Shown: positions 1-64,000 of the stretch, piece by piece
How the letters are laid out: every line of letters starts with the position of its first letter
Position numbering within the stretch: position 1 is the first letter of the stretch
DNA from: an uncultured Bacteroidota bacterium
Lineage (GTDB): Bacteria > Bacteroidota > Bacteroidia > Flavobacteriales > Flavobacteriaceae
Length of the DNA: 64,000 bases
Reading direction: 5' to 3'
Assembly (NCBI GenBank): GCA_902593165.1
Contig: CACJHI010000002.1
Coordinates: forward strand, 48,842 to 112,841
Program-made: the position numbers and the translations under genes
The notes under the pieces: generated by a model
Seen by the model: the letters and a program-made list of their open reading frames with translations, nothing else
Told to the model about the DNA's origin: nothing
Database searches by the model: none

Positions 1-2679
1 AACATCTAAATTATGTTCAATTATAATTATTGTGTTGCCTTTATCAACAAGTTGATTTAAGACGTTCAATAAGATTCTAATATCTTCAAAGTGTAACCCT
101 GTTGTTGGTTCATCAAGTATATATAGAGTTCTCCCAGTATCTTTTTTTGATAGCTCACTTGCTAATTTAATTCTTTGAGATTCACCACCTGATAGAGTGG
201 TAGAGGACTGTCCCAGTGTAATATATCCCAATCCAACACTTTCAATTGCCTTAAGCTTATTGTAAATTTTTGGAATGGATGAGAAAAATTCTAGAGACTT
301 AGAAACACTCATATCTAAAACATCTGAAATGGATTTACCTTTGTATCTAACTTCAAGTGTCTCTCTATTAAATCTTTTGCCATTACACACTTCACATTCA
401 ACAAACACATCTGGTAAAAAGTTCATTTCTATCAATTTCATTCCACCTCCTTTACAATTTTCACATCTACCGCCAGATACATTAAAGCTGAATCTTCCTG
501 GCTTATAGCCTCTAATTTTTGATTCTACGGTATCAGAAAAAAGCTTTCGGATTTCACTGTATACCCCCGTGTAAGTAGCAGGATTACTTCTGGGAGTTCT
601 GCCAATTTGTTGTTGATTAACTTCTACTACTTTATCAATATTTTCAATTCCATCAATTTTTATAAATTCTAATGGTGATTTAACTGAATTATATATTTTG
701 GAGTTTAGAATTGGATATAGAGTCTCATTAATTAGCGTAGACTTTCCGCTTCCTGATACACCCGTAACAGCTATCATTTTTCCTAAAGGGAATTCAACAT
801 CTATTTTTTTTAAATTATTTCCTTTACATCCATATAATTTTAAAGATTTTCCATTTCCTGACCTTATTTTTTTTGGAATTTTAATTTGTTTAGTTTCATT
901 TAAATAATCTGCTGTAATTGTCTTTGATTTTTTAATATTTTCAGGAGTTCCCTCATATATCAATTCACCACCATTAACTCCTGCAAATGGTCCTAAATCA
1001 ATTATGTGATCAGAACTCATGATCATTTCTTTATCATGTTCAACTACAATTACAGAGTTTCCAGAATCTCTAAGTTTTTTTAAAGAGTCAATTAATTTTA
1101 GATTATCTTTTTGATGTAATCCAATACTAGGCTCATCTAGTATATAAAGAACTCCGACTAATTGAGAGCCAACTTGAGTTGCAAGTCTAACTCTTTGAGC
1201 CTCTCCACCTGATAATGATCTTGATGACCTTGAGAGGGTAAGGTATTCTAGACCCACATCAATTAAAAACTGTATTCTAATTAATATTTCTTTAGTTATT
1301 TCTTCAGAAATTCTGATATCCTTATCTGACAACTTACTGTTTAGTTTTTCGAACCAACTTTTCAGCTCTGAAAGATCCATCTCGCTAAGTTGAAAAATAT
1401 TTTTGTTATTAATTTTAAATGACCTTGATTCAATCTTTAGCCTACTACCATCACATGACTTACACTTTTTAATATCTACATATTGAAGAGCCCAACGTCT
1501 TAAGTTTTTGGATTCATTATTATTTAATTGATCTTTAATAAAGGCTTCAATTCCCATATAATCGATTTCATAATCTCTTTTTACACCTAAATCCTTTGAA
1601 TTAATAGTAAAGCTTTTTTTACCACCAGTAAGAATAAATTCAATAGCATCTTTTGGAACTTTTTTAATTGGATCGCTAAGCGAGAAGTTATAATATTTTG
1701 AGATAAGTTCTACTTGTCTGTGAATCCATGAGTTATCTTTTTTACCAATAGGTGCAATTCCTCCGTTGTTGATTGATACTGATTCGTCTGGAATTAATTT
1801 TTTTAAGTTAATCTCATACTCTGTCCCTAAACCATTACATGTTTCGCACATCCCTTTAGGTGAATTAAAAGAGAATGTATTGGGCTCAGGTTTAGGATAT
1901 GAAATGCCCGTTTTGGGACACATTAAATTTCTACTAAAATATTCAGGTTTTCCTGAATCTGAGTCTAAAATAAAGATTGTATCATTTCCATATTTCATGG
2001 CTATCTTTATTGACTCTGAGAGAATCCTTTTAGATTCAAAATCATCTTTTACAGATAGATTATCAACAACTAAACTAATATCGTGAGTTTTATACCTATC
2101 TAGCTTCATGCCTCTTTTAATATCAAGTATGTCTCCGTCTACTATAACTTTTGAAAATCCTTGCTTAGTAAAATTCTCAAATAAGTCTCTATAATGGCCT
2201 TTTCTAGATCGTATAATTGGAGCAAGAATTATGATTCTTTGATTTAAAAATTTTTCACAAATTAATTTTATAATCTCCTCATCAGTATTTTTTACCATTT
2301 TTAAATTAGACTTATGGCTATATGCTATTCCTACTCTTGCATACAATAGTCTAATAAAATCATATATATCGGTTACTGTACCAACTGTTGATCTGGGGTT
2401 TTTGCTTGTAGTTTTTTGCTCAATTGCAATAACAGGGGAGAGTCCCTCAATTTTTTCTACATCAGGTCTTTCATAATTCCCAACAAATTGTCTTATATAT
2501 GCAGAAAAGGTCTCCATATATCTTCTCTGTCCCTCTGCATGTATTGTATCAAATGCCAGAGAAGATTTTCCGCTTCCAGATAAACCTGTAATGACAACAA
2601 GTTTCTCTCTAGGAATCTCTAAATCAAGATTTTTGAGATTATGAACTTTAGCACCTTCAATTTGAATTGTGTTATCCAA
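1..2679 (-). CDS. uvrA: UvrA excinuclease ABC subunit A (C-terminal end beyond left window edge), TTG start
   Basis: Translated by hand from the minus strand: (L/M)[60 protein letters not shown]...; Walker A, CxxC zinc motifs, [12 protein letters not shown] and [12 protein letters not shown] signatures. In-frame TAA lies directly upstream of the TTG. Absent from the ORF track, probably because it runs off the edge. Confidence 0.95.
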
Positions 2680-2688
2680 TTAAATCAC

Positions 2689-4377
2689 CTATTTTAAAAT
2701 TTCACCATAGTCGTCACCTCTAAAGTCAGCCCCGGTTGAAACCTTTCCCTTTTCATCAATCAATATCGCATCAACTGCACCTATAGAAGATCTAGCAGAC
2801 ATCCCACCTGTATCTACTTCAATTGGTAACGATATCACAAAATAGCTTTTCGATTTTAGGATTGAGTCTTTCTCTTTGTCAATAATGCCCTCTTCAAAAA
2901 TTACAACATCGGGTAACCATTGATGGTGAAACCTAGGGGCATTAACAGCTTCTTGGACATCCATATCAAATTCATAGACATTAAGTATCGTTTGAAGCAC
3001 AGAAGTTATTATAGTTGAGCCACCTGGTGTACCAACTATCAGGGATGGCTTATTATCTTTAAGGATAATCGATGGGGTCATTGAGCTTAACATTCTTTTA
3101 CCAGGTTGGATAGAATTTGCTTCACTTCCAATCAATCCATAAAAATTAGGATGCCCTGGCTTGGAGCTAAAGTCATCCATTTCATTATTCAAGAAAAAAC
3201 CACCTTCTTCAACAAAAACCTTTGAACCGTAGCTATTATTTAATGTAGTTGTCACAGAAACAGAATTTCCATACTTATCTATAATAGAATAATGAGTTGT
3301 TTCATCACTCTCCTTAACAATAATATTTCCATGTTTTACCTCTGAAGATGGAGTTGCTTTATCCCATGAAAAACTTTCCATTCTATCTACTACATATTCT
3401 TTATCCATTAACTCATAAACTGGAAGATTCATATAGTCAGGATCACCCATAAAATGACTTCTATCTGCATATGCTCTTCTTTCAGCCTCAACTAAAAGCT
3501 GAATTGCCTTAACTGAATTATGTCCAAAACTTTTAATATCATAGTCTTCAATCACTTTAAGCATTTGACCTAATAGAATTCCACCACTTGATGGCAGAGA
3601 CATTGATATTATATCCAAATCTTTATATTTAAATTTAACTGGATCACGCCAAACAGATTCATAGTTCTTTAGATCCTCTAAAGTCATTATACCTCCAGTT
3701 TTATTGACTGAATTGACAATCATTTCACCAATTTCTCCTCCATATAAAACTTCTGGTCCAAATTCTGAAATCTTAGATAATGTCTCAGCAAATCTTAAAT
3801 TTTTAATTGTGTCACCTTCATAATATTTTTTTGAATAAAGTGATTCTTTGCCATTAACTTTTATGAAATCATCTAATTTACCGCCTAATGAATTTGATTG
3901 TTTTTTAGTTACTACAAAACCATTTTTTGCAAGATCAATAGCTGGTTTAAATAAATCTTCAATTGGGAGAGATCCAAACTTGGCATGTATTTCATAGATT
4001 GCAGAAATTGACCCAGGTACTCCGACAGCTGCACCTCCAAGTGTACTCATATCTGGTATTACATCTCCATTTTCGTCAAGGTACATATCTTTAAATGCAC
4101 TCCCTGGAGCCATTTCTCTAAAGTCTAGGGATCCACTAGATCCATCTTTATGATGATATACAAAGAATCCACCTCCACCAATGTTCCCAGCTGTAGGATG
4201 AACAACTGCTAATGCAAGGTGTGTTGCTATCATTGCATCATATGCATTACCACCATTTTTCATAATTTCAAGTCCTATCTGAGATGCTTCTTTTCTTGCA
4301 GAAACAACAGCTGGCTGATATATATCACTACAACTAAAAAGGAAAAAAGATGAGAGAATTAGAATAATATTTTTCAT
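2689..4377 (-). CDS. ggt: Gamma-glutamyltransferase, lipoprotein signal
   Basis: NGGNAYDAMIATHLALAVVHPTAGNIGGGGF and catalytic DETTHYSIIDKYGNSVSVTTTLN motifs; N-terminal lipobox (FLFSC). Confidence 0.93.
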   Translation of the reverse strand: MKNIILILSSFFLFSCSDIYQPAVVSARKEASQIGLEIMKNGGNAYDAMIATHLALAVVHPTAGNIGGGGFFVYHHKDGSSGSLDFREMAPGSAFKDMYLDENGDVIPDMSTLGGAAVGVPGSISAIYEIHAKFGSLPIEDLFKPAIDLAKNGFVVTKKQSNSLGGKLDDFIKVNGKESLYSKKYYEGDTIKNLRFAETLSKISEFGPEVLYGGEIGEMIVNSVNKTGGIMTLEDLKNYESVWRDPVKFKYKDLDIISMSLPSSGGILLGQMLKVIEDYDIKSFGHNSVKAIQLLVEAERRAYADRSHFMGDPDYMNLPVYELMDKEYVVDRMESFSWDKATPSSEVKHGNIIVKESDETTHYSIIDKYGNSVSVTTTLNNSYGSKVFVEEGGFFLNNEMDDFSSKPGHPNFYGLIGSEANSIQPGKRMLSSMTPSIILKDNKPSLIVGTPGGSTIITSVLQTILNVYEFDMDVQEAVNAPRFHHQWLPDVVIFEEGIIDKEKDSILKSKSYFVISLPIEVDTGGMSARSSIGAVDAILIDEKGKVSTGADFRGDDYGEILK

Positions 4378-4421
4378 AATAAAATTTCGTGTAATTTACA
4401 ATTTATATATTTACATTTCAT

Positions 4422-5810
4422 ATGACTTTAATAAAAAATATATCAGGATTTAGGGGAACAATAGGGGGGAATAATCTTGAGAATTTAACACCTACTGATA
4501 TTGTAACATCTATTTCTGCATTTTCCAGATTAATCAAGGAAAATAATCCCAATTCATCTAGTTTGACAGTAATGACAGGAAGAGATGGAAGAAAATCTGG
4601 AAGAATGATTCAGTCTATAGTTAATTCTACATTTAACTCTATGGGAATCAACGTTATAGATGCAGGTTTATCAACGACTCCTACTATTTGTTGGGGGGTA
4701 TTAAATAATGATTCTGTAGGTGGACTAATGATAACAGCGAGTCATAATCCTGAAGAGTATAATGGTTTAAAATTTTTCAACTCTGAGGGTGAATTTTTAT
4801 CAAGAGAAGATGTATCTAAATTAATTGAATACTCGGAATCAAAAAATCATATTTTTTCTTCCAATAATTCACTTGGAACTATTTCAGAATATGATAGACT
4901 TATAGATGATCATGTAGATGCAATTTTAAATTTAAAAATATTGCCACTAGATGAAATTAGAGAACTAAAACTCTCTGTTAGTGCTGATGCAATTAATTCT
5001 GGAGGATCAATAGCTATACCTAAGTTACTCGATAGACTTAATATTCAATACAACATCATAAATTCAGAAATAAAAGGAGTATTTAATCATACACCTGAGC
5101 CTTTAGCTGAGAACTTAACAGATTTATCAGAATCAATTAAAGTGAACAAATCTGACTTTGGAATTGCAGTTGATCCAGATGTTGACAGGCTTGTCTTTTT
5201 TGATGAGAACGGTGAGATATTGGGCGAAGAATACACTCAGGTATTCTGCTCAGACTTTGTTTTGTCAAAGAATAAAGGTGATACAGTTTCAACCTTATCC
5301 TCTTCAAATGCACTTAAAGATTTAACTATTTCATATGGTCAAAAGTATTACTCGACTCCTGTTGGAGAAATGAATGTTGTTAAAAAGATGAAAGAGGTCG
5401 ACTCTATAGTAGGAGGTGAAGGTGGAGGAGGTATAATATACCCTGAATTACATTATGGAAGAGATGCTTTAGTTGGTATTGCTCTTTTTCTTGGTCTATT
5501 AGTTGATAAGAAATGTAGAGTATCGGAATTAAAAAGTCAGTACTCTAGTTATTACATGAAAAAAATAAAAATTACTTTAAAAGATTCAAAATTAATAGAT
5601 AGGACCTTTAACGTGATAACTGAAAATTACTCAGAGCTGTCTCCTAATACAGAAGATGGAGTTAGGATTGATTTTGATGATGCTTGGGTGCATATGCGTA
5701 AATCAAATACAGAGCCAATTATAAGAATTTTTGCAGAAGCTAACTCGCAGGATATTGCTGATACCTATGCTTTAAAGATTGAAAAAGAAATAAAATCAAT
5801 TAGTTCTTAA
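4422..5810 (+). CDS. glmM: Phosphoglucosamine mutase / phosphohexomutase
   Basis: MITASHNPEEYNGLKFF phosphoserine loop, DPDVDRL metal loop, GEGGGGIIYPELHYGRDA sugar-binding loop. Confidence 0.9.
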   Translation: MTLIKNISGFRGTIGGNNLENLTPTDIVTSISAFSRLIKENNPNSSSLTVMTGRDGRKSGRMIQSIVNSTFNSMGINVIDAGLSTTPTICWGVLNNDSVGGLMITASHNPEEYNGLKFFNSEGEFLSREDVSKLIEYSESKNHIFSSNNSLGTISEYDRLIDDHVDAILNLKILPLDEIRELKLSVSADAINSGGSIAIPKLLDRLNIQYNIINSEIKGVFNHTPEPLAENLTDLSESIKVNKSDFGIAVDPDVDRLVFFDENGEILGEEYTQVFCSDFVLSKNKGDTVSTLSSSNALKDLTISYGQKYYSTPVGEMNVVKKMKEVDSIVGGEGGGGIIYPELHYGRDALVGIALFLGLLVDKKCRVSELKSQYSSYYMKKIKITLKDSKLIDRTFNVITENYSELSPNTEDGVRIDFDDAWVHMRKSNTEPIIRIFAEANSQDIADTYALKIEKEIKSISS

Positions 5811-6662
5811 GTGCTTAAATCTATTATGAGACCAAAAATATTGTGATGGATCTCTGTGTATTTGATTTTCTAATAATTTTAAAAACTGATCTGTAATACT
5901 GTAATTGGTATTCTTTTTATCTATTATCTCTATAAATTTAGTTTTATAGTGACCTCTTTTAGTCCTTGTTATATCAGCGAATACAACCGATAAGTCATAG
6001 TCTTTTGAAAATCTCTCAGCACCAGTAAAAATTGGGACTTTATGGCCTAAAAAATAGTTTATGTAGGATTTACCCACTTTTCTAGGAGACTGATCTGCTG
6101 CAAATCCAAATAAGTAATATTTCTCGGGATTAAGATTTGACATAAAATCTTTCACTTTATATCTAGATACTAAATAGGCTTTGTGCTTCCCTCTAATCTT
6201 TTCAAATAATTTATTAAAATATTTATTAGTCATAGGTGTATAAATGCCATATCCATTACCCTTTACATTATAACCAATAGACAGTAACCATTCAAAGTTG
6301 GAATAATGTCCACATATTAAAATAATATTCTTTTTCTTCTCTTGAATACTCTCTATTAATTCAATGTTTTCATAGTTATAACGAGACCTCATTTGACTTT
6401 CACTCATTCCAAAAGCTTTGATACTCTCAATAGTTATATCCGCAAAATGCTTATAAAAATCCCTTTCTATTCTATGTATCTCATTTATTGATTTTTCGGG
6501 GAAAACAAGTCTTAAATTATTCCTTACCATTTTTAGTCTATACTTAAATATTTTATGGAGTAGATATGATAAAAAATCAGAAATAGAGTATACAACCCTA
6601 AAAGGGAGGATCGATATAAGCCTAATTATGGGGTATAAAATTAAAAATGTAAGTAATTGCAA
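5796..6662 (-). CDS. Lysophospholipid/lipid A acyltransferase (LpxL/HtrB family)
   Basis: ILICGHYSNFEWLLSIGY acyltransferase motif, N-terminal hydrophobic anchor, family-like layout. Confidence 0.85.
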   Translation of the reverse strand: MQLLTFLILYPIIRLISILPFRVVYSISDFLSYLLHKIFKYRLKMVRNNLRLVFPEKSINEIHRIERDFYKHFADITIESIKAFGMSESQMRSRYNYENIELIESIQEKKKNIILICGHYSNFEWLLSIGYNVKGNGYGIYTPMTNKYFNKLFEKIRGKHKAYLVSRYKVKDFMSNLNPEKYYLFGFAADQSPRKVGKSYINYFLGHKVPIFTGAERFSKDYDLSVVFADITRTKRGHYKTKFIEIIDKKNTNYSITDQFLKLLENQIHRDPSQYFWSHNRFKHLRTN

Positions 6663-6665
6663 TTA

Positions 6666-7796
6666 TCAATCATTTAATGATAATGCTAATTTAATGCTTT
6701 CTTCGAGATCATTTCCTCTCAAGTTTTTTCCAATTACTACACCTTCTTTATTTATAAGGAAAGATTGAGGAATAGCTCTAATGCTATATCTTCTAGCAAT
6801 AGGATCATTCCAAAAGTTTAAATTGGATACTTGAGTCCATAAGAGATTATCATCTTCAACAGCTTGTTCCCATTGTTCTTTTGTTCTATCTAAGGAAACA
6901 CCAATAATATCAAAACCATCTTTATTATAGGCCTTGTATAATCTAACAAGATTTGGATTCTCAACCCTACAAGGTCTACACCATGCAGCCCAAAAATCAA
7001 GGAGGGTAACATTGTTTTGTGACACCTCTTTACTCAAAGTAACGTCTGAACCATTTATGCTTGGTGCAGTAAAATCTGGTGCAGTCTCACCAACTTCTAT
7101 TGGATTTTCATATTGCCTTAGTAGATCAGCTATATTTTTACCTACATCACTTACTTTAATTCGATTGGAGAAACTTTCATAAACATCTATTATACTGTCT
7201 TTGTTAACTTTATTCTCTATCATAAATACTTCAAGCAGTAACGCTGACATATATGAGTCTAAATTGTCAATTATGAAATCCCACTCATATAGCATCACCT
7301 CACGTTCCTTTGATTTATACTCTTTCTCTAGTTCCATAGCAATTTCTACATCACCAGTCATTATTGCATCTTGGGCTTCGTAAGATATATTATTCATATC
7401 ATCAACAAGGAACTTTGTCTCAGATTTATATTTGATAAAGTCATCATTTGATTTAGTTCCGAAGACCTTGGATTTTGATATACTATCCTTGAATAAATCT
7501 GCCTTAATATCTCCGTTTTCAAGAATTGCTAGAACGTAACCATTAACTCCCTCAACCTGAATGTAGCTTATCTGAGGTGTAGATGATATACCTTGAAATT
7601 TAAAATTATTAGATTGAACAGTTGTAGAGTCTTTAATAAATGGTTGGTTATTTTGATCTGCTTGTAATACATATATTTTTGTGCCATCGGCTACATCAGC
7701 TTTTCCAGTTAATACAAACTGATTCTCTTGACTGCCACAAGAGCCTAATAAAAATAGGAATGACAAACCTGTAAACCTTATTAATAATTTTTTCAC
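6666..7796 (-). CDS. TlpA-like thioredoxin-family lipoprotein with DUF4369-like N-terminus
   Basis: Lipobox LLGSCG; LLDFWAAWCRPCRVENPNLV redox motif; N-terminal FVLTGKADVADGTKIYV region. Confidence 0.85.
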   Translation of the reverse strand: MKKLLIRFTGLSFLFLLGSCGSQENQFVLTGKADVADGTKIYVLQADQNNQPFIKDSTTVQSNNFKFQGISSTPQISYIQVEGVNGYVLAILENGDIKADLFKDSISKSKVFGTKSNDDFIKYKSETKFLVDDMNNISYEAQDAIMTGDVEIAMELEKEYKSKEREVMLYEWDFIIDNLDSYMSALLLEVFMIENKVNKDSIIDVYESFSNRIKVSDVGKNIADLLRQYENPIEVGETAPDFTAPSINGSDVTLSKEVSQNNVTLLDFWAAWCRPCRVENPNLVRLYKAYNKDGFDIIGVSLDRTKEQWEQAVEDDNLLWTQVSNLNFWNDPIARRYSIRAIPQSFLINKEGVVIGKNLRGNDLEESIKLALSLND

Positions 7797-7853
7797 ACAG
7801 CAAATTTAGTTTTTTATATTTAATATCTTTAGTTAACTTTTTGTTAAGGCTAA

Positions 7854-9242
7854 ATGACAACAAACTCTTTAATTAGTTTATTTGAAAAAATATTAGACAA
7901 TGACTTAATCATAAGTGGAGAGTATCTTAAGTCAAGGTTTTATCATATTTGGAAAACTGATATTCCCCTAGAGTCAATTTGCCTTCTAATGCCAAAGACA
8001 ACTGCCCAAGTATCTTCAATAATTAAAGTATGTAATGAAAACAATCAAGAGGTAGTTATACATGGTGGACTTACTAATCTTGTTGGCTCTACAAAATCTA
8101 ATGACACTCAAGTAGTTCTATCATTAGAAAAGATGAATAATATAATTGAAGTAGATGAAATCTCTAAGACAATAACATGCGAATCGGGTGTGATAATAGA
8201 AGATTTGATTAATGCCTGTAAAGAAAAAGAATTGCTTCTTCCTTTAAACTTTGGGGCTAGAGGCTCTGCTCAAATAGGTGGTGCTATATCTACAAATGCA
8301 GGTGGCTTGAGAGTTTTTAAATATGGCATGACTCGAAATTTAGTTATGGGTATTGAGGCTGTGCTTCCAGATGGAACAATTATTTCATCATTAAAGAAAT
8401 TAATGAAAGATAATTCTGGATATGATCTAAAACAACTCTTTATTGGTTCTGAGGGTACACTTGGTGTTGTAACTAAAGTAGTGCTGAGGTTATACCCACT
8501 TCCAAAGACTAGATACACTTCTCTAGCTGTAACAAATGACTATCAAAAAGTTTTAGATCTTTTAAAAATTCTAGAGGATAAAATCTCAAATAATTTGACT
8601 GGGTATGAGCTTCTTTGGAATAGCACTTATCAACAAATGGTTAGTGAGAAAACTATTTACAATAAATATCTGCCTGATAATTTTAAATACTATCTATTTA
8701 TAGAATATATGGGGAGAGATTTTGATAACGATTACAAGATATTTGAAGAGACTATACTTGAATGTATTGAGGATAAGCTAATAGATGATGCAGTTATTGG
8801 AAAAGATGAAAAGGAACAGGTCAATATATGGGGGATAAGAGAAGATGTTGCGGTTTTAGCTGATGAACGAAAGTTTGATCAGCAATTTGATATTAGTATA
8901 CCAGTCCCTTTAATTGGGGAAGTAATATCCAAAATTTCAAACGAACTTAATGAATGTGAAGGAGTAAAAACTATTTTTCCGTTTGGCCATGTAGCTGATG
9001 GTAATATTCACTTTATAATTGGAAAGGACACGGATAGTGAAGACTTAAAATCACAAATCAATGATATAATATACAATAATACTGAACTTGTAAATGGTTC
9101 AATTTCTGCTGAACATGGTATTGGTTTAGACAAAAAAAGATATTTGATAAAAAGTAGGAGTGAAGATGAAATCAGTCTCATGAGATCAATTAAAAAAACA
9201 ATTGATCCAAAAAATATATTAAATCCCGGTAGAGTATTTTGA
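7854..9242 (+). CDS. FAD-binding oxidoreductase (GlcD / D-lactate dehydrogenase family)
   Basis: VVIHGGLTNLVGS...GARGSAQIGGAISTNAGGLRVFKYGMTRNLVMGIEAVLPDG; C-terminal GSISAEHGIGLDKK...DPKNILNPGRVF. Confidence 0.92.
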   Translation: MTTNSLISLFEKILDNDLIISGEYLKSRFYHIWKTDIPLESICLLMPKTTAQVSSIIKVCNENNQEVVIHGGLTNLVGSTKSNDTQVVLSLEKMNNIIEVDEISKTITCESGVIIEDLINACKEKELLLPLNFGARGSAQIGGAISTNAGGLRVFKYGMTRNLVMGIEAVLPDGTIISSLKKLMKDNSGYDLKQLFIGSEGTLGVVTKVVLRLYPLPKTRYTSLAVTNDYQKVLDLLKILEDKISNNLTGYELLWNSTYQQMVSEKTIYNKYLPDNFKYYLFIEYMGRDFDNDYKIFEETILECIEDKLIDDAVIGKDEKEQVNIWGIREDVAVLADERKFDQQFDISIPVPLIGEVISKISNELNECEGVKTIFPFGHVADGNIHFIIGKDTDSEDLKSQINDIIYNNTELVNGSISAEHGIGLDKKRYLIKSRSEDEISLMRSIKKTIDPKNILNPGRVF

Positions 9243-9272
9243 TATAAGGTGTTATCTTTATATTTCTAGGTT

Positions 9273-10337
9273 ATGGCAGGAAATTCATTCGGAAACATAT
9301 TTAAACTTTCAACCTTTGGTGAGTCTCATGGTAAGGCATTAGGTGGTGTTATTGATGGCTGTCCTGCAGGAGTTGAGCTTGACTTTGATACCATAAATAA
9401 AGAGTTAAATAGAAGAAGGCCAGGTCAATCTGAAATAGTTACTCAGAGAAAAGAGGATGACTCTGTAGAATTTCTCTCAGGTATTTTTGAAGGAAAAACA
9501 ACTGGAACTCCAATTGGATTTATAATTGTAAATAAAGATCAGAAGCCAAAGGACTATTCCCATATTCAAAATAGTTATAGACCTTCTCATGCTGATTTTG
9601 TTTATGATAAAAAATATGGATTTAGAGATTATAGAGGTGGAGGTAGAAGTTCTGCTAGAGAGACTGTTGTTAGAGTAGTAGCAGGATCTATTGCTAAAAT
9701 GTTACTAAAAGATGTGAAAATTAATGCATTTGTATCATCAGTTGGAGAAATTACATACGACTATCAAAATTCCAAAGTTAATTTTGATAAAATTGAAGAT
9801 TCAATTGTCAGGTGTCCTGACGAAAAAGCATCAGAAGAGATGATTAGTTTGATTAAGTCTATCAAAAAGAATGGAGATACTGTAGGGGGAGTAATTTCCT
9901 GCATTATTAGTGGTGTGCCTGTTGGACTGGGAGAGCCAGTGTTCAACAAATTACATGCTGAGCTTGGTAAAGCAATGTTATCAATAAATGCAGTTAAAGG
10001 TTTTGAGTTTGGGAGTGGATTTAAGGGTTCTTCAATGAAAGGATCTGAACATAATGATTCTTTCAATGCAGATGGAACAACAAAAACTAATAGATCTGGA
10101 GGTATTCAAGGTGGAATATCAAATGGAATGGACATTTACTTTAATGTTGCATTTAAACCAGTCTCGACAATTATGAGAGATCAAGATTCAATTGACAGCG
10201 ATGGTAATGAAGTTAAAGTTAAAGGTAAGGGAAGGCATGACCCATGTGTTGTACCAAGAGCTGTTCCAATAGTTGAGGCTATGTCAGCTCTTGTATTGGC
10301 TGATTACCTCTTATTAAATAGACTATCAAAAATATAA
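9273..10337 (+). CDS. aroC: Chorismate synthase
   Basis: [61 protein letters not shown]. Confidence 0.98.
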
Positions 10338-10339
10338 TT

Positions 10340-11617
10340 ATGAAACTACACTGGAAGATTATCATAGGAATGGTTGCGGGTGTGATATTTGGACTTTTAA
10401 TGTCTCAAACATCCTTTGGGTCAGAAGTTATAAGCGATTGGTTTAAACCTTTTGGAACAATTTTTATCAATCTTCTAAAATTAATTGCAATGCCTTTAAT
10501 ATTGGCTTCATTGATTAAGGGCATATCTGATTTAAAAGATATATCTAAGTTATCTACTATTGGTACGAGAACATTGGGTGTATACATTTGTACAACTGTT
10601 TTAGCCGTTATTATAGGGTTAGTCCTAGTAAATATTGTCCAGCCAGGTAATACTATAACTGAAGAGACTAGGATTGATTTAGTTCAAGAGTATGAACAAG
10701 GTGTTCTTGAGAAGCAACAGCAGGCTCAGCAACAAGCTGAAAGTGGTCCTTTACAGCCTTTAGTTGATATAGTACCTTCAAATATTTTTGATGCAGCTAC
10801 AAATAATAGAAATATGCTTCAGGTTATTTTCTTTGCTATCTTTTTTGGAATAGGTTTAATTCTTGTTGATCCTAAGATAGCAAGACCAGTAAAAGAATTT
10901 TTTGATGGATTGAATGCTGTAATTCTAAAGTTAATTGATTTAATTATGGAGTTTGCTCCATATGGAGTTTTTGCTCTTCTTGCTACACTTGTAGTAGAAT
11001 CGCCAAGCATAGATCTATTCATTGCCCTAGGAATGTACTCCTTGACATTAATTATTGGATTAATCCTAATGATATTTGTATACAACATAATCGTCAAATT
11101 AGTAACTAATACTAATCCAACTACTTTTATGAAAGGTATTTCTGCTGCTCAGCTTTTAGGTTTTTCAACCAGTTCAAGTGCAGCCACTCTTCCTGTTACA
11201 ATGAATTGTGCTGAGAATAATCTTGGAGTAGATAAAGAGATTTCAAGTTTCGTCTTGCCAATTGGTGCAACAATTAATATGGATGGAACAAGTGTCTATC
11301 AAGCAGTAGCAGCAGTATTTATTGCTCAAGCTTTTGGACTCGATTTAAGTTTAGGCGCTCAGCTTGGAATTATAGTAACCGCCTCCTTGGCTTCAATTGG
11401 AGCTGCTGCAGTCCCGAGCGCTGGTATTGTTATGCTAGTTATAGTTCTCGGTCAAGCAGGTATTCCAGAGGCTGGTCTTGCACTTATTATTGCAGTAGAT
11501 AGACCGCTAGATATGTGTAGAACAATTGTAAATGTTACTGGTGATGCAGCTGTTTCAATGATTGTTGCTAAATCAGTTGGGAAGTTAAAAGATCCTAAAG
11601 ATGTCGGTGAAAATTGA
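10340..11617 (+). CDS. Dicarboxylate/amino acid:cation symporter (DAACS/SLC1 family)
   Basis: Polytopic; FSTSSSAATLPVTMNCAENNLGVDKEISSFVLPIGATINMDGTSVYQAVAAVFIAQAFG; C-terminal DRPLDMCRTIVNVTGDA. Confidence 0.95.
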   Translation: MKLHWKIIIGMVAGVIFGLLMSQTSFGSEVISDWFKPFGTIFINLLKLIAMPLILASLIKGISDLKDISKLSTIGTRTLGVYICTTVLAVIIGLVLVNIVQPGNTITEETRIDLVQEYEQGVLEKQQQAQQQAESGPLQPLVDIVPSNIFDAATNNRNMLQVIFFAIFFGIGLILVDPKIARPVKEFFDGLNAVILKLIDLIMEFAPYGVFALLATLVVESPSIDLFIALGMYSLTLIIGLILMIFVYNIIVKLVTNTNPTTFMKGISAAQLLGFSTSSSAATLPVTMNCAENNLGVDKEISSFVLPIGATINMDGTSVYQAVAAVFIAQAFGLDLSLGAQLGIIVTASLASIGAAAVPSAGIVMLVIVLGQAGIPEAGLALIIAVDRPLDMCRTIVNVTGDAAVSMIVAKSVGKLKDPKDVGEN

Positions 11618-12275
11618 TGAATCTTGGAAAAGACTTCTAGAGTCAGAGTTTAATTCAGAATATTTTAAAAAACTAATTTCTTTTATAAAGAAAGAGTACT
11701 CTGCATTTAAATGTTACCCTAAAGGATCTGAGATATTCAATGCATTTGATTGCTGTCCAATTAATAAACTCAAAGTTGTAATTATAGGTCAAGATCCATA
11801 TCATGGAATAAACCAAGCTAATGGTCTATGCTTTTCAGTAAATAAAGGAATATCACATCCACCATCACTAATTAATATTTTAAAGGAAATTGAAAATGAT
11901 CTGAATTTTAAATTTGAGAGTAACAATGGAGATCTCTTTAAATGGGCTAATCAAGGGGTTATGCTTCTAAATGCAACATTAACTGTGAGAGAAGCACTTG
12001 CAGGAAGTCATCAAAATAAAGGGTGGGAAATATTTACTGATAAGGTTATTCAAATTATATCTAATGAAACAAATAATACTGTATTTTTATTATGGGGATC
12101 ATTTGCTAAGAAAAAAAGAAAATTGATTGATGTAAGTAAACATAAGATACTAGAATCAGGTCATCCATCTCCATTAAGTGCAAATAGAGGTTATTGGTTT
12201 GGCAATAAACATTTTAGTAAGTGTAATGAGTATTTAGATAGTTATGGTAAAAAGAAAATTGATTGGTCATTATGA
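11601..12275 (+). CDS. ung: Uracil-DNA glycosylase
   Basis: VVIIGQDPYHGINQANGLCFSV; GHPSPLSANRGYWFGNKHFS. Start overlaps the end of the preceding ORF. Confidence 0.97.
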   Translation: MSVKIDESWKRLLESEFNSEYFKKLISFIKKEYSAFKCYPKGSEIFNAFDCCPINKLKVVIIGQDPYHGINQANGLCFSVNKGISHPPSLINILKEIENDLNFKFESNNGDLFKWANQGVMLLNATLTVREALAGSHQNKGWEIFTDKVIQIISNETNNTVFLLWGSFAKKKRKLIDVSKHKILESGHPSPLSANRGYWFGNKHFSKCNEYLDSYGKKKIDWSL

Positions 12276-14251
12276 AATTTGATGTAAAAGGAATAGATAA
12301 AGATATTCTTATCAATTTATTTCAAAACATGTTGAAGTCTAGAATGATTGAAGAAAAAATGATCATTCTACTGAGACAAGGTAAAGTTTCAAAATGGTTT
12401 AGTGGAATTGGTCAAGAGGCTATATCAACTGGAGTTACAGAGGCTTTGGATATGGATGAGTATATTCTGCCAATGCATAGAAACCTTAGTGTATTTACAT
12501 CAAGAAAAATCCCATTAGATAGATTGTTTGCTCAATGGCAAGGAAAAAATGAAGGATTCACTAAAGGGAGAGATAGAAGCTTTCATTTTGGGACAAATGA
12601 ACACAAAATTGTTGGAATGATTTCTCATTTAGGACCTCAAATGGGAGTGGCTTGTGGAATTGCGCTATCAAATAAACTAAAAAATAATAATCAGGTTACG
12701 GCAGTTTTTACTGGTGATGGAGGAACAAGTCAAGGGGATTTCCATGAAGCTTTAAATTTAGCCTCAACTTGGAATCTGCCAGTAATATTTTGTATTGAAA
12801 ATAATGGGTATGGCCTAAGTACACCAGTAAATGAGCAATATGCAATTGAAAATCTCGCAGATAGAGGTGATTCATATGGAATTGAATCTCATATAATTGA
12901 TGGAAATAATATAATTGATGTTTACAGCTGTGTTAAATCAGTTGTTGAAAATATGAGAAAAGACTCAAAGCCTGTTTTAATTGAATTTAAGACATTTAGG
13001 ATGAAAGGTCATGAAGAGGCAAGTGGTCAAGCTTATATAGACAATAGTATAATAGAGGAGTGGGCTAAAAAAGATCCTATATCTCATTTTGAATCGTTTT
13101 TATTGAAGTCAAAATTTTTATCAAAGAAAGAAATTGATACTATTAAGTCCTCTACTTCTAAAGAAATTGATCAAAACTGGAGTTCTGCTAACTCATACAA
13201 AGAGGTTGACTTTAATATTGAAAATGAGTTAGGGGATGTATATAAAGAACATAATGAAGGAAAATCAGACCCAATAGATGAATCTTTAAGGGAAGTAAGG
13301 CTTGTAGATTCAATAAAGGAGGGTATCTATGAATCAATGGAACAACATGATAATCTTGTAATTATGGGGCAGGATATTGCCGAATATGGTGGTGTATTTA
13401 AAGTCACAGACGGTTTATTTGATAAATATGGAAAAAACAGAGTGTTGAATACGCCTTTATGTGAATCAGTAATATTATCATCTGCATATGGTTTAAGTGT
13501 AGGAGGCTATAAGTCCATCGTAGAGATGCAATTTGCAGACTTTGTTAGCTCAGGTTTTACTGCAGTAGTTAACCTTATAGCTAAGTCAAATTATAGATGG
13601 GCCCAAAACTCTGATATAGTAGTCAGAATGCCTTGTGGAGGAGGAGTAGGGGCAGGTCCATTTCATTCTCAAACAAATGAAGTTTGGTTTACTAAAGTTC
13701 CTGGTTTAAAGGTTGTATACCCATCTCATCCATATGAAGCAAAGGGCTTACTTAATGCATCTATTGATGATCCTAACCCTGTAATGTATTTTGAACATAA
13801 GTTTTTATACAGGACTGTATCTGAAGAAATACCATCATCTAGATACACATTAGAGCTAGGAAAAGGGAAAATTAGAAATATTGGATCAAAAGTGACTATT
13901 GTGAGTTATGGATTAGGTGTTCATTGGGCATTAGGTCTATTGGATAATTATAAAAATCAAGAAATTGAAATTATTGATTTAAATACTCTTGTTCCTTGGG
14001 ATAAAGAACTGGTTTTCAATTCTATAAAGAAGACAGGTAAAGTATTGCTTTTAGGTGAAGATACTCTTTTTAATAGCTATTTAGGAGAGATTTCAGCAGT
14101 AATTAGTGAAGAAATATTTGAACATCTAGATGCTCCTATTGTTAGAGTTGGATCTTTAGACACCCCAGTACCTTTTGCTAAAAATCTGGAAGAAGGATTT
14201 CAAGCAAGCTATAAGTTAAAAGACAAGTTAGAATATCTACTTAACTACTAA
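12272..14251 (+). CDS. Fused 2-oxoacid dehydrogenase E1 alpha + E1 beta
   Basis: TPP motif GDGGTSQGDFHEALN in the N-terminal half; E1 beta GQDIAEYGGVFKVTDGL...TPLCES in the C-terminal half. ATGA overlap with ung stop; ORF track start (12263, TTG) is probably too early. Confidence 0.93.
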   Translation: MKFDVKGIDKDILINLFQNMLKSRMIEEKMIILLRQGKVSKWFSGIGQEAISTGVTEALDMDEYILPMHRNLSVFTSRKIPLDRLFAQWQGKNEGFTKGRDRSFHFGTNEHKIVGMISHLGPQMGVACGIALSNKLKNNNQVTAVFTGDGGTSQGDFHEALNLASTWNLPVIFCIENNGYGLSTPVNEQYAIENLADRGDSYGIESHIIDGNNIIDVYSCVKSVVENMRKDSKPVLIEFKTFRMKGHEEASGQAYIDNSIIEEWAKKDPISHFESFLLKSKFLSKKEIDTIKSSTSKEIDQNWSSANSYKEVDFNIENELGDVYKEHNEGKSDPIDESLREVRLVDSIKEGIYESMEQHDNLVIMGQDIAEYGGVFKVTDGLFDKYGKNRVLNTPLCESVILSSAYGLSVGGYKSIVEMQFADFVSSGFTAVVNLIAKSNYRWAQNSDIVVRMPCGGGVGAGPFHSQTNEVWFTKVPGLKVVYPSHPYEAKGLLNASIDDPNPVMYFEHKFLYRTVSEEIPSSRYTLELGKGKIRNIGSKVTIVSYGLGVHWALGLLDNYKNQEIEIIDLNTLVPWDKELVFNSIKKTGKVLLLGEDTLFNSYLGEISAVISEEIFEHLDAPIVRVGSLDTPVPFAKNLEEGFQASYKLKDKLEYLLNY

Positions 14252-14709
14252 TGATGGATTATTCCAAATTAATTAATTCAATTCATTTACTTGATAAAGA
14301 TACTGATCCTAAATGGGGGAGAATGAACTCCTCAATGATGCTTAAACACTGTTCTGCCTTTATCGACGTATATTTAAACAAGACAAAACTTAACCCTTTG
14401 ATCTTTATTGTAGGATTTGTTTTTGGTATATTTCACAGACTCTATTTAAAGTATATAGTGAGATATAATGTAAAAAACTATATAAAAAACTTACCTACAC
14501 TCAAAGTTTTTAATACCTACCAATGTGAAAATCTTGATTTTGAATTTGAAAAAAATAAGTTGATAAGGGATTTAAAAGAAGTAGAATCCATCAATAAGAA
14601 TTACTTATTTAATAATTTTCACGGAATCGTACCCAACATGGCATTTAAAAAGGTTGTCTACTTTCATACATCATATCATTTATATCAATTTGATGTATAT
14701 AAAACCTAA
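14251..14709 (+). CDS. DUF1569 (DinB-like fold) protein, copy 1
   Basis: LLDKDTDPKWGRMNSSMMLKHCSAF...; aligns by eye with the ORF at 17969-18412. Confidence 0.7.
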   Translation: MMDYSKLINSIHLLDKDTDPKWGRMNSSMMLKHCSAFIDVYLNKTKLNPLIFIVGFVFGIFHRLYLKYIVRYNVKNYIKNLPTLKVFNTYQCENLDFEFEKNKLIRDLKEVESINKNYLFNNFHGIVPNMAFKKVVYFHTSYHLYQFDVYKT

Positions 14710-15149
14710 TTCTTCTTTGTTAGATTTTTATTTAAATCTTTTAGTGAATCATTAATCTCTGTTAGAAGCTTTATGTTTCTTGGTGTTGATACCTTATTAT
14801 TTCTAGGGTCTTCAGCTTGTATTTTTAATTTATTTAGAAACTTTATCACAATAAAAATTGTGAATGCTACAATCATAAAATCTATAAAAGTTTCAATAAA
14901 AAATCCATAGTTTATTGCAACTTCTTCATTAATTATATCACCAGAAGAGCTTATATCAGCTTGCCTTAGAATTATTTTTTTTGAATCTATATTCAACCCA
15001 TTAGAGAGCAGAGAGAGGGGAGGAAGCAATATCTGTTTAACTAATACATCAATTACAGAGTTAAAAGAAGCACCAATTATTATACCAATTGCCATTTCCA
15101 TCATGTTTCCTTTTACAGCAAACTCCTTGAATTCATTAAGTAATTTCAT
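14706..15149 (-). CDS. mscL: Large-conductance mechanosensitive channel
   Basis: MKLLNEFKEFAVKGNMMEMAIGIIIGASFNSVIDVLVKQILLPPL. Confidence 0.95.
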   Translation of the reverse strand: MKLLNEFKEFAVKGNMMEMAIGIIIGASFNSVIDVLVKQILLPPLSLLSNGLNIDSKKIILRQADISSSGDIINEEVAINYGFFIETFIDFMIVAFTIFIVIKFLNKLKIQAEDPRNNKVSTPRNIKLLTEINDSLKDLNKNLTKKN

Positions 15150-15179
15150 TTTTTTCTGTTAATTTAATAATTTAGTTAA

Positions 15180-15584
15180 ATCAAAAGAATTTTTTTTTAC
15201 ATAACGTTACTATTTGTAATAAGTTGCGCTAAGGAAGAATCCAATGCCTCAAATACATTTGTTTCACAGAATATGGATGCTGGGAAGAAAGCGATAGGTG
15301 CAATTGTAACATCTCCAATAACATCTACTTCAGCAGTAACACAGTATAAGTTAACAGTTGGTGCAAACGAAGGTGGAACCGTAAGTTTTGGAGAAACATC
15401 TCTTAGACGTAGGTCAGCTTTTTATATTTATCGTCCAGCTGGAACAGAAGTAACTGTAACTGCAGAGCCAAATGAGGGATACGAATTTTCTGGTTGGTCT
15501 AATGGGTGGATAGGAAATCCAATAACTTGGAAGCTAAACTCAAATGTTGGCTTTTCAGCAGAATTTAAAACTACAGATGATTAA
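15180..15584 (+). CDS. Small lipoprotein with one InlB-B/Listeria-Bacteroides-like repeat (array member 1); start codon uncertain
   Basis: Reading frame open from ATC at 15180 (in-frame TAA at 15177-15179): IKRIFFYITLLFVISCAKEES... = lipoprotein signal with lipobox; repeat domain YKLTVGANEGGTVSFGE...GTEVTVTAEPNEGYEFSGWSNGWIGNPITWKLNSNVGFSAEFKT. First ATG (15273) would lose the signal peptide. Confidence 0.7.
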   Translation: MKRIFFYITLLFVISCAKEESNASNTFVSQNMDAGKKAIGAIVTSPITSTSAVTQYKLTVGANEGGTVSFGETSLRRRSAFYIYRPAGTEVTVTAEPNEGYEFSGWSNGWIGNPITWKLNSNVGFSAEFKTTDD

Positions 15585-16011
15585 AAGACTTACATATATT
15601 TCGTTACTATTTATTCTTGGCTGTACTAAGGGAGAATTACCAGATTCAACTTATACTGGTAATGGTCTGGAACTTGAAGAAATTTATGATTTAACAGTTG
15701 ATACAACTCGTTTAGGTGCTACAGCTTGGGTCCCTGGTACGTATTCACACGATCCTCAAGCAAATAATCACCCCGGATATGGTTTTAATCCACCAGGATG
15801 GCTAAATTTAGAATACAATAAAACATATATATGGGGAGTGGGGTCTTGGGATGAATCTTTACCAGGTGGAACGGATGTGCTTCTTACTGCATTACCAGCT
15901 CTGGGAATGGAATTTCATGAGTGGTCTAATGGTGTAACAGAAAATCCAATATTATTTAAGATGAATTCAGATATAGACCTTACAGCAGTATTTAAATCCA
16001 TAACTGATTAA
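15577..16011 (+). CDS. Small lipoprotein with InlB-B-like repeat (array member 2)
   Basis: MIKRLTYISLLFILGCTKGELP signal + lipobox; C-terminal GMEFHEWSNGVTENPILFKMNSDIDLTAVFK. ATG overlaps the stop of member 1 (ATGATTAA). Confidence 0.78.
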   Translation: MIKRLTYISLLFILGCTKGELPDSTYTGNGLELEEIYDLTVDTTRLGATAWVPGTYSHDPQANNHPGYGFNPPGWLNLEYNKTYIWGVGSWDESLPGGTDVLLTALPALGMEFHEWSNGVTENPILFKMNSDIDLTAVFKSITD

Positions 16012-16348
16012 AAGACTTTTATACATATCATTACTATCCTTTCCTATTTTTATTGGATGTACAAAGGGTGATATGCCACCATCAGACTCTTCTGCTTCTA
16101 AACAACCAGAAAAAGTTGTGTTAACAGCCTATGCAAGTGAAGGTGGATGGATAGGTTCCCCAGGAACTCTTCTTACACGTAGGGATTTTTTTTGGTTAGT
16201 CAGACCACCCGGAACTGAAATAACTATTACTGCAGAACCAGCTGATGGGAATTACTTTGATAAGTGGTCAAATGGGTGGACAGCAAACCCTTTAACTTTT
16301 AAGTTAAATGTAGATATGGAAATTACAGCAGAATTTAAAACAGATTAA
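16004..16348 (+). CDS. Small lipoprotein with InlB-B-like repeat (array member 3), putative CTG start
   Basis: Frame open from CTG at 16004 (in-frame TAA at 16001-16003): (L)IKRLLYISLLSFPIFIGCTKGDMPPS; repeat GTEITITAEPADGNYFDKWSNGWTANPLTFKLNVDMEITAEFKTD. ORF-track ATG at 16073 lies after the lipobox. Confidence 0.7.
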   Translation: MIKRLLYISLLSFPIFIGCTKGDMPPSDSSASKQPEKVVLTAYASEGGWIGSPGTLLTRRDFFWLVRPPGTEITITAEPADGNYFDKWSNGWTANPLTFKLNVDMEITAEFKTD

Positions 16349-16374
16349 ATAGCTTGAATTTCTTAATTAGAGAT

Positions 16375-17949
16375 ATGAAAAAACTTTCTGTATACATAAG
16401 CTTATTGGTTATTCTTAGTTGTGCTAAAGATACCTCAGAAGACGACTCTTCAGTATATGTCTCACCACCCTCAAATACTATAAATACAGGATCACCTTCA
16501 ACAACAGTTACTCAGTATACATTGACAGTAAGTGCAGGAGAGGGGGGGAGTGTGTCTACTTCTGGAGGTACATATAATGATGGCACATCAATTAGTATTG
16601 TAGCTACTCCAAATGAAGGTTATGAATTTGTTGGATGGATTGGATCAGAGTCAACAAGTTCAAGTATAACTTTGACCATAAGCTCAAATGTTACAATAAG
16701 TGCAAATTTTCAAATTGATTGTAGCTATTGGCAAACAGATATTCCAGATTGGAGTCAGACATCATATGAACTTTTTGATATATACTACCCAGAAAATTAT
16801 CAGGATTTAGGCTCACTATTAAACAACCAATGGGGAGGTGAATCTGGAGAATATGGTCTTAATGTTATAAGTGTAGACTATAATAATGATGGCTATATGG
16901 ATATAATTGGTTCCTATAATGATTATTCAAATTTTGTTGATTATCCCAGTGACTATTATGGATATGAAAGAAAACAACTAATAAGATTTTACAAAGGTGG
17001 TTGTGGAGGTAATTTTGAAGTTGATGAATTAAATGATAGTAAATTTCTTGGATTGGTTCATGGAAGAAAGATTCTCTTAGGTGACTTTAATAATGATGAC
17101 TATGTAGATCTTTTTCTTCTTGGTCACGGGTATGATAAGCAGCCATTTAATGGAGAGTTCAACAAGGCATTAATGAGTAATGGAGATGGGAGTTTTTCGG
17201 ATGTTGACTATCAATCTTTTGAATCTTTCTATCATGGAGGTGCTTCTGGAGATATTGATAATGACGGTGACCTAGATATTGTAGCCGTTGATGGTGGGCG
17301 AGGAAAATCACTCATATATCAAAATTTAAATGGTCAACTTGAACCAAATGAAACTCTTATTGATCAAGACCTTATGAATCAAATGTACAATGCGGAGCTT
17401 TTTGATATCAATAATGATGGTTTTATTGATCTAATTGCAGGTGGACATGACTGGTCATGGGGTCAGAATCCAGAATGTGAATGGTGGTATTGTAATACTT
17501 ATGATAATGCACCAGTAATTATATATGGCGATGGAGTTGATTTTATAAATAATGAGTTTCAGAGATTGCCTACCTCAGCTATTGATAAACAAGGTATCGT
17601 TACTAATTTTGAGTTTTTTGATTTTAATAATGATGGTCAGGTTGAAATTATAATAACTAGAACAGGAGATAACATGAATGAAGAACCAGGACTAGCTTGG
17701 GATCAAACTAACTTTTACAACGATTGGTCCATACAAATTCTAAAGCTTGACGGAGAAACCTATAGAGATGCAACTTCAAATTTCATTGATATATATTCTG
17801 GTAACGAACAGTGGATAAGATTTACTAAAATAAAAGATATTGATGATGATGGGACTCTTGAAATGTATAACACATCTAATCCGTATAGTGATCAAGATAA
17901 TTACTTGGAATGGGAGATTTCATCAAATATGTTAATAAAGATTAATTAG
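16375..17949 (+). CDS. Large lipoprotein: InlB-B-like repeat plus FG-GAP/VCBS-type repeats (array member 4)
   Basis: MKKLSVYISLLVILSCAKDTSEDD lipobox; YTLTVSAGEGGSVSTSGGTYNDGTSISIVATPNEGYEFVGWIGSE...; then repeated VDYNNDGYMDIIG, GDFNNDDYVDLFLLG, GDIDNDGDLDIVAVDGG, FDINNDGFIDLIAGG, FDFNNDGQVEIIIT. ORF track start (16354, TTG) is probably too early. Confidence 0.85.
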   Translation: MKKLSVYISLLVILSCAKDTSEDDSSVYVSPPSNTINTGSPSTTVTQYTLTVSAGEGGSVSTSGGTYNDGTSISIVATPNEGYEFVGWIGSESTSSSITLTISSNVTISANFQIDCSYWQTDIPDWSQTSYELFDIYYPENYQDLGSLLNNQWGGESGEYGLNVISVDYNNDGYMDIIGSYNDYSNFVDYPSDYYGYERKQLIRFYKGGCGGNFEVDELNDSKFLGLVHGRKILLGDFNNDDYVDLFLLGHGYDKQPFNGEFNKALMSNGDGSFSDVDYQSFESFYHGGASGDIDNDGDLDIVAVDGGRGKSLIYQNLNGQLEPNETLIDQDLMNQMYNAELFDINNDGFIDLIAGGHDWSWGQNPECEWWYCNTYDNAPVIIYGDGVDFINNEFQRLPTSAIDKQGIVTNFEFFDFNNDGQVEIIITRTGDNMNEEPGLAWDQTNFYNDWSIQILKLDGETYRDATSNFIDIYSGNEQWIRFTKIKDIDDDGTLEMYNTSNPYSDQDNYLEWEISSNMLIKIN

Positions 17950-17968
17950 ATAAATTATTTAATTTCTA

Positions 17969-18412
17969 ATGCAAATAGATAAGTTAATAAAGGCAATAAA
18001 TAAGCTTAATAAAGATTCAAAGCCTAAATGGGGGATAATGAATTCCTCACAGATGCTATGGCATTGTAATAAATTTATAATATTCTATCTTAATGAAAAA
18101 AAATATTCTCCAAACTATATGACTTATATTTTTGGTTCTCTACATTTATTTTTTCTCAGATATATATTGAGGTGGAACTATAAAAAATATCCAAAAAATA
18201 CATCAACATTTAAATTTTTTGATGCAAAGAGATCAAGCAATCTAATTTTTGAAGATGAACAAAAAAAACTTATTGAAAGCTTAAAAAAGGTTAATAGTTA
18301 TAAAGAAAAATATTTAATTAATACATTCCATGGTAAGGTTGATAATTGGACATTAAAAGAAGTAGTCAGTGGACATACAGCATTTCACCTTAATCAATTC
18401 GGGGTTTATTAA
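17969..18412 (+). CDS. DUF1569 (DinB-like fold) protein, copy 2
   Basis: LNKDSKPKWGIMNSSQMLWHCNKFIIFYLNEKKYSP...; paralog of 14251-14709. Confidence 0.7.
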   Translation: MQIDKLIKAINKLNKDSKPKWGIMNSSQMLWHCNKFIIFYLNEKKYSPNYMTYIFGSLHLFFLRYILRWNYKKYPKNTSTFKFFDAKRSSNLIFEDEQKKLIESLKKVNSYKEKYLINTFHGKVDNWTLKEVVSGHTAFHLNQFGVY

Positions 18413-18477
18413 TAAATGTCCTATAATTAATATTATGTAAAACAGGATATGTCTGTTTAAGTTTGTATATTTAAGGT

Positions 18478-18792
18478 ATGATTATATCTACTACCCCTAA
18501 TATTGAAGGAAAACAAGTTTCACAAGTTCTTGGAATAGCTCGTGGAAATACTGTAAGATCAAGAAATGTAGCTAGAGACATCTTTGCTACTTTGAAGAAT
18601 GTTGTTGGTGGAGAAATTGAAGAATACACAAAACTACAAGCACAATCTAGAGAACAAGCGATTAGTAGAATGAAAGATGATGCGAAATCTTTAGGAGCTG
18701 ATGCAATTATTAATGTAAGAATTACTACATCAATGATTATGCAAGGATGCTCTGAGATTATGGCTTATGGAACAGCAGTAAAACTTTCATAG
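18478..18792 (+). CDS. YbjQ-family (heavy-metal-binding / DUF74) protein
   Basis: STTPNIEGKQVSQVLGIARGNTVRSRNVARDI...SLGADAIINVRITTSMIMQGCSEIMAYGTAV. Confidence 0.93.
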   Translation: MIISTTPNIEGKQVSQVLGIARGNTVRSRNVARDIFATLKNVVGGEIEEYTKLQAQSREQAISRMKDDAKSLGADAIINVRITTSMIMQGCSEIMAYGTAVKLS

Positions 18793-18918
18793 ATGAATGA
18801 TTCAGAAATGATTTTTAGTATTGTTATATGGCTAATTATAATAGCATCTTTAATTTATCTTCTAATTAGAAAGATAATTAAAGAAGAAAATGAAGATTTC
18901 GAAAAAAGAGATTATTGA
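18793..18918 (+). CDS. Putative small single-TM protein (41 aa)
   Basis: MNDSEMIFSIVIWLIIIASLIYLLIRKIIKEENEDFEKRDY; ATG directly follows the preceding stop. Below the ORF-track size cutoff. Confidence 0.5.
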   Translation: MNDSEMIFSIVIWLIIIASLIYLLIRKIIKEENEDFEKRDY

Positions 18919-18979
18919 CAATAAAAAAATCCACTATCAAATTAATGATAATGGATTCTTCATCGATTTAGGTTATTAA

Positions 18980-19795
18980 TTAGTTATTACCTAAAATTAT
19001 TGGTAAACCATTCTCCCCTGATCCTACAACGATAACCTTTGCATTTGGCGATTCAGCAAGCTTTAATGTAGCCTCAATACCTTTTTCTTGAAGGATTCTA
19101 TCAGTTAAAGATGCACTAAGAATTCTGTTAGCTATTGCTTTACCCTCAGCGTCAATTCTTTGTCTTTCAGCTTCTTGCTCAGCCTTAACAAGTCTAAATT
19201 CATATTCAAGAGCTTCTTGTTCTTGAACTAGTTTTCTCTCAATACCTTCTTTAATAGCAGTTGGTAATGTAACATCTCTTACAAGAACAGAATTTAATTG
19301 AATGTATTGTCCTAAAACATCATCTCTAGTTTCAATAAAAATTTCATTCTGTATAGCATCTCTTTTTGTAGAATAAAGTTGCTCTGGTGTATATCTTCCA
19401 ACAACACTTCTTGCTACTGCTCTTATATTAGGAAGTAAAACAGAGTTTAAATAATTCTCTCCCTTAGTTTGGTGTAATAAACCTAACTGGTCATAAAGTG
19501 GTTGATATAATACTGATACATCAATAGTTATTTCAAGACCATTTGAAGATAAAACTTGCATGCTTTCAAGAACCTCTTGTTGCTTCACATTATATATAAC
19601 AATCCTGTTCCATGGTGCAATAATTTTAAACCCCTCACCTTTTGGCGGAGCATCAGTCACAACACCACCTCCTAGAGTTTTAAATAATACTCCAGCTTCA
19701 CCTGATCCAATATTTACAGATGATCTAGATATGAATACAATTAGTAATAGTGATAATAAAATAATAGGTAAACCTATGTTTGGTAAATTTTTCAT
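18980..19795 (-). CDS. SPFH/prohibitin-family membrane protein
   Basis: N-terminal TM; VNIGSGEAGVLFKTLGGG; LLPNIRAVARSVVGRYTPEQLYSTKRDAIQNEI; helical AEQEAERQRIDAEGKAIANRI. Confidence 0.92.
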   Translation of the reverse strand: MKNLPNIGLPIILLSLLLIVFISRSSVNIGSGEAGVLFKTLGGGVVTDAPPKGEGFKIIAPWNRIVIYNVKQQEVLESMQVLSSNGLEITIDVSVLYQPLYDQLGLLHQTKGENYLNSVLLPNIRAVARSVVGRYTPEQLYSTKRDAIQNEIFIETRDDVLGQYIQLNSVLVRDVTLPTAIKEGIERKLVQEQEALEYEFRLVKAEQEAERQRIDAEGKAIANRILSASLTDRILQEKGIEATLKLAESPNAKVIVVGSGENGLPIILGNN

Positions 19796-19808
19796 TTAAA
19801 TTTAATTT

Positions 19809-20555
19809 TTAAGTTAACATTCCTCCATCTACATGAAGAACTTGCCCAGTAATATAACTAGACAGATCTGATGCTAAAAACACACATGCATTTCCAACAT
19901 CACTTGGATTACCACCTCTTTTTAGTGGAATACTTTCTTTCCAAGAATTAATAACATCCTCCGGTAAAGAGTCTGTCATATCAGTTTCTATAAATCCAGG
20001 TGCAATTACATTACTTCTAATGTTTCTAGAGCCTAACTCTAAAGCAATGGATTTAGAAAAACCTATGATACCTGCCTTTGAAGCAGAATAATTTGATTGC
20101 CCTGCATTTCCTTTAACACCAACTACAGAGCTAATATTTATAATTGAACCATTTCTTTGCTTTAAAAATGTTCTAATTGAAGCCTTAGTAAGATTAAATA
20201 CAGAAGATAAATTTGTATTAATTACAGAATCAAAATCAGATTTTTCCATTCGCATTAATAAATTATCTTTTTTAATACCAGCATTATTAACTAGAATATC
20301 AATTTTCTCAAAATCATTTAAAACATCTTCAACTAGTTTAGTGGCATCATCAAAATTTGAAGCATCACTTTTATATGCTTTAGCCTTTACTCCAAGTTTA
20401 TTAAGTTCCTTGGACAAATTCTCTGCAGATTCTTTAGAGTTATTGTAAGTAAATGCAACATTACAACCATTTTGAGCAAAAGTCTCACAAATAGATTTAC
20501 CAATTCCTCTACTCCCGCCAGTTATAATTGCAACTTTTGATTCAAGTAATTTCAT
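19809..20555 (-). CDS. fabG: 3-oxoacyl-ACP reductase
   Basis: TGGSRGIGKSI, NNAG, YSASKAG catalytic motif, C-terminal YITGQVLHVDGGM. Confidence 0.95.
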   Translation of the reverse strand: MKLLESKVAIITGGSRGIGKSICETFAQNGCNVAFTYNNSKESAENLSKELNKLGVKAKAYKSDASNFDDATKLVEDVLNDFEKIDILVNNAGIKKDNLLMRMEKSDFDSVINTNLSSVFNLTKASIRTFLKQRNGSIINISSVVGVKGNAGQSNYSASKAGIIGFSKSIALELGSRNIRSNVIAPGFIETDMTDSLPEDVINSWKESIPLKRGGNPSDVGNACVFLASDLSSYITGQVLHVDGGMLT

Positions 20556-21427
20556 TATTTAAGTATTTCATTTACAGTTTTACCTATGTCTGCAGGAGAA
20601 TCAACTACATTAACACCTGATTCTCTCATTATTCTTTTTTTTGCAGATGCAGTGTCATCTTTTCCACCGATAATTGCTCCAGCATGTCCCATTTTTCTAC
20701 CTTTTGGTGCAGTCTCTCCCGCAATAAATCCAACTACTGGTTTTTTGTTACCGTTATCTTTTATCCATCTTGCAGCATCAATTTCTAATTGACCACCTAT
20801 TTCTCCGATAAGAACTATTACATCAGTTTCTTCATCTTCCATAAATAGCTGAACTGAGTCGAGAAGAGTAGTTCCAATTATTGGGTCACCCCCTACTCCA
20901 ATTGCAGTTGAAATTCCATATCCAGACTTTACAACTTGATCTGCAGCTTCATAAGTCAAAGTACCTGATTTTGACACTATACCAACGTTCCCTTTTTTAA
21001 ATACAAAACCAGGCATAATACCAATTTTAGCTTCCTCAGGAGTAATTATTCCAGGACAATTAGGCCCAATCAATCTAATATTTTTACCCTTTATATAAGA
21101 AACAACTTTTGTCATATCATTAACTGGTATCCCTTCTGTTATTGTTACAATAGTCTTAATACCTGATTCAGCTGCTTCCATAATCGCATCTGCAGCAAAC
21201 ATTGGAGGTACAAAAATTATTGATGTGTTTATATCCTCATTATTTAATGCATCAGCAACACTATTATATACAGGTTTATCTAAATGTTTTGTACCACCTT
21301 TTCCAGGAGTCACTCCACAAACAACATTCGTTCCATATTCAATCATCTGCTCAGAGTGAAATGTTCCTTCACTTCCTGTAAATCCTTGAACTAAAACTTT
21401 TGAGTTTTTATCAACTATAATACTCAT
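20555..21427 (-). CDS. sucD: Succinyl-CoA ligase alpha subunit
   Basis: VQGFTGSEGTFHSEQMIEYGTNVVCGVTPGKGG; GHAGAIIGGKDDTASAKK. Confidence 0.97.
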   Translation of the reverse strand: MSIIVDKNSKVLVQGFTGSEGTFHSEQMIEYGTNVVCGVTPGKGGTKHLDKPVYNSVADALNNEDINTSIIFVPPMFAADAIMEAAESGIKTIVTITEGIPVNDMTKVVSYIKGKNIRLIGPNCPGIITPEEAKIGIMPGFVFKKGNVGIVSKSGTLTYEAADQVVKSGYGISTAIGVGGDPIIGTTLLDSVQLFMEDEETDVIVLIGEIGGQLEIDAARWIKDNGNKKPVVGFIAGETAPKGRKMGHAGAIIGGKDDTASAKKRIMRESGVNVVDSPADIGKTVNEILK

Positions 21428-21448
21428 CTAGTCTAATTTTTGACAAAT

Positions 21449-22012
21449 TTATTTTATTCTTTCGATATACTGACCTTTTTCAGTATCAATTTTTACTTTA
21501 TCACCTTCGTTGATAAATAAAGGTACATTGATATTAGCTCCTGTCTCTAAAGTAGCAGGTTTTGTAGCATTTGTAGCAGTATTTCCTTTAACTCCTGGCT
21601 CAGTGTGTGTTACTTCTAAAATAACACTTAAAGGCATGTCAACTGATAGAGGGCTGTTGTCCTCTGTATTAATTATTATGGTGACATTTTCTCCTTCTTT
21701 GAGTAGATCCGGATAATCAATTTTATTTTTATCGATAGTAATTTGATTATAATCTTCATTATTCATGAAATGAAAATAATCTGTGTCGTTATACAAGAAT
21801 TGATATTGACTTGTTACCACTTTTACTTCTTCAATTTTATGTCCTGATGGAAATGTGTTATCTAAAACTTTTCCATTAGTTACACTCTTTAATTTAGTTC
21901 TAACAAAAGCAGGCCCTTTACCTGGTTTTACATGGAGGAATTCAATTATCTTATATATATCATGATTATACTTAATACAAAGTCCTTTTCTTATATCACT
22001 AGTGCTTGCCAT
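21449..22012 (-). CDS. efp: Elongation factor P
   Basis: ASTSDIRKGLCIKYNHDIYKIIEFLHVKPGKGPAFVRTKLKSVTNGKVLDNTFPSG. Confidence 0.98.
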   Translation of the reverse strand: MASTSDIRKGLCIKYNHDIYKIIEFLHVKPGKGPAFVRTKLKSVTNGKVLDNTFPSGHKIEEVKVVTSQYQFLYNDTDYFHFMNNEDYNQITIDKNKIDYPDLLKEGENVTIIINTEDNSPLSVDMPLSVILEVTHTEPGVKGNTATNATKPATLETGANINVPLFINEGDKVKIDTEKGQYIERIK

Positions 22013-22015
22013 AAT

Positions 22016-22801
22016 TTAATTTTTTTGAAAGTATCCTTTCATTATCCCTCTTTGAGAATTTTCTATAAACTGAATAATCTCATCTCTCTCAGGAGTTGCA
22101 TTTAGTTCTGCCTGAATTATTTCAACCGCTTGAGTATTATTATATTTCTTTTGATAAAGTATTCTATATATGTTTTGAATTTCATGTACTTTTTTGCTTT
22201 CAAATCCTCTTCTTCTGAGTCCTACAGAGTTTATCCCAACATATGATAAAGGTTCTCTAGCTGCTTTTACATATGGAGGAACATCCTTTCTAACTAGAGA
22301 TCCTCCAGCTACAAAAGAGTGTGACCCAATTCTACAGAATTGGTGGACAGCTACAAATCCCGATAAAATAACATAATCTCCAACTGTAATATGTCCTGCA
22401 AGAGTACTGTTATTTGAGAATATACAATTATCACCCACAAAACAATCATGTGCTACATGAGAATAAGCCATAATTAAGCAGTTTGATCCAATTTTTGTTG
22501 TACCTCTATCCTTTGTACCTCTATTTATAGTAACACATTCACGAATAGTTGTGTTATTGCCAATTTCACATAAAGAGTCTTCACCTTCAAATTTTAAGTC
22601 TTGTGGATTAGCAGAAATAACTGCACCAGGATAGATATAACAATTCTTACCAATTCTTGCACCTTCCATTATTGTTACATTAGACCCAACCCAAGTACCC
22701 TCTCCAATTTCAACATTATTGTTAATAGTTGAAAAAGGTTCTACAACAACATTTTTAGCAATTTTTGCTCCTGGATGTACGTATGCTAATGGTTGATTCA
22801 T
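22016..22801 (-). CDS. lpxA: UDP-N-acetylglucosamine acyltransferase
   Basis: Hexapeptide repeats; AYVHPGAKIAKNVVVEPFSTI; IMAYSHVAHDCFVGDNCIFSNNSTLAGHITVGD. Confidence 0.97.
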   Translation of the reverse strand: MNQPLAYVHPGAKIAKNVVVEPFSTINNNVEIGEGTWVGSNVTIMEGARIGKNCYIYPGAVISANPQDLKFEGEDSLCEIGNNTTIRECVTINRGTKDRGTTKIGSNCLIMAYSHVAHDCFVGDNCIFSNNSTLAGHITVGDYVILSGFVAVHQFCRIGSHSFVAGGSLVRKDVPPYVKAAREPLSYVGINSVGLRRRGFESKKVHEIQNIYRILYQKKYNNTQAVEIIQAELNATPERDEIIQFIENSQRGIMKGYFQKN

Positions 22802-22803
22802 AT

Positions 22804-24204
22804 TTAATCTTTTTTTACAATTTTTGCCATAAATTCACCCTCACTCATTATTTCATCTCCCACAAAGGTATGGCCATACATGTGTATTATCCCTCTCCTT
22901 ATTGGAGAAATTAACTCTAATTTACAAATAAGTGTATCACCAGGGACAACGGGATTCTTAAATTTACATTTATCCATCTTCATAAAGAAAGTAAGATAGT
23001 TTTCAGGATCTGGTACAGTATTTAATACTAGTACACCTCCTGCTTGAGCCATAAATTCTACCTGAAGCACACCAGGCATAACTGGAGCTCCTGGAAAGTG
23101 ACCTTCTACCCAAGATTCAGTCTCTTCTACTCTTCTAAGACCTATTACATGAGAATCAGATAATTCTAAAACTTCATCAATAAGAAGAAATGGAGGTCTG
23201 TGAGGAATGACATCCATTATTTGATTTGAGTCCATTAATGGTTTTTTATCAAAATTAAGTTTAGGCAGAATGTTCTTTCTATCTGATTTTATCACTTCGG
23301 AAACTTTTTGTGCAAATTTAGCATTTATTGAGTGTCCTGGTTTCTCAGCTATCACTTTTCCTCTTATCTTCATTCCGATTAAGGCTAAATCCCCTATAAC
23401 ATCAAGTAGCTTATGTCTTGCAGCTTCATTTGGATAATGAAGACTAAGATTGTCAAGTATGCCGTTCTCTTTTACAGAAATAGAGTCTTTGTTGAAAGCT
23501 TTTTTGAGTCTATCCATATTACTATTGGCTAATGGTTTGTCAACATAAACAATAGCATTATTAAGATCCCCACCTTTAATTAAACCATTTTCGAGTAAAG
23601 TCTCTAATTCGTGAAGAAAGCTAAAGGTTCTGGCTGATGAAATCTCATCTTTAAAATCAGATATATTATTTAAAGTTGCTGTTTGCACACCTAATACCTC
23701 TGTGTCATAATTTACTTTAGTATCTACAGAATAAGTTTCATCTGGAATAATAGAAATCTTACTTCCTGTATCTTCACATTCAAAGGAAATTTTTTCATTT
23801 GGAAAGAATTCTTCTCTAAGAGCATTTTGTTCAACAATCTTCGCATTTTCAATTGCTTCTATAAAGAATTTTGAGGAACCATCCATAATTGGTACTTCAG
23901 CTCCATCAAGACAGATATAGCAATTATCAACACCTAAACCAGTCAGGGCAGCTAAAACATGCTCTGAAGTATGAATTCTGAAAGATCCGTTATCAAGGTT
24001 TGTTCCCCTGTCTGTATTTGATATATGTTTTATATGTGCCTCTATTAAGTTATCTCCATTAATATCTTCTCTAATAAATACAAGTCCAGTATTAGATGGT
24101 GCAGGCTTAAATGTAAGCGTAACATTTTCTCCAGTATGAAGTCCCACTCCACTAAGTGAGGATTCTTTAGAAATTGTTTTTTGGGGAACAGTTCTTCTTA
24201 TCAT
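22804..24204 (-). CDS. lpxC-fabZ: Bifunctional LpxC deacetylase / FabZ dehydratase fusion
   Basis: LpxC SGVGLHTGENVTLTF...HTSEHVLAALTGLG...; FabZ IMDVIPHRPPFLLIDEV...VEGHFPGAPVMPGVLQVEFMAQAGG. The fusion is known in Bacteroidota. Confidence 0.97.
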   Translation of the reverse strand: MIRRTVPQKTISKESSLSGVGLHTGENVTLTFKPAPSNTGLVFIREDINGDNLIEAHIKHISNTDRGTNLDNGSFRIHTSEHVLAALTGLGVDNCYICLDGAEVPIMDGSSKFFIEAIENAKIVEQNALREEFFPNEKISFECEDTGSKISIIPDETYSVDTKVNYDTEVLGVQTATLNNISDFKDEISSARTFSFLHELETLLENGLIKGGDLNNAIVYVDKPLANSNMDRLKKAFNKDSISVKENGILDNLSLHYPNEAARHKLLDVIGDLALIGMKIRGKVIAEKPGHSINAKFAQKVSEVIKSDRKNILPKLNFDKKPLMDSNQIMDVIPHRPPFLLIDEVLELSDSHVIGLRRVEETESWVEGHFPGAPVMPGVLQVEFMAQAGGVLVLNTVPDPENYLTFFMKMDKCKFKNPVVPGDTLICKLELISPIRRGIIHMYGHTFVGDEIMSEGEFMAKIVKKD

Positions 24205-25211
24205 TAGTCCTTCTTATCAATTTTTTTTACTATTTCAGGTAAATTTTTAAAGTGAATATAAGACTTATTGTAGTTCATATAGGATATAGCTGGTGTTCCA
24301 GTAACTCTTGAATCACTTTTAATATCTGAAGTAACTCCAGCTTGAGCTTGAATCTTAACATTATCTCCAATCTTAAGATGTCCAATAATTCCAACTTGTC
24401 CACCAATCATACAATTCTTTCCAATTTTGGTAGAACCAGCTATTCCTGATTGAGCAGCAATTGCAGTATTCTCTCCAATTTCAACATTATGGGCTATTTG
24501 AATTTGATTATCAAGTTTAACGCCTTTGTTAATAATAGTAGAACCAAGAGTTGCCCTGTCAATAGTAGAGTTTGAGCCAATTTCAACATTATCTCCTATT
24601 ACTACATTCCCTGTTTGAGGAATTTTTTTGTAGCTACCATCATCATTTGGTGCAAAGCCAAAACCATCAGAGCCAATTGAGCATGAGCTATGTATAATAC
24701 AATTTTTTCCAATTTTTGTATCATCTAAAATTTTCACTCCTGGAAATATCTTTGTTCCTTGACCTATCTCTACATTATTACCGATAAAAACTTGATTTTC
24801 AATTATACAATTATCTGAAACTTCCGAGTTCTTACCTATTGTAGTGAATGAACCGATATAGGATGAATCAGAAATTTTAGCAGAATTGTCAATCACTGTA
24901 AATTCACTTATGCCCTTTTTAGATGTAATTTCTTTATTAAAAAGTTCTAAAATAGTAGTGAATGACGAATATGGATCTTTAACTTTTATTAGAGTGGTGT
25001 TAATTTTTTCTGTAGGTTCAAAATCATTTGCTACTATAGCAGCAGAAGCATTAGTAGAATATATAAACTCAGTATATTTTGGATTTGCAAGAAATGTAAG
25101 TGAGCCTTTTTTACCCTCTTCAATTTTAGATATGTTAGATATATCTACATCTCGGTCACCAACAATTGTTCCATTAATTTGATCAGCAATTTGTCCAGCT
25201 GTTAAATTCAT
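24204..25211 (-). CDS. lpxD: UDP-3-O-acylglucosamine N-acyltransferase
   Basis: N-terminal [17 protein letters not shown]; hexapeptide repeats; [26 protein letters not shown]. Confidence 0.97.
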
Positions 25212-25262
25212 ATCTGCAAAATTAAAAAATTATGTTAAATGCTTATATTTAGCCCGATTAAT

Positions 25263-25670
25263 ATGGAAGTAAAATTTGAATTAAATCAGTTAGAAAAGGC
25301 ATCATTGGAGCTCAAAAAAAATATTAACCATAATGTTGTTTTAATATGTGGTGAAATGGGAGCTGGAAAAACAACATTAATTAAAGAATTATTATCACTT
25401 ATGAGCGTTATTGACAATGTGTCTAGTCCTACTTTTTCGATTATCAATGAATATTCTACTGATAAAAATGAAATCATATACCATATGGATCTTTATAGGA
25501 TAGAAGATATATCAGAGTTAGATAATATTGGTTTTTTTGAATACCTAGAATCTGGAAAAACTTGCCTAATTGAATGGGGTGAAATGATTGAGGAGATGAT
25601 TGACTCTGAATATAATAAGTTTACAATAGCTAGAGAGGATAACTTAAGAATAATTAAAAAAAATAGATGA
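25263..25670 (+). CDS. tsaE: tRNA threonylcarbamoyladenosine biosynthesis ATPase
   Basis: GEMGAGKTTLIKELL; SSPTFSIINEY; HMDLYRI; CLIEWGE. ORF-track start is 24 nt further upstream; ATG at 25263 fits better. Confidence 0.94.
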   Translation: MEVKFELNQLEKASLELKKNINHNVVLICGEMGAGKTTLIKELLSLMSVIDNVSSPTFSIINEYSTDKNEIIYHMDLYRIEDISELDNIGFFEYLESGKTCLIEWGEMIEEMIDSEYNKFTIAREDNLRIIKKNR

Positions 25671-25999
25671 GCTTTTTAAAAAGATTATATTATTTCTCAA
25701 CTGGACTGATAATTGGGATTATATTCCTTTTTTTCATCTTAAATGGCAAAAAAACATCATGTAACTATGGGCCGAGTGCAAGGGTTATTGACAATATAAT
25801 ATCTAAAGAGTTAACATATAAAGTAGAAAAAGACTCTCTTGAAAATGAAGAATTAATTGACATTATTTTAAATGGTAAGGTTAGGTTTAACAAAAGTGAT
25901 GTTGATAAAAAACCCTGTGCATTATACTTTATTGAATCGGGAAATTTAAATTTACTTGTTGAAAACTGTAATAAAAAGGCAATAGTTGAGTTTAGATAG
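25667..25999 (+). CDS. Small membrane-anchored protein, DUF4258-like
   Basis: Single N-terminal TM, GKKTSCNYGPSARV; 4-nt overlap with tsaE. Family name from memory. Confidence 0.6.
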   Translation: MSFLKRLYYFSTGLIIGIIFLFFILNGKKTSCNYGPSARVIDNIISKELTYKVEKDSLENEELIDIILNGKVRFNKSDVDKKPCALYFIESGNLNLLVENCNKKAIVEFR

Positions 26000-27191
26000 A
26001 ATCTCTTCTCTTTAGTTCTTTTTTAATTAGCTCAAGCTCTCTTGATGTCTGTCCCTTTACAGAAGTATTTTCTTCTGCTCTTCTTATTAGGTAAGGAATA
26101 ACTTCCTTAATAGGTCCATATGGAAGATACTTTATTACATTAAAACCTTCACTTGCCAAATTAAATGTAATGTTATCACTCATTCCATATAACTGTCCAA
26201 ACCATATACATGAGTTATCTTTATTTATCCCCTTAGATTTCATTATCTCAATTATCTTATAAATGCTTTCTTCGTTATGAGTTCCTGAAAATAAAGAGAA
26301 TAAGTCTAGGTTTGATAAAATGAAACTAGCCCCTTTGTTAAAGTTGTCATCTGTTAGTTCCTTTGATTTGCATATCGGAGATAGATAATTATTTTTTTTG
26401 GCACGTTTATTTTCTCTCTCAATGTATGCTCCTCTAACAAGCTTAATACCTAAATGAAAGTTATTTTCTTTAGCAACTTTATGAAGATTTTTAAGATACC
26501 CTAATCTATCATGTCTATACATTTGGGATGTATTGAATACTATAGCTTTATCCTTGTTAAACTTTATCATCATATCTAACACAATTTCATCAATAGCATC
26601 TTGAATCCAAGATTCCTCAGCATCGACTAATATCTTTACATCTTTTTTGTGAGCTAGTTCACAAATTTTATTAAATCGTTCATAAGCTCTTTTGTAAAGT
26701 TTCTTCTCATTATCATTTAAAGACTCTCCCTTTGATCTTTTTTCTAAGATCACATTACTTGCAATTGCTGTTGGTTTAAATACTGTAAAGTCAAGAATTT
26801 TTTTCTCAGAAACAAAATTGATAGAATCTAAGACTTCATTCAATGATAAATCATAAGAGTTTTCATTTTCAAGACCCTCAACTGAATAATGAAGATAACT
26901 TTTGACATTTTTATTATGGAGCTTCTTTACTGTATCAAAAGACTCTACTAAAGTTTCCCCTGAGCAAAACTGTTCAAATACAGTACCTTTAACAATAAAT
27001 AATATAGGCAGCCTTAATTTTAATGAAATTTCAAGTGCAGTCTTACCAATATTTGTAAGGGTTTTATTAGAAATTATTTTAAACAATAAATATGCTTTTC
27101 TTAACTCGAAATTACTTTTGAGAGTAAAACCATTTTTAGTATTGTCTAAAAGCATAAAATAAATACCTAATTTTGCAGTAAATCTAATCAA
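25992..27191 (-). CDS. Proline dehydrogenase
   Basis: KILVDAEESWIQDAIDEIVLDMM...FHLGIKLVRGAYIERENKRA...SGTHNEESIYKI...FGQLYGMSDNITFNL...YLPYGPIKEVIPYLIRRAEENTSV. Confidence 0.94.
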   Translation of the reverse strand: MIRFTAKLGIYFMLLDNTKNGFTLKSNFELRKAYLLFKIISNKTLTNIGKTALEISLKLRLPILFIVKGTVFEQFCSGETLVESFDTVKKLHNKNVKSYLHYSVEGLENENSYDLSLNEVLDSINFVSEKKILDFTVFKPTAIASNVILEKRSKGESLNDNEKKLYKRAYERFNKICELAHKKDVKILVDAEESWIQDAIDEIVLDMMIKFNKDKAIVFNTSQMYRHDRLGYLKNLHKVAKENNFHLGIKLVRGAYIERENKRAKKNNYLSPICKSKELTDDNFNKGASFILSNLDLFSLFSGTHNEESIYKIIEIMKSKGINKDNSCIWFGQLYGMSDNITFNLASEGFNVIKYLPYGPIKEVIPYLIRRAEENTSVKGQTSRELELIKKELKRRDSI

Positions 27192-27200
27192 AATTAATAA

Positions 27201-28235
27201 ATGAAATCAGATCTGTATTCAACACTAACTGAAAAAATTAATTCAGGAAATTTTTCATCAATTTTTATTTTAGTTGATGAGAATACAGAAAAGTATTGTT
27301 TAGATATTTTCTTGCAAAAAAGTAAAATTGAATCCTTTAATCAAATAAACATTCCGTCTGGCGAAAGCAATAAAAATATTGAATCGTGTATTTCAATCTG
27401 GGATCAATTAAATTCTTTTAAAGCGGATAGAAAATCTCTGTTAATTAACTTAGGCGGTGGAGTTCTAACAGATATTGGAGGGTTTGCCGCGTCTACATAT
27501 TTAAGAGGAATTAGTTTCATTAATGTTCCAACAACATTACTTGGAATGGTTGATGCTGCACATGGTGGAAAGACAGGTGTTGATTTTAAACTTTTAAAAA
27601 ATCAAATAGGTGTTTTTAATGAACCATTAGAGGTATTATTAGATAATGAGTATCTAAAAACTCTATCAAAGGAGGAGTATGTTAATGGATATGCTGAGGT
27701 TGTAAAACACAGTCTATTGACAGATAAATCAGCCTTAAACTTCAATAGTCTTGTAAAGTTAGATTTGTTTAAAGATTCAGAGGATATAATTAATAATTAC
27801 TCACAGATAAAAAATGAAATTGTAGAATCAGATAAATATGAATCAAACATTAGAAAGGTTCTTAACCTTGGTCATACAATTGGCCATGCAGTTGAATCGT
27901 ACTCACATATTTCAGAAAGAATTACTGATTTAAAACATGGAGAAGCTATTGTAATAGGAATGATTACAGAGCTTTATATATCCCACAAGAAGCTAAATTT
28001 TCCAATTAAAGACCTTTTAGGTATCAAAGAACACCTAAGTAAGTACTTTGGTCAGATTTCTTTTTCAGAAAGTGATATAGATCAGATTTATGATCTTATG
28101 ATTTATGATAAGAAAAACTCAAGCAATAAAATTAATTTTGTTTTGCTGAATGAGATTGGAGATCCTATAGTAGATCAAACTGTAAGTAGCGATATTTTCA
28201 AAGAGTCGTTCCTTTTTTATAATGATTTATTATAA
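27201..28235 (+). CDS. aroB: 3-dehydroquinate synthase
   Basis: NLGGGVLTDIGGFAASTYLRGISFINVPTTLLGMVDAAHGGKTGVDF; NLGHTIGHAVES; KHGEAIVIGM. Confidence 0.97.
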   Translation: MKSDLYSTLTEKINSGNFSSIFILVDENTEKYCLDIFLQKSKIESFNQINIPSGESNKNIESCISIWDQLNSFKADRKSLLINLGGGVLTDIGGFAASTYLRGISFINVPTTLLGMVDAAHGGKTGVDFKLLKNQIGVFNEPLEVLLDNEYLKTLSKEEYVNGYAEVVKHSLLTDKSALNFNSLVKLDLFKDSEDIINNYSQIKNEIVESDKYESNIRKVLNLGHTIGHAVESYSHISERITDLKHGEAIVIGMITELYISHKKLNFPIKDLLGIKEHLSKYFGQISFSESDIDQIYDLMIYDKKNSSNKINFVLLNEIGDPIVDQTVSSDIFKESFLFYNDLL

Positions 28236-28703
28236 CTCTGAAAAGATATTTTTCATTAATCTCTTTTTATCATTTATACTTTCCTCCAATGAAATCATAG
28301 TTTCAGTTCTAAGAACCCCCTCTACATCATCTATAGAGAAAATGATTTCTCTAGCATGTTCTGTTCCTTTTGCTCTGATTTTGCAAAATATGTTATACTT
28401 ACCTGTTGTTATATGTGCGACAGTTACATAAGGTTTCTTCTTTAACTCCTCAATTATTTCATAAGTTCGCCTTGATCTGTCTATTAGAACGCCTACATAG
28501 GCGATAAAGTTATATCCAAGCATTTTATAGTCCAAAGTTAAAGAGGAACCTTTAATTATGCCTAAATCTTCCATTTTTTTAACCCTAACATGAACGGTGC
28601 CAGGTGAAATAAGAAGTCTTTTGGCAATATCTGTAAAGGGTGTTCTAGTATTATCAATTAAAATATCAAGAATTTTTCTGTCGACGTCGTCTAATTTTTG
28701 CAT
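28230..28703 (-). CDS. Lrp/AsnC-family transcriptional regulator
   Basis: LDDVDRKILDILIDNTRTPFTDIAKRLLISPGTVHVRVKKMEDLGIIKGS; RAM-like C-terminal domain. Confidence 0.94.
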   Translation of the reverse strand: MQKLDDVDRKILDILIDNTRTPFTDIAKRLLISPGTVHVRVKKMEDLGIIKGSSLTLDYKMLGYNFIAYVGVLIDRSRRTYEIIEELKKKPYVTVAHITTGKYNIFCKIRAKGTEHAREIIFSIDDVEGVLRTETMISLEESINDKKRLMKNIFSEL

Positions 28704-28838
28704 TTTGTTTGGTGTATATGCTAAAATATTAAATTTTTTTCATCGTTTTCAACCTTTTTACTGAATTTAATTCAATAAATACTAGTATTCTCTCTTTTTT
28801 TATGATTACTATTGTATATTTCACAAATGTTTTCTATG

Positions 28839-28852
28839 TTTACAATTGTAAA
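28839..28852. promoter_or_regulatory. Palindromic putative operator TTTACAATTGTAAA
   Basis: Perfect 14-bp palindrome in the ~200-bp divergent intergenic region between the Lrp and XRE genes. Confidence 0.5.
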
Positions 28853-28871
28853 ATTATAAATGTATAAATAC

Positions 28872-28890
28872 TGTAAATCAGTAATTTACA
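28872..28890. promoter_or_regulatory. Interrupted palindrome TGTAAAT-CAGTA-ATTTACA, putative operator
   Basis: Perfect 7-bp inverted arms with a 5-nt spacer, 20 bp upstream of the XRE start; shares the TGTAAA half-site with 28839-28852. Confidence 0.5.
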
Positions 28891-28910
28891 TGAGTTATTA
28901 AAACTAAAAG

Positions 28911-29276
28911 ATGAATAAAGAAACAGTATTAGATAGAATAAAAAAAATTATTGAAGATAATGATTTGACAAACTCAGAATTTGCTGAAAAAATTGGAGTT
29001 CCTAAATCATCTATATCTCACCTACTCTCAAAAAGAAACAAACCTAGTCTAGATATAATAACCAAGATTTCTGAAAAATTTGATGAGATTTCATCAGATT
29101 ATTTAATTTTTGGAAACACTTTATCAAAAAAAGATCAAATTAAGCCCTCTGAGGACCTTTTCTCTTCATTTGTTGAAGATAACAGTAAAGATTCTGTTAA
29201 AGTATCTAATAATAAGGTTAAATCAATCATTATTATCTACGAAAACAATAAATTTGAGCAAATTGATAAACTTTAG
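28911..29276 (+). CDS. XRE-family helix-turn-helix regulator
   Basis: NSEFAEKIGVPKSSISHLLSKRNKPSLDIITKISEKF. Confidence 0.92.
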   Translation: MNKETVLDRIKKIIEDNDLTNSEFAEKIGVPKSSISHLLSKRNKPSLDIITKISEKFDEISSDYLIFGNTLSKKDQIKPSEDLFSSFVEDNSKDSVKVSNNKVKSIIIIYENNKFEQIDKL

Positions 29277-29651
29277 ATGAAAAAAATATTAATTCTTGCT
29301 TTTCTGTTTATATCATGCTATAACGTTGAAAGAAATTGTGTTGATTTCAAAACGGGTGTATTTGAGTTTTCAACTGAAGTTAATGATTCCCTTGTTACCT
29401 CAACTTTTACTAGAACCAATGAATTTGAAATCGAGTTATTTAATGGAATTAAGGATTCATCAAACATTAAGTGGGTTAATAATTGTGAGTTTTTATTAAC
29501 TAAATTAAACCCTAGAACCAATCAAGAAAGACGCCCCGTCAGAATAAAGATATTAAGAACTTATGGGGATAAATATGATTTTGAATTTTCTCAAGTTAGT
29601 GATCCACAAAAGATAAGTAGAGGTACTGTTAAAAGAATTTCAAATCTTTAG
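29277..29651 (+). CDS. Small lipoprotein of unknown function
   Basis: MKKILILAFLFISCYNVERNCVDFKTGVFEFSTEV; lipobox FISC; immediately follows the XRE gene. Confidence 0.7.
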   Translation: MKKILILAFLFISCYNVERNCVDFKTGVFEFSTEVNDSLVTSTFTRTNEFEIELFNGIKDSSNIKWVNNCEFLLTKLNPRTNQERRPVRIKILRTYGDKYDFEFSQVSDPQKISRGTVKRISNL

Positions 29652-29661
29652 AGTATTCAAT

Positions 29662-31737
29662 CTAAAAGTTGAGCATAGTTTGGCTTTCATCATTTTTGTT
29701 GGATACCTGTTGTTCATCTTTAACCTCAATGTTTTCAACTTCATTATCTTTTTTTGAAATAGAGGCTCTTGACTTATATGAAACCTTTCTTATAGAATCT
29801 TTAGTCACAATATTTCCTTTTGAGTCCCTACCCTTTATAATTAAATCACCAAAATCCTGTTCAAATTTATCCTTTCTTAGGGATGGTTTTTTTCTCAAAT
29901 AAACTGTTACTAGATCAGCTTCATCTACTGTATTTACACTAAAGTAGAGGATTTTGGATAAGTCTTTTCCTTGAGTTAAAACATAATCTTTATCTCTTAT
30001 GACACCAGAGACTTTAAATCTTTTCATAAAAGATGTTCCATTCTTTCCATCTCTGTATATTAGATTGTAAATTTTATTTTTACTTTCTGCATTAAATAAT
30101 GATATATGCTTAATATTCTTTCCTACGAATACCTTTGAATCAACCTTAATTACTTTCATTATTCCTTCTTCAGTAAAAATAATTATATCGTCTAGATCAG
30201 AACACTCACAAACCAATTCATCTTTTTTCATTGAAGTACCAACAAATCCCTCTTCTCTATTTACATATAGCTTTTGATTCTTAATTGATATTTTCTTTTT
30301 ATCTAAATCATCAAACTCCTCAATAAGAGTCTTTCTCTTTTTGTCTTTGCCATAATGCTTTTTTAAATGAGTGAAATATTGAATTGTGTATTCAACTAAG
30401 TGTTTAAGATTGTTTTTCACCTCTTCTATATTAGCTTCTATACTAGCTAATTTTTCTTTTACCTTATCAAGGTCAAACTTTGATATCTTCCTTATCGGAA
30501 TTTCAGTAAGTTTCTTGATATCATCAATCGTAATATCTCTCTTTAATCTATTTTTGAATGGTTCAAGTCCGTCCTCAATTGTTGAAATAACATCTTCCCA
30601 TGTAGTCTTCTCCTCAATATCTCTATAGATTCTGTTTTCAATAAATATTCTTTCAAGTGAAATACTATGCCATTGATTTTCAAGTTCAGAAAGTTGAATA
30701 TCTAATTCTTTTTTTAATAAATCTTTTGTATTATCAGCAGAAATTTTGAGTATTTCTCTTACGCCTAAAAACTGTGGTTTATTCTGTGAAATTATACAGC
30801 ATAATGGTGATATAGAAACTTCACATTGTGTGAATGCATATAATGAATCTATGCTCTTCTGAATTGAGGATCCAGAAGGTAGATATACAAGAACTTCCAC
30901 TTCGGAGGAAGTATTATCTTCAATTTTTTTAATTTTTAATTTTCCTTTCTCAGAGGCTTTAATGATAGATTCAATTAAAGAAGCTGTTGTTGCCCCATAT
31001 GGAATCTCTTTGATTATAATTACATTCTTTTCATATTTCTCAACTTTAGCTCTTACCTTGATTCTTCCACCTCTATTTCCATCATTATAATTCTTAATAT
31101 CAATACTACCTCCAGTTTGGAAATCCGGATAAAGCTTAAAACTTCTTCCCTTAAGATATTTTATGCTCCCATCAATTAGCTCATTAAAATTATGAGGTAA
31201 AATTTTAGTTGATAATCCAACCGCTATCCCCTCTGCTCCTTGAGCTAATAATAATGGGAATTTAACAGGAAGATGAATAGGTTCTTTTTTACGTCCATCA
31301 TAAGAAAGCTGCCAATTGGTAGTCTTTGGATTAAATACAACCTCTAGTGCAAATTTTGATAATCTTGCTTCGATATATCTTGATGCAGCAGCTTTATCCC
31401 CAGTATATATATTCCCCCAGTTACCTTGCATATCAATTAATAGCTCTTTTTGACCTATTTGTACCATAGCATCAGATATACTTGCATCTCCATGGGGATG
31501 ATATTGCATTGTATGACCTACTACATTAGCTACTTTATTATACCTACCATCTTCTAGGTCAAACATTGAATGTAAAATTCTTCTCTGCACTGGCTTTAAA
31601 CCATCCATTAAATCCGGTACTGCCCTTTCAAGAATTACGTATGAGGCATAGTCTAGAAACCACTCTTTATACATTCCTCCAACTCTAGTAAGAGTATTGG
31701 GGTGCTCAGAATCTATATTTTCATCATTTTCAATCAT
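29662..31737 (-). CDS. parC: DNA topoisomerase IV subunit A (short C-terminus)
   Basis: [45 protein letters not shown]; catalytic [14 protein letters not shown]. Confidence 0.95.
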
Positions 31738-33592
31738 TTAGATTTTCATTTATGAGATCTAGTTCAACTTTAAGATTATCTATTATAAATTGCTGTCTAT
31801 CAGGAGTATTCTTACCCATGTAGAATGTCAGTAATTCCTCTACTGTTGTAGATTTATCTATAATTACTGGGTCTAGTTTAATATCGTCACCTATAAAATT
31901 TTTAAACTCATTAGGAGAGATTTCCCCTAAACCTTTAAATCTAGTAATTTCAAATTTACCCTTGGAGCTATTAATTATATTATTTTTTTCTGCCTCGCTA
32001 TAACAATAATGAGTTTTCTCCTTATTTCTAACTCTAAAAATTGGAGTCTGCAAAATATATAAGTGTCCGTTTTTTATCAACTCAGGATAAAATTGTAGAA
32101 AAAAGGTTATGATAAGAAGTCTAATATGCATACCATCAACATCAGCATCAGTTGCTATAACAATATTATTATATCTCAAATCTTCCATGCTATTTTCAAT
32201 ATTAAGTGCAGCTTGAAGTAGATTAAATTCTTCATTTTCATAAACTATTTTCTTAGTCATTCCGAATGAATTTAAAGGTTTTCCTCTTAGACTAAAGACA
32301 GCTTGTGTGTTAACGTCTCTTGACTTTGTTATAGAACCACTTGCAGAATCTCCCTCTGTAATAAAAATTGTAGAATCTAATCTTTTATCTTTTTTTAATT
32401 CATTTAAGTGTACCCTACAGTCTCTCAGCTTTTTATTGTGAAGGCTTGCTTTTTTTGCTCTTTCTCTAGCTAATTTTCTAATTCCAGATAATTCCTTTCT
32501 TTCTTTTTCAGCCTGTATAATTTTATTTTGAATTGATTTAGCAACTTCGGGATTCTTATGCAAATAATTATCAAGTTCTTTTTTTATAAAGTCATTAATA
32601 AATACCCTGACGGATTTTAACCCTTTACCCATTTCTGTTGAACCTAATTTGGTTTTTGTTTGAGATTCAAAAACAGGCTCCATAACTTTAATACTAATTG
32701 CTGAAATAATTGACTTTCTTATATCAGATGTTTCATAATTTTTGCCAAAAAATTCTCTGATTGTTTTAACAAAGGCCTCTCTAAATGCTGATTGATGCGT
32801 ACCTCCTTGTACAGTATATTGACCATTAACAAAAGAATAATACTCTTCACTGTATTGAGTTCTAGAGTGAGTTATTGCCAATTCAATGTCATATCCTTTA
32901 AGATGAATAATCGGATAGAGGAAGTCCTGGACATTGGATTGATCTTCAATTAAATCTTTTAGGCCAAATTCAGATTTAAACTTGTTACCATTTAATTTAA
33001 TTGTTAAACCTGGATTAAGATAGACATAGAACTTAATCATTTTTTCAACATATTCAATTCTATACCTGTAATTTTTAAAAATAGATTGATCAGGTGTGAA
33101 CTCTACATATGTTCCATTTTTATCTTCAGTATTGTCAAGCTTTTCATCAGAAAGTACTCCAAGCTTAAATTCAGCTGATTTTGTTTTTCCATCTCTAGTA
33201 GATGCTACAATAAAATTAGATGACAATGCATTGACTGCTTTAGTTCCAACCCCATTTAGTCCAACAGACTTTTTAAAAGCTCTTGTGTCGTATTTACCAC
33301 CAGTGTTCATCTTAGACACTACATCTACAACCTTTCCAATTGGTATTCCCCTTCCAAAATCTCTTACAGAAACGAAATCATCATTTATAACAATATCTAT
33401 AATCTTTCCCTCCCCCATTACAAACTCATCTATACAGTTATCAATTACCTCCTTAAGCAGAACATAAATTCCATCATCTGGAGATGAACCATCTCCTGAT
33501 TTACCGATATACATACCAGGCCTTAATCTAATATGTTCTCTCCAATCAAGAGACTTAATATTTTCTTCGGTATAATTAGATGTATTTGCCAT
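31730..33592 (-). CDS. parE: DNA topoisomerase IV subunit B
   Basis: GHKL motifs ([34 protein letters not shown]), TOPRIM EGDSASG and [10 protein letters not shown]. Confidence 0.97.
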
Positions 33593-33605
33593 TTTTATAA
33601 ATATA

Positions 33606-34697
33606 CTAAATGTTAAATCTAAAGTGCATTATATCTCCATCAGAGACAACATAATCTTTTCCTTCGAGTCTCATTTTACCTGCTTCTTTTACTTTTATTT
33701 CAGATCCATACTCAATATAATCTTTATAACTAATTACTTCTGCGCAGATAAAACCTTTTTGAAAATCAGTGTGAATTTGTCCAGCTGCATCATAAGCTGA
33801 ATCACCAATTTTTATTGTCCACCCCCTAACTTCCTTTTCTCCTGCAGTGAAATAGCTATGTAAGTTTAAAAGCTTGTATGAAGCTCTAATCAATTTATTT
33901 GAGCCTGATTCTTCAAGACCTAAATCATCAAGGAATATTTTCTTTTCTTCTAAAGAATCTAATTCATTTATCTCAGATTCAATTTTAGCAGAAATAATTA
34001 TAACTTCAGAGTCTTTACTTTCAACTTCACCTCTAACATCTTCAACATAAGAATTACCACTTATAATGTCATCTTCTCCAACGTTACATACATAGAGTAT
34101 AGGCTTAAATGATATTAATTCTAAGGGTTTAATAAAATCCTCAAATTGATCATCCGTGAAGTCAACTCTATTTACATTCATGTTTTCAAGCTGATGTAAA
34201 ACTTTTTCAAGAATCTCAATTTCTTTTTTAGATTCATTACTACCAGATCTTAGAGTTTTTTTAATCTTATCGAGTCTTTTCTCAATGATCTCAATATCCT
34301 TAAGTACTAGCTCATACTCAACCACTTCCTTATCAGATAATGGATTAATCTTACCATCTACATGAACAATGTTTGGATCATCAAAACATCTTAAAACATG
34401 AATAATAGCGTCAGTTTCTCTAATATTAGATAAGAATTTATTACCCAAACCTTCTCCTTTACTAGCACCTTTAACAAGACCAGCTATATCAACAATTTTA
34501 ACTGTAGTTGGAATTAATTTATCTGGATTAATAATAGAATTTAACTTATCAAGTCTCAAGTCAGGAACATTAACTATACTTACATTAGGGTCTATTGTAC
34601 AGAAAGGATAGTTTTCACTCTGAGCTTTACTCTGAGAAAGACAATTAAAAAGAGTTGATTTACCTACATTTGGCAATCCTACGATACCTACTTTCAT
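33606..34697 (-). CDS. ychF: Redox-regulated ATPase YchF/OLA1
   Basis: [62 protein letters not shown]-terminal TGS-like domain. Confidence 0.97.
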
Positions 34698-34700
34698 TTA

Positions 34701-35048
34701 TTAATCATGCATAAATTTTTGCTTTGACAAAAGCTCATTTTCTGTCTCAACATTATCATCATCAGGAACACAACAATCAACTGGGCATACTGCTGCACAT
34801 TGAGGCTCCTCATGAAACCCCATACACTCAGTACACTTATCAGGCACTATAAAAAAGAATTCATCAGAAATAGGTTTGTTGTCTATGTCAGAATTTACTT
34901 TATTACCATTTGGTAAAACAACATCTCCCTTTAGATTTGTTCCCTTGCTGTAATTCCATTTCTCTTGACCTTCGTATATAGCATTATTTGGACACTCTGG
35001 TTCACAAGCACCACAATTAATACATTCGTCTGTTATGATTATTGCCAT
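34701..35048 (-). CDS. 4Fe-4S dicluster ferredoxin
   Basis: [17 protein letters not shown] and [22 protein letters not shown]. Confidence 0.95.
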
Positions 35049-35161
35049 AATAATTTGAGCAAAAATAATATGTATTGTTTAATCTTTGTTAACAATTTTT
35101 ACATATTTTAAAAATACAGTTACTAATTATTGATTGTAAGTTTAGATATTTGCAGATATTT

Positions 35162-36229
35162 ATGAACAATAAAGTACATAATTTCAGTGCTGGCCCCTCT
35201 ATTCTTCCAGAAAAAGTTTTCGAACAAGCATCTTCTTCAATTAATAATTTTAATGGTAAGGGATTATCGATATTAGAGATTTCTCATAGAAGTAAGGATT
35301 TTATTGATGTTCTCGAAGAAGCTAGATCATTAGCTATTGAAATTGCAGGTCTAGATAAAAATGAATATTCTTGTTTATTCCTTCAAGGGGGAGCTAGTAT
35401 GCAGTTTTTGATGACTGCATATAATTTTCTCAATGAAAATGCTGGCTACATAAATACAGGAAGTTGGTCCACAAAAGCTATAAAAGAGGCTAAACTTTTT
35501 GGGAATGTTACTGAAATAGCAACATCCTCCGATAAAAATTTTAATTACATACCCAAGGAAATAGATATAAAGGATATATATGATTATGTTCATATAACAT
35601 CAAATAATACAATCTTTGGTACACAATTTCACTCATTTCCCAAGACAGACTGTCCTCTTATAGTTGATATGAGCTCTGATATTTTCTCTAGAAAAATTGA
35701 TTTTTCCCAGTTTGACTTAATTTATGCTGGTGCTCAAAAAAATCTTGGTCCAGCTGGAGCAACCATGGTTCTAATTAAAAATAGTTTGTTAGATAAAGTT
35801 GAAAGAGATGTTCCATCTATGTTGAGCTATAAGATTCATCTTGATAAAGACAGTTCATTTAATACTCCACCAGTATTTCCAATTTATTGTATCCTTTTGA
35901 ACCTAAGATTAATTAAGGATGAAGGACTAGACAATATAAGCAAGAGAAATAAAATTAAAGCTGAACTAATTTATAATGAAATTGATAGAAATACTTGCTT
36001 CTCAGGTTTCTCTAAACTAGAGGATAGAAGCCAAATGAATGCAACATTTAATCTAAACGAAGGCTTTGATGGTGAAATATTTAATAGTCTATGTTTAAAA
36101 AACAATATATCAGGAATTAATGGACACAGATCAGTTGGAGGATATAGAGCGTCAATATACAACGCTCTTGATTATAACAGTGTAAAATTATTAACTGAAT
36201 GTATGCAGGAATTCGAATCAAATAATTAA
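35162..36229 (+). CDS. serC: Phosphoserine aminotransferase
   Basis: KVHNFSAGPSILPEKVF; YAGAQKNLGPAGATMVLI; HRSVGGYRASIYNAL. Confidence 0.97.
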   Translation: MNNKVHNFSAGPSILPEKVFEQASSSINNFNGKGLSILEISHRSKDFIDVLEEARSLAIEIAGLDKNEYSCLFLQGGASMQFLMTAYNFLNENAGYINTGSWSTKAIKEAKLFGNVTEIATSSDKNFNYIPKEIDIKDIYDYVHITSNNTIFGTQFHSFPKTDCPLIVDMSSDIFSRKIDFSQFDLIYAGAQKNLGPAGATMVLIKNSLLDKVERDVPSMLSYKIHLDKDSSFNTPPVFPIYCILLNLRLIKDEGLDNISKRNKIKAELIYNEIDRNTCFSGFSKLEDRSQMNATFNLNEGFDGEIFNSLCLKNNISGINGHRSVGGYRASIYNALDYNSVKLLTECMQEFESNN

Positions 36230-36231
36230 TT

Positions 36232-37182
36232 ATGAAAATATTAGTAAATGATGGTATATCAGATTCTGGTAAAGAAAAATTAGAAGAGTATGGTTTTGAT
36301 GTTGACCTAACTAAAGTTTCACAAGAGCAATTAGTTAGTTATATAAATGAGAATGAGATCTCAACCATACTTGTAAGAAGTGCAACACAAGTTAGGGCAG
36401 ATATTATTGATAATTGCCCATCTATTAAAATAATAGGAAGAGGTGGTGTAGGTATGGATAATATTGATGTTGAATACGCTAAATCAAAAGGAATTAATGT
36501 TATCAATACACCTGCTGCTTCTTCAAAATCAGTTGCTGAATTAGTATTTTCTCATCTATTTGGATGTGTTAGATTTCTTCATGAATCAAATAGGTCGATG
36601 CCTTTGGAAGGAGATACTAAATTTAAAGAACTAAAAAAGTCATACGCTGGTGGAACTGAGTTATCTGGAAAAACAATAGGGATTATTGGATTTGGAAGAA
36701 TTGGACAGGAAGTTGCTAAAATTGCTATTGGGGTTGGAATGAAAGTGATATTTTATGATAAATTTAATGACCAAGCTAGTATTAAACTGGATTTCTTTGA
36801 CGGGCAAAACCTTTCTTTTAAATTAAAATCTTCAACTTTTGATGAACTATTAAATAATTCAGACTACATAACAGTTCATATTCCTGCATCTAAAGAATAT
36901 ATTATTGACTCTGACCAATTTGCTAAAATGAAAAATGGTGTAGGACTATTAAATCTCTCAAGGGGAGGTATAATAAACGAAGAAGAATTAATCAAAAATA
37001 TTGAGTCTGGAAAAATTTCTTTTGCAGGAATTGACACATTTGAAGGAGAGCCTAATCCTAGCATGAAAATATTAATGAATTCAAATGTTTCACTTACTCC
37101 TCATATAGGTGCTGCAACAGTTGAAGCACAAGATAGGATTGGTGTTGAATTAGCAGATAAAATTAACGATATACTAGGATGA
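36232..37182 (+). CDS. serA: D-3-phosphoglycerate dehydrogenase-type 2-hydroxyacid dehydrogenase
   Basis: GRGGVGMDNIDVEYAKSKGINVINTPAASSKSVAEL; GIIGFGRIGQEVAK; adjacent to serC; no C-terminal ACT domain. Confidence 0.93.
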   Translation: MKILVNDGISDSGKEKLEEYGFDVDLTKVSQEQLVSYINENEISTILVRSATQVRADIIDNCPSIKIIGRGGVGMDNIDVEYAKSKGINVINTPAASSKSVAELVFSHLFGCVRFLHESNRSMPLEGDTKFKELKKSYAGGTELSGKTIGIIGFGRIGQEVAKIAIGVGMKVIFYDKFNDQASIKLDFFDGQNLSFKLKSSTFDELLNNSDYITVHIPASKEYIIDSDQFAKMKNGVGLLNLSRGGIINEEELIKNIESGKISFAGIDTFEGEPNPSMKILMNSNVSLTPHIGAATVEAQDRIGVELADKINDILG

Positions 37183-37487
37183 TTAAAAAACTAAAAGAAA
37201 GATGGGGAATTAAATCCAACTTTCAAATAGTTATAATATTTATTGTATTTGGTATAACTGGCTCAGTTAGTGCATATTTTTCTGGACCATTAACCGAACT
37301 TATAATTGGAAGTAATAGTGAATTACACTGGTCAATTAAACTTCTGATTAGGATTCTAGTTTTAACTCCAATTTATCAAGTATTACTTTTATTTTTTGGA
37401 TATATTTTTTTTCAGTACAAGTTCTTCTTCAACTTTGTTAAAAAATTTCTGAGTTTTTTTGGATTTGGATTTTTATTCAGAAATTAA
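37179..37487 (+). CDS. Small membrane protein, DUF6787-like
   Basis: ERWGIKSNFQIVIIFIVFGITGSVSAYFSGP; several TM segments; 4-nt overlap with serA. Family name from memory. Confidence 0.65.
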   Translation: MIKKLKERWGIKSNFQIVIIFIVFGITGSVSAYFSGPLTELIIGSNSELHWSIKLLIRILVLTPIYQVLLLFFGYIFFQYKFFFNFVKKFLSFFGFGFLFRN

Positions 37488-38000
37488 GTTACTATAACTT
37501 AATTTTAATTTAGCTAATTTTGGATTTATAACTGCCTGACAATAAGCATTTTGTGGGTTCTTAGTAAAATAATCATGGTGATACTCCTCGGCTAAATAGA
37601 ATGGAACAATATTGTTAACTTCAGTAACAATCTTATCAGTAAAGATATTTTTAACTTCAAGATCTTTTATGAAATCCACAATCGTATTTCTTTCACGATG
37701 GCTACAGAATATTGCAGATCTATATTGAGTTCCAACATCTGCACCTTGCCTATTTATAGATGTTGGATCATGAGTAGAAAAAAATATTGAGAGTATTTGA
37801 GATAAATTTATATTATAATCATATTCAAGTTTAATAACCTCAACGTGATTTGTATACCCCTCACATACCTCTTCATAGGTAGGATTAGGGTTATCACCTC
37901 CCATATAACCAGGAGATATTGAAACAATTCCATTAACTTTCTTAAAGACTGATTCAGTGCACCAGAAACAACCACCGCCTAAATATATGACACTATTCAT
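37473..38000 (-). CDS. msrA: Peptide-methionine (S)-S-oxide reductase
   Basis: YLGGGCFWCTESVFKKVNGIVSISPGYMGG; GADVGTQYRSAIF; AEEYHHDYF. Confidence 0.97.
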   Translation of the reverse strand: MNSVIYLGGGCFWCTESVFKKVNGIVSISPGYMGGDNPNPTYEEVCEGYTNHVEVIKLEYDYNINLSQILSIFFSTHDPTSINRQGADVGTQYRSAIFCSHRERNTIVDFIKDLEVKNIFTDKIVTEVNNIVPFYLAEEYHHDYFTKNPQNAYCQAVINPKLAKLKLSYSNLISE

Positions 38001-38038
38001 TTTTAGAATTTAAACTAAAAGATTAATATTGTAAAAGT

Positions 38039-38704
38039 ATGGAAATCTTACTATCAGCTAAAAATATTTCAAAAACTTTTCAAGGCAGAAGAGTACTAGA
38101 TAATATTGATATTGAAATTAATAATGCTGAGATTGTTGCTATATCTGGACCTTCCGGTGCTGGTAAGACTACCTTACTTAATATCCTAAGTACTCTTGAT
38201 AAACCAGATGAAAGCAATAAGTCCTCATTAATTATTGATAACGAGGAAATATTTAGTTTGGGTAAAAATGGTTTAGCTAAACTTAGAAATCAAAAAATTG
38301 GTTTTGTCTTTCAGTTTCATGAGTTGATTCCTGAGTTAAATGTTTTAGAAAATGTATGTCTACCTGGTTGGATTAAAAAGGATAATGATGTTAAAAAAAA
38401 GGCTGAAGAACTATTAAAATACTTTGGCTTGGAGGACTTTACTAATAAAAAGCCATTAACTCTTTCAGGTGGTGAAAAACAAAGAGTTGCAATAGCTAGA
38501 TCTCTTATTAATAATCCTAAAATTATTTTTGCTGATGAACCAACTGGTAATTTAGATTCAAAAAACTCAAAAATCCTTTTTGACTTATTTTTTAAATTAA
38601 GAGATGATTATAATTGTTCTGTCGTTATTGTTACACATGATCAAAAAAATGCAAACATCTGTGATAGAAAGCTTTTGATTGTTGATGGAAAAATTAAAAA
38701 TTAA
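38039..38704 (+). CDS. lolD: ABC transporter ATP-binding protein, LolD-type
   Basis: GPSGAGKTTLLNILSTLDKP, LSGGEKQRVAIARSL, ADEPTGNLDSKNS. Confidence 0.9.
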   Translation: MEILLSAKNISKTFQGRRVLDNIDIEINNAEIVAISGPSGAGKTTLLNILSTLDKPDESNKSSLIIDNEEIFSLGKNGLAKLRNQKIGFVFQFHELIPELNVLENVCLPGWIKKDNDVKKKAEELLKYFGLEDFTNKKPLTLSGGEKQRVAIARSLINNPKIIFADEPTGNLDSKNSKILFDLFFKLRDDYNCSVVIVTHDQKNANICDRKLLIVDGKIKN

Positions 38705-39464
38705 AATTCCTGATTTAAAAGAATTTTTAGATGAAAAAGCTTTTAAGTACGAGTCTCCATCATTTATTAAGGATGATCCCATATTAATTCCACACCAATT
38801 TACAGATAAAAGAGATATTGAAATCTCTGCTTTTATAACTTCAATTATTTCTTGGGGAAATAGAAAATCTATAATTAATAGTAGTAGAAATATTATGAGC
38901 TATATGGATCACTCACCATATGACTTTATAATGAACCACACCAAAGAAGATCTTACAAGTACAAATAAATCAATTCATAGAACTTTCAACATGATAGATT
39001 TAAATTACTTCATAATCTCTTTAAGAAATATATATATAAACTACGGAGGCATTGAAGATATAATCTCTGATAAAAAGAATGGTTTAAATCTCCAAGAGCG
39101 AATATCATCATTTAAAAAAATATTTTTTAGCCTTGAACATCCTCAGAGATCAAAGAAACATCTGCCCTCACCTATTGATGGATCTAGCGCAAAACGTTTT
39201 AATATGTTTTTAAGATGGATGGTTAGGAGCAACGAAAAAGGTGTTGACTTTGGTATATGGAAAAAAATAAGAACATCTGAGCTTTCACTTCCCCTTGATG
39301 TGCATACTGGCAGGATAGCTAGAGACTTAGGATTATTATCTAGGAATCAAAATGATTCAAGATCAGTAGAAGAAATTGATATAAAGCTACGTGAAATGGA
39401 CCAAGTTGATCCAGTTAAATATGACTATGCACTATTTGGTTTAGGTGTTTATGAAAAATTTTAA
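38685..39464 (+). CDS. TIGR02757/DUF2400-family protein
   Basis: DPILIPHQFTDKRDIEISAFITSIISWGNRKSII...KRFNMFLRWMVRSNEKGVDFGIWKKI...LPLDVHTGRIARDLGLL. Confidence 0.88.
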   Translation: MEKLKIKIPDLKEFLDEKAFKYESPSFIKDDPILIPHQFTDKRDIEISAFITSIISWGNRKSIINSSRNIMSYMDHSPYDFIMNHTKEDLTSTNKSIHRTFNMIDLNYFIISLRNIYINYGGIEDIISDKKNGLNLQERISSFKKIFFSLEHPQRSKKHLPSPIDGSSAKRFNMFLRWMVRSNEKGVDFGIWKKIRTSELSLPLDVHTGRIARDLGLLSRNQNDSRSVEEIDIKLREMDQVDPVKYDYALFGLGVYEKF

Positions 39465-39522
39465 TCAAATTATAAGATTAGAATTAAATAAGTTTGGTTA
39501 ATTTTGTTAAATTCTTTTCTAG

Positions 39523-40785
39523 ATGAGTGTACTCATAAAATCCGCAACATTAGTAGATAGTAAGAGTAATTTAAATTTCAAAAAAAAAGATATTCTAATT
39601 AAAAATGGAATAATTGCTGATATAGCAGATAATATTAATGCTAAATCAGAAAATAAGATCATACTTGATAATCTGCATGTTTCTAGAGGCTGGATGGATA
39701 CTTCAGTTAGTTTTGGAGAACCAGGATATGAAGAGAGAGAGAATCTTTCAAATGGTTTGTTAACTGCTGCATCATCTGGATTTACATCAATACTTTTGAA
39801 TCCTGACTGTGACCCTCTTGTTGACAATCACTCATCAGTTGAATTCTTGAAAAAGAAATCATTAAATACAACAACAGATATATATCCAGTTGCTAATCTA
39901 ACTATTAAGTCAAATGGTTCTGATCTAGCTTCTCTTTATGATATGAAACTTGCTGGAGCAATAGGATTTGGAGATTATAAAAAGTCAATTACTGATTCTT
40001 CAATTCTAAAAATTGCACTTGAATACACTAAATCTTTTGGCGGAAGAGTGATCTCTTTTTGTCAAGATGAATTTTTATCTAAAAAAGGTGTTTTAAATGA
40101 GAGTATTGTTAGTACTGAGTTAGGGCTTAAAGGAATACCAAATATATCAGAATCAATTAATTTATTTAGAGATATTGAGATACTTAACTATACTGGTGGA
40201 AAGATTCATATACCCTATATAACTACATCGAAAGGAGTTGAGTTAATTAGACAAGCTAAGAAGAGGAATCTAGATATAACTGCCAGTGTTAGTATTGCTC
40301 ATATTACTTTTTCTGAAAAAGATATTCCGGACTTTAATACAAACTTTAAAATAATACCACCGATTAGATCTGAATCTGATTGTAATTCACTAAAAGAGGG
40401 CCTAATTGATGGAACTATTGATTATTTGACAAGTATGCATGAGCCATATGATATAGATCACAAAAAAGTTGTTTTTGACGATGCATCTCCTGGTTCAATT
40501 GGATTGGAGCCAATGTTTGGATTAATGTGTAATCAATTTACGCTTGAAAAGACAATTGATATTTTGACTAGAGGAAAAATGATATTTGAAATAGATGATC
40601 ATTCTATAGATATAGGATCAAAGGCTAATTTAACATTATTTAACCCGGATAAGAATTATGAATTTTCGGATAAGCACATTCTTTCATCTTCTAACAACTG
40701 TGCATTTTTAGGTAATAAATTAAAAGGAGTAGTATACGGATCTGTTAATGGAGATAAATTCACACTTAATAAACTATGGACTTAG
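39523..40785 (+). CDS. Dihydroorotase-like amidohydrolase homolog lacking metal ligands (probable pseudoenzyme)
   Basis: Amidohydrolase-like fold: ...NLHVSRGWMDTSVSFGEPGYEERENLSNGLLTAASSGFTSILLNPDCDP...IIPPIRSESDCNSLKEGLIDGTIDYLTSMHEPYD...; canonical DxHVHLREPG and SDHAPH motifs are substituted. Confidence 0.85.
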   Translation: MSVLIKSATLVDSKSNLNFKKKDILIKNGIIADIADNINAKSENKIILDNLHVSRGWMDTSVSFGEPGYEERENLSNGLLTAASSGFTSILLNPDCDPLVDNHSSVEFLKKKSLNTTTDIYPVANLTIKSNGSDLASLYDMKLAGAIGFGDYKKSITDSSILKIALEYTKSFGGRVISFCQDEFLSKKGVLNESIVSTELGLKGIPNISESINLFRDIEILNYTGGKIHIPYITTSKGVELIRQAKKRNLDITASVSIAHITFSEKDIPDFNTNFKIIPPIRSESDCNSLKEGLIDGTIDYLTSMHEPYDIDHKKVVFDDASPGSIGLEPMFGLMCNQFTLEKTIDILTRGKMIFEIDDHSIDIGSKANLTLFNPDKNYEFSDKHILSSSNNCAFLGNKLKGVVYGSVNGDKFTLNKLWT

Positions 40786-41420
40786 ACTTTTTAATCAGAA
40801 GAGCTAATAGTTCAAATGAAAAAACAGGTTGTATTTTTATGTTTCATGGATATGGAAGCAATAAGGAGGACTTGTTTTCATTGGAACAATATCTACCTCA
40901 ATCACAAACTATAATTTCTTTAGAAGCACCACTTAGATTACCTTTCGGAGGTTTTTCATGGTTTGATATTGATTATTCAGATGTAATTGAAAATAATTTA
41001 GATAAAAGGTATAAAGAAATTAATGAAAGTATCGAGAATCTTCTTAATAACATCGATAGACATATTGAAAATGAGAATTTGAACAAAGATGATATTACTA
41101 TTCTGGGTTTTAGTCAAGGCGGAAGTATATGTTGGAAGTTAGGTCTTGATTACAGTAATAGGTTTAGGAGGGTAATTCCCTTAAGTTCATTTATTCACCC
41201 ATCATATCTTAATGAGAACCTTGATTACTACAAAGAATTACTTATCTATAGTTCACATGGAACTCAAGATGAGGTAATTCCAATAAATCTTGTTGAGGAT
41301 TATATCATGTCTTTAAGTAAAAAAAATGATCTAATCTTTGAAAAATTTGAGTCTGGACATACTATATCTCAAAGAAACCTTCTTAATCTTATTAGTTGGA
41401 TAGAAGAGACAAAAATTTAA
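40776..41420 (+). CDS. Alpha/beta hydrolase, carboxylesterase/phospholipase family
   Basis: FMFHGYGSNKEDLF; ITILGFSQGGSICWKLG; SSHGTQDEVIP; GHTIS. Confidence 0.92.
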   Translation: MDLDFLIRRANSSNEKTGCIFMFHGYGSNKEDLFSLEQYLPQSQTIISLEAPLRLPFGGFSWFDIDYSDVIENNLDKRYKEINESIENLLNNIDRHIENENLNKDDITILGFSQGGSICWKLGLDYSNRFRRVIPLSSFIHPSYLNENLDYYKELLIYSSHGTQDEVIPINLVEDYIMSLSKKNDLIFEKFESGHTISQRNLLNLISWIEETKI

Positions 41421-42187
41421 TTGACTTCTAATACTAAACCATCATATGCTAAAGAGACTGATTCTGGAAGGCTTTGACATACCTCTTCATGAAACCCCAT
41501 GTTATGGCTTATATGAGTGAATAAAGTTTTTTTTGGATTTATCTTATGGATTATTTCTAAAGCCTCATCAACATTCAAATGAGAAGGGTGAGGTTCAAAT
41601 CTAAGTGCATTAATAACTAAAGTGTCCAACCCGTCTAATTTTTGAAGTTCTTTATCTGAAATTGTTTTAACATCAGTTAAATAGGCAAAGTCTTTAATTC
41701 TATACCCAAGCACAGGTAATCTCAAATGAAGGCATTCAATTGGAGTTATTGTTAGATCTGATATTTTAAAATTTTCATTTTTATTTATAATATTTACTTC
41801 AAAATCTGGAGCCCCAGGATATTTTTGACTTGGATCAAATATGTAAGCGAATCTATTATTTAGCGATTCTAATACTCTTTTATTTAAGAAAATTGGAATT
41901 TTTCCTTGTCTAAAGAAAAAAGGCCTTACGTCATCTATGCCAGTAGTATGATCAGCATGTTCATGAGTAAAAATTATACCATCTAATTTTTTACAATTAG
42001 CTCTTAACATTTGTTGTCTAAAATCGGGACCACAATCAATAGTAAAATGAAGATTTTTATATTCAATTAGAATAGAAGAGCGGAGTCTTTTGTCTTTTAA
42101 ATCTTTACTAAATGAGACTGGATGGTCACTTCCAATTACAGGTATACCTTGAGAGGTTCCAGTACCTAAAAAAGTAATTTTAATCAC
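41417..42187 (-). CDS. MBL-fold metallohydrolase (PhnP-like)
   Basis: FLGTGTSQGIPVIG; DCGPDFRQQMLRA; FTHEHADHTTGIDDVRPF; LFTHISHNMG. Confidence 0.94.
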   Translation of the reverse strand: MIKITFLGTGTSQGIPVIGSDHPVSFSKDLKDKRLRSSILIEYKNLHFTIDCGPDFRQQMLRANCKKLDGIIFTHEHADHTTGIDDVRPFFFRQGKIPIFLNKRVLESLNNRFAYIFDPSQKYPGAPDFEVNIINKNENFKISDLTITPIECLHLRLPVLGYRIKDFAYLTDVKTISDKELQKLDGLDTLVINALRFEPHPSHLNVDEALEIIHKINPKKTLFTHISHNMGFHEEVCQSLPESVSLAYDGLVLEVN

Positions 42188-42251
42188 GCATAAATCTATG
42201 ATAAATTATTCTTATTTGTTAAACAATCTTTGTAATTTTATAAAAAAATCG

Positions 42252-43679
42252 ATGAATATAATTCTTCCTGGAGATAAAGATTATGAATCAAGACCTTCAG
42301 TACAAAGAAAATCTCTAAGGATTAACCTCAACGAGAATATTTACGGAACTTTTGTTGAAATTGGAGCTGGTCAAGAAGTCGCTAGAAACTTTTATAGAGT
42401 TGGTGCTGCATCTGGGACGATTGCTAAATCAATGAGCGCATATGATAAGAGTTTTAGTGATAGTATCTATGGAAAAGAAGAAGACGGAAGATACGTTACA
42501 CAAAATCGTCTTGATAAGATGCTTGATCATGAGATGAATCTTCTTGAAAAAAGAATATCAAGAGACAATAATCCTGATAAGTTTTTCTTTGTTTACGCAA
42601 ATACGGTTGCTACTATCGATTTTGTTAAGAAATTTAAAGGTCATGGATGGATGGGTATCAAATTTCAAACCGATCCAAAAGATGATTACTCAGAGATTAA
42701 ACTTCACTTAAGATTCCATCAAAATGAAGCGAAACTTCAACAGGAAAGTCTAGGTATAATGGGTGTAAATTTAATTTATGGTGCTTTCTACAAACATAAT
42801 GAACCATTAAAACTGATGAAGTATCTTACTGATCACATCGATGATCAATCTATAGAGATAGATACCATAAATTTTAGTGGACCTTTATTTAAGGATATTG
42901 ATAATAGACTAATCAGTCTAGAGCTTGTTAGACTTGGTATGACAGACGCTGTAATATTTGATGAAAGTGGAACAAATGTTCTTCCTGCACAAGTTCTTTA
43001 TAAGAAGAACATTTTAACACTAAGAGGAAGTTACAGACCTATGACAAAAGTAAATGAAGAAATGTTTAAGAAATCTCTTGAAGCATTTCTCAAAGAGAAG
43101 AAAGTTAAAGAAGAAAATACCCTTGTTGTTTTTGAAATTACATTGTCAAACCTAAGGTCTACTGGTGATTTAGAAGACAGTGACTATTTAGACAGGGCAA
43201 AACTATTATGTTCAATGGGTCATATGGTTATGATTTCAAACTTTTCAGAATATTTTAAATTAGTCCGTTATCTTACTAGTTATACGAAGAAACAATTGGG
43301 ACTTACAATGGGAGTTAGAAACTTCATAGAAATATTTGATGAACAATATTATGATAATTTAAAAGGAGGTATTCTAGAAGCTTTTGGAAATATATTTAAG
43401 AATAATATGAAAATATACCTTTACCCCCTTTTAGATAAGGAAAATGGTGGTATTATAAATTCAGATAATCTTAAGCTTGAGGACAATATGAAAGAGTTCT
43501 ATAAGTACTTTAAGGTAAATAATAAAATACGTGATCTAGATTATAATGAGGAGTTTCTAAAAATACTTTCTAAAGATATTTTAAAGCAAATTAAGAAAAA
43601 TGAGCCTGGATGGGAAGATAAAGTTCCAAAGGCGGTCTCAGAAATGATAATTAAGAATAAAATGTTTGGATATAAATAA
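42252..43679 (+). CDS. Conserved large soluble protein of unknown function
   Basis: MNIILPGDKDYESRPSVQRKSLRINLNENIYGTFVEIGAGQEVARNFYRVGAASGTIAKSMSAYDKSFSD...; no TM, no signal and no motif I can tie to an activity. ORF track starts upstream at 42198. Confidence 0.8.
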   Translation: MNIILPGDKDYESRPSVQRKSLRINLNENIYGTFVEIGAGQEVARNFYRVGAASGTIAKSMSAYDKSFSDSIYGKEEDGRYVTQNRLDKMLDHEMNLLEKRISRDNNPDKFFFVYANTVATIDFVKKFKGHGWMGIKFQTDPKDDYSEIKLHLRFHQNEAKLQQESLGIMGVNLIYGAFYKHNEPLKLMKYLTDHIDDQSIEIDTINFSGPLFKDIDNRLISLELVRLGMTDAVIFDESGTNVLPAQVLYKKNILTLRGSYRPMTKVNEEMFKKSLEAFLKEKKVKEENTLVVFEITLSNLRSTGDLEDSDYLDRAKLLCSMGHMVMISNFSEYFKLVRYLTSYTKKQLGLTMGVRNFIEIFDEQYYDNLKGGILEAFGNIFKNNMKIYLYPLLDKENGGIINSDNLKLEDNMKEFYKYFKVNNKIRDLDYNEEFLKILSKDILKQIKKNEPGWEDKVPKAVSEMIIKNKMFGYK

Positions 43680-44126
43680 TTAGTCTATTATTTGATCCGT
43701 ATGTTCTTTTGTATTTACCTTATCAATTACCTTATCTATAACACCATCTTCATTGATTAAAAAGGTTGTTCTAAGGACACCTTCATACTCGTTACCTCTG
43801 AATTTCTTTTTACCCCATACTCCAAAAGCATTGATTATTTCCTTAGAGTCGTCAGCAAGAAGATTATATTTAAAACCAAATTTTTCAGCAAATTTATTCT
43901 GTTTATCTACAGTATCTGGACTTACCCCTATCACTTCATAACCCTGACTAGTAAGTCTTGAATAATTATCATTTAAGTTACAGCTTTGTGCAGTACAACC
44001 TGGTGTATTCGCACGAGGGTAAAAGAATAAAACAATTTTTTTACCTTTTAAATCTCCAAGATTTATACTTTCTCCTTTGTGGGTTGTTACATTTATATTT
44101 GGTATCTTATCTCCTACTTTTAACAT
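43680..44126 (-). CDS. bcp: Thioredoxin-dependent peroxiredoxin (Bcp/PrxQ)
   Basis: LFFYPRANTPGCTAQSCNLNDNYSRLTSQGYEVIGVSPD. Confidence 0.96.
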   Translation of the reverse strand: MLKVGDKIPNINVTTHKGESINLGDLKGKKIVLFFYPRANTPGCTAQSCNLNDNYSRLTSQGYEVIGVSPDTVDKQNKFAEKFGFKYNLLADDSKEIINAFGVWGKKKFRGNEYEGVLRTTFLINEDGVIDKVIDKVNTKEHTDQIID

Positions 44127-44150
44127 ATTTTTTTTTTCAAAAGTAAGTAA

Positions 44151-44798
44151 ATGAAACTAAAAGAAAAAGTTGATTTCATAATTAATAAATTAGAAGAAAT
44201 TTATCCCACTTTAGATATTCCACTTGATCATAAAGATCCTTACACATTACTTATAGCTGTTTTAATGTCTGCACAGAGTACAGATAAAAAAGTAAATGAA
44301 GTAACCCCTACTTTATTTAATAAAGCTGATAATCCTTTTGATATGATTAAACTTTCTATTGACGAGATTAGAAATATAATTAAACCTGTTGGACTCTCTC
44401 CAACAAAATCAAAAGGTATATGGAATTTATCTAAAATCTTAATTGAAAAATATAATGGTAAAGTTCCAGAGGATATTGAAAAGCTAGAGGAGCTTCCCTC
44501 TGTTGGGCATAAGACTGCTAGTGTTGTTGTTTCTCAAGGTTTTGGTCAACCTGCATTTCCTGTTGATACTCATATACATAGACTTATGTATAGATGGGGA
44601 CTCTCAACCGGTAAAAATGTTATTAAAACAGAAATGGACGCAAAAAGATTATTCCCTAAATCAAAATGGAATGAATTACATCTTAGAATTATTTTTTACG
44701 GAAGAGAATACTGCCCTGCAAGAGGTTGGGATATTAATAATGACATTATAACAAAAACTATTGGTAGGAAGTCTGTAATTAATAAACTTATTAAGTAA
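44151..44798 (+). CDS. nth: Endonuclease III homolog lacking the 4Fe-4S cysteine motif
   Basis: LIAVLMSAQSTDKKVNEVTP; HhH LEELPSVGHKTASVVVSQGFG; PAFPVDTHIHRL; C-terminus YGREYCPARGWDINNDIITKTIG retains one Cys only. Confidence 0.93.
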   Translation: MKLKEKVDFIINKLEEIYPTLDIPLDHKDPYTLLIAVLMSAQSTDKKVNEVTPTLFNKADNPFDMIKLSIDEIRNIIKPVGLSPTKSKGIWNLSKILIEKYNGKVPEDIEKLEELPSVGHKTASVVVSQGFGQPAFPVDTHIHRLMYRWGLSTGKNVIKTEMDAKRLFPKSKWNELHLRIIFYGREYCPARGWDINNDIITKTIGRKSVINKLIK

Positions 44799-44816
44799 TT
44801 TTGCATTTTTACGGCT

Positions 44817-47600
44817 TTGATGAAAGATATTTCTAGAATTGACCCCAAACATAACATCATAATAAAAGGTGCTAAACTCCATAACCTTAAAAATATTGAT
44901 GTTGTCATTCCTAGAAATAATTTAACTGTTATTACTGGTCTTTCTGGTTCTGGTAAATCATCATTAGCTTATGACACTCTTTATGCTGAAGGACAAAGAA
45001 GATATGTAGAGAGTTTGTCATCTTATGCTAGACAGTTTATGGGAAAGCTTAATAAGCCTAAGGTGGACTACATTAAAGGGATTTCTCCAGCAATTGCAGT
45101 TGAGCAAAAAATTAATACATCAAATCCCAGATCTACTGTTGGAACAAAAACTGAAATTTATGATTATCTAAAATTATTATTTGCAAGAATTGGAGTTACA
45201 TATTCTCCTGAATCAAATAGTGTTGTAAAGAAAGATTCTACTTCTGATGTTGTAGATTTTGTATTAAATGAAAAACCAAAATCAAAACTATTGTTATTGT
45301 CTCCAATTGAATCTTCATCTAATAAACAGTCATTAGAGAAGCTAGAAATTCTAAAAAAACAGGGGTTTGTAAGAATATTTAAAGAGGGTGAGATATATAA
45401 TATTAATGATATAGATAAAAACGTAATACTAAATTTTAAATTAGTTATAGACAGACTAGTTGTTGGAAATGATAAAGATTTTATCTCAAGAGTTGCTGAC
45501 TCTGTAGAATTATCATTTTATGAAGGAAAAGGAATTTGCTCAATCTACAATCTTGAAAACAATAAAGAGACTAGTTTTTCAAATAAGTTTGAAGCAGATG
45601 GAATTAAATTTATTGAACCATCTATTCATTTATTTAGTTTCAATAATCCCTTTGGAGCTTGTAAAAATTGTGATGGATTTGGAGAAACAATAGGGATTGA
45701 TGAAGAGCTTGTAATACCTAATAAAGGATTATCAGTATATGATGACGCTATAGCACCATGGAGAGGAACTGGGCTAAGGAAATATTATGTTAAATTAATA
45801 GACAACGCTGATAAATTTGACTTTCCAATTTATAAACCGTACAATGAATTATCAAAAGAAGAAATCAAAATACTCTGGGAAGGCAACGAGTATTTTAGTG
45901 GAATTAATAAGTTTTTTAAATATTTAGAGAAAAAGAATTACAAAATTCAGAATAGAGTTCTTCTTTCAAGGTATCGTGGTAAGACACTATGTAATAAATG
46001 TAAAGGAAGCAGACTAAGAGAAGAGGCTTATTTTGTAAAAATAGATAATAAGAACCTTCCTGATATTTTATCAATGCCAATTGATAAATTAAGTTACTTT
46101 TTTAAAAATATCAATTTGAATGAGACTGAGAAAAAAGTTTCTGAAAGAATTTTGAAAGAGATAAATAACAGGGTTGATTATTTAATGAATGTTGGACTAA
46201 GCTATCTGACATTAAATAGAAAAGCTAATACTCTATCTGGTGGAGAAACTCAAAGGATAAACCTTGCTTCATCATTAGGAAGTAGCCTAGTCGGGTCAAC
46301 ATATATATTAGATGAGCCATCAATAGGACTTCATTCAAGAGATAATGATAACCTTATTAAAATTTTAAAAAATTTAAAAGATATAGGGAATACAGTAATA
46401 ATCGTTGAGCATGATGAAGAAATAATATTATCAGCTGATCATGTAATAGATATAGGGCCAATGGCCGGTACTTTAGGTGGTGAAATAGTTGGTCAAGGAA
46501 ATATTGATGAATTACTGAAAATTGATACTCTCACATCTAAATATTTAAGAAAAGTTGAAAAAATTGATATACCTAGCTCAAGGAGAAAATCAGGATATCA
46601 TATTAATATCAATGGAGCAAAAGAAAATAATTTAAAAAATATTACTGTAAAAATTCCTCTTGGATGCCTTACAATGATAACTGGTGTTTCAGGTAGTGGA
46701 AAATCAACTCTTGTTAAAAAAATTATATACCCTGCCCTTCTTAATTATTTTAGAGATTATTCTCAAAAACCAGGTAAATTCAATGATATTTCAGGTAATT
46801 TAAGTAAGATTAAATCTGTTCAGTTTATTGATCAAAATCCAATTGGAAGGTCCTCTAGATCAAATCCTGCTACTTATCTTAAGGTATATGATGACATAAG
46901 AAATCTATATGCTAAAATACCTCAATCGGTGTCTAAAGGTTTTAAATCAAAGTTCTTCTCTTTCAATACCGATGGTGGAAGATGTGATGAGTGTAAAGGT
47001 GAAGGAGTAGTAAGAATTGAGATGCAGTTTATGGCTGATGTTGAATTAGAGTGTGAAATCTGTAAAGGAAAAAGGTTTAAGGATGAAGTTACTGCAATTA
47101 AATATAATGGCGTAAGCATAGATATGCTATTAAAAATGACCGTAGATGAATGTATTCAGTTTTTCAGAAAGTATAACCAAACAAAGATTATTAACAAGCT
47201 TTTGCCTCTTCAATCTGTTGGGTTGGGATATGTATCATTAGGTCAATCTTCCAATACTCTTTCTGGTGGTGAAGCACAAAGGATTAAATTGGCATCATTT
47301 ATTGGTAAGGGTGATCAAATAGAAAAAACATTTTTCATATTTGATGAACCAACTACAGGTCTACACTTTCACGATGTGAAGAAATTATTAAATACATTTG
47401 ATAAGCTCATTAGAATGGGACATTCAATATTAGTGATTGAACATAATTTAGATATGATTTCATGTTCTGACCATATAATTGATCTAGGTCCAGAGGGTGG
47501 TGATAAAGGTGGAAATATTATTGCTGAAGGTACTCCAGAAGAGATAATTAAAAATAAGAAATCATATACTGGCCAGTATCTTAAAAAAAAGATTATTTGA
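44817..47600 (+). CDS. uvrA: UvrA excinuclease ABC subunit A, second paralog
   Basis: [59 protein letters not shown]; two LSGGE(T/A)QRI signatures; zinc CxxC pairs. Confidence 0.97.
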   Translation: MMKDISRIDPKHNIIIKGAKLHNLKNIDVVIPRNNLTVITGLSGSGKSSLAYDTLYAEGQRRYVESLSSYARQFMGKLNKPKVDYIKGISPAIAVEQKINTSNPRSTVGTKTEIYDYLKLLFARIGVTYSPESNSVVKKDSTSDVVDFVLNEKPKSKLLLLSPIESSSNKQSLEKLEILKKQGFVRIFKEGEIYNINDIDKNVILNFKLVIDRLVVGNDKDFISRVADSVELSFYEGKGICSIYNLENNKETSFSNKFEADGIKFIEPSIHLFSFNNPFGACKNCDGFGETIGIDEELVIPNKGLSVYDDAIAPWRGTGLRKYYVKLIDNADKFDFPIYKPYNELSKEEIKILWEGNEYFSGINKFFKYLEKKNYKIQNRVLLSRYRGKTLCNKCKGSRLREEAYFVKIDNKNLPDILSMPIDKLSYFFKNINLNETEKKVSERILKEINNRVDYLMNVGLSYLTLNRKANTLSGGETQRINLASSLGSSLVGSTYILDEPSIGLHSRDNDNLIKILKNLKDIGNTVIIVEHDEEIILSADHVIDIGPMAGTLGGEIVGQGNIDELLKIDTLTSKYLRKVEKIDIPSSRRKSGYHININGAKENNLKNITVKIPLGCLTMITGVSGSGKSTLVKKIIYPALLNYFRDYSQKPGKFNDISGNLSKIKSVQFIDQNPIGRSSRSNPATYLKVYDDIRNLYAKIPQSVSKGFKSKFFSFNTDGGRCDECKGEGVVRIEMQFMADVELECEICKGKRFKDEVTAIKYNGVSIDMLLKMTVDECIQFFRKYNQTKIINKLLPLQSVGLGYVSLGQSSNTLSGGEAQRIKLASFIGKGDQIEKTFFIFDEPTTGLHFHDVKKLLNTFDKLIRMGHSILVIEHNLDMISCSDHIIDLGPEGGDKGGNIIAEGTPEEIIKNKKSYTGQYLKKKII

Positions 47601-49061
47601 TTACCAATTCTTATTAAACTTATCGATAAATATATTTACGTCATCACTTAACTTAAATATATAAGCTGATAATGTGTAGAGTACAAGAATCAAACTAGAC
47701 TTAACAATTATATTGATTAGCGGTTGAAATCCTAATTGAAGATTTGAGAAAACAAAGAAAGTAAGAACACTCAGGATTATAATTTTTATTGTGTCTTTGC
47801 TGTATGGATGAATTTTAAATTTAACTTTTACTAAATATATTTTTAATGTATTCATAATCGCAAGAACAATTAGAGTTGCGTATGCTGCACCTATTATTCC
47901 AAATTCTGTTATTAGATATATATTCAACACAACTGCTAACACAGATGAAAATAAAGAAAACCAAAAAGTATAATAATAATATTTAGAATTAGAGATAATG
48001 TTGTTAATGCATCCAATTGACATAGAATATAATTTTCCAAATGAAACAATGATTACAATAGGGATACCAATAGAATATCCATCTTGGTTTAGCATTTCAT
48101 AGAAATCATCAATATTTAAGTTTATTAATAAAAAAAACAAGCTAGCGACCAGAACAAGATTGGTAGAACTTTTCTTTAGAAGATCCTCTAGTTTTTTCTT
48201 TTGATTTTTATTTATTGCATTAGCTACAACTGGACTTAATATTTGGAACATTGCCCTGCCAGGAATTTCAATGACTGCAGCAATAAACACTGCAACAGAA
48301 TAATAAGCAACATTTTCAACAGTTAGAATTGATGATAGCATTGACTTATCAATATCAAGTATAATACTTGATGCAGCACCAGATAGAAAAATTAGTAAAC
48401 AGTATTTAAAAATCTCATAGAAGTCTTTTTTAAAGTTTAGATTTAATTTCGGTTTGTTTATATAAAATGAATATATAATTACTATTAATAGTCTTAAGTA
48501 ATATCCATAGATTAAATAGAGAATAAAGCTTTCAAAATTTAAAAGTCCAATAGAATATGATATTAATAATAAAGCAATTAATAATCTAGGATAGAGCTCT
48601 TTTAAAAAGTTTCCAAATACAGATTTAAGCTTTACCCTAAGCCATGAGTAAAAGACCTCAAAAAATGAAGTAGAAACTGCTATAAAAAGAATTACGTAGG
48701 CATATCTAGAAAGACTTTGATCACTTTGAAAAAGGTATTGTCTTATCTCATCATAATAACCTATAAACACCGGTATAAATAACAATACTATTATGAGCGG
48801 TATTAATATTGAAATAGTTAATAGTCCGTCTCTATCACTTTTCTTGGTATATTTTGAATAGTATCTTATTACAGCATGTTGAGTCCCAAATGAAATAAAT
48901 GGCTGAATTAGGTTAGAAATTGCTAGTAAAGCTATTACAAGTCCCTGAAATTTACTACCTAGAAATGTTGGGTATAGATATAAGGTATTAACTGCCCCAA
49001 TAAGAAATGCAATACCAATACTTATTAAGTTTAAAAAAGATTGCCTAACTACTATGCCCAT
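47601..49061 (-). CDS. Oligosaccharide flippase / polysaccharide biosynthesis membrane protein
   Basis: Polytopic with MATE/Wzx-like N-terminus MGIVVRQSFLNLISIGIAFLIGAVNTLYLYPTFLG. Confidence 0.85.
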   Translation of the reverse strand: MGIVVRQSFLNLISIGIAFLIGAVNTLYLYPTFLGSKFQGLVIALLAISNLIQPFISFGTQHAVIRYYSKYTKKSDRDGLLTISILIPLIIVLLFIPVFIGYYDEIRQYLFQSDQSLSRYAYVILFIAVSTSFFEVFYSWLRVKLKSVFGNFLKELYPRLLIALLLISYSIGLLNFESFILYLIYGYYLRLLIVIIYSFYINKPKLNLNFKKDFYEIFKYCLLIFLSGAASSIILDIDKSMLSSILTVENVAYYSVAVFIAAVIEIPGRAMFQILSPVVANAINKNQKKKLEDLLKKSSTNLVLVASLFFLLINLNIDDFYEMLNQDGYSIGIPIVIIVSFGKLYSMSIGCINNIISNSKYYYYTFWFSLFSSVLAVVLNIYLITEFGIIGAAYATLIVLAIMNTLKIYLVKVKFKIHPYSKDTIKIIILSVLTFFVFSNLQLGFQPLINIIVKSSLILVLYTLSAYIFKLSDDVNIFIDKFNKNW

Positions 49062-51457
49062 TTATTTTCTTTGTAAATCAAGAACGCGATTAAGCTAAAG
49101 GTAATTATAATTGTAATTATTCTAATATTTATTCCTGTTTTTACAATTTTTGGAGAGAAATAGAATTCAATTGTATGCTCACCTTTTGGGACTAACATTC
49201 CTCTAAGCAGATAATTAATGTCAAAATAGCTAGATTCAACTCCATCAACATACACTTCCCAACCTGAAGGATAATATATCTCAGAAAAGACTATAAGTTG
49301 GTCTGAAAGTGATTCAAACTGATAGGTTAAATGTGAAGATGAATTCTTTATTTTCTCAATTTTTATTAGATCTGATGAATTATATTTAAGTGAAATTTCT
49401 GCGGGTATAGATTCATTTAAGACCAACCCTACTCTTCTTAAATCTGTATCTTTTAATCTATCCAAAAGCTCATCATGAGTATCTGCCAATATAATTGAAT
49501 CAATTGCCCAAGCATTTCCGTATGCATCGGGGTTTTGATATAATTGATCTTGATTATTTTCATTTTTACCAATTAAATATTTAACATTTAAAGAGTTAAA
49601 TAACTTTTGATTATCATGAACTGATAAGTAGTCATAATATTCTTGGAACCTTCTAAGTTTTGCAGCATGATACCCATTTATAGAATTATGAAAATAAGAG
49701 GTACTAGCATTTGATATTCCAGCTGATAGGTCAAAGACTCTAAAGTCTAAACTATCATTAAGTATCTCACTATCTATCTCTGATAATTGATATGTATTTA
49801 TTGATTTATCTATAAAAAGATCTTTATCTATGTATCTATTGTTTATAGTAAATAGGTCAATAAAGACAATTACAAAGACAATTACAAATGTGAAATTTCT
49901 TCCAATTAACTTTGAGAATCTTAAAGTTAGAAAAACCACAAGTCCAATTATTAGTGCTCTTAAGACATCTTGATTAAAAATAATTCTCCTTTCTTCTAAT
50001 ATTTGATTAAATATTTCTTGACCATACCCATTAGAATAATAATCATCATATAAACCCGAGAATGACAAAGAGCCACTAGTCAACAAAATGATTATCAATG
50101 GTGTTGCATAAACTGTAAAAGACCTTTTAATATTCTTAAGGTTAGCATCTGCCAGGAACTTATGAAGACCTATTACAGATAATAAAGGAACTGCAAATTC
50201 AAGTATTATCTGAATTGATGATACAGCTCTAAATTTATTGTAAAAAGGGAAATAATCTATAAATAGATTAGTAAGCAGTGGAAAGTTTTTTCCCCAAGAA
50301 AGGAATAACGATAATATAAATGAAATTAATAGCCACCACTTGAAAGGTCCTTTAACTACAAAAAGAGCCAAAATAAATAGAAAAACAACAGAGGCTCCAA
50401 TATATGCAGGTGCCTCAAGTATTGGCTGATTCCCCCAATAGGTAGGAACTGACTTAATAAATGAATCAGCTTGAGGTTTTGGGACATTATTATCAATTAA
50501 AAATTTGTAAAGGTTAGATTTATCACCAAGATCTTCTGATGAGGCACCTCCTTGAATTCTAGGAGCTAAAAGGTTTAGACTTTCAAAAACCCCATAGCTG
50601 TATTGTGTAATATAATCATAGTCTAGGCCTGAAGTTCTTTCCTTTTCAGTTCCATCTGGATTTAAAGTAAGCTCACTTTGAGATCTAGTAGAATATTTTG
50701 AATAATCATATGTTGATAGAATATTTGGCGCATTTAGACCTAATGATAAAATACCAGCTAAAGCAAAAACTCCAATGTATTTGAGATATTCTTTTAAGTC
50801 TTTCTTTCGATATGAATCAACTAGATATACAATAAAGTAAACACCTAATAATATCAACATATAGTAGGTCATTTGATAGTGGTTAGCTCTTATTTGCAAT
50901 GATATAGCGATTAGACTTACTAAGAATCCAGGAAGAATTTTATTCTGCCTTAATAGAACTAATCCAGCGACTACAAGAGGAATGTAAGATATGGCAAGAG
51001 CCTTTGTATTATGTCCAACTTGAAGTATTATAAGTAGATATGTAGAGAAAGCAAACGCTATAGAACCGAGGACTGCTATTCTCCAAGGTATTTTTAACAC
51101 CATTAATAAAATGTACATTGTTAATAGGTAGAGGAAAAGAGTATGAGCAGGTCTTGGAATAAATCTAAACAAAAGATGGAAAGGAGACAGAATATCATAA
51201 GCGTATTTTGCACCTAGCTGAAAAGTAGGCATCCCTCCAAAAGCATTATCAATCCAATAAATTTCTTTAGAGAAGTTATCTCTATTTTCCTGAATTTCCC
51301 TTGACATACCCTCATATTGATTTATATCAGATTGAAATAACTTCTTGCCATCAAGCAATGGAGAGTAAAAAATTAATGAAACAGCAATAAAACCAACAAC
51401 AGTATATAGATGTATCAAAGATTTTCTAAGTCGAACTCTATTAATCGATATCTTCAT
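49052..51457 (-). CDS. YfhO-like polytopic membrane protein
   Basis: Many TMs; DINQYEGMSREIQENRDNF...DNAFGGMPTFQLGAKY; periplasmic C-terminal YYPSGWEVYVDGVES...LLRGMLVPKGEHTIEFYFSP. Confidence 0.85.
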   Translation of the reverse strand: MKISINRVRLRKSLIHLYTVVGFIAVSLIFYSPLLDGKKLFQSDINQYEGMSREIQENRDNFSKEIYWIDNAFGGMPTFQLGAKYAYDILSPFHLLFRFIPRPAHTLFLYLLTMYILLMVLKIPWRIAVLGSIAFAFSTYLLIILQVGHNTKALAISYIPLVVAGLVLLRQNKILPGFLVSLIAISLQIRANHYQMTYYMLILLGVYFIVYLVDSYRKKDLKEYLKYIGVFALAGILSLGLNAPNILSTYDYSKYSTRSQSELTLNPDGTEKERTSGLDYDYITQYSYGVFESLNLLAPRIQGGASSEDLGDKSNLYKFLIDNNVPKPQADSFIKSVPTYWGNQPILEAPAYIGASVVFLFILALFVVKGPFKWWLLISFILSLFLSWGKNFPLLTNLFIDYFPFYNKFRAVSSIQIILEFAVPLLSVIGLHKFLADANLKNIKRSFTVYATPLIIILLTSGSLSFSGLYDDYYSNGYGQEIFNQILEERRIIFNQDVLRALIIGLVVFLTLRFSKLIGRNFTFVIVFVIVFIDLFTINNRYIDKDLFIDKSINTYQLSEIDSEILNDSLDFRVFDLSAGISNASTSYFHNSINGYHAAKLRRFQEYYDYLSVHDNQKLFNSLNVKYLIGKNENNQDQLYQNPDAYGNAWAIDSIILADTHDELLDRLKDTDLRRVGLVLNESIPAEISLKYNSSDLIKIEKIKNSSSHLTYQFESLSDQLIVFSEIYYPSGWEVYVDGVESSYFDINYLLRGMLVPKGEHTIEFYFSPKIVKTGINIRIITIIITFSLIAFLIYKENKWA

Positions 51458-51653
51458 AGTCTATATATTCACCGTATTTTTCATTCGTTTTCCCCTTATT
51501 TTTTTTTGAGGTATTATCAAAATTTGATTTTTTTTCAGCTGTTTTGAAAAAATCAGCAAATAGCATTCTTAATATTGAAGGAATAAAATACCTGACAGAT
51601 AGATAAATAGCAAGAAATATTATTAAAACCTTCATATTTTGTGGGTTTACCAA
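51441..51653 (-). CDS. Small TM protein, DUF4834-like
   Basis: IFLAIYLSVRYFIPSILRMLFADFFKTAEKKSN; overlaps the YfhO-like gene. Family name from memory. Confidence 0.6.
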   Translation of the reverse strand: MVNPQNMKVLIIFLAIYLSVRYFIPSILRMLFADFFKTAEKKSNFDNTSKKNKGKTNEKYGEYIDYEDID

Positions 51654-51704
51654 ATTTAGTGAAATCTTGAAAAATAACTATTTATTGGTAACTTGTATTT
51701 TTAA

Positions 51705-52844
51705 ATGAAGACCAATTCAAATATTACCATAAAGAAAGTCGAAAGTAGTGATGAATTAAAAGAATTTGTCATGTTTCCACATAAACTTTATAAGGATTCA
51801 AAGTATTGGGTAGCTCCTATAACTAAAGAAGAATTAGAAGTATTAGACAAGAAAACAAATCCTGTATTTAGGAATGCAGTCGCTCATTATTTTTTAGCCT
51901 TAATAAATGGAGAAATAGTAGGAAGAATTGCTGCCCTAATTAACTGGGTTGAGGTAAATGATCTAAAAAAGAAGAAAGTTAGATTTGGTTGGTTTGACTT
52001 TATAGACAACAAAGATGTATCTAAAGCACTTCTTGATCAGGTTACAAAGATTGGAGTTGAAAATAATCTTGAATTTATTGAAGGACCTGTTGGATTTTCA
52101 AACATGGACAAGGCAGGTATGTTAATTAAAGGTTTTGAAAAGAAGAACACTATGATTACCCTTTATAATCATTCTTATTATAAAGATCATATGAAACAAC
52201 ATGGATATAAGAAACTAGCTGAGTGGGTTGAATATGAGCTTAAAATTGCTAATTATGAGGATTCTCCTGAAAAAGTTAAGAAGTTCTCTGACCTTATCTT
52301 AAAAAGGTATAAGCTAAAGAAGTTGAACTTTACTAAGACAGAACAAATAGTTCCTTATGTAGACCAAATGTTCTATCTACTTGGTAAGACTTATGATAAG
52401 CTTCAAACATTTGTTCCAATTCAAGATTATCAAATTGATCATTATAAAAAAAGATTCTTAAAATATATTAATCCTGGTTTTATTAAATGTGTTACTGATG
52501 AGAATGATGAACTGGTTGCGTTTGCTATAACAATGCCTTCTTTCTCGAATGCACTTAAAAAAATAAATGGAAATGTTGATTTAATTGGTAAACTTCGACT
52601 CTTGCATGCTAAAAACTTTAACCACAAAGGATCGCTTTACTTAATTGGTGTTAGGCCTGACTTTCAAAATAAAGGTGTGATTGCCATACTATTTAACGAA
52701 CTTCAGAAGTTTTATAATAAGTTTGGAATAACAGAGGTTGAGACGAATCCTGAACTTATTGAAAACACTGCAATACAGCAACTCTGGAAAAATTATGAAA
52801 ATAATCAACATAAAAACAGAGCTACTTTCACTAAAGAGATATAA
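51705..52844 (+). CDS. GNAT-fold protein (putative N-acyltransferase)
   Basis: EFVMFPHKLYKDSKYWVAP...; GSLYLIGVRPDFQNKGVIAILFNELQKFYNKFGITEVETNPELIENTAIQQLW. Confidence 0.75.
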   Translation: MKTNSNITIKKVESSDELKEFVMFPHKLYKDSKYWVAPITKEELEVLDKKTNPVFRNAVAHYFLALINGEIVGRIAALINWVEVNDLKKKKVRFGWFDFIDNKDVSKALLDQVTKIGVENNLEFIEGPVGFSNMDKAGMLIKGFEKKNTMITLYNHSYYKDHMKQHGYKKLAEWVEYELKIANYEDSPEKVKKFSDLILKRYKLKKLNFTKTEQIVPYVDQMFYLLGKTYDKLQTFVPIQDYQIDHYKKRFLKYINPGFIKCVTDENDELVAFAITMPSFSNALKKINGNVDLIGKLRLLHAKNFNHKGSLYLIGVRPDFQNKGVIAILFNELQKFYNKFGITEVETNPELIENTAIQQLWKNYENNQHKNRATFTKEI

Positions 52845-52846
52845 TA

Positions 52847-54244
52847 ATGTATAATGAGGGAACTATTATAGCTCTATCATCTCCTCCTGGCTCAGGGGCA
52901 ATTGCTATTATTAGGTTATCAGGTGAAGAGGCAATTAGTAAAACTGATATATTCTTTAAATCTAAATCAGGAAAGAAATTAGAACAGAGTGATGGATATT
53001 CAATAAGCTATGGTGATTTAGTTGAAGGTGATGAGGTAATAGATGAGGTAGTAGTAAGTGTATACAAGGCCCCTCACTCCTACACTGGTGAAAATATAAT
53101 TGAAATCTCATGTCATGGATCTAACTACATACAACAAAGGATTATTTCACTATTTACAAATTCTGGTGTAAGACTTGCAAACCCAGGTGAATTTACACTC
53201 AGAGCATATCTAAACAATAAGAAGGATTTATCACAAGCAGAGGCAGTAAGTGATTTAATTGCATCAGAATCAAAAGAGGCACATAGAATTGCTATGGAGC
53301 AGATGAGAGGTGGATACTCTGATGAAATAGAGGTTTTAAGAGAGAAACTAATACATTTTAAGTCATTGATTGAGTTAGAACTAGATTTCTCTGAGGAAGA
53401 TGTTGAATTTGCTGATAGAAGTGACTTAAAATCACTCCTGATTGAATTAGAGAGTAAATTATCTAGTCTTATTGAGTCTTTCTCATATGGTAATGTAATT
53501 AAAGAAGGTGTCACAGTAACAATAGCAGGAAAGCCTAATGCTGGTAAGTCATCACTTTTAAATGCCATAGTTAATGAAGACAAAGCTATAGTATCGGATA
53601 TCCCAGGAACAACAAGGGATGCAATAGAAGATATAACGACAATTAATGGTATCAAATTCAGATTTATTGATACTGCAGGTATAAGAGAAACTTCAGATAA
53701 GATTGAATCTATAGGTGTTGAAAAAGCAAAAAGTAAGATTGGTACCTCTAGAATATTAATTTATCTATTTGATAGGTCAGATATTACAGAAAAAGACCTA
53801 ATAAAGGAAGTCAAATCCTATGAAAGAGATGATTTACAGATATATCTTGTTGAAAATAAAATAGATTTATTAAAATATTCTAATACAGATAGTTATAAAG
53901 AAAATATAAAGTCATTAATTAATCAAAATAATATCACTTTTCATCGTATTTCTGCTCTTAACAGTGACCTTGTATCAGAATTAAAGGAAATGATATCAAA
54001 GAATCTCAATCTATCTTCCCAAGGCAATATAATTATCTCAAATTCTAGGCACTTAGAGGCTCTAAATAATTCTTTAAAAGCAATTGATTCTGTGAAAAGT
54101 GGATTAAAAGATGGATTATCTGGTGATTTACTTAGTATTGACCTTAATGATGCTATAATCAACATGTCAATTATTACAGGAAAAATTGATATAGATCAGG
54201 ATATACTCGGATCTATCTTTTCTAAGTTCTGTATTGGGAAGTAA
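52847..54244 (+). CDS. mnmE: tRNA modification GTPase MnmE/TrmE
   Basis: TIIALSSPPGSGAIAIIRLSG; GKPNAGKSSLLNAIVNEDKAIVSDIPGTTRD; C-terminal FSKFCIGK. Confidence 0.98.
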   Translation: MYNEGTIIALSSPPGSGAIAIIRLSGEEAISKTDIFFKSKSGKKLEQSDGYSISYGDLVEGDEVIDEVVVSVYKAPHSYTGENIIEISCHGSNYIQQRIISLFTNSGVRLANPGEFTLRAYLNNKKDLSQAEAVSDLIASESKEAHRIAMEQMRGGYSDEIEVLREKLIHFKSLIELELDFSEEDVEFADRSDLKSLLIELESKLSSLIESFSYGNVIKEGVTVTIAGKPNAGKSSLLNAIVNEDKAIVSDIPGTTRDAIEDITTINGIKFRFIDTAGIRETSDKIESIGVEKAKSKIGTSRILIYLFDRSDITEKDLIKEVKSYERDDLQIYLVENKIDLLKYSNTDSYKENIKSLINQNNITFHRISALNSDLVSELKEMISKNLNLSSQGNIIISNSRHLEALNNSLKAIDSVKSGLKDGLSGDLLSIDLNDAIINMSIITGKIDIDQDILGSIFSKFCIGK

Positions 54245-54260
54245 TTATTACTTTTATTTT

Positions 54261-54419
54261 ATGAAAGAAAAAACATATAATATCATAAGTTCTATATTAA
54301 TAGGAGTTATTATAGGAGTAGGATATTACTTTGATCTTAGTCTTTTAGAGCGTATTCTTGCAGTAATTATTATTGTGGGTTCGTTTTATTTACTCGTCAG
54401 AAAAAAATTAACCAAATGA
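54261..54419 (+). CDS. Two-TM microprotein (52 aa)
   Basis: MKEKTYNIISSILIGVIIGVGYYFDLSLLERILAVIIIVGSFYLLVRKKLTK. Confidence 0.55.
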   Translation: MKEKTYNIISSILIGVIIGVGYYFDLSLLERILAVIIIVGSFYLLVRKKLTK

Positions 54420-54519
54420 CAATAAACAGTCCTAGTCCTAATAAAATATAAATCCAGGTTTTTCTAGATATTTTATCAATTATCATCTGCGTAACTAAAT
54501 CAATTATAAAATCCAACAT
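54397..54519 (-). CDS. Putative single-TM microprotein (40 aa)
   Basis: MLDFIIDLVTQMIIDKISRKTWIYILLGLGLFIVIWLIFF; sits just after the symporter stop; below the ORF-track cutoff. Confidence 0.4.
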   Translation of the reverse strand: MLDFIIDLVTQMIIDKISRKTWIYILLGLGLFIVIWLIFF

Positions 54520-54521
54520 AC

Positions 54522-55388
54522 CTATAATTTTGAACTACCTAATCGCCACATAAGAATTCCCCCGGTAATAAACATCCATATTGAATATGCGCCAGTTGGA
54601 AGACCCATTTCGACATTATTTAATATAGTAGTAGCAATAACAAAAGCTAATGTTCCGTTTTGAATTCCACTTTCAATTGTAATTGAAATTTGACTTTTCC
54701 CTTTTATGCCAAAAACCTTAGCAGTCATATATCCTAAAGCCATTGTTGACAAATTCAGAAGTAATGTTGCCAATCCAACTTCTTTCATTGCCTCAACAAT
54801 TAAATCTTTGTTAGCAATCATGACAAGTAAGAAAATTATAATAAACAGAACAGTTGAGGCTATTCTCATAGGCCTTTCCATTCTTAAGGCAAAGGCTTCA
54901 TTTTTTTTACGAATTACCATGCCTATTGAAACAGGGATTACTGTTATTAATAAAATTTGAAGCATTGTTTGAAGTATAGGAAGTTCGATAACAACATCTG
55001 TCTCTCCGGTAAAATAAGAAATAGCCTCTGACAAAATGATCGGAATCGTAAAAACAGTTATTAAGCTTGCTAGGGCAGTTAAAGTAACAGATAGACCGAT
55101 ATTTCCTCTAGCAACTTGTGTAATAAGATTACTTGTGGGACCACCAGGACACAGAGAGAGTATCATAATTCCAATAGCCATAGATGAATTCAGATCAAAC
55201 AAAAGGATAATTAGAAATCCAATTAAAGGGAGAAAGACCAGCTGATTAAATAAACCGATAAGAACTTCCTTTGGATAAGCAAAAAGTCTACCAAAATCAC
55301 TAACTACAAGAGTTAGCCCCATACCAAACATAATAATTGCTAAAGAGATTGGTAAAAAGATTTGTGTGATAATCGTTGTTGCGTCCAT
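54522..55388 (-). CDS. Bile acid:sodium symporter family protein
   Basis: FGMGLTLVVSDFGRLFAYPKEVLIGLFNQLVFLPLIGF; LCPGGPTSNLITQVARGNIGLSVTLTALASL; ESGIQNGTLAFVIA. Confidence 0.94.
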   Translation of the reverse strand: MDATTIITQIFLPISLAIIMFGMGLTLVVSDFGRLFAYPKEVLIGLFNQLVFLPLIGFLIILLFDLNSSMAIGIMILSLCPGGPTSNLITQVARGNIGLSVTLTALASLITVFTIPIILSEAISYFTGETDVVIELPILQTMLQILLITVIPVSIGMVIRKKNEAFALRMERPMRIASTVLFIIIFLLVMIANKDLIVEAMKEVGLATLLLNLSTMALGYMTAKVFGIKGKSQISITIESGIQNGTLAFVIATTILNNVEMGLPTGAYSIWMFITGGILMWRLGSSKL

Positions 55389-55409
55389 ATTAATTAAATC
55401 TACCGTACA

Positions 55410-55574
55410 TTATTTCTTATTCAAATATGCTGGGAATATCCATAGTGCTAGTAGTACCATTGAGAAAAAAAGAGCATTTGACCAGTCTTTATCAATTAAA
55501 AATAGTATAATAACACCAATCAATATTGAACCAGAAACAATACTTACAAGTTTTATGAGCTTTTCTTTATTCAT
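55410..55574 (-). CDS. Two-TM microprotein (54 aa)
   Basis: MNKEKLIKLVSIVSGSILIGVIILFLIDKDWSNALFFSMVLLALWIFPAYLNKK; ORF-track start (55622) would overlap the upstream small ORF. Confidence 0.55.
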   Translation of the reverse strand: MNKEKLIKLVSIVSGSILIGVIILFLIDKDWSNALFFSMVLLALWIFPAYLNKK

Positions 55575-55578
55575 TGAA

Positions 55579-55737
55579 TTATTTACTTTTCTTTTTATCA
55601 AATAATGGTATGCAAGTAACAAATAAGAAGATCAGAGACATTATAAGTACATCTTCTGCGTTATTTATTATACCATAAATAATTCCACCAACCTGAACAA
55701 TAATTCCAAATATTGCAATTTTTTGTAGTGTCTTCAT
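55579..55737 (-). CDS. Two-TM microprotein (52 aa)
   Basis: MKTLQKIAIFGIIVQVGGIIYGIINNAEDVLIMSLIFLFVTCIPLFDKKKSK; missing from the ORF track (size cutoff). Confidence 0.55.
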   Translation of the reverse strand: MKTLQKIAIFGIIVQVGGIIYGIINNAEDVLIMSLIFLFVTCIPLFDKKKSK

Positions 55738-55745
55738 TTATATAA

Positions 55746-56201
55746 CTATCTTCTAACATAGCCACCAATTGACTCTCTATACTCTATAATAAATCCATTT
55801 TCAGAAGCAAATTCTTTAAACTCATCTGTTGCATTTCCAATAGTAATAAACGATTCAATTTCAAACATTTCAAAAAATTTATCAAAGTTTGGTCCATTTA
55901 TAAAATCAATGCCATGCTGAATCCCATCTTCACTATTATTATATCTCTCAATTAAAGTAACTTTCTTGCCATCTTCAGACATATAATAACCGTATACAGT
56001 TGAAGGTTCTCGCTCAACTATGAAGTCTGACAAATATTGAGTGAAGTCCTTTACTTCTTCTTTTGAATTTTCTTTTGTATTAAGTTCTATAATAAAAGTG
56101 ATTTCGTCTGAATCTGAATTATCAAGCACAATAAGCTCTTTATCTAATTGTTGGCAGCTGTAAATAGTAAAAACAATAAAAAGTGTGAGTATTTTTTTCA
56201 T
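55746..56201 (-). CDS. Lipoprotein with ABM-like (dimeric alpha/beta barrel) domain
   Basis: Lipobox FTIYSCQQ; KKVTLIERYNNSEDGIQHGIDFINGPNFDKFFEMFEIESFITIGNATDEFKEF; matches the 62630-63013 protein by eye. Confidence 0.65.
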   Translation of the reverse strand: MKKILTLFIVFTIYSCQQLDKELIVLDNSDSDEITFIIELNTKENSKEEVKDFTQYLSDFIVEREPSTVYGYYMSEDGKKVTLIERYNNSEDGIQHGIDFINGPNFDKFFEMFEIESFITIGNATDEFKEFASENGFIIEYRESIGGYVRR

Positions 56202-56262
56202 ATGACTAATTTACAAAACCTAATTAACTTTCGATTTCAACAAATAACTCTAACTTTATAGC

Positions 56263-56463
56263 ATGGAATACTTTTGGAAAATAATTGGAACATTGAGTAT
56301 TTTACTTGTCTTTTTTGGCAGCATGTATAATCTGTTTGCAGCTGAAGAATATGCCAAAAAGAAACTTAACTATATTCCTGCTATATTGAGATATATAGCA
56401 TATGGTATAGGAATCTTTTGTTCAGGATACGTAATAAATCTAATTACCAATAGCTTTACATAA
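56263..56463 (+). CDS. Small membrane protein (66 aa)
   Basis: MEYFWKIIGTLSILLVFFGSMYNLFAAEEYAKKKLNYIPAILRYIAYGIGIFCSGYVINLITNSFT. Confidence 0.55.
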   Translation: MEYFWKIIGTLSILLVFFGSMYNLFAAEEYAKKKLNYIPAILRYIAYGIGIFCSGYVINLITNSFT

Positions 56464-56559
56464 TATTAGGGAGACTTAATTATTTATTTAATCTAAAGTG
56501 AGGTAAACTATGATTAAACTATTAGATTCAATTAGTAAAAAAATTGATTGAGAAGATAT

Positions 56560-56751
56560 CTAATTCTTTATTTTAGGAATTAAGTATTCTAATACAAAAA
56601 AAACCAAACAGCATATACCTACTGCTATAAGATATCCACTATCATCAGTTGTATCAATAAAACTATCAAATATCATTGATGATAGTACTAATCCAGTAAA
56701 TAGTATAAAATAAAAGAGGGCTTTTTTTATTAAGCTTTCAAAAAATTTCAT
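56560..56751 (-). CDS. Two-TM small membrane protein (63 aa)
   Basis: MKFFESLIKKALFYFILFTGLVLSSMIFDSFIDTTDDSGYLIAVGICCLVFFVLEYLIPKIKN. Confidence 0.55.
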   Translation of the reverse strand: MKFFESLIKKALFYFILFTGLVLSSMIFDSFIDTTDDSGYLIAVGICCLVFFVLEYLIPKIKN

Positions 56752-56822
56752 TTTTAAATATACTTATATAGTTTAACTTTAATGATAGAAAAGAGATGGC
56801 TTGAATTTTCTATATTAGATTT

Positions 56823-57059
56823 ATGAAAATTATCCAAAATTTTATAAATCAAAAAATTTACGTATTTATTCCATTATGGGTATTTGGTTTTTTTGTCCTA
56901 TTTTCTTTTGACTTATTTATAGAGGGTGTTGTCTTTGAATGGTTAAATTGGAACGGAACAACAAAAAATGATTGGTTTTTTATTTTATGGTGGGGATTTA
57001 ATTTTCTATGGTTTTGTTTCGGGATTATTAATATATATTTCAAACTTAAAAAGAAATAG
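56823..57059 (+). CDS. Small membrane protein (78 aa)
   Basis: MKIIQNFINQKIYVFIPLWVFGFFVLFSFDLFIEGVVFEWLNWNGTTKNDWFFILWWGFNFLWFCFGIINIYFKLKKK. Confidence 0.6.
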   Translation: MKIIQNFINQKIYVFIPLWVFGFFVLFSFDLFIEGVVFEWLNWNGTTKNDWFFILWWGFNFLWFCFGIINIYFKLKKK

Positions 57060-57075
57060 ATTAAACCTCCATTAA

Positions 57076-57699
57076 TTATGGTTTAGTTTTAACCGAATTA
57101 GGTGTCACAACTCCTGCTGAGATAACTAATTTGAATGCCTCTTCAACACTAATATCAAGTTCTAATGCATCTTTTTTGGGTATTAAGACAAAAAAACCTG
57201 AAGTTGGATTAGGAGTAGTTGGTACAAAAAGATTTATAATTTCTTCACCAATAACAGATTCAGCCTGACCTCTATAATCTCCGGATTGAAATGCAATTAC
57301 CCAAATCCCCTTATTTGGATATTGAATTAAATATGCCTTTTTAAAACTTTGAGATGAAGTATTTAATACTGTATCAGAAACTTTTTTTAGTATGTTGTAT
57401 ATGTTTCGAAAACCTGGAATTCTATTAAGTAGTTTTTCCCAAAGCGCTACTAATCTTCGTCCTAATATATTAGTAACCAATACACCTGTTATAAGTATAA
57501 TTATGAATAACAGGATAATTCCAGAACCTGGTATGCTTGTATTCAAATTAAAAATAGCTTCTGGTAAATATTCTTGCGGAACAAGACTATTTATAAACTC
57601 TAAGAAGAACTTAATTACAATAACTGTAAGAATTAAAGGGATCCAAAAAAGAAGGCCTGAAATAAGGTAATTTCTTAATCGTGTCAATATTTTTAACAT
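57076..57699 (-). CDS. DUF502-family membrane protein
   Basis: LRNYLISGLLFWIPLILTVIVIKFFLEFINSLVP; GRRLVALWEKLLNRIPGFRNIYNILKKVSDTV; FVPTTPNPTSGFFVLIP. Confidence 0.93.
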   Translation of the reverse strand: MLKILTRLRNYLISGLLFWIPLILTVIVIKFFLEFINSLVPQEYLPEAIFNLNTSIPGSGIILLFIIILITGVLVTNILGRRLVALWEKLLNRIPGFRNIYNILKKVSDTVLNTSSQSFKKAYLIQYPNKGIWVIAFQSGDYRGQAESVIGEEIINLFVPTTPNPTSGFFVLIPKKDALELDISVEEAFKLVISAGVVTPNSVKTKP

Positions 57700-57744
57700 A
57701 CTTGTTGTATTTGCATTAATGATATTCTAAATATATATAAATAA

Positions 57745-58416
57745 TTATATAATAGACTCCCCATTTAAATTTGTCGTAAGTACTTCCGACATGTAATCAA
57801 AAAAGGGTCTAATTGACTCAAAATAATTAACTAGTTCTTTCTGAAAGTTATTATCAAGGATATCATCTTCTTTTAATTTTTTGATAAATACAAACTGCTT
57901 TTTTTTAATCATGTCTATATGCTCATGATCTTTATTGAAGCCTTTAGGTGATGTTTTAACTTCCTCTCCTTTTATTTCTCCCCAGATATCTTTAATTTTT
58001 TTTTGATTTATTATGCTCTTAAATTCTTCACCATCTATTTCTATCTCTTTTCTAATTCTTAGTAAATCTTCTTTATTTGGATTCCAAAAACCTACCGCCA
58101 CAAAACTTTCATCTGCAGATATTTCAAGATAATAACCACCTCTAAGCTCAGGTTTTGATCTATGAAAAGCCATACCAATGTTTTTTTTAAATGGGGTCTT
58201 ATCTTTTGAAAACCTTAAATCTCTATATATTCTAAAAATTTTTAATTTTTCAATATCATCTTTAAGGTTAAGAGTGTCTTTCACCTCTTGTGCAAAAGTT
58301 TTTATATCAAATTGAATAGCTTTAAACTGGTCTTTATTATGGTTGAACCAGTCTCTATTGTTATTTAACTTAAGTTCCTTTAAAAAACTAACTGTGTTTT
58401 TTGGTATTACTTGCAT
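57745..58416 (-). CDS. DUF2461/TIGR02453-family protein
   Basis: TVSFLKELKLNNNRDWFNHNKDQFKAIQFD; FRIYRDLRFSKDKTPFKKNIGMAFH; GGYYLEISADESFVAVGFWNP. Confidence 0.92.
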   Translation of the reverse strand: MQVIPKNTVSFLKELKLNNNRDWFNHNKDQFKAIQFDIKTFAQEVKDTLNLKDDIEKLKIFRIYRDLRFSKDKTPFKKNIGMAFHRSKPELRGGYYLEISADESFVAVGFWNPNKEDLLRIRKEIEIDGEEFKSIINQKKIKDIWGEIKGEEVKTSPKGFNKDHEHIDMIKKKQFVFIKKLKEDDILDNNFQKELVNYFESIRPFFDYMSEVLTTNLNGESII

Positions 58417-58439
58417 TAAATTAATTTACAACTTAATTA

Positions 58440-59117
58440 TTAATTTAAATTTGGCAATTTATTGATTTCCCATAAGCACAAGGATTTATCGACATATATT
58501 CCATCCATTTCCTGACACTTTTCATTAATAGTTACCAAAGGTTTTGGAAAATTAAATGGCTCCTTTTCAAGATTAATTGGCCTCCAATCTGCTGTATATA
58601 TATCAATATTCTTTTCTACATTAACAAAAGAAGTGCTCACAAGGTATTTTGATCTAGATTGTTTAATTCTAAATATTGATTTTTTTATGTCTTCAATAGA
58701 AAAATGAACAAGGCAATCTCTAACAATCATCAAATCAGCCTTATCTAATTTTGAATCTGTTATGTCAGAGTGAAAAAAGCTGATATTAGATTTTTTAAAT
58801 TTTTTGTTGTTATCTTTTATAACTGATCTAACAATATCATAACCTCTATAATTTATATTTTTCAAGTCCATTTTTGACATCCAGTTAAAATCACCACATG
58901 GGACATCTATAATTGATTTTATTCTATATTCTTTAATGATATATTCTAATGCTTTTAAAGCCTCTTTGGTATTTTCAATTTCTGAACCTATGCCTGATCT
59001 ACTTTCGTCACTTTCCCAGTAGTTTTCATTATATATAAGTTCAAACCTTTCTTGTATAGAAAGATTTGAAAATTTTGACTTTGAAAAGTTATTGTAATAA
59101 GATATTTTTTTACCCAT
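58440..59117 (-). CDS. Class I SAM-dependent methyltransferase-like protein
   Basis: IKSIIDVPCGDFNWMSKMDLKNINYRGYDIVRSVI; DLMIVRDCLVHFS. Confidence 0.85.
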   Translation of the reverse strand: MGKKISYYNNFSKSKFSNLSIQERFELIYNENYWESDESRSGIGSEIENTKEALKALEYIIKEYRIKSIIDVPCGDFNWMSKMDLKNINYRGYDIVRSVIKDNNKKFKKSNISFFHSDITDSKLDKADLMIVRDCLVHFSIEDIKKSIFRIKQSRSKYLVSTSFVNVEKNIDIYTADWRPINLEKEPFNFPKPLVTINEKCQEMDGIYVDKSLCLWEINKLPNLN

Positions 59118-59145
59118 TAGATCTTTTGATACATAATCAAAACAA

Positions 59146-59168
59146 AAAAGCCCTTAATAAGGGCTTTT
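59146..59168 (-). terminator. Rho-independent terminator-like hairpin
   Basis: AAAAGCCCTTA/TAAGGGCTTTT near-perfect inverted repeat with flanking A/T tracts, just downstream of the minus-strand gene ending at 59188. Confidence 0.8.
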
Positions 59169-59187
59169 AAGTCTATTTAGTTTAATA

Positions 59188-59619
59188 TTAATTGCCGGAG
59201 TGTAGTTCATAATATTTGACATCTGCAGTTTCTCCGAGAATATCGACATCCCACATTACAAAATTCATTGCACCATTACTAACATCATCAATAAAATAGA
59301 ATTTAATTAATGCACCATCTCTTTTCCAACTTCCATTTAAAGGTGATGATAAAAGTGTCCCGTCATTAAGAATTGTTCTTGCCTGACCATCTAGAGTTCC
59401 ACTTGTTTTAGAATTATCTCCAGATATAAGTTTCATTGAAACAAAAACTTTACCATAACCAGTAATGTCTCCTTTAAATCTCATCTTAGAATAACCATCA
59501 CCTGGAGTAACAGATTCTATATTAAGAACTCCCCCACCTTGAGGAGAAGATAAATCTTGTGAATAAGTCACGAATGTTCCTATCAATGCAAAGGATAGAG
59601 TAAGTATTATTTTTTTCAT
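59188..59619 (-). CDS. Secreted protein of unknown function
   Basis: Signal peptide MKKIILTLSFALIGTFVTYSQ; glycine-rich beta-like mature region. Confidence 0.65.
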   Translation of the reverse strand: MKKIILTLSFALIGTFVTYSQDLSSPQGGGVLNIESVTPGDGYSKMRFKGDITGYGKVFVSMKLISGDNSKTSGTLDGQARTILNDGTLLSSPLNGSWKRDGALIKFYFIDDVSNGAMNFVMWDVDILGETADVKYYELHSGN

Positions 59620-59702
59620 TTTAATTGGATTTAAGATTAAATTCTAAATTAAAAAATATTCATAATAGAACCTATTTCTTCTCTACTGAAATAATCTAAT
59701 GA

Positions 59703-60143
59703 TTAGTCTCTTTTTTTACTAAACTCTAAAATAGGAGTCTTTATACCAATAGTCTTCATCATATCTGATTGATTGTAAAAGACTTTGAGTTTTCTATTTT
59801 TAAAAAGTTTATAATCAATCCCAAAGTAAGGTTCTGAATCCATCTTGGGGTTCATTTCTTTCATAAAGCCACCTACAACATTTAGTCTACCTAAATTATA
59901 TTTTACATTGTACATGATCTCATAATCATTATCTATTTCAAATGGAGTAATCATGACTCCAAGTCCTAATGAGACTTTTGGAAATAACTTATAGCTAGTA
60001 CCCAAGCCTAATTTAGAGATATCGTTCTCTACATCATGTGCAACTGCAAAACCCATCTCTACCTGAGAATACATGTTTAAAGAAATAAAAGTAAAGAGTA
60101 ATATTAAAATGTTTTTCATAATTGAGTTTTTTTTAAAGTACAA
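59703..60143 (-). CDS. Secreted/outer-membrane-like protein of unknown function
   Basis: Signal ILILLFTFISLNMYSQ; beta-rich alternation (VEMGFAVAHDVENDISKLGLGTSYKLFPKVSLGLGVMI). Start may be 60119 (MKNILIL). Confidence 0.6.
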   Translation of the reverse strand: MYFKKNSIMKNILILLFTFISLNMYSQVEMGFAVAHDVENDISKLGLGTSYKLFPKVSLGLGVMITPFEIDNDYEIMYNVKYNLGRLNVVGGFMKEMNPKMDSEPYFGIDYKLFKNRKLKVFYNQSDMMKTIGIKTPILEFSKKRD

Positions 60144-60878
60144 TTAAAATTTAACTTTTGATACATATAGGATTCCTTTCTCTAATAATTTAATGAACCT
60201 ATTATCTTTATAGACCTCATTTGTATGTCCAAGACCAGTATAAAAAGATCTTCCACCATCATATTCATGATACCATGTTATAGGGTGATAATCGGGATGA
60301 TCTCCCCCTTCATAAGAGGATTCGTCTAAATTCAACAATATTTTAATATTTTCATTTGTATAGTTGAGGTTATACCACTCATCTTCAATCTTCCACTCTG
60401 AATCTAAATGATTCGTTATTTTATTTTCTATTGTTATAATTTTAGCAGGCATAACATCTGGATGACTTCTAAAATATGCGCCAACAAGATTTCCGTACCA
60501 ATCCCAATCATACTCGGTATCTGCAGCTGAATGAACTCCAAGAAATCCTCTACCACTTCTTATAAATTCTTCCATTACATTCTGCTCTTTATTAGAAAGA
60601 ATATTTCCAGTTGTATTGAGGAAAACTATTGAATTGATATTCTTGAGGTTATCATAAGTAATTACACTTGAATCATCAGAGTAATAAACATTAAAATTAT
60701 TTTTATTACCAATATCTTCTATTAGGTTTAGACCTGATCCAATGGATTCATGAACCCAACCCTCAGTCTCTGTTATAACAAGAATTGAAAAAGAATTGGT
60801 GTCTGAACAATTTAGACAGTTTATATCTACATCAGATTGGATTAAAAAGGTTGAGAGTAAAAATAAACTTAACTTCAT
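60144..60878 (-). CDS. Secreted ThuA-like (trehalose utilization) domain protein
   Basis: ILVITETEGWVHESIGSGLNLIEDIG; RGFLGVHSAADTEYDWDWYGNLVGAYFRSHPD; HEYDGGRSFYTGLGHTNEVY. Confidence 0.92.
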   Translation of the reverse strand: MKLSLFLLSTFLIQSDVDINCLNCSDTNSFSILVITETEGWVHESIGSGLNLIEDIGNKNNFNVYYSDDSSVITYDNLKNINSIVFLNTTGNILSNKEQNVMEEFIRSGRGFLGVHSAADTEYDWDWYGNLVGAYFRSHPDVMPAKIITIENKITNHLDSEWKIEDEWYNLNYTNENIKILLNLDESSYEGGDHPDYHPITWYHEYDGGRSFYTGLGHTNEVYKDNRFIKLLEKGILYVSKVKF

Positions 60879-60900
60879 TTCTAGAGATTAAGCGTTAAAG

Positions 60901-61353
60901 TTATTTATCAAAAACTTTCTTTAATTGCCCCTTTGTTAACCAGGTCCATTTAACTTCACTAGAACCATTTGCAGTATATAATATTTTAATCTGTCCTGAG
61001 GTTAATCTTGAAAGACCTAGCTTTCCTCTGTCTAAGTCAATATATTTAATGGGATCATTCCTTTTCATTTTAGAACCCATTAAAATCTCATTATAAAGAT
61101 CATCTAATTCTTGATCTGTAGCTATAAACCTAACATTTGCCATATCTTTCATCTGGGGAAATTCTAAATTTTGATATTTTAAATTATAAATATTTTCATC
61201 GTTTATAACTTGTTTTGTCAACTCGATATATTTATATAATGTTGAAATTTTTCCAATTGTTTCAACTGAATAACCAGAAGAGCTTTGGTCAACTTGGGCA
61301 TAAGAAAAAGTGCATGCAAAAATGGCAATTAATGCAAATAATGGTTTTTTCAT
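60901..61353 (-). CDS. Secreted protein of unknown function
   Basis: Signal peptide MKKPLFALIAIFACTFSYAQ. Confidence 0.6.
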   Translation of the reverse strand: MKKPLFALIAIFACTFSYAQVDQSSSGYSVETIGKISTLYKYIELTKQVINDENIYNLKYQNLEFPQMKDMANVRFIATDQELDDLYNEILMGSKMKRNDPIKYIDLDRGKLGLSRLTSGQIKILYTANGSSEVKWTWLTKGQLKKVFDK

Positions 61354-61367
61354 AAACCTAAATTTAA

Positions 61368-61964
61368 TTATTTTTTTTTAATGAGAATTTGCTTTTTAAG
61401 GTAGTTTAGTAATACCCCATAAACAGGTAAAAAGAGGATAATTCCAATAATAATTTTGATAATAAGTTGATTTGTTGCTATCTCAAACCAATTGTCTGCC
61501 ATATATAGATCTTCAGAGTTATAAAAGGCGCTAAAAAAGAAAGAATATGTATCAATAATATTCGATACAAATGTAGAAAGCGCGGGTGCAACCCACCAAT
61601 ATGAATATTTATCTCTAAAATATTGAAAAGCATTTATATCAATAAGAATACTTAGTGCATATGCAATTGAGCTTGCAAGGCTTATCCTTAGAGCTATTGA
61701 AAATAGTTCTTGCTCAAAATATATAATTAAAAAAGATGAAATAATTGCAAATGGAAATGCAAATGAGATAGTTTTAGTTGCTATTGACTTACCAACAAGC
61801 CTAACAGTCAAATCAGTAGCAACAATTACTAAGGGAAAGCTAAAAGCTGCCCATGTGAGCTTTATTCCCATAATATCAATTGGTATTGATACAAGGAAAT
61901 TAGATATTGTTATTATTACAATATGAAGTAAAACAAGAAACTGTAATAATCTTCTATTTTTCAT
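61368..61964 (-). CDS. VUT-family transporter, YhhQ-like (7-deazapurine/queuosine-precursor transporter family)
   Basis: NFLVSIPIDIMGIKLTWAAFSFPLVIVATDLTVRLVGKSIA...; ALSTFVSNIIDTYSFFFSAFY; six or so TMs. Confidence 0.85.
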   Translation of the reverse strand: MKNRRLLQFLVLLHIVIITISNFLVSIPIDIMGIKLTWAAFSFPLVIVATDLTVRLVGKSIATKTISFAFPFAIISSFLIIYFEQELFSIALRISLASSIAYALSILIDINAFQYFRDKYSYWWVAPALSTFVSNIIDTYSFFFSAFYNSEDLYMADNWFEIATNQLIIKIIIGIILFLPVYGVLLNYLKKQILIKKK

Positions 61965-62418
61965 TTAATTTCCACCAATTTTCCCATGGAAAAACATACC
62001 AATAATCATTAACTTTTGAGTTAACTTCTTTTCCATAATACTCAACCTTTGATAAGCTCTGTGATTTATTAATCAATACAGCAAAATGTATTTTGGTTGT
62101 TAAGTTTTTACTCAAATCTTTTATAACACCAATAGTCTTTCCAGAATCATTTATATCATCAATTATTAATACTGAACTGAATTGTCTTATTTTTTCTTTA
62201 ATACTATTTAAATCTGGCTCTTTATTGGAATCTCGTAACTCAATATTAATAACTTCATGTGTTTTATTTATATAGTGAGAAAGGTAGATACCTGGAATAC
62301 ATCCTCCCCTATTTACGCTAATTATTACTTCAGGGTCAAAATTTGATCTAGTTAATTGTTCAGAAATATTTCGAATTGAATCGATCATTTCTTCAATTGT
62401 AAAATAAATTTTTTCCAT
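61954..62418 (-). CDS. Phosphoribosyltransferase (xanthine/hypoxanthine PRT-like)
   Basis: PRPP motif SSVLIIDDINDSGKTIGVI; VIISVNRGGCIPGIYLSHYI; C-terminal WYVFPWENWW. Overlaps the YhhQ-like gene by 11 nt. Confidence 0.88.
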   Translation of the reverse strand: MEKIYFTIEEMIDSIRNISEQLTRSNFDPEVIISVNRGGCIPGIYLSHYINKTHEVINIELRDSNKEPDLNSIKEKIRQFSSVLIIDDINDSGKTIGVIKDLSKNLTTKIHFAVLINKSQSLSKVEYYGKEVNSKVNDYWYVFPWENWWKLNEK

Positions 62419-62592
62419 TTACTTTTTCTTATTCCTTTCAAGGTTCCATATTCCAACAACTCCCCACAATCCTATTGCAGTAAAGCCAATATCTAAATAG
62501 TCTACCTCAAAGTGTAAAAGAAAACCCATAATTGCTATTGCAAGAATCGCAGGACTTGCATATATAAGGAAAGGCTCTTTGTCTTTTTTCAT
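62419..62592 (-). CDS. Two-TM microprotein (57 aa)
   Basis: MKKDKEPFLIYASPAILAIAIMGFLLHFEVDYLDIGFTAIGLWGVVGIWNLERNKKK; missing from the ORF track (size cutoff). Confidence 0.55.
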   Translation of the reverse strand: MKKDKEPFLIYASPAILAIAIMGFLLHFEVDYLDIGFTAIGLWGVVGIWNLERNKKK

Positions 62593-62629
62593 GTTTTCAA
62601 TATAGAAAATTATACTTTAAATTAGGAGT

Positions 62630-63013
62630 ATGAAAAAAGAATTAAATAAAAAAAGTGATGTTGTAACGGTTGTTATCGATGTTTCATTTAAGGATAATAT
62701 TGAAACTGTAAGACATTACATAAGAGAAGAACAATGTCCTCTTTTTTATAGCTTAAACGATGATGGTATAATTAAGTTTGAATGGTTCTTAAACGAAGAA
62801 AATAATACCGCTACTCTGATTGAGGTATTTAAAAACTCAGATGTATGGGAAGAACTTGGAAATAAAGTTATTGGATCTCCCATTAATATTAGATTTAGGG
62901 AGCTATTTGAAATAGAAAAGCTTACAGTACTTGGGGATATTAATGATGCATTCAGAGAGAAGATTCAACCAATGAATCCAATAATCAAGTCATATGTTGG
63001 TGGGATAAACTAG
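62630..63013 (+). CDS. Cytosolic ABM-like small protein, paralog of 55746-56201
   Basis: NTATLIEVFKNSDVWEELGNKVIGSPINIRFRELFEIEKLTVLGDINDAFREKI...YVGGIN; no signal peptide. Confidence 0.65.
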   Translation: MKKELNKKSDVVTVVIDVSFKDNIETVRHYIREEQCPLFYSLNDDGIIKFEWFLNEENNTATLIEVFKNSDVWEELGNKVIGSPINIRFRELFEIEKLTVLGDINDAFREKIQPMNPIIKSYVGGIN

Positions 63014-63030
63014 GTGCTGATATTAGATGA

Positions 63031-63186
63031 TTATTTAATAAGAAATTTTTTAGCAAATTTAATTAACCACCCAAACTTGTAATACATCATTTTCATTGAG
63101 TAAAACATATATGTTTTAGAATATGATAGTTTTTGGATGACCTTATTACGTCCAATTAAATAATTTATGCGTCTTAACATTCTCAT
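63031..63186 (-). CDS. Short basic ORF (51 aa), possible gene remnant
   Basis: MRMLRRINYLIGRNKVIQKLSYSKTYMFYSMKMMYYKFGWLIKFAKKFLIK; fills an otherwise empty gap; frame stays open upstream (SLLFNTLYPNFGLMRML). Confidence 0.3.
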   Translation of the reverse strand: MRMLRRINYLIGRNKVIQKLSYSKTYMFYSMKMMYYKFGWLIKFAKKFLIK

Positions 63187-63255
63187 TAATCCAAAATTAG
63201 GGTAAAGTGTATTAAATAATAAGGATTAGATGGAATTTAAAAAATTATTAACTTT

Positions 63256-63675
63256 TTAAGTAAGAGTTGGATTTAAGATTATATCACAATTAAGTACTCC
63301 TGAAATTGGACAGTTCTTTTTTGCATCCTCAGCTAATTCTTCAAATTCTTCTTTAGATACTCCAGATACCTTTGCACTAAGATTAAGTTCTATAGAAATT
63401 ATTTTTCCATCTTCAAAAGTTAATACTGCGTCTGTATTCAGTTCTTCTGGACTATAACCTGCCTCATTTAAAACAAAACTTAATTTCATATTAAAGCATC
63501 CTGCATGAGCTGCAGCAATTAATTCCTCTGGATTTGTACCAAGTTTTCCTTCATCATTCTCAAATCTTGTTTTAAAACTATATGGCATTTTCTCAAAAGC
63601 TCCACTTTGAGCTGAGAGAACACCATTTCCATCAGCCCCATCTCCTATCCAAATTGCATTTACTTTTCTTTTCAT
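63256..63675 (-). CDS. OsmC/Ohr-family peroxiredoxin
   Basis: GTNPEELIAAAHAGCFNMKLSFVLNEAGYSPEELNTDA; NCPISGVLNCDIILN. Confidence 0.95.
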   Translation of the reverse strand: MKRKVNAIWIGDGADGNGVLSAQSGAFEKMPYSFKTRFENDEGKLGTNPEELIAAAHAGCFNMKLSFVLNEAGYSPEELNTDAVLTFEDGKIISIELNLSAKVSGVSKEEFEELAEDAKKNCPISGVLNCDIILNPTLT

Positions 63676-63702
63676 AGTATTTGATTTTTGTTTAAAATTA
63701 AT

Positions 63703-63900
63703 TTATTTCTTTTTCTTTCTAATAAATTGAAATATTATAAGTTCAAGTAATCCTAACCCAAGGAATAGCCATAAGTATAATTGATTATCATCATAAAAAA
63801 AATATAATCCTGCAAAAACAATTGTTGGAAGTAATAGGATAATCTTAATTACATTATCCTTAAATTCACCTGGGTATTCTTCTTTTTCTTTATCATCCAT
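63703..63900 (-). CDS. Two-TM microprotein (65 aa)
   Basis: MDDKEKEEYPGEFKDNVIKIILLLPTIVFAGLYFFYDDNQLYLWLFLGLGLLELIIFQFIRKKKK. Confidence 0.55.
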   Translation of the reverse strand: MDDKEKEEYPGEFKDNVIKIILLLPTIVFAGLYFFYDDNQLYLWLFLGLGLLELIIFQFIRKKKK

Positions 63901-63933
63901 ATTTTAAAGATAAGAAAGGAGCTCTAAATAATT

Positions 63934-64000
63934 ATGAAAAAAACATTAATACTAGTATTATCAGGATTATTTTTTGTTTTTAACTCTTGTTCAAGTTCTT
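63934..64000 (+). CDS. Start of a lipoprotein gene, truncated by window edge
   Basis: MKKTLILVLSGLFFVFNSCSSS...: signal peptide with lipobox FNSC. Confidence 0.55.
   Translation, partial: MKKTLILVLSGLFFVFNSCSSS

Follow-up and report, generated by a model that had tools for sequence, protein, structure and literature searches.

A four-gene lipoprotein array between mscL and a ybjQ-type gene in an uncultured flavobacterium owes its diversity to old paralogs which, at a single locus, have been retained, exchanged or lost and have passed from one species to another. We judge it most likely, though only somewhat better than an even bet, that these genes encode surface modules that can be exchanged and that act in binding or as decoys, at a small replacement-type locus. 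The array lies in a window of 64,000 nucleotides (the whole stretch of DNA that was analysed) from a 1.23-Mb draft genome of 28 contigs that is ~75% complete (G000; other G numbers denote relatives). Among named genomes, the closest relatives are uncultured Bacteroidetes/Flavobacteriales sequenced from single cells or metagenomes (AG-325-M19, AG-447-K23, AG-893-B06 and AG-447-K04), which we take to be marine, going by their isolate names.

All four genes are on the plus strand, and each encodes a lipobox cysteine after a short hydrophobic signal. The first (g1, 15180..15584) encodes a 134-codon lipoprotein with the signal IKRIFFYITLLFVISC, followed by AKEES, and one PF18998 domain; its probable start is the ATC at 15180. 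The second (g2, 15577..16011) starts at ATG and encodes a 144-aa lipoprotein whose PF18998 domain carries an insert of ~30 aa. The third (g3, 16004..16348) encodes a 114-codon PF18998 lipoprotein with a putative CTG start at 16004, and the fourth (g4, 16375..17949) a 524-aa lipoprotein in which one canonical PF18998 domain (residues 48-114) precedes FG-GAP repeats. Thus, a sequence-only reading that had listed four consecutive plus-strand lipoprotein genes was right in their number, strand, signals and sizes (134, 144, 114 and 524 codons); it had overlooked the ATC start of the first member and the CTG start of the third. The g1/g2 and g2/g3 overlaps are 8 nt each, with the opening codons of the downstream gene containing the TAA of its predecessor ([AC]TGATTAAAAGACTT). 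g4 has a leader of its own and forms a separate unit.

On the left, a 30-nt gap (15150..15179) separates g1 from the divergent start of mscL (14706..15149, minus strand; PF01741). This gap is AT-rich, conserved and TAATAAATTTAAC-like, and can be aligned in relatives where mscL still adjoins the array. In the corresponding gap of G023 (L026:2235-2270), ATGTAA and a tiny frame (ATG...TAA) lie 5' of g1; these are not conserved in G000. On the right, the array is bounded by a gene encoding a small protein with no Pfam match (17969..18412, plus strand), beyond which the ybjQ-type gene (18478..18792, plus strand; PF01906, E 3e-40) serves as the right-hand landmark of the variable interval. A left-hand paralog of the small gene (14251..14709, plus strand), also with no Pfam match, encodes a protein with ~49-50% identity to relatives of the right-hand copy, and the two paralogous genes enclose mscL and the array. 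The right-hand copy is absent at this place in G014 and several other genomes.

PF18998, the divergent InlB B-repeat (Flg_new_2), is common in Bacteroidota surface proteins and is ordinarily a repeat within large proteins. In a Pfam profile search, all four proteins exceed its curated cut-off of 23.6 bits (g1 37.0, g2 31.2, g3 29.5 and g4 70.5), with matches covering model positions 1-71 of 73 in g1 and g4, 21-72 in g2 and 21-71 in g3. The earlier description of mutually similar, InlB-like small lipoproteins in tandem, presumably at the cell surface, is supported. Four of the five PF18998 matches in the host genome fall in the array. g4 additionally encodes FG-GAP repeats above cut-off (PF13517, FG-GAP_3, 65.2 bits; PF01839, 23.8 bits). 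The Listeria InlB B repeat itself (PF09479) gave no match to g1-g3, and its match to g4 (24.1 bits, E 4e-5) is below the cut-off of 27 bits. The predicted model of g1 has seven strands, and its residues 51-134 form an all-beta core modelled with confidence. No solved structure matched it below E 0.02 in Foldseek; the top matches, which include pilin-type and adhesin-type beta domains (E 0.02-0.2), are not significant and were set aside as evidence, and InlB was not among the matches listed. A search by sequence for solved relatives returned a single irrelevant match (E 0.18), and the AlphaFold2 model of g4, based on an alignment of six sequences, is poor (mean pLDDT 45.7). A literature search on InlB repeats in Bacteroidetes found nothing relevant. 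The adhesive or ligand-binding role that the sequence-only reading suggested for the array proteins would be plausible. In G004, at the end of a contig (L030:1800-2273), a PF18998 domain is fused to a stretch that by eye looks cupredoxin-like.

In Capnocytophaga, a member of the same family, the optimal signal for lipoprotein export to the surface is C-X-K-(D/E)2-X (PMC5080379). The array proteins resemble such lipoproteins in having Cys-x-Lys-(Asp/Glu) after the lipobox; the fit is exact only in g1 (CAKEES) and loose in g2 and g3 (CTKGE and CTKGD) and g4 (CAKDT), which have lysine at +3 plus an acidic residue at +4 or +5 but differ from the Capnocytophaga signal in having Gly or Thr at one acidic position. 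Across the genus loci, lysine at +3 occurs in 39 of 40 entries for PF18998 or FG-GAP lipoproteins (a few genes, lying in several loci, are counted more than once) versus 8 of 33 other lipobox ORFs, some of which themselves belong to the PF18998/FG-GAP class or are spurious. Likewise, 40/40 of the former and 14/33 of the latter combine a polar residue or lysine at +3 with an acidic residue somewhere in +4 to +6. Since the signal is near-universal in this class, surface display of the array lipoproteins is likely.

The array did not arise by recent tandem duplication. g1 has 79-90% identity to its orthologs (90% in G023, 79% in G019) and 35-48% to its paralogs; the other three genes of the array described here are 37-48% identical to it. 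In an IQ-TREE phylogeny, g2 (98/98), g3 (95/93) and g4 (100/100) form clades across species; the g1 sequences are adjacent, but their grouping is weak and they form no single supported clade. Because members group with their sister-species counterparts, and orthologs are far closer than paralogs, the paralogs predate the species split, and the recent local duplication proposed in the sequence-only reading is not supported. Internal repeats of 137 nt with low identity (68-72%) reflect homology, yet are too diverged to prove recent recombination within the array. Neither are the genes fragments of one gene in relatives: each carries a signal of its own and a complete or partial domain, and several species keep the frames open, as the earlier view of separate small genes implied.

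The mscL-ybjQ interval is a turnover site. We surveyed 25 genomes of the genus using mscL and ybjQ as landmarks. An array is present in several relatives, but its content varies. That of G023 consists of five small lipoprotein genes and lacks an FG-GAP gene, those of G019 and G022 each combine two small genes with a large one, and that of G009 is a single large gene. In G014 the assembly breaks within the array, with g1 to g4 kept across two contigs. The array has decayed in G006, where the g1 signal can still be read alongside broken parts of a gene resembling g2, and is absent from G015 and G008, where a short stretch joins sequence like the start of g1 to sequence like the end of the array (in G015 it reads IKKFFNSVLFKD*); these remnants look like deletion scars. 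The same leader precedes the fourth gene in G000 and G023, but the fourth genes differ. Among the loci inspected, tandem single-domain PF18998 members were encountered in only part of this genus.

Further lipoprotein genes were seen nearby. In G020, an FG-GAP lipoprotein gene (L034:2177-3769) follows what appear to be the final codons and stop (TAA) of a small member that has disappeared. More FG-GAP lipoprotein genes flank ybjQ on both sides and on both strands (L029 in G010; L026:5171-6682 in G023), and thus the variable zone reaches toward the SPFH gene. Another family of small PF18998-type lipoproteins (FNAAACPA...), with TTG starts, occurs in G023 (L031:1939-2340) and G014 (L032:2446-2820). 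In G014 its gene sits between a small lipoprotein gene and the counterpart of 57076-57699 of the window; the family was not detected in the matching gap of the window (56202-57075).

Members of the array have moved between species, based on low dS inside the array versus high dS in its flanks. Relative to G020, dS is 1.2-2.6 in the BCKDH, ybjQ, SPFH and SDR genes versus 0.20 and 0.46 in the N-terminal and FG-GAP parts of g4, a large contrast even though dS of small genes is noisy. Relative to G019, dS is 1.3-1.5 in BCKDH and SPFH versus 0.41 in g1, 0.50 in the N-terminal part of g4 and 0.32 in its C-terminal part. Relative to G014, dS of g3 is 0.04 and that of the flanking BCKDH gene 0.23. dN/dS is ~0.5 in g2 and g3 and 0.34 in the mature part of g1; with values below 1 throughout, protein change is faster but positive selection is not demonstrated. 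A search of PHROGs gave no match. We rejected a phage origin, for which the lone candidate was a weak match on a viral contig (L133); its 1155-codon frame lacks a lipoprotein signal and is not a counterpart.

g1 has no ATG, GTG or TTG ahead of its signal peptide; the frame opens with ATC AAA AGA after an in-frame TAA, with 30 nt between this start codon and the divergent start of mscL. G014, G023, G019 and G022 have the same ATC, so that in five genomes the gene begins ATC AAA AGR, and the frame is open in all five and complete in four. The signal (codons 1-19) has a dN/dS of 0.08, and, within the first 20 codons, 11 of the 16 columns that vary are third positions (p = 0.004 versus one third), statistics that come from five related sequences and are indicative only. 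Because the signal is under purifying selection despite the missing ATG, GTG or TTG, the simplest reading is that g1 is probably translated from a non-AUG codon. g3 likewise has no ATG, GTG or TTG before its signal peptide and has CTG in G000, G014 and G023, from which it is presumably translated, although the region varies too little among these three genomes to test for selection. Coupling to the preceding stop may help its initiation. The FG-GAP gene of G020 opens at ATT. In one scan of CxK lipoproteins, 26 of 33 have an ordinary start and all seven exceptions are array-type genes; the scan missed g3 of the window, an eighth exception.

infC, which encodes translation factor IF3, elsewhere starts at AUU. 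In the same genome (L132, contig C18 near 6594) it has no ATG, GTG or TTG, with an apparent start at ATA GCA ATA AGA, and g1 resembles it in having a conserved ATH start. We know of no surface lipoprotein with a non-AUG start. Conserved non-AUG initiation (AUC in g1, CUG in g3, AUU in a relative's g4) might set the expression of the surface modules, leaving them swappable with a dose that is low or tied to IF3; we consider this rather doubtful. Start codons in or beside the preceding stop would allow modules to be swapped with the dose held low, and the idea of an IF3-tied dose arises because infC of this genome also apparently lacks a canonical start. A link between the array starts and the IF3 level is speculation.

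We propose that this uncultured marine flavobacterial genus has, in the array, a small surface locus of the replacement type. Its genes would each encode an outer-membrane lipoprotein that is directed to the cell surface by its Cys-x-Lys-acidic N-terminus. The products of g1-g3 would display one divergent InlB-type beta module there, and that of g4 such a module carried by a probable FG-GAP propeller. These modules would be interchangeable exposed binding or decoy surfaces. Recombination at the mscL-ybjQ site would add them, remove them and exchange them between species, which could alter cell adhesion and recognition by phages or grazers. We infer the binding or decoy role and the selective agent; PHROGs and viral contigs provided no phage or grazer link.

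Alternatively, g1-g3 could be stable accessory modules that either join the FG-GAP protein g4 in an assembly or help it, as an attachment kit for one kind of particle, polysaccharide or host surface, with variation reflecting niche rather than enemies. The co-directional order ending in a large FG-GAP gene (G000, G014, G019 and G022) and the purifying selection on g1-g3 are consistent with this possibility, which we regard as clearly less probable because small and large genes also occur apart, as in G023 and G009, and g4 has its own leader (G000 and G014) and its own transfer history. A periplasm-facing location, with a structural or stress role and a chance proximity to mscL and ybjQ, would suit the exact export signal being limited to g1. 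However, the Lys+3/acidic motif is near-universal in this class but far less frequent among the remaining lipoproteins of these genomes, and rapid turnover and transfer are atypical of structural periplasmic proteins, which makes this location very unlikely.

It is also unlikely, if a little less so, that the array is a set of remnants of old lipoprotein genes, in which g1 and g3 have been deprived of their start codons and undergo decay like that in G006. The missing ordinary starts, the plain decay in G006 and the scar-like remnants in G015 and G008 would fit, but the ATC common to five genomes and the CTG common to three, together with open g1 frames, do not. The codon statistics of the g1 signal (low dN/dS, third-position excess) disfavour a pseudogene.

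Streamlined ocean bacteria retain few dispensable genes, and hence a site where surface lipoproteins are gained, lost and traded between species suggests that the cell surface is under strong pressure. Being short, the array lends itself to testing. The conserved ATC and CTG starts also matter for annotation, since standard gene callers can clip the signal peptide, so that the proteins look cytoplasmic. In the window, a plain ORF caller begins g1 and g3 after their signal peptides (at 15273 and 16073), and similar surface proteins may be missed elsewhere.

g1-g4 resemble other PF18998 proteins in scoring above the cut-off and in their GYxFxxWSNG core. Unlike the usual members of the family, g1-g3 each encode a lipoprotein of 114-144 codons with only one domain, and the N-terminal part is longer. 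A binding patch has been proposed on strand beta2 of the Listeria InlB B repeat (PF09479; PMC8900821). By its sub-threshold PF09479 match, g4 would be a distant relative of that repeat, g1-g3 being unmatched, and the activation of MET by Listeria InlB is not transferable to the array proteins. Replacement flexible genomic islands of aquatic bacteria encode exposed structures and are exchanged by homologous recombination, thought to be driven by phages (PMC4033161). In contrast to these large polysaccharide or appendage islands, the array spans ~3 kb and few genes. It resembles them in occupying a fixed site with the same kind of exposed product encoded by different genes, in its variable content at that one site, and in exchange between lineages, as indicated by low dS inside and high dS outside (G020 and G019).
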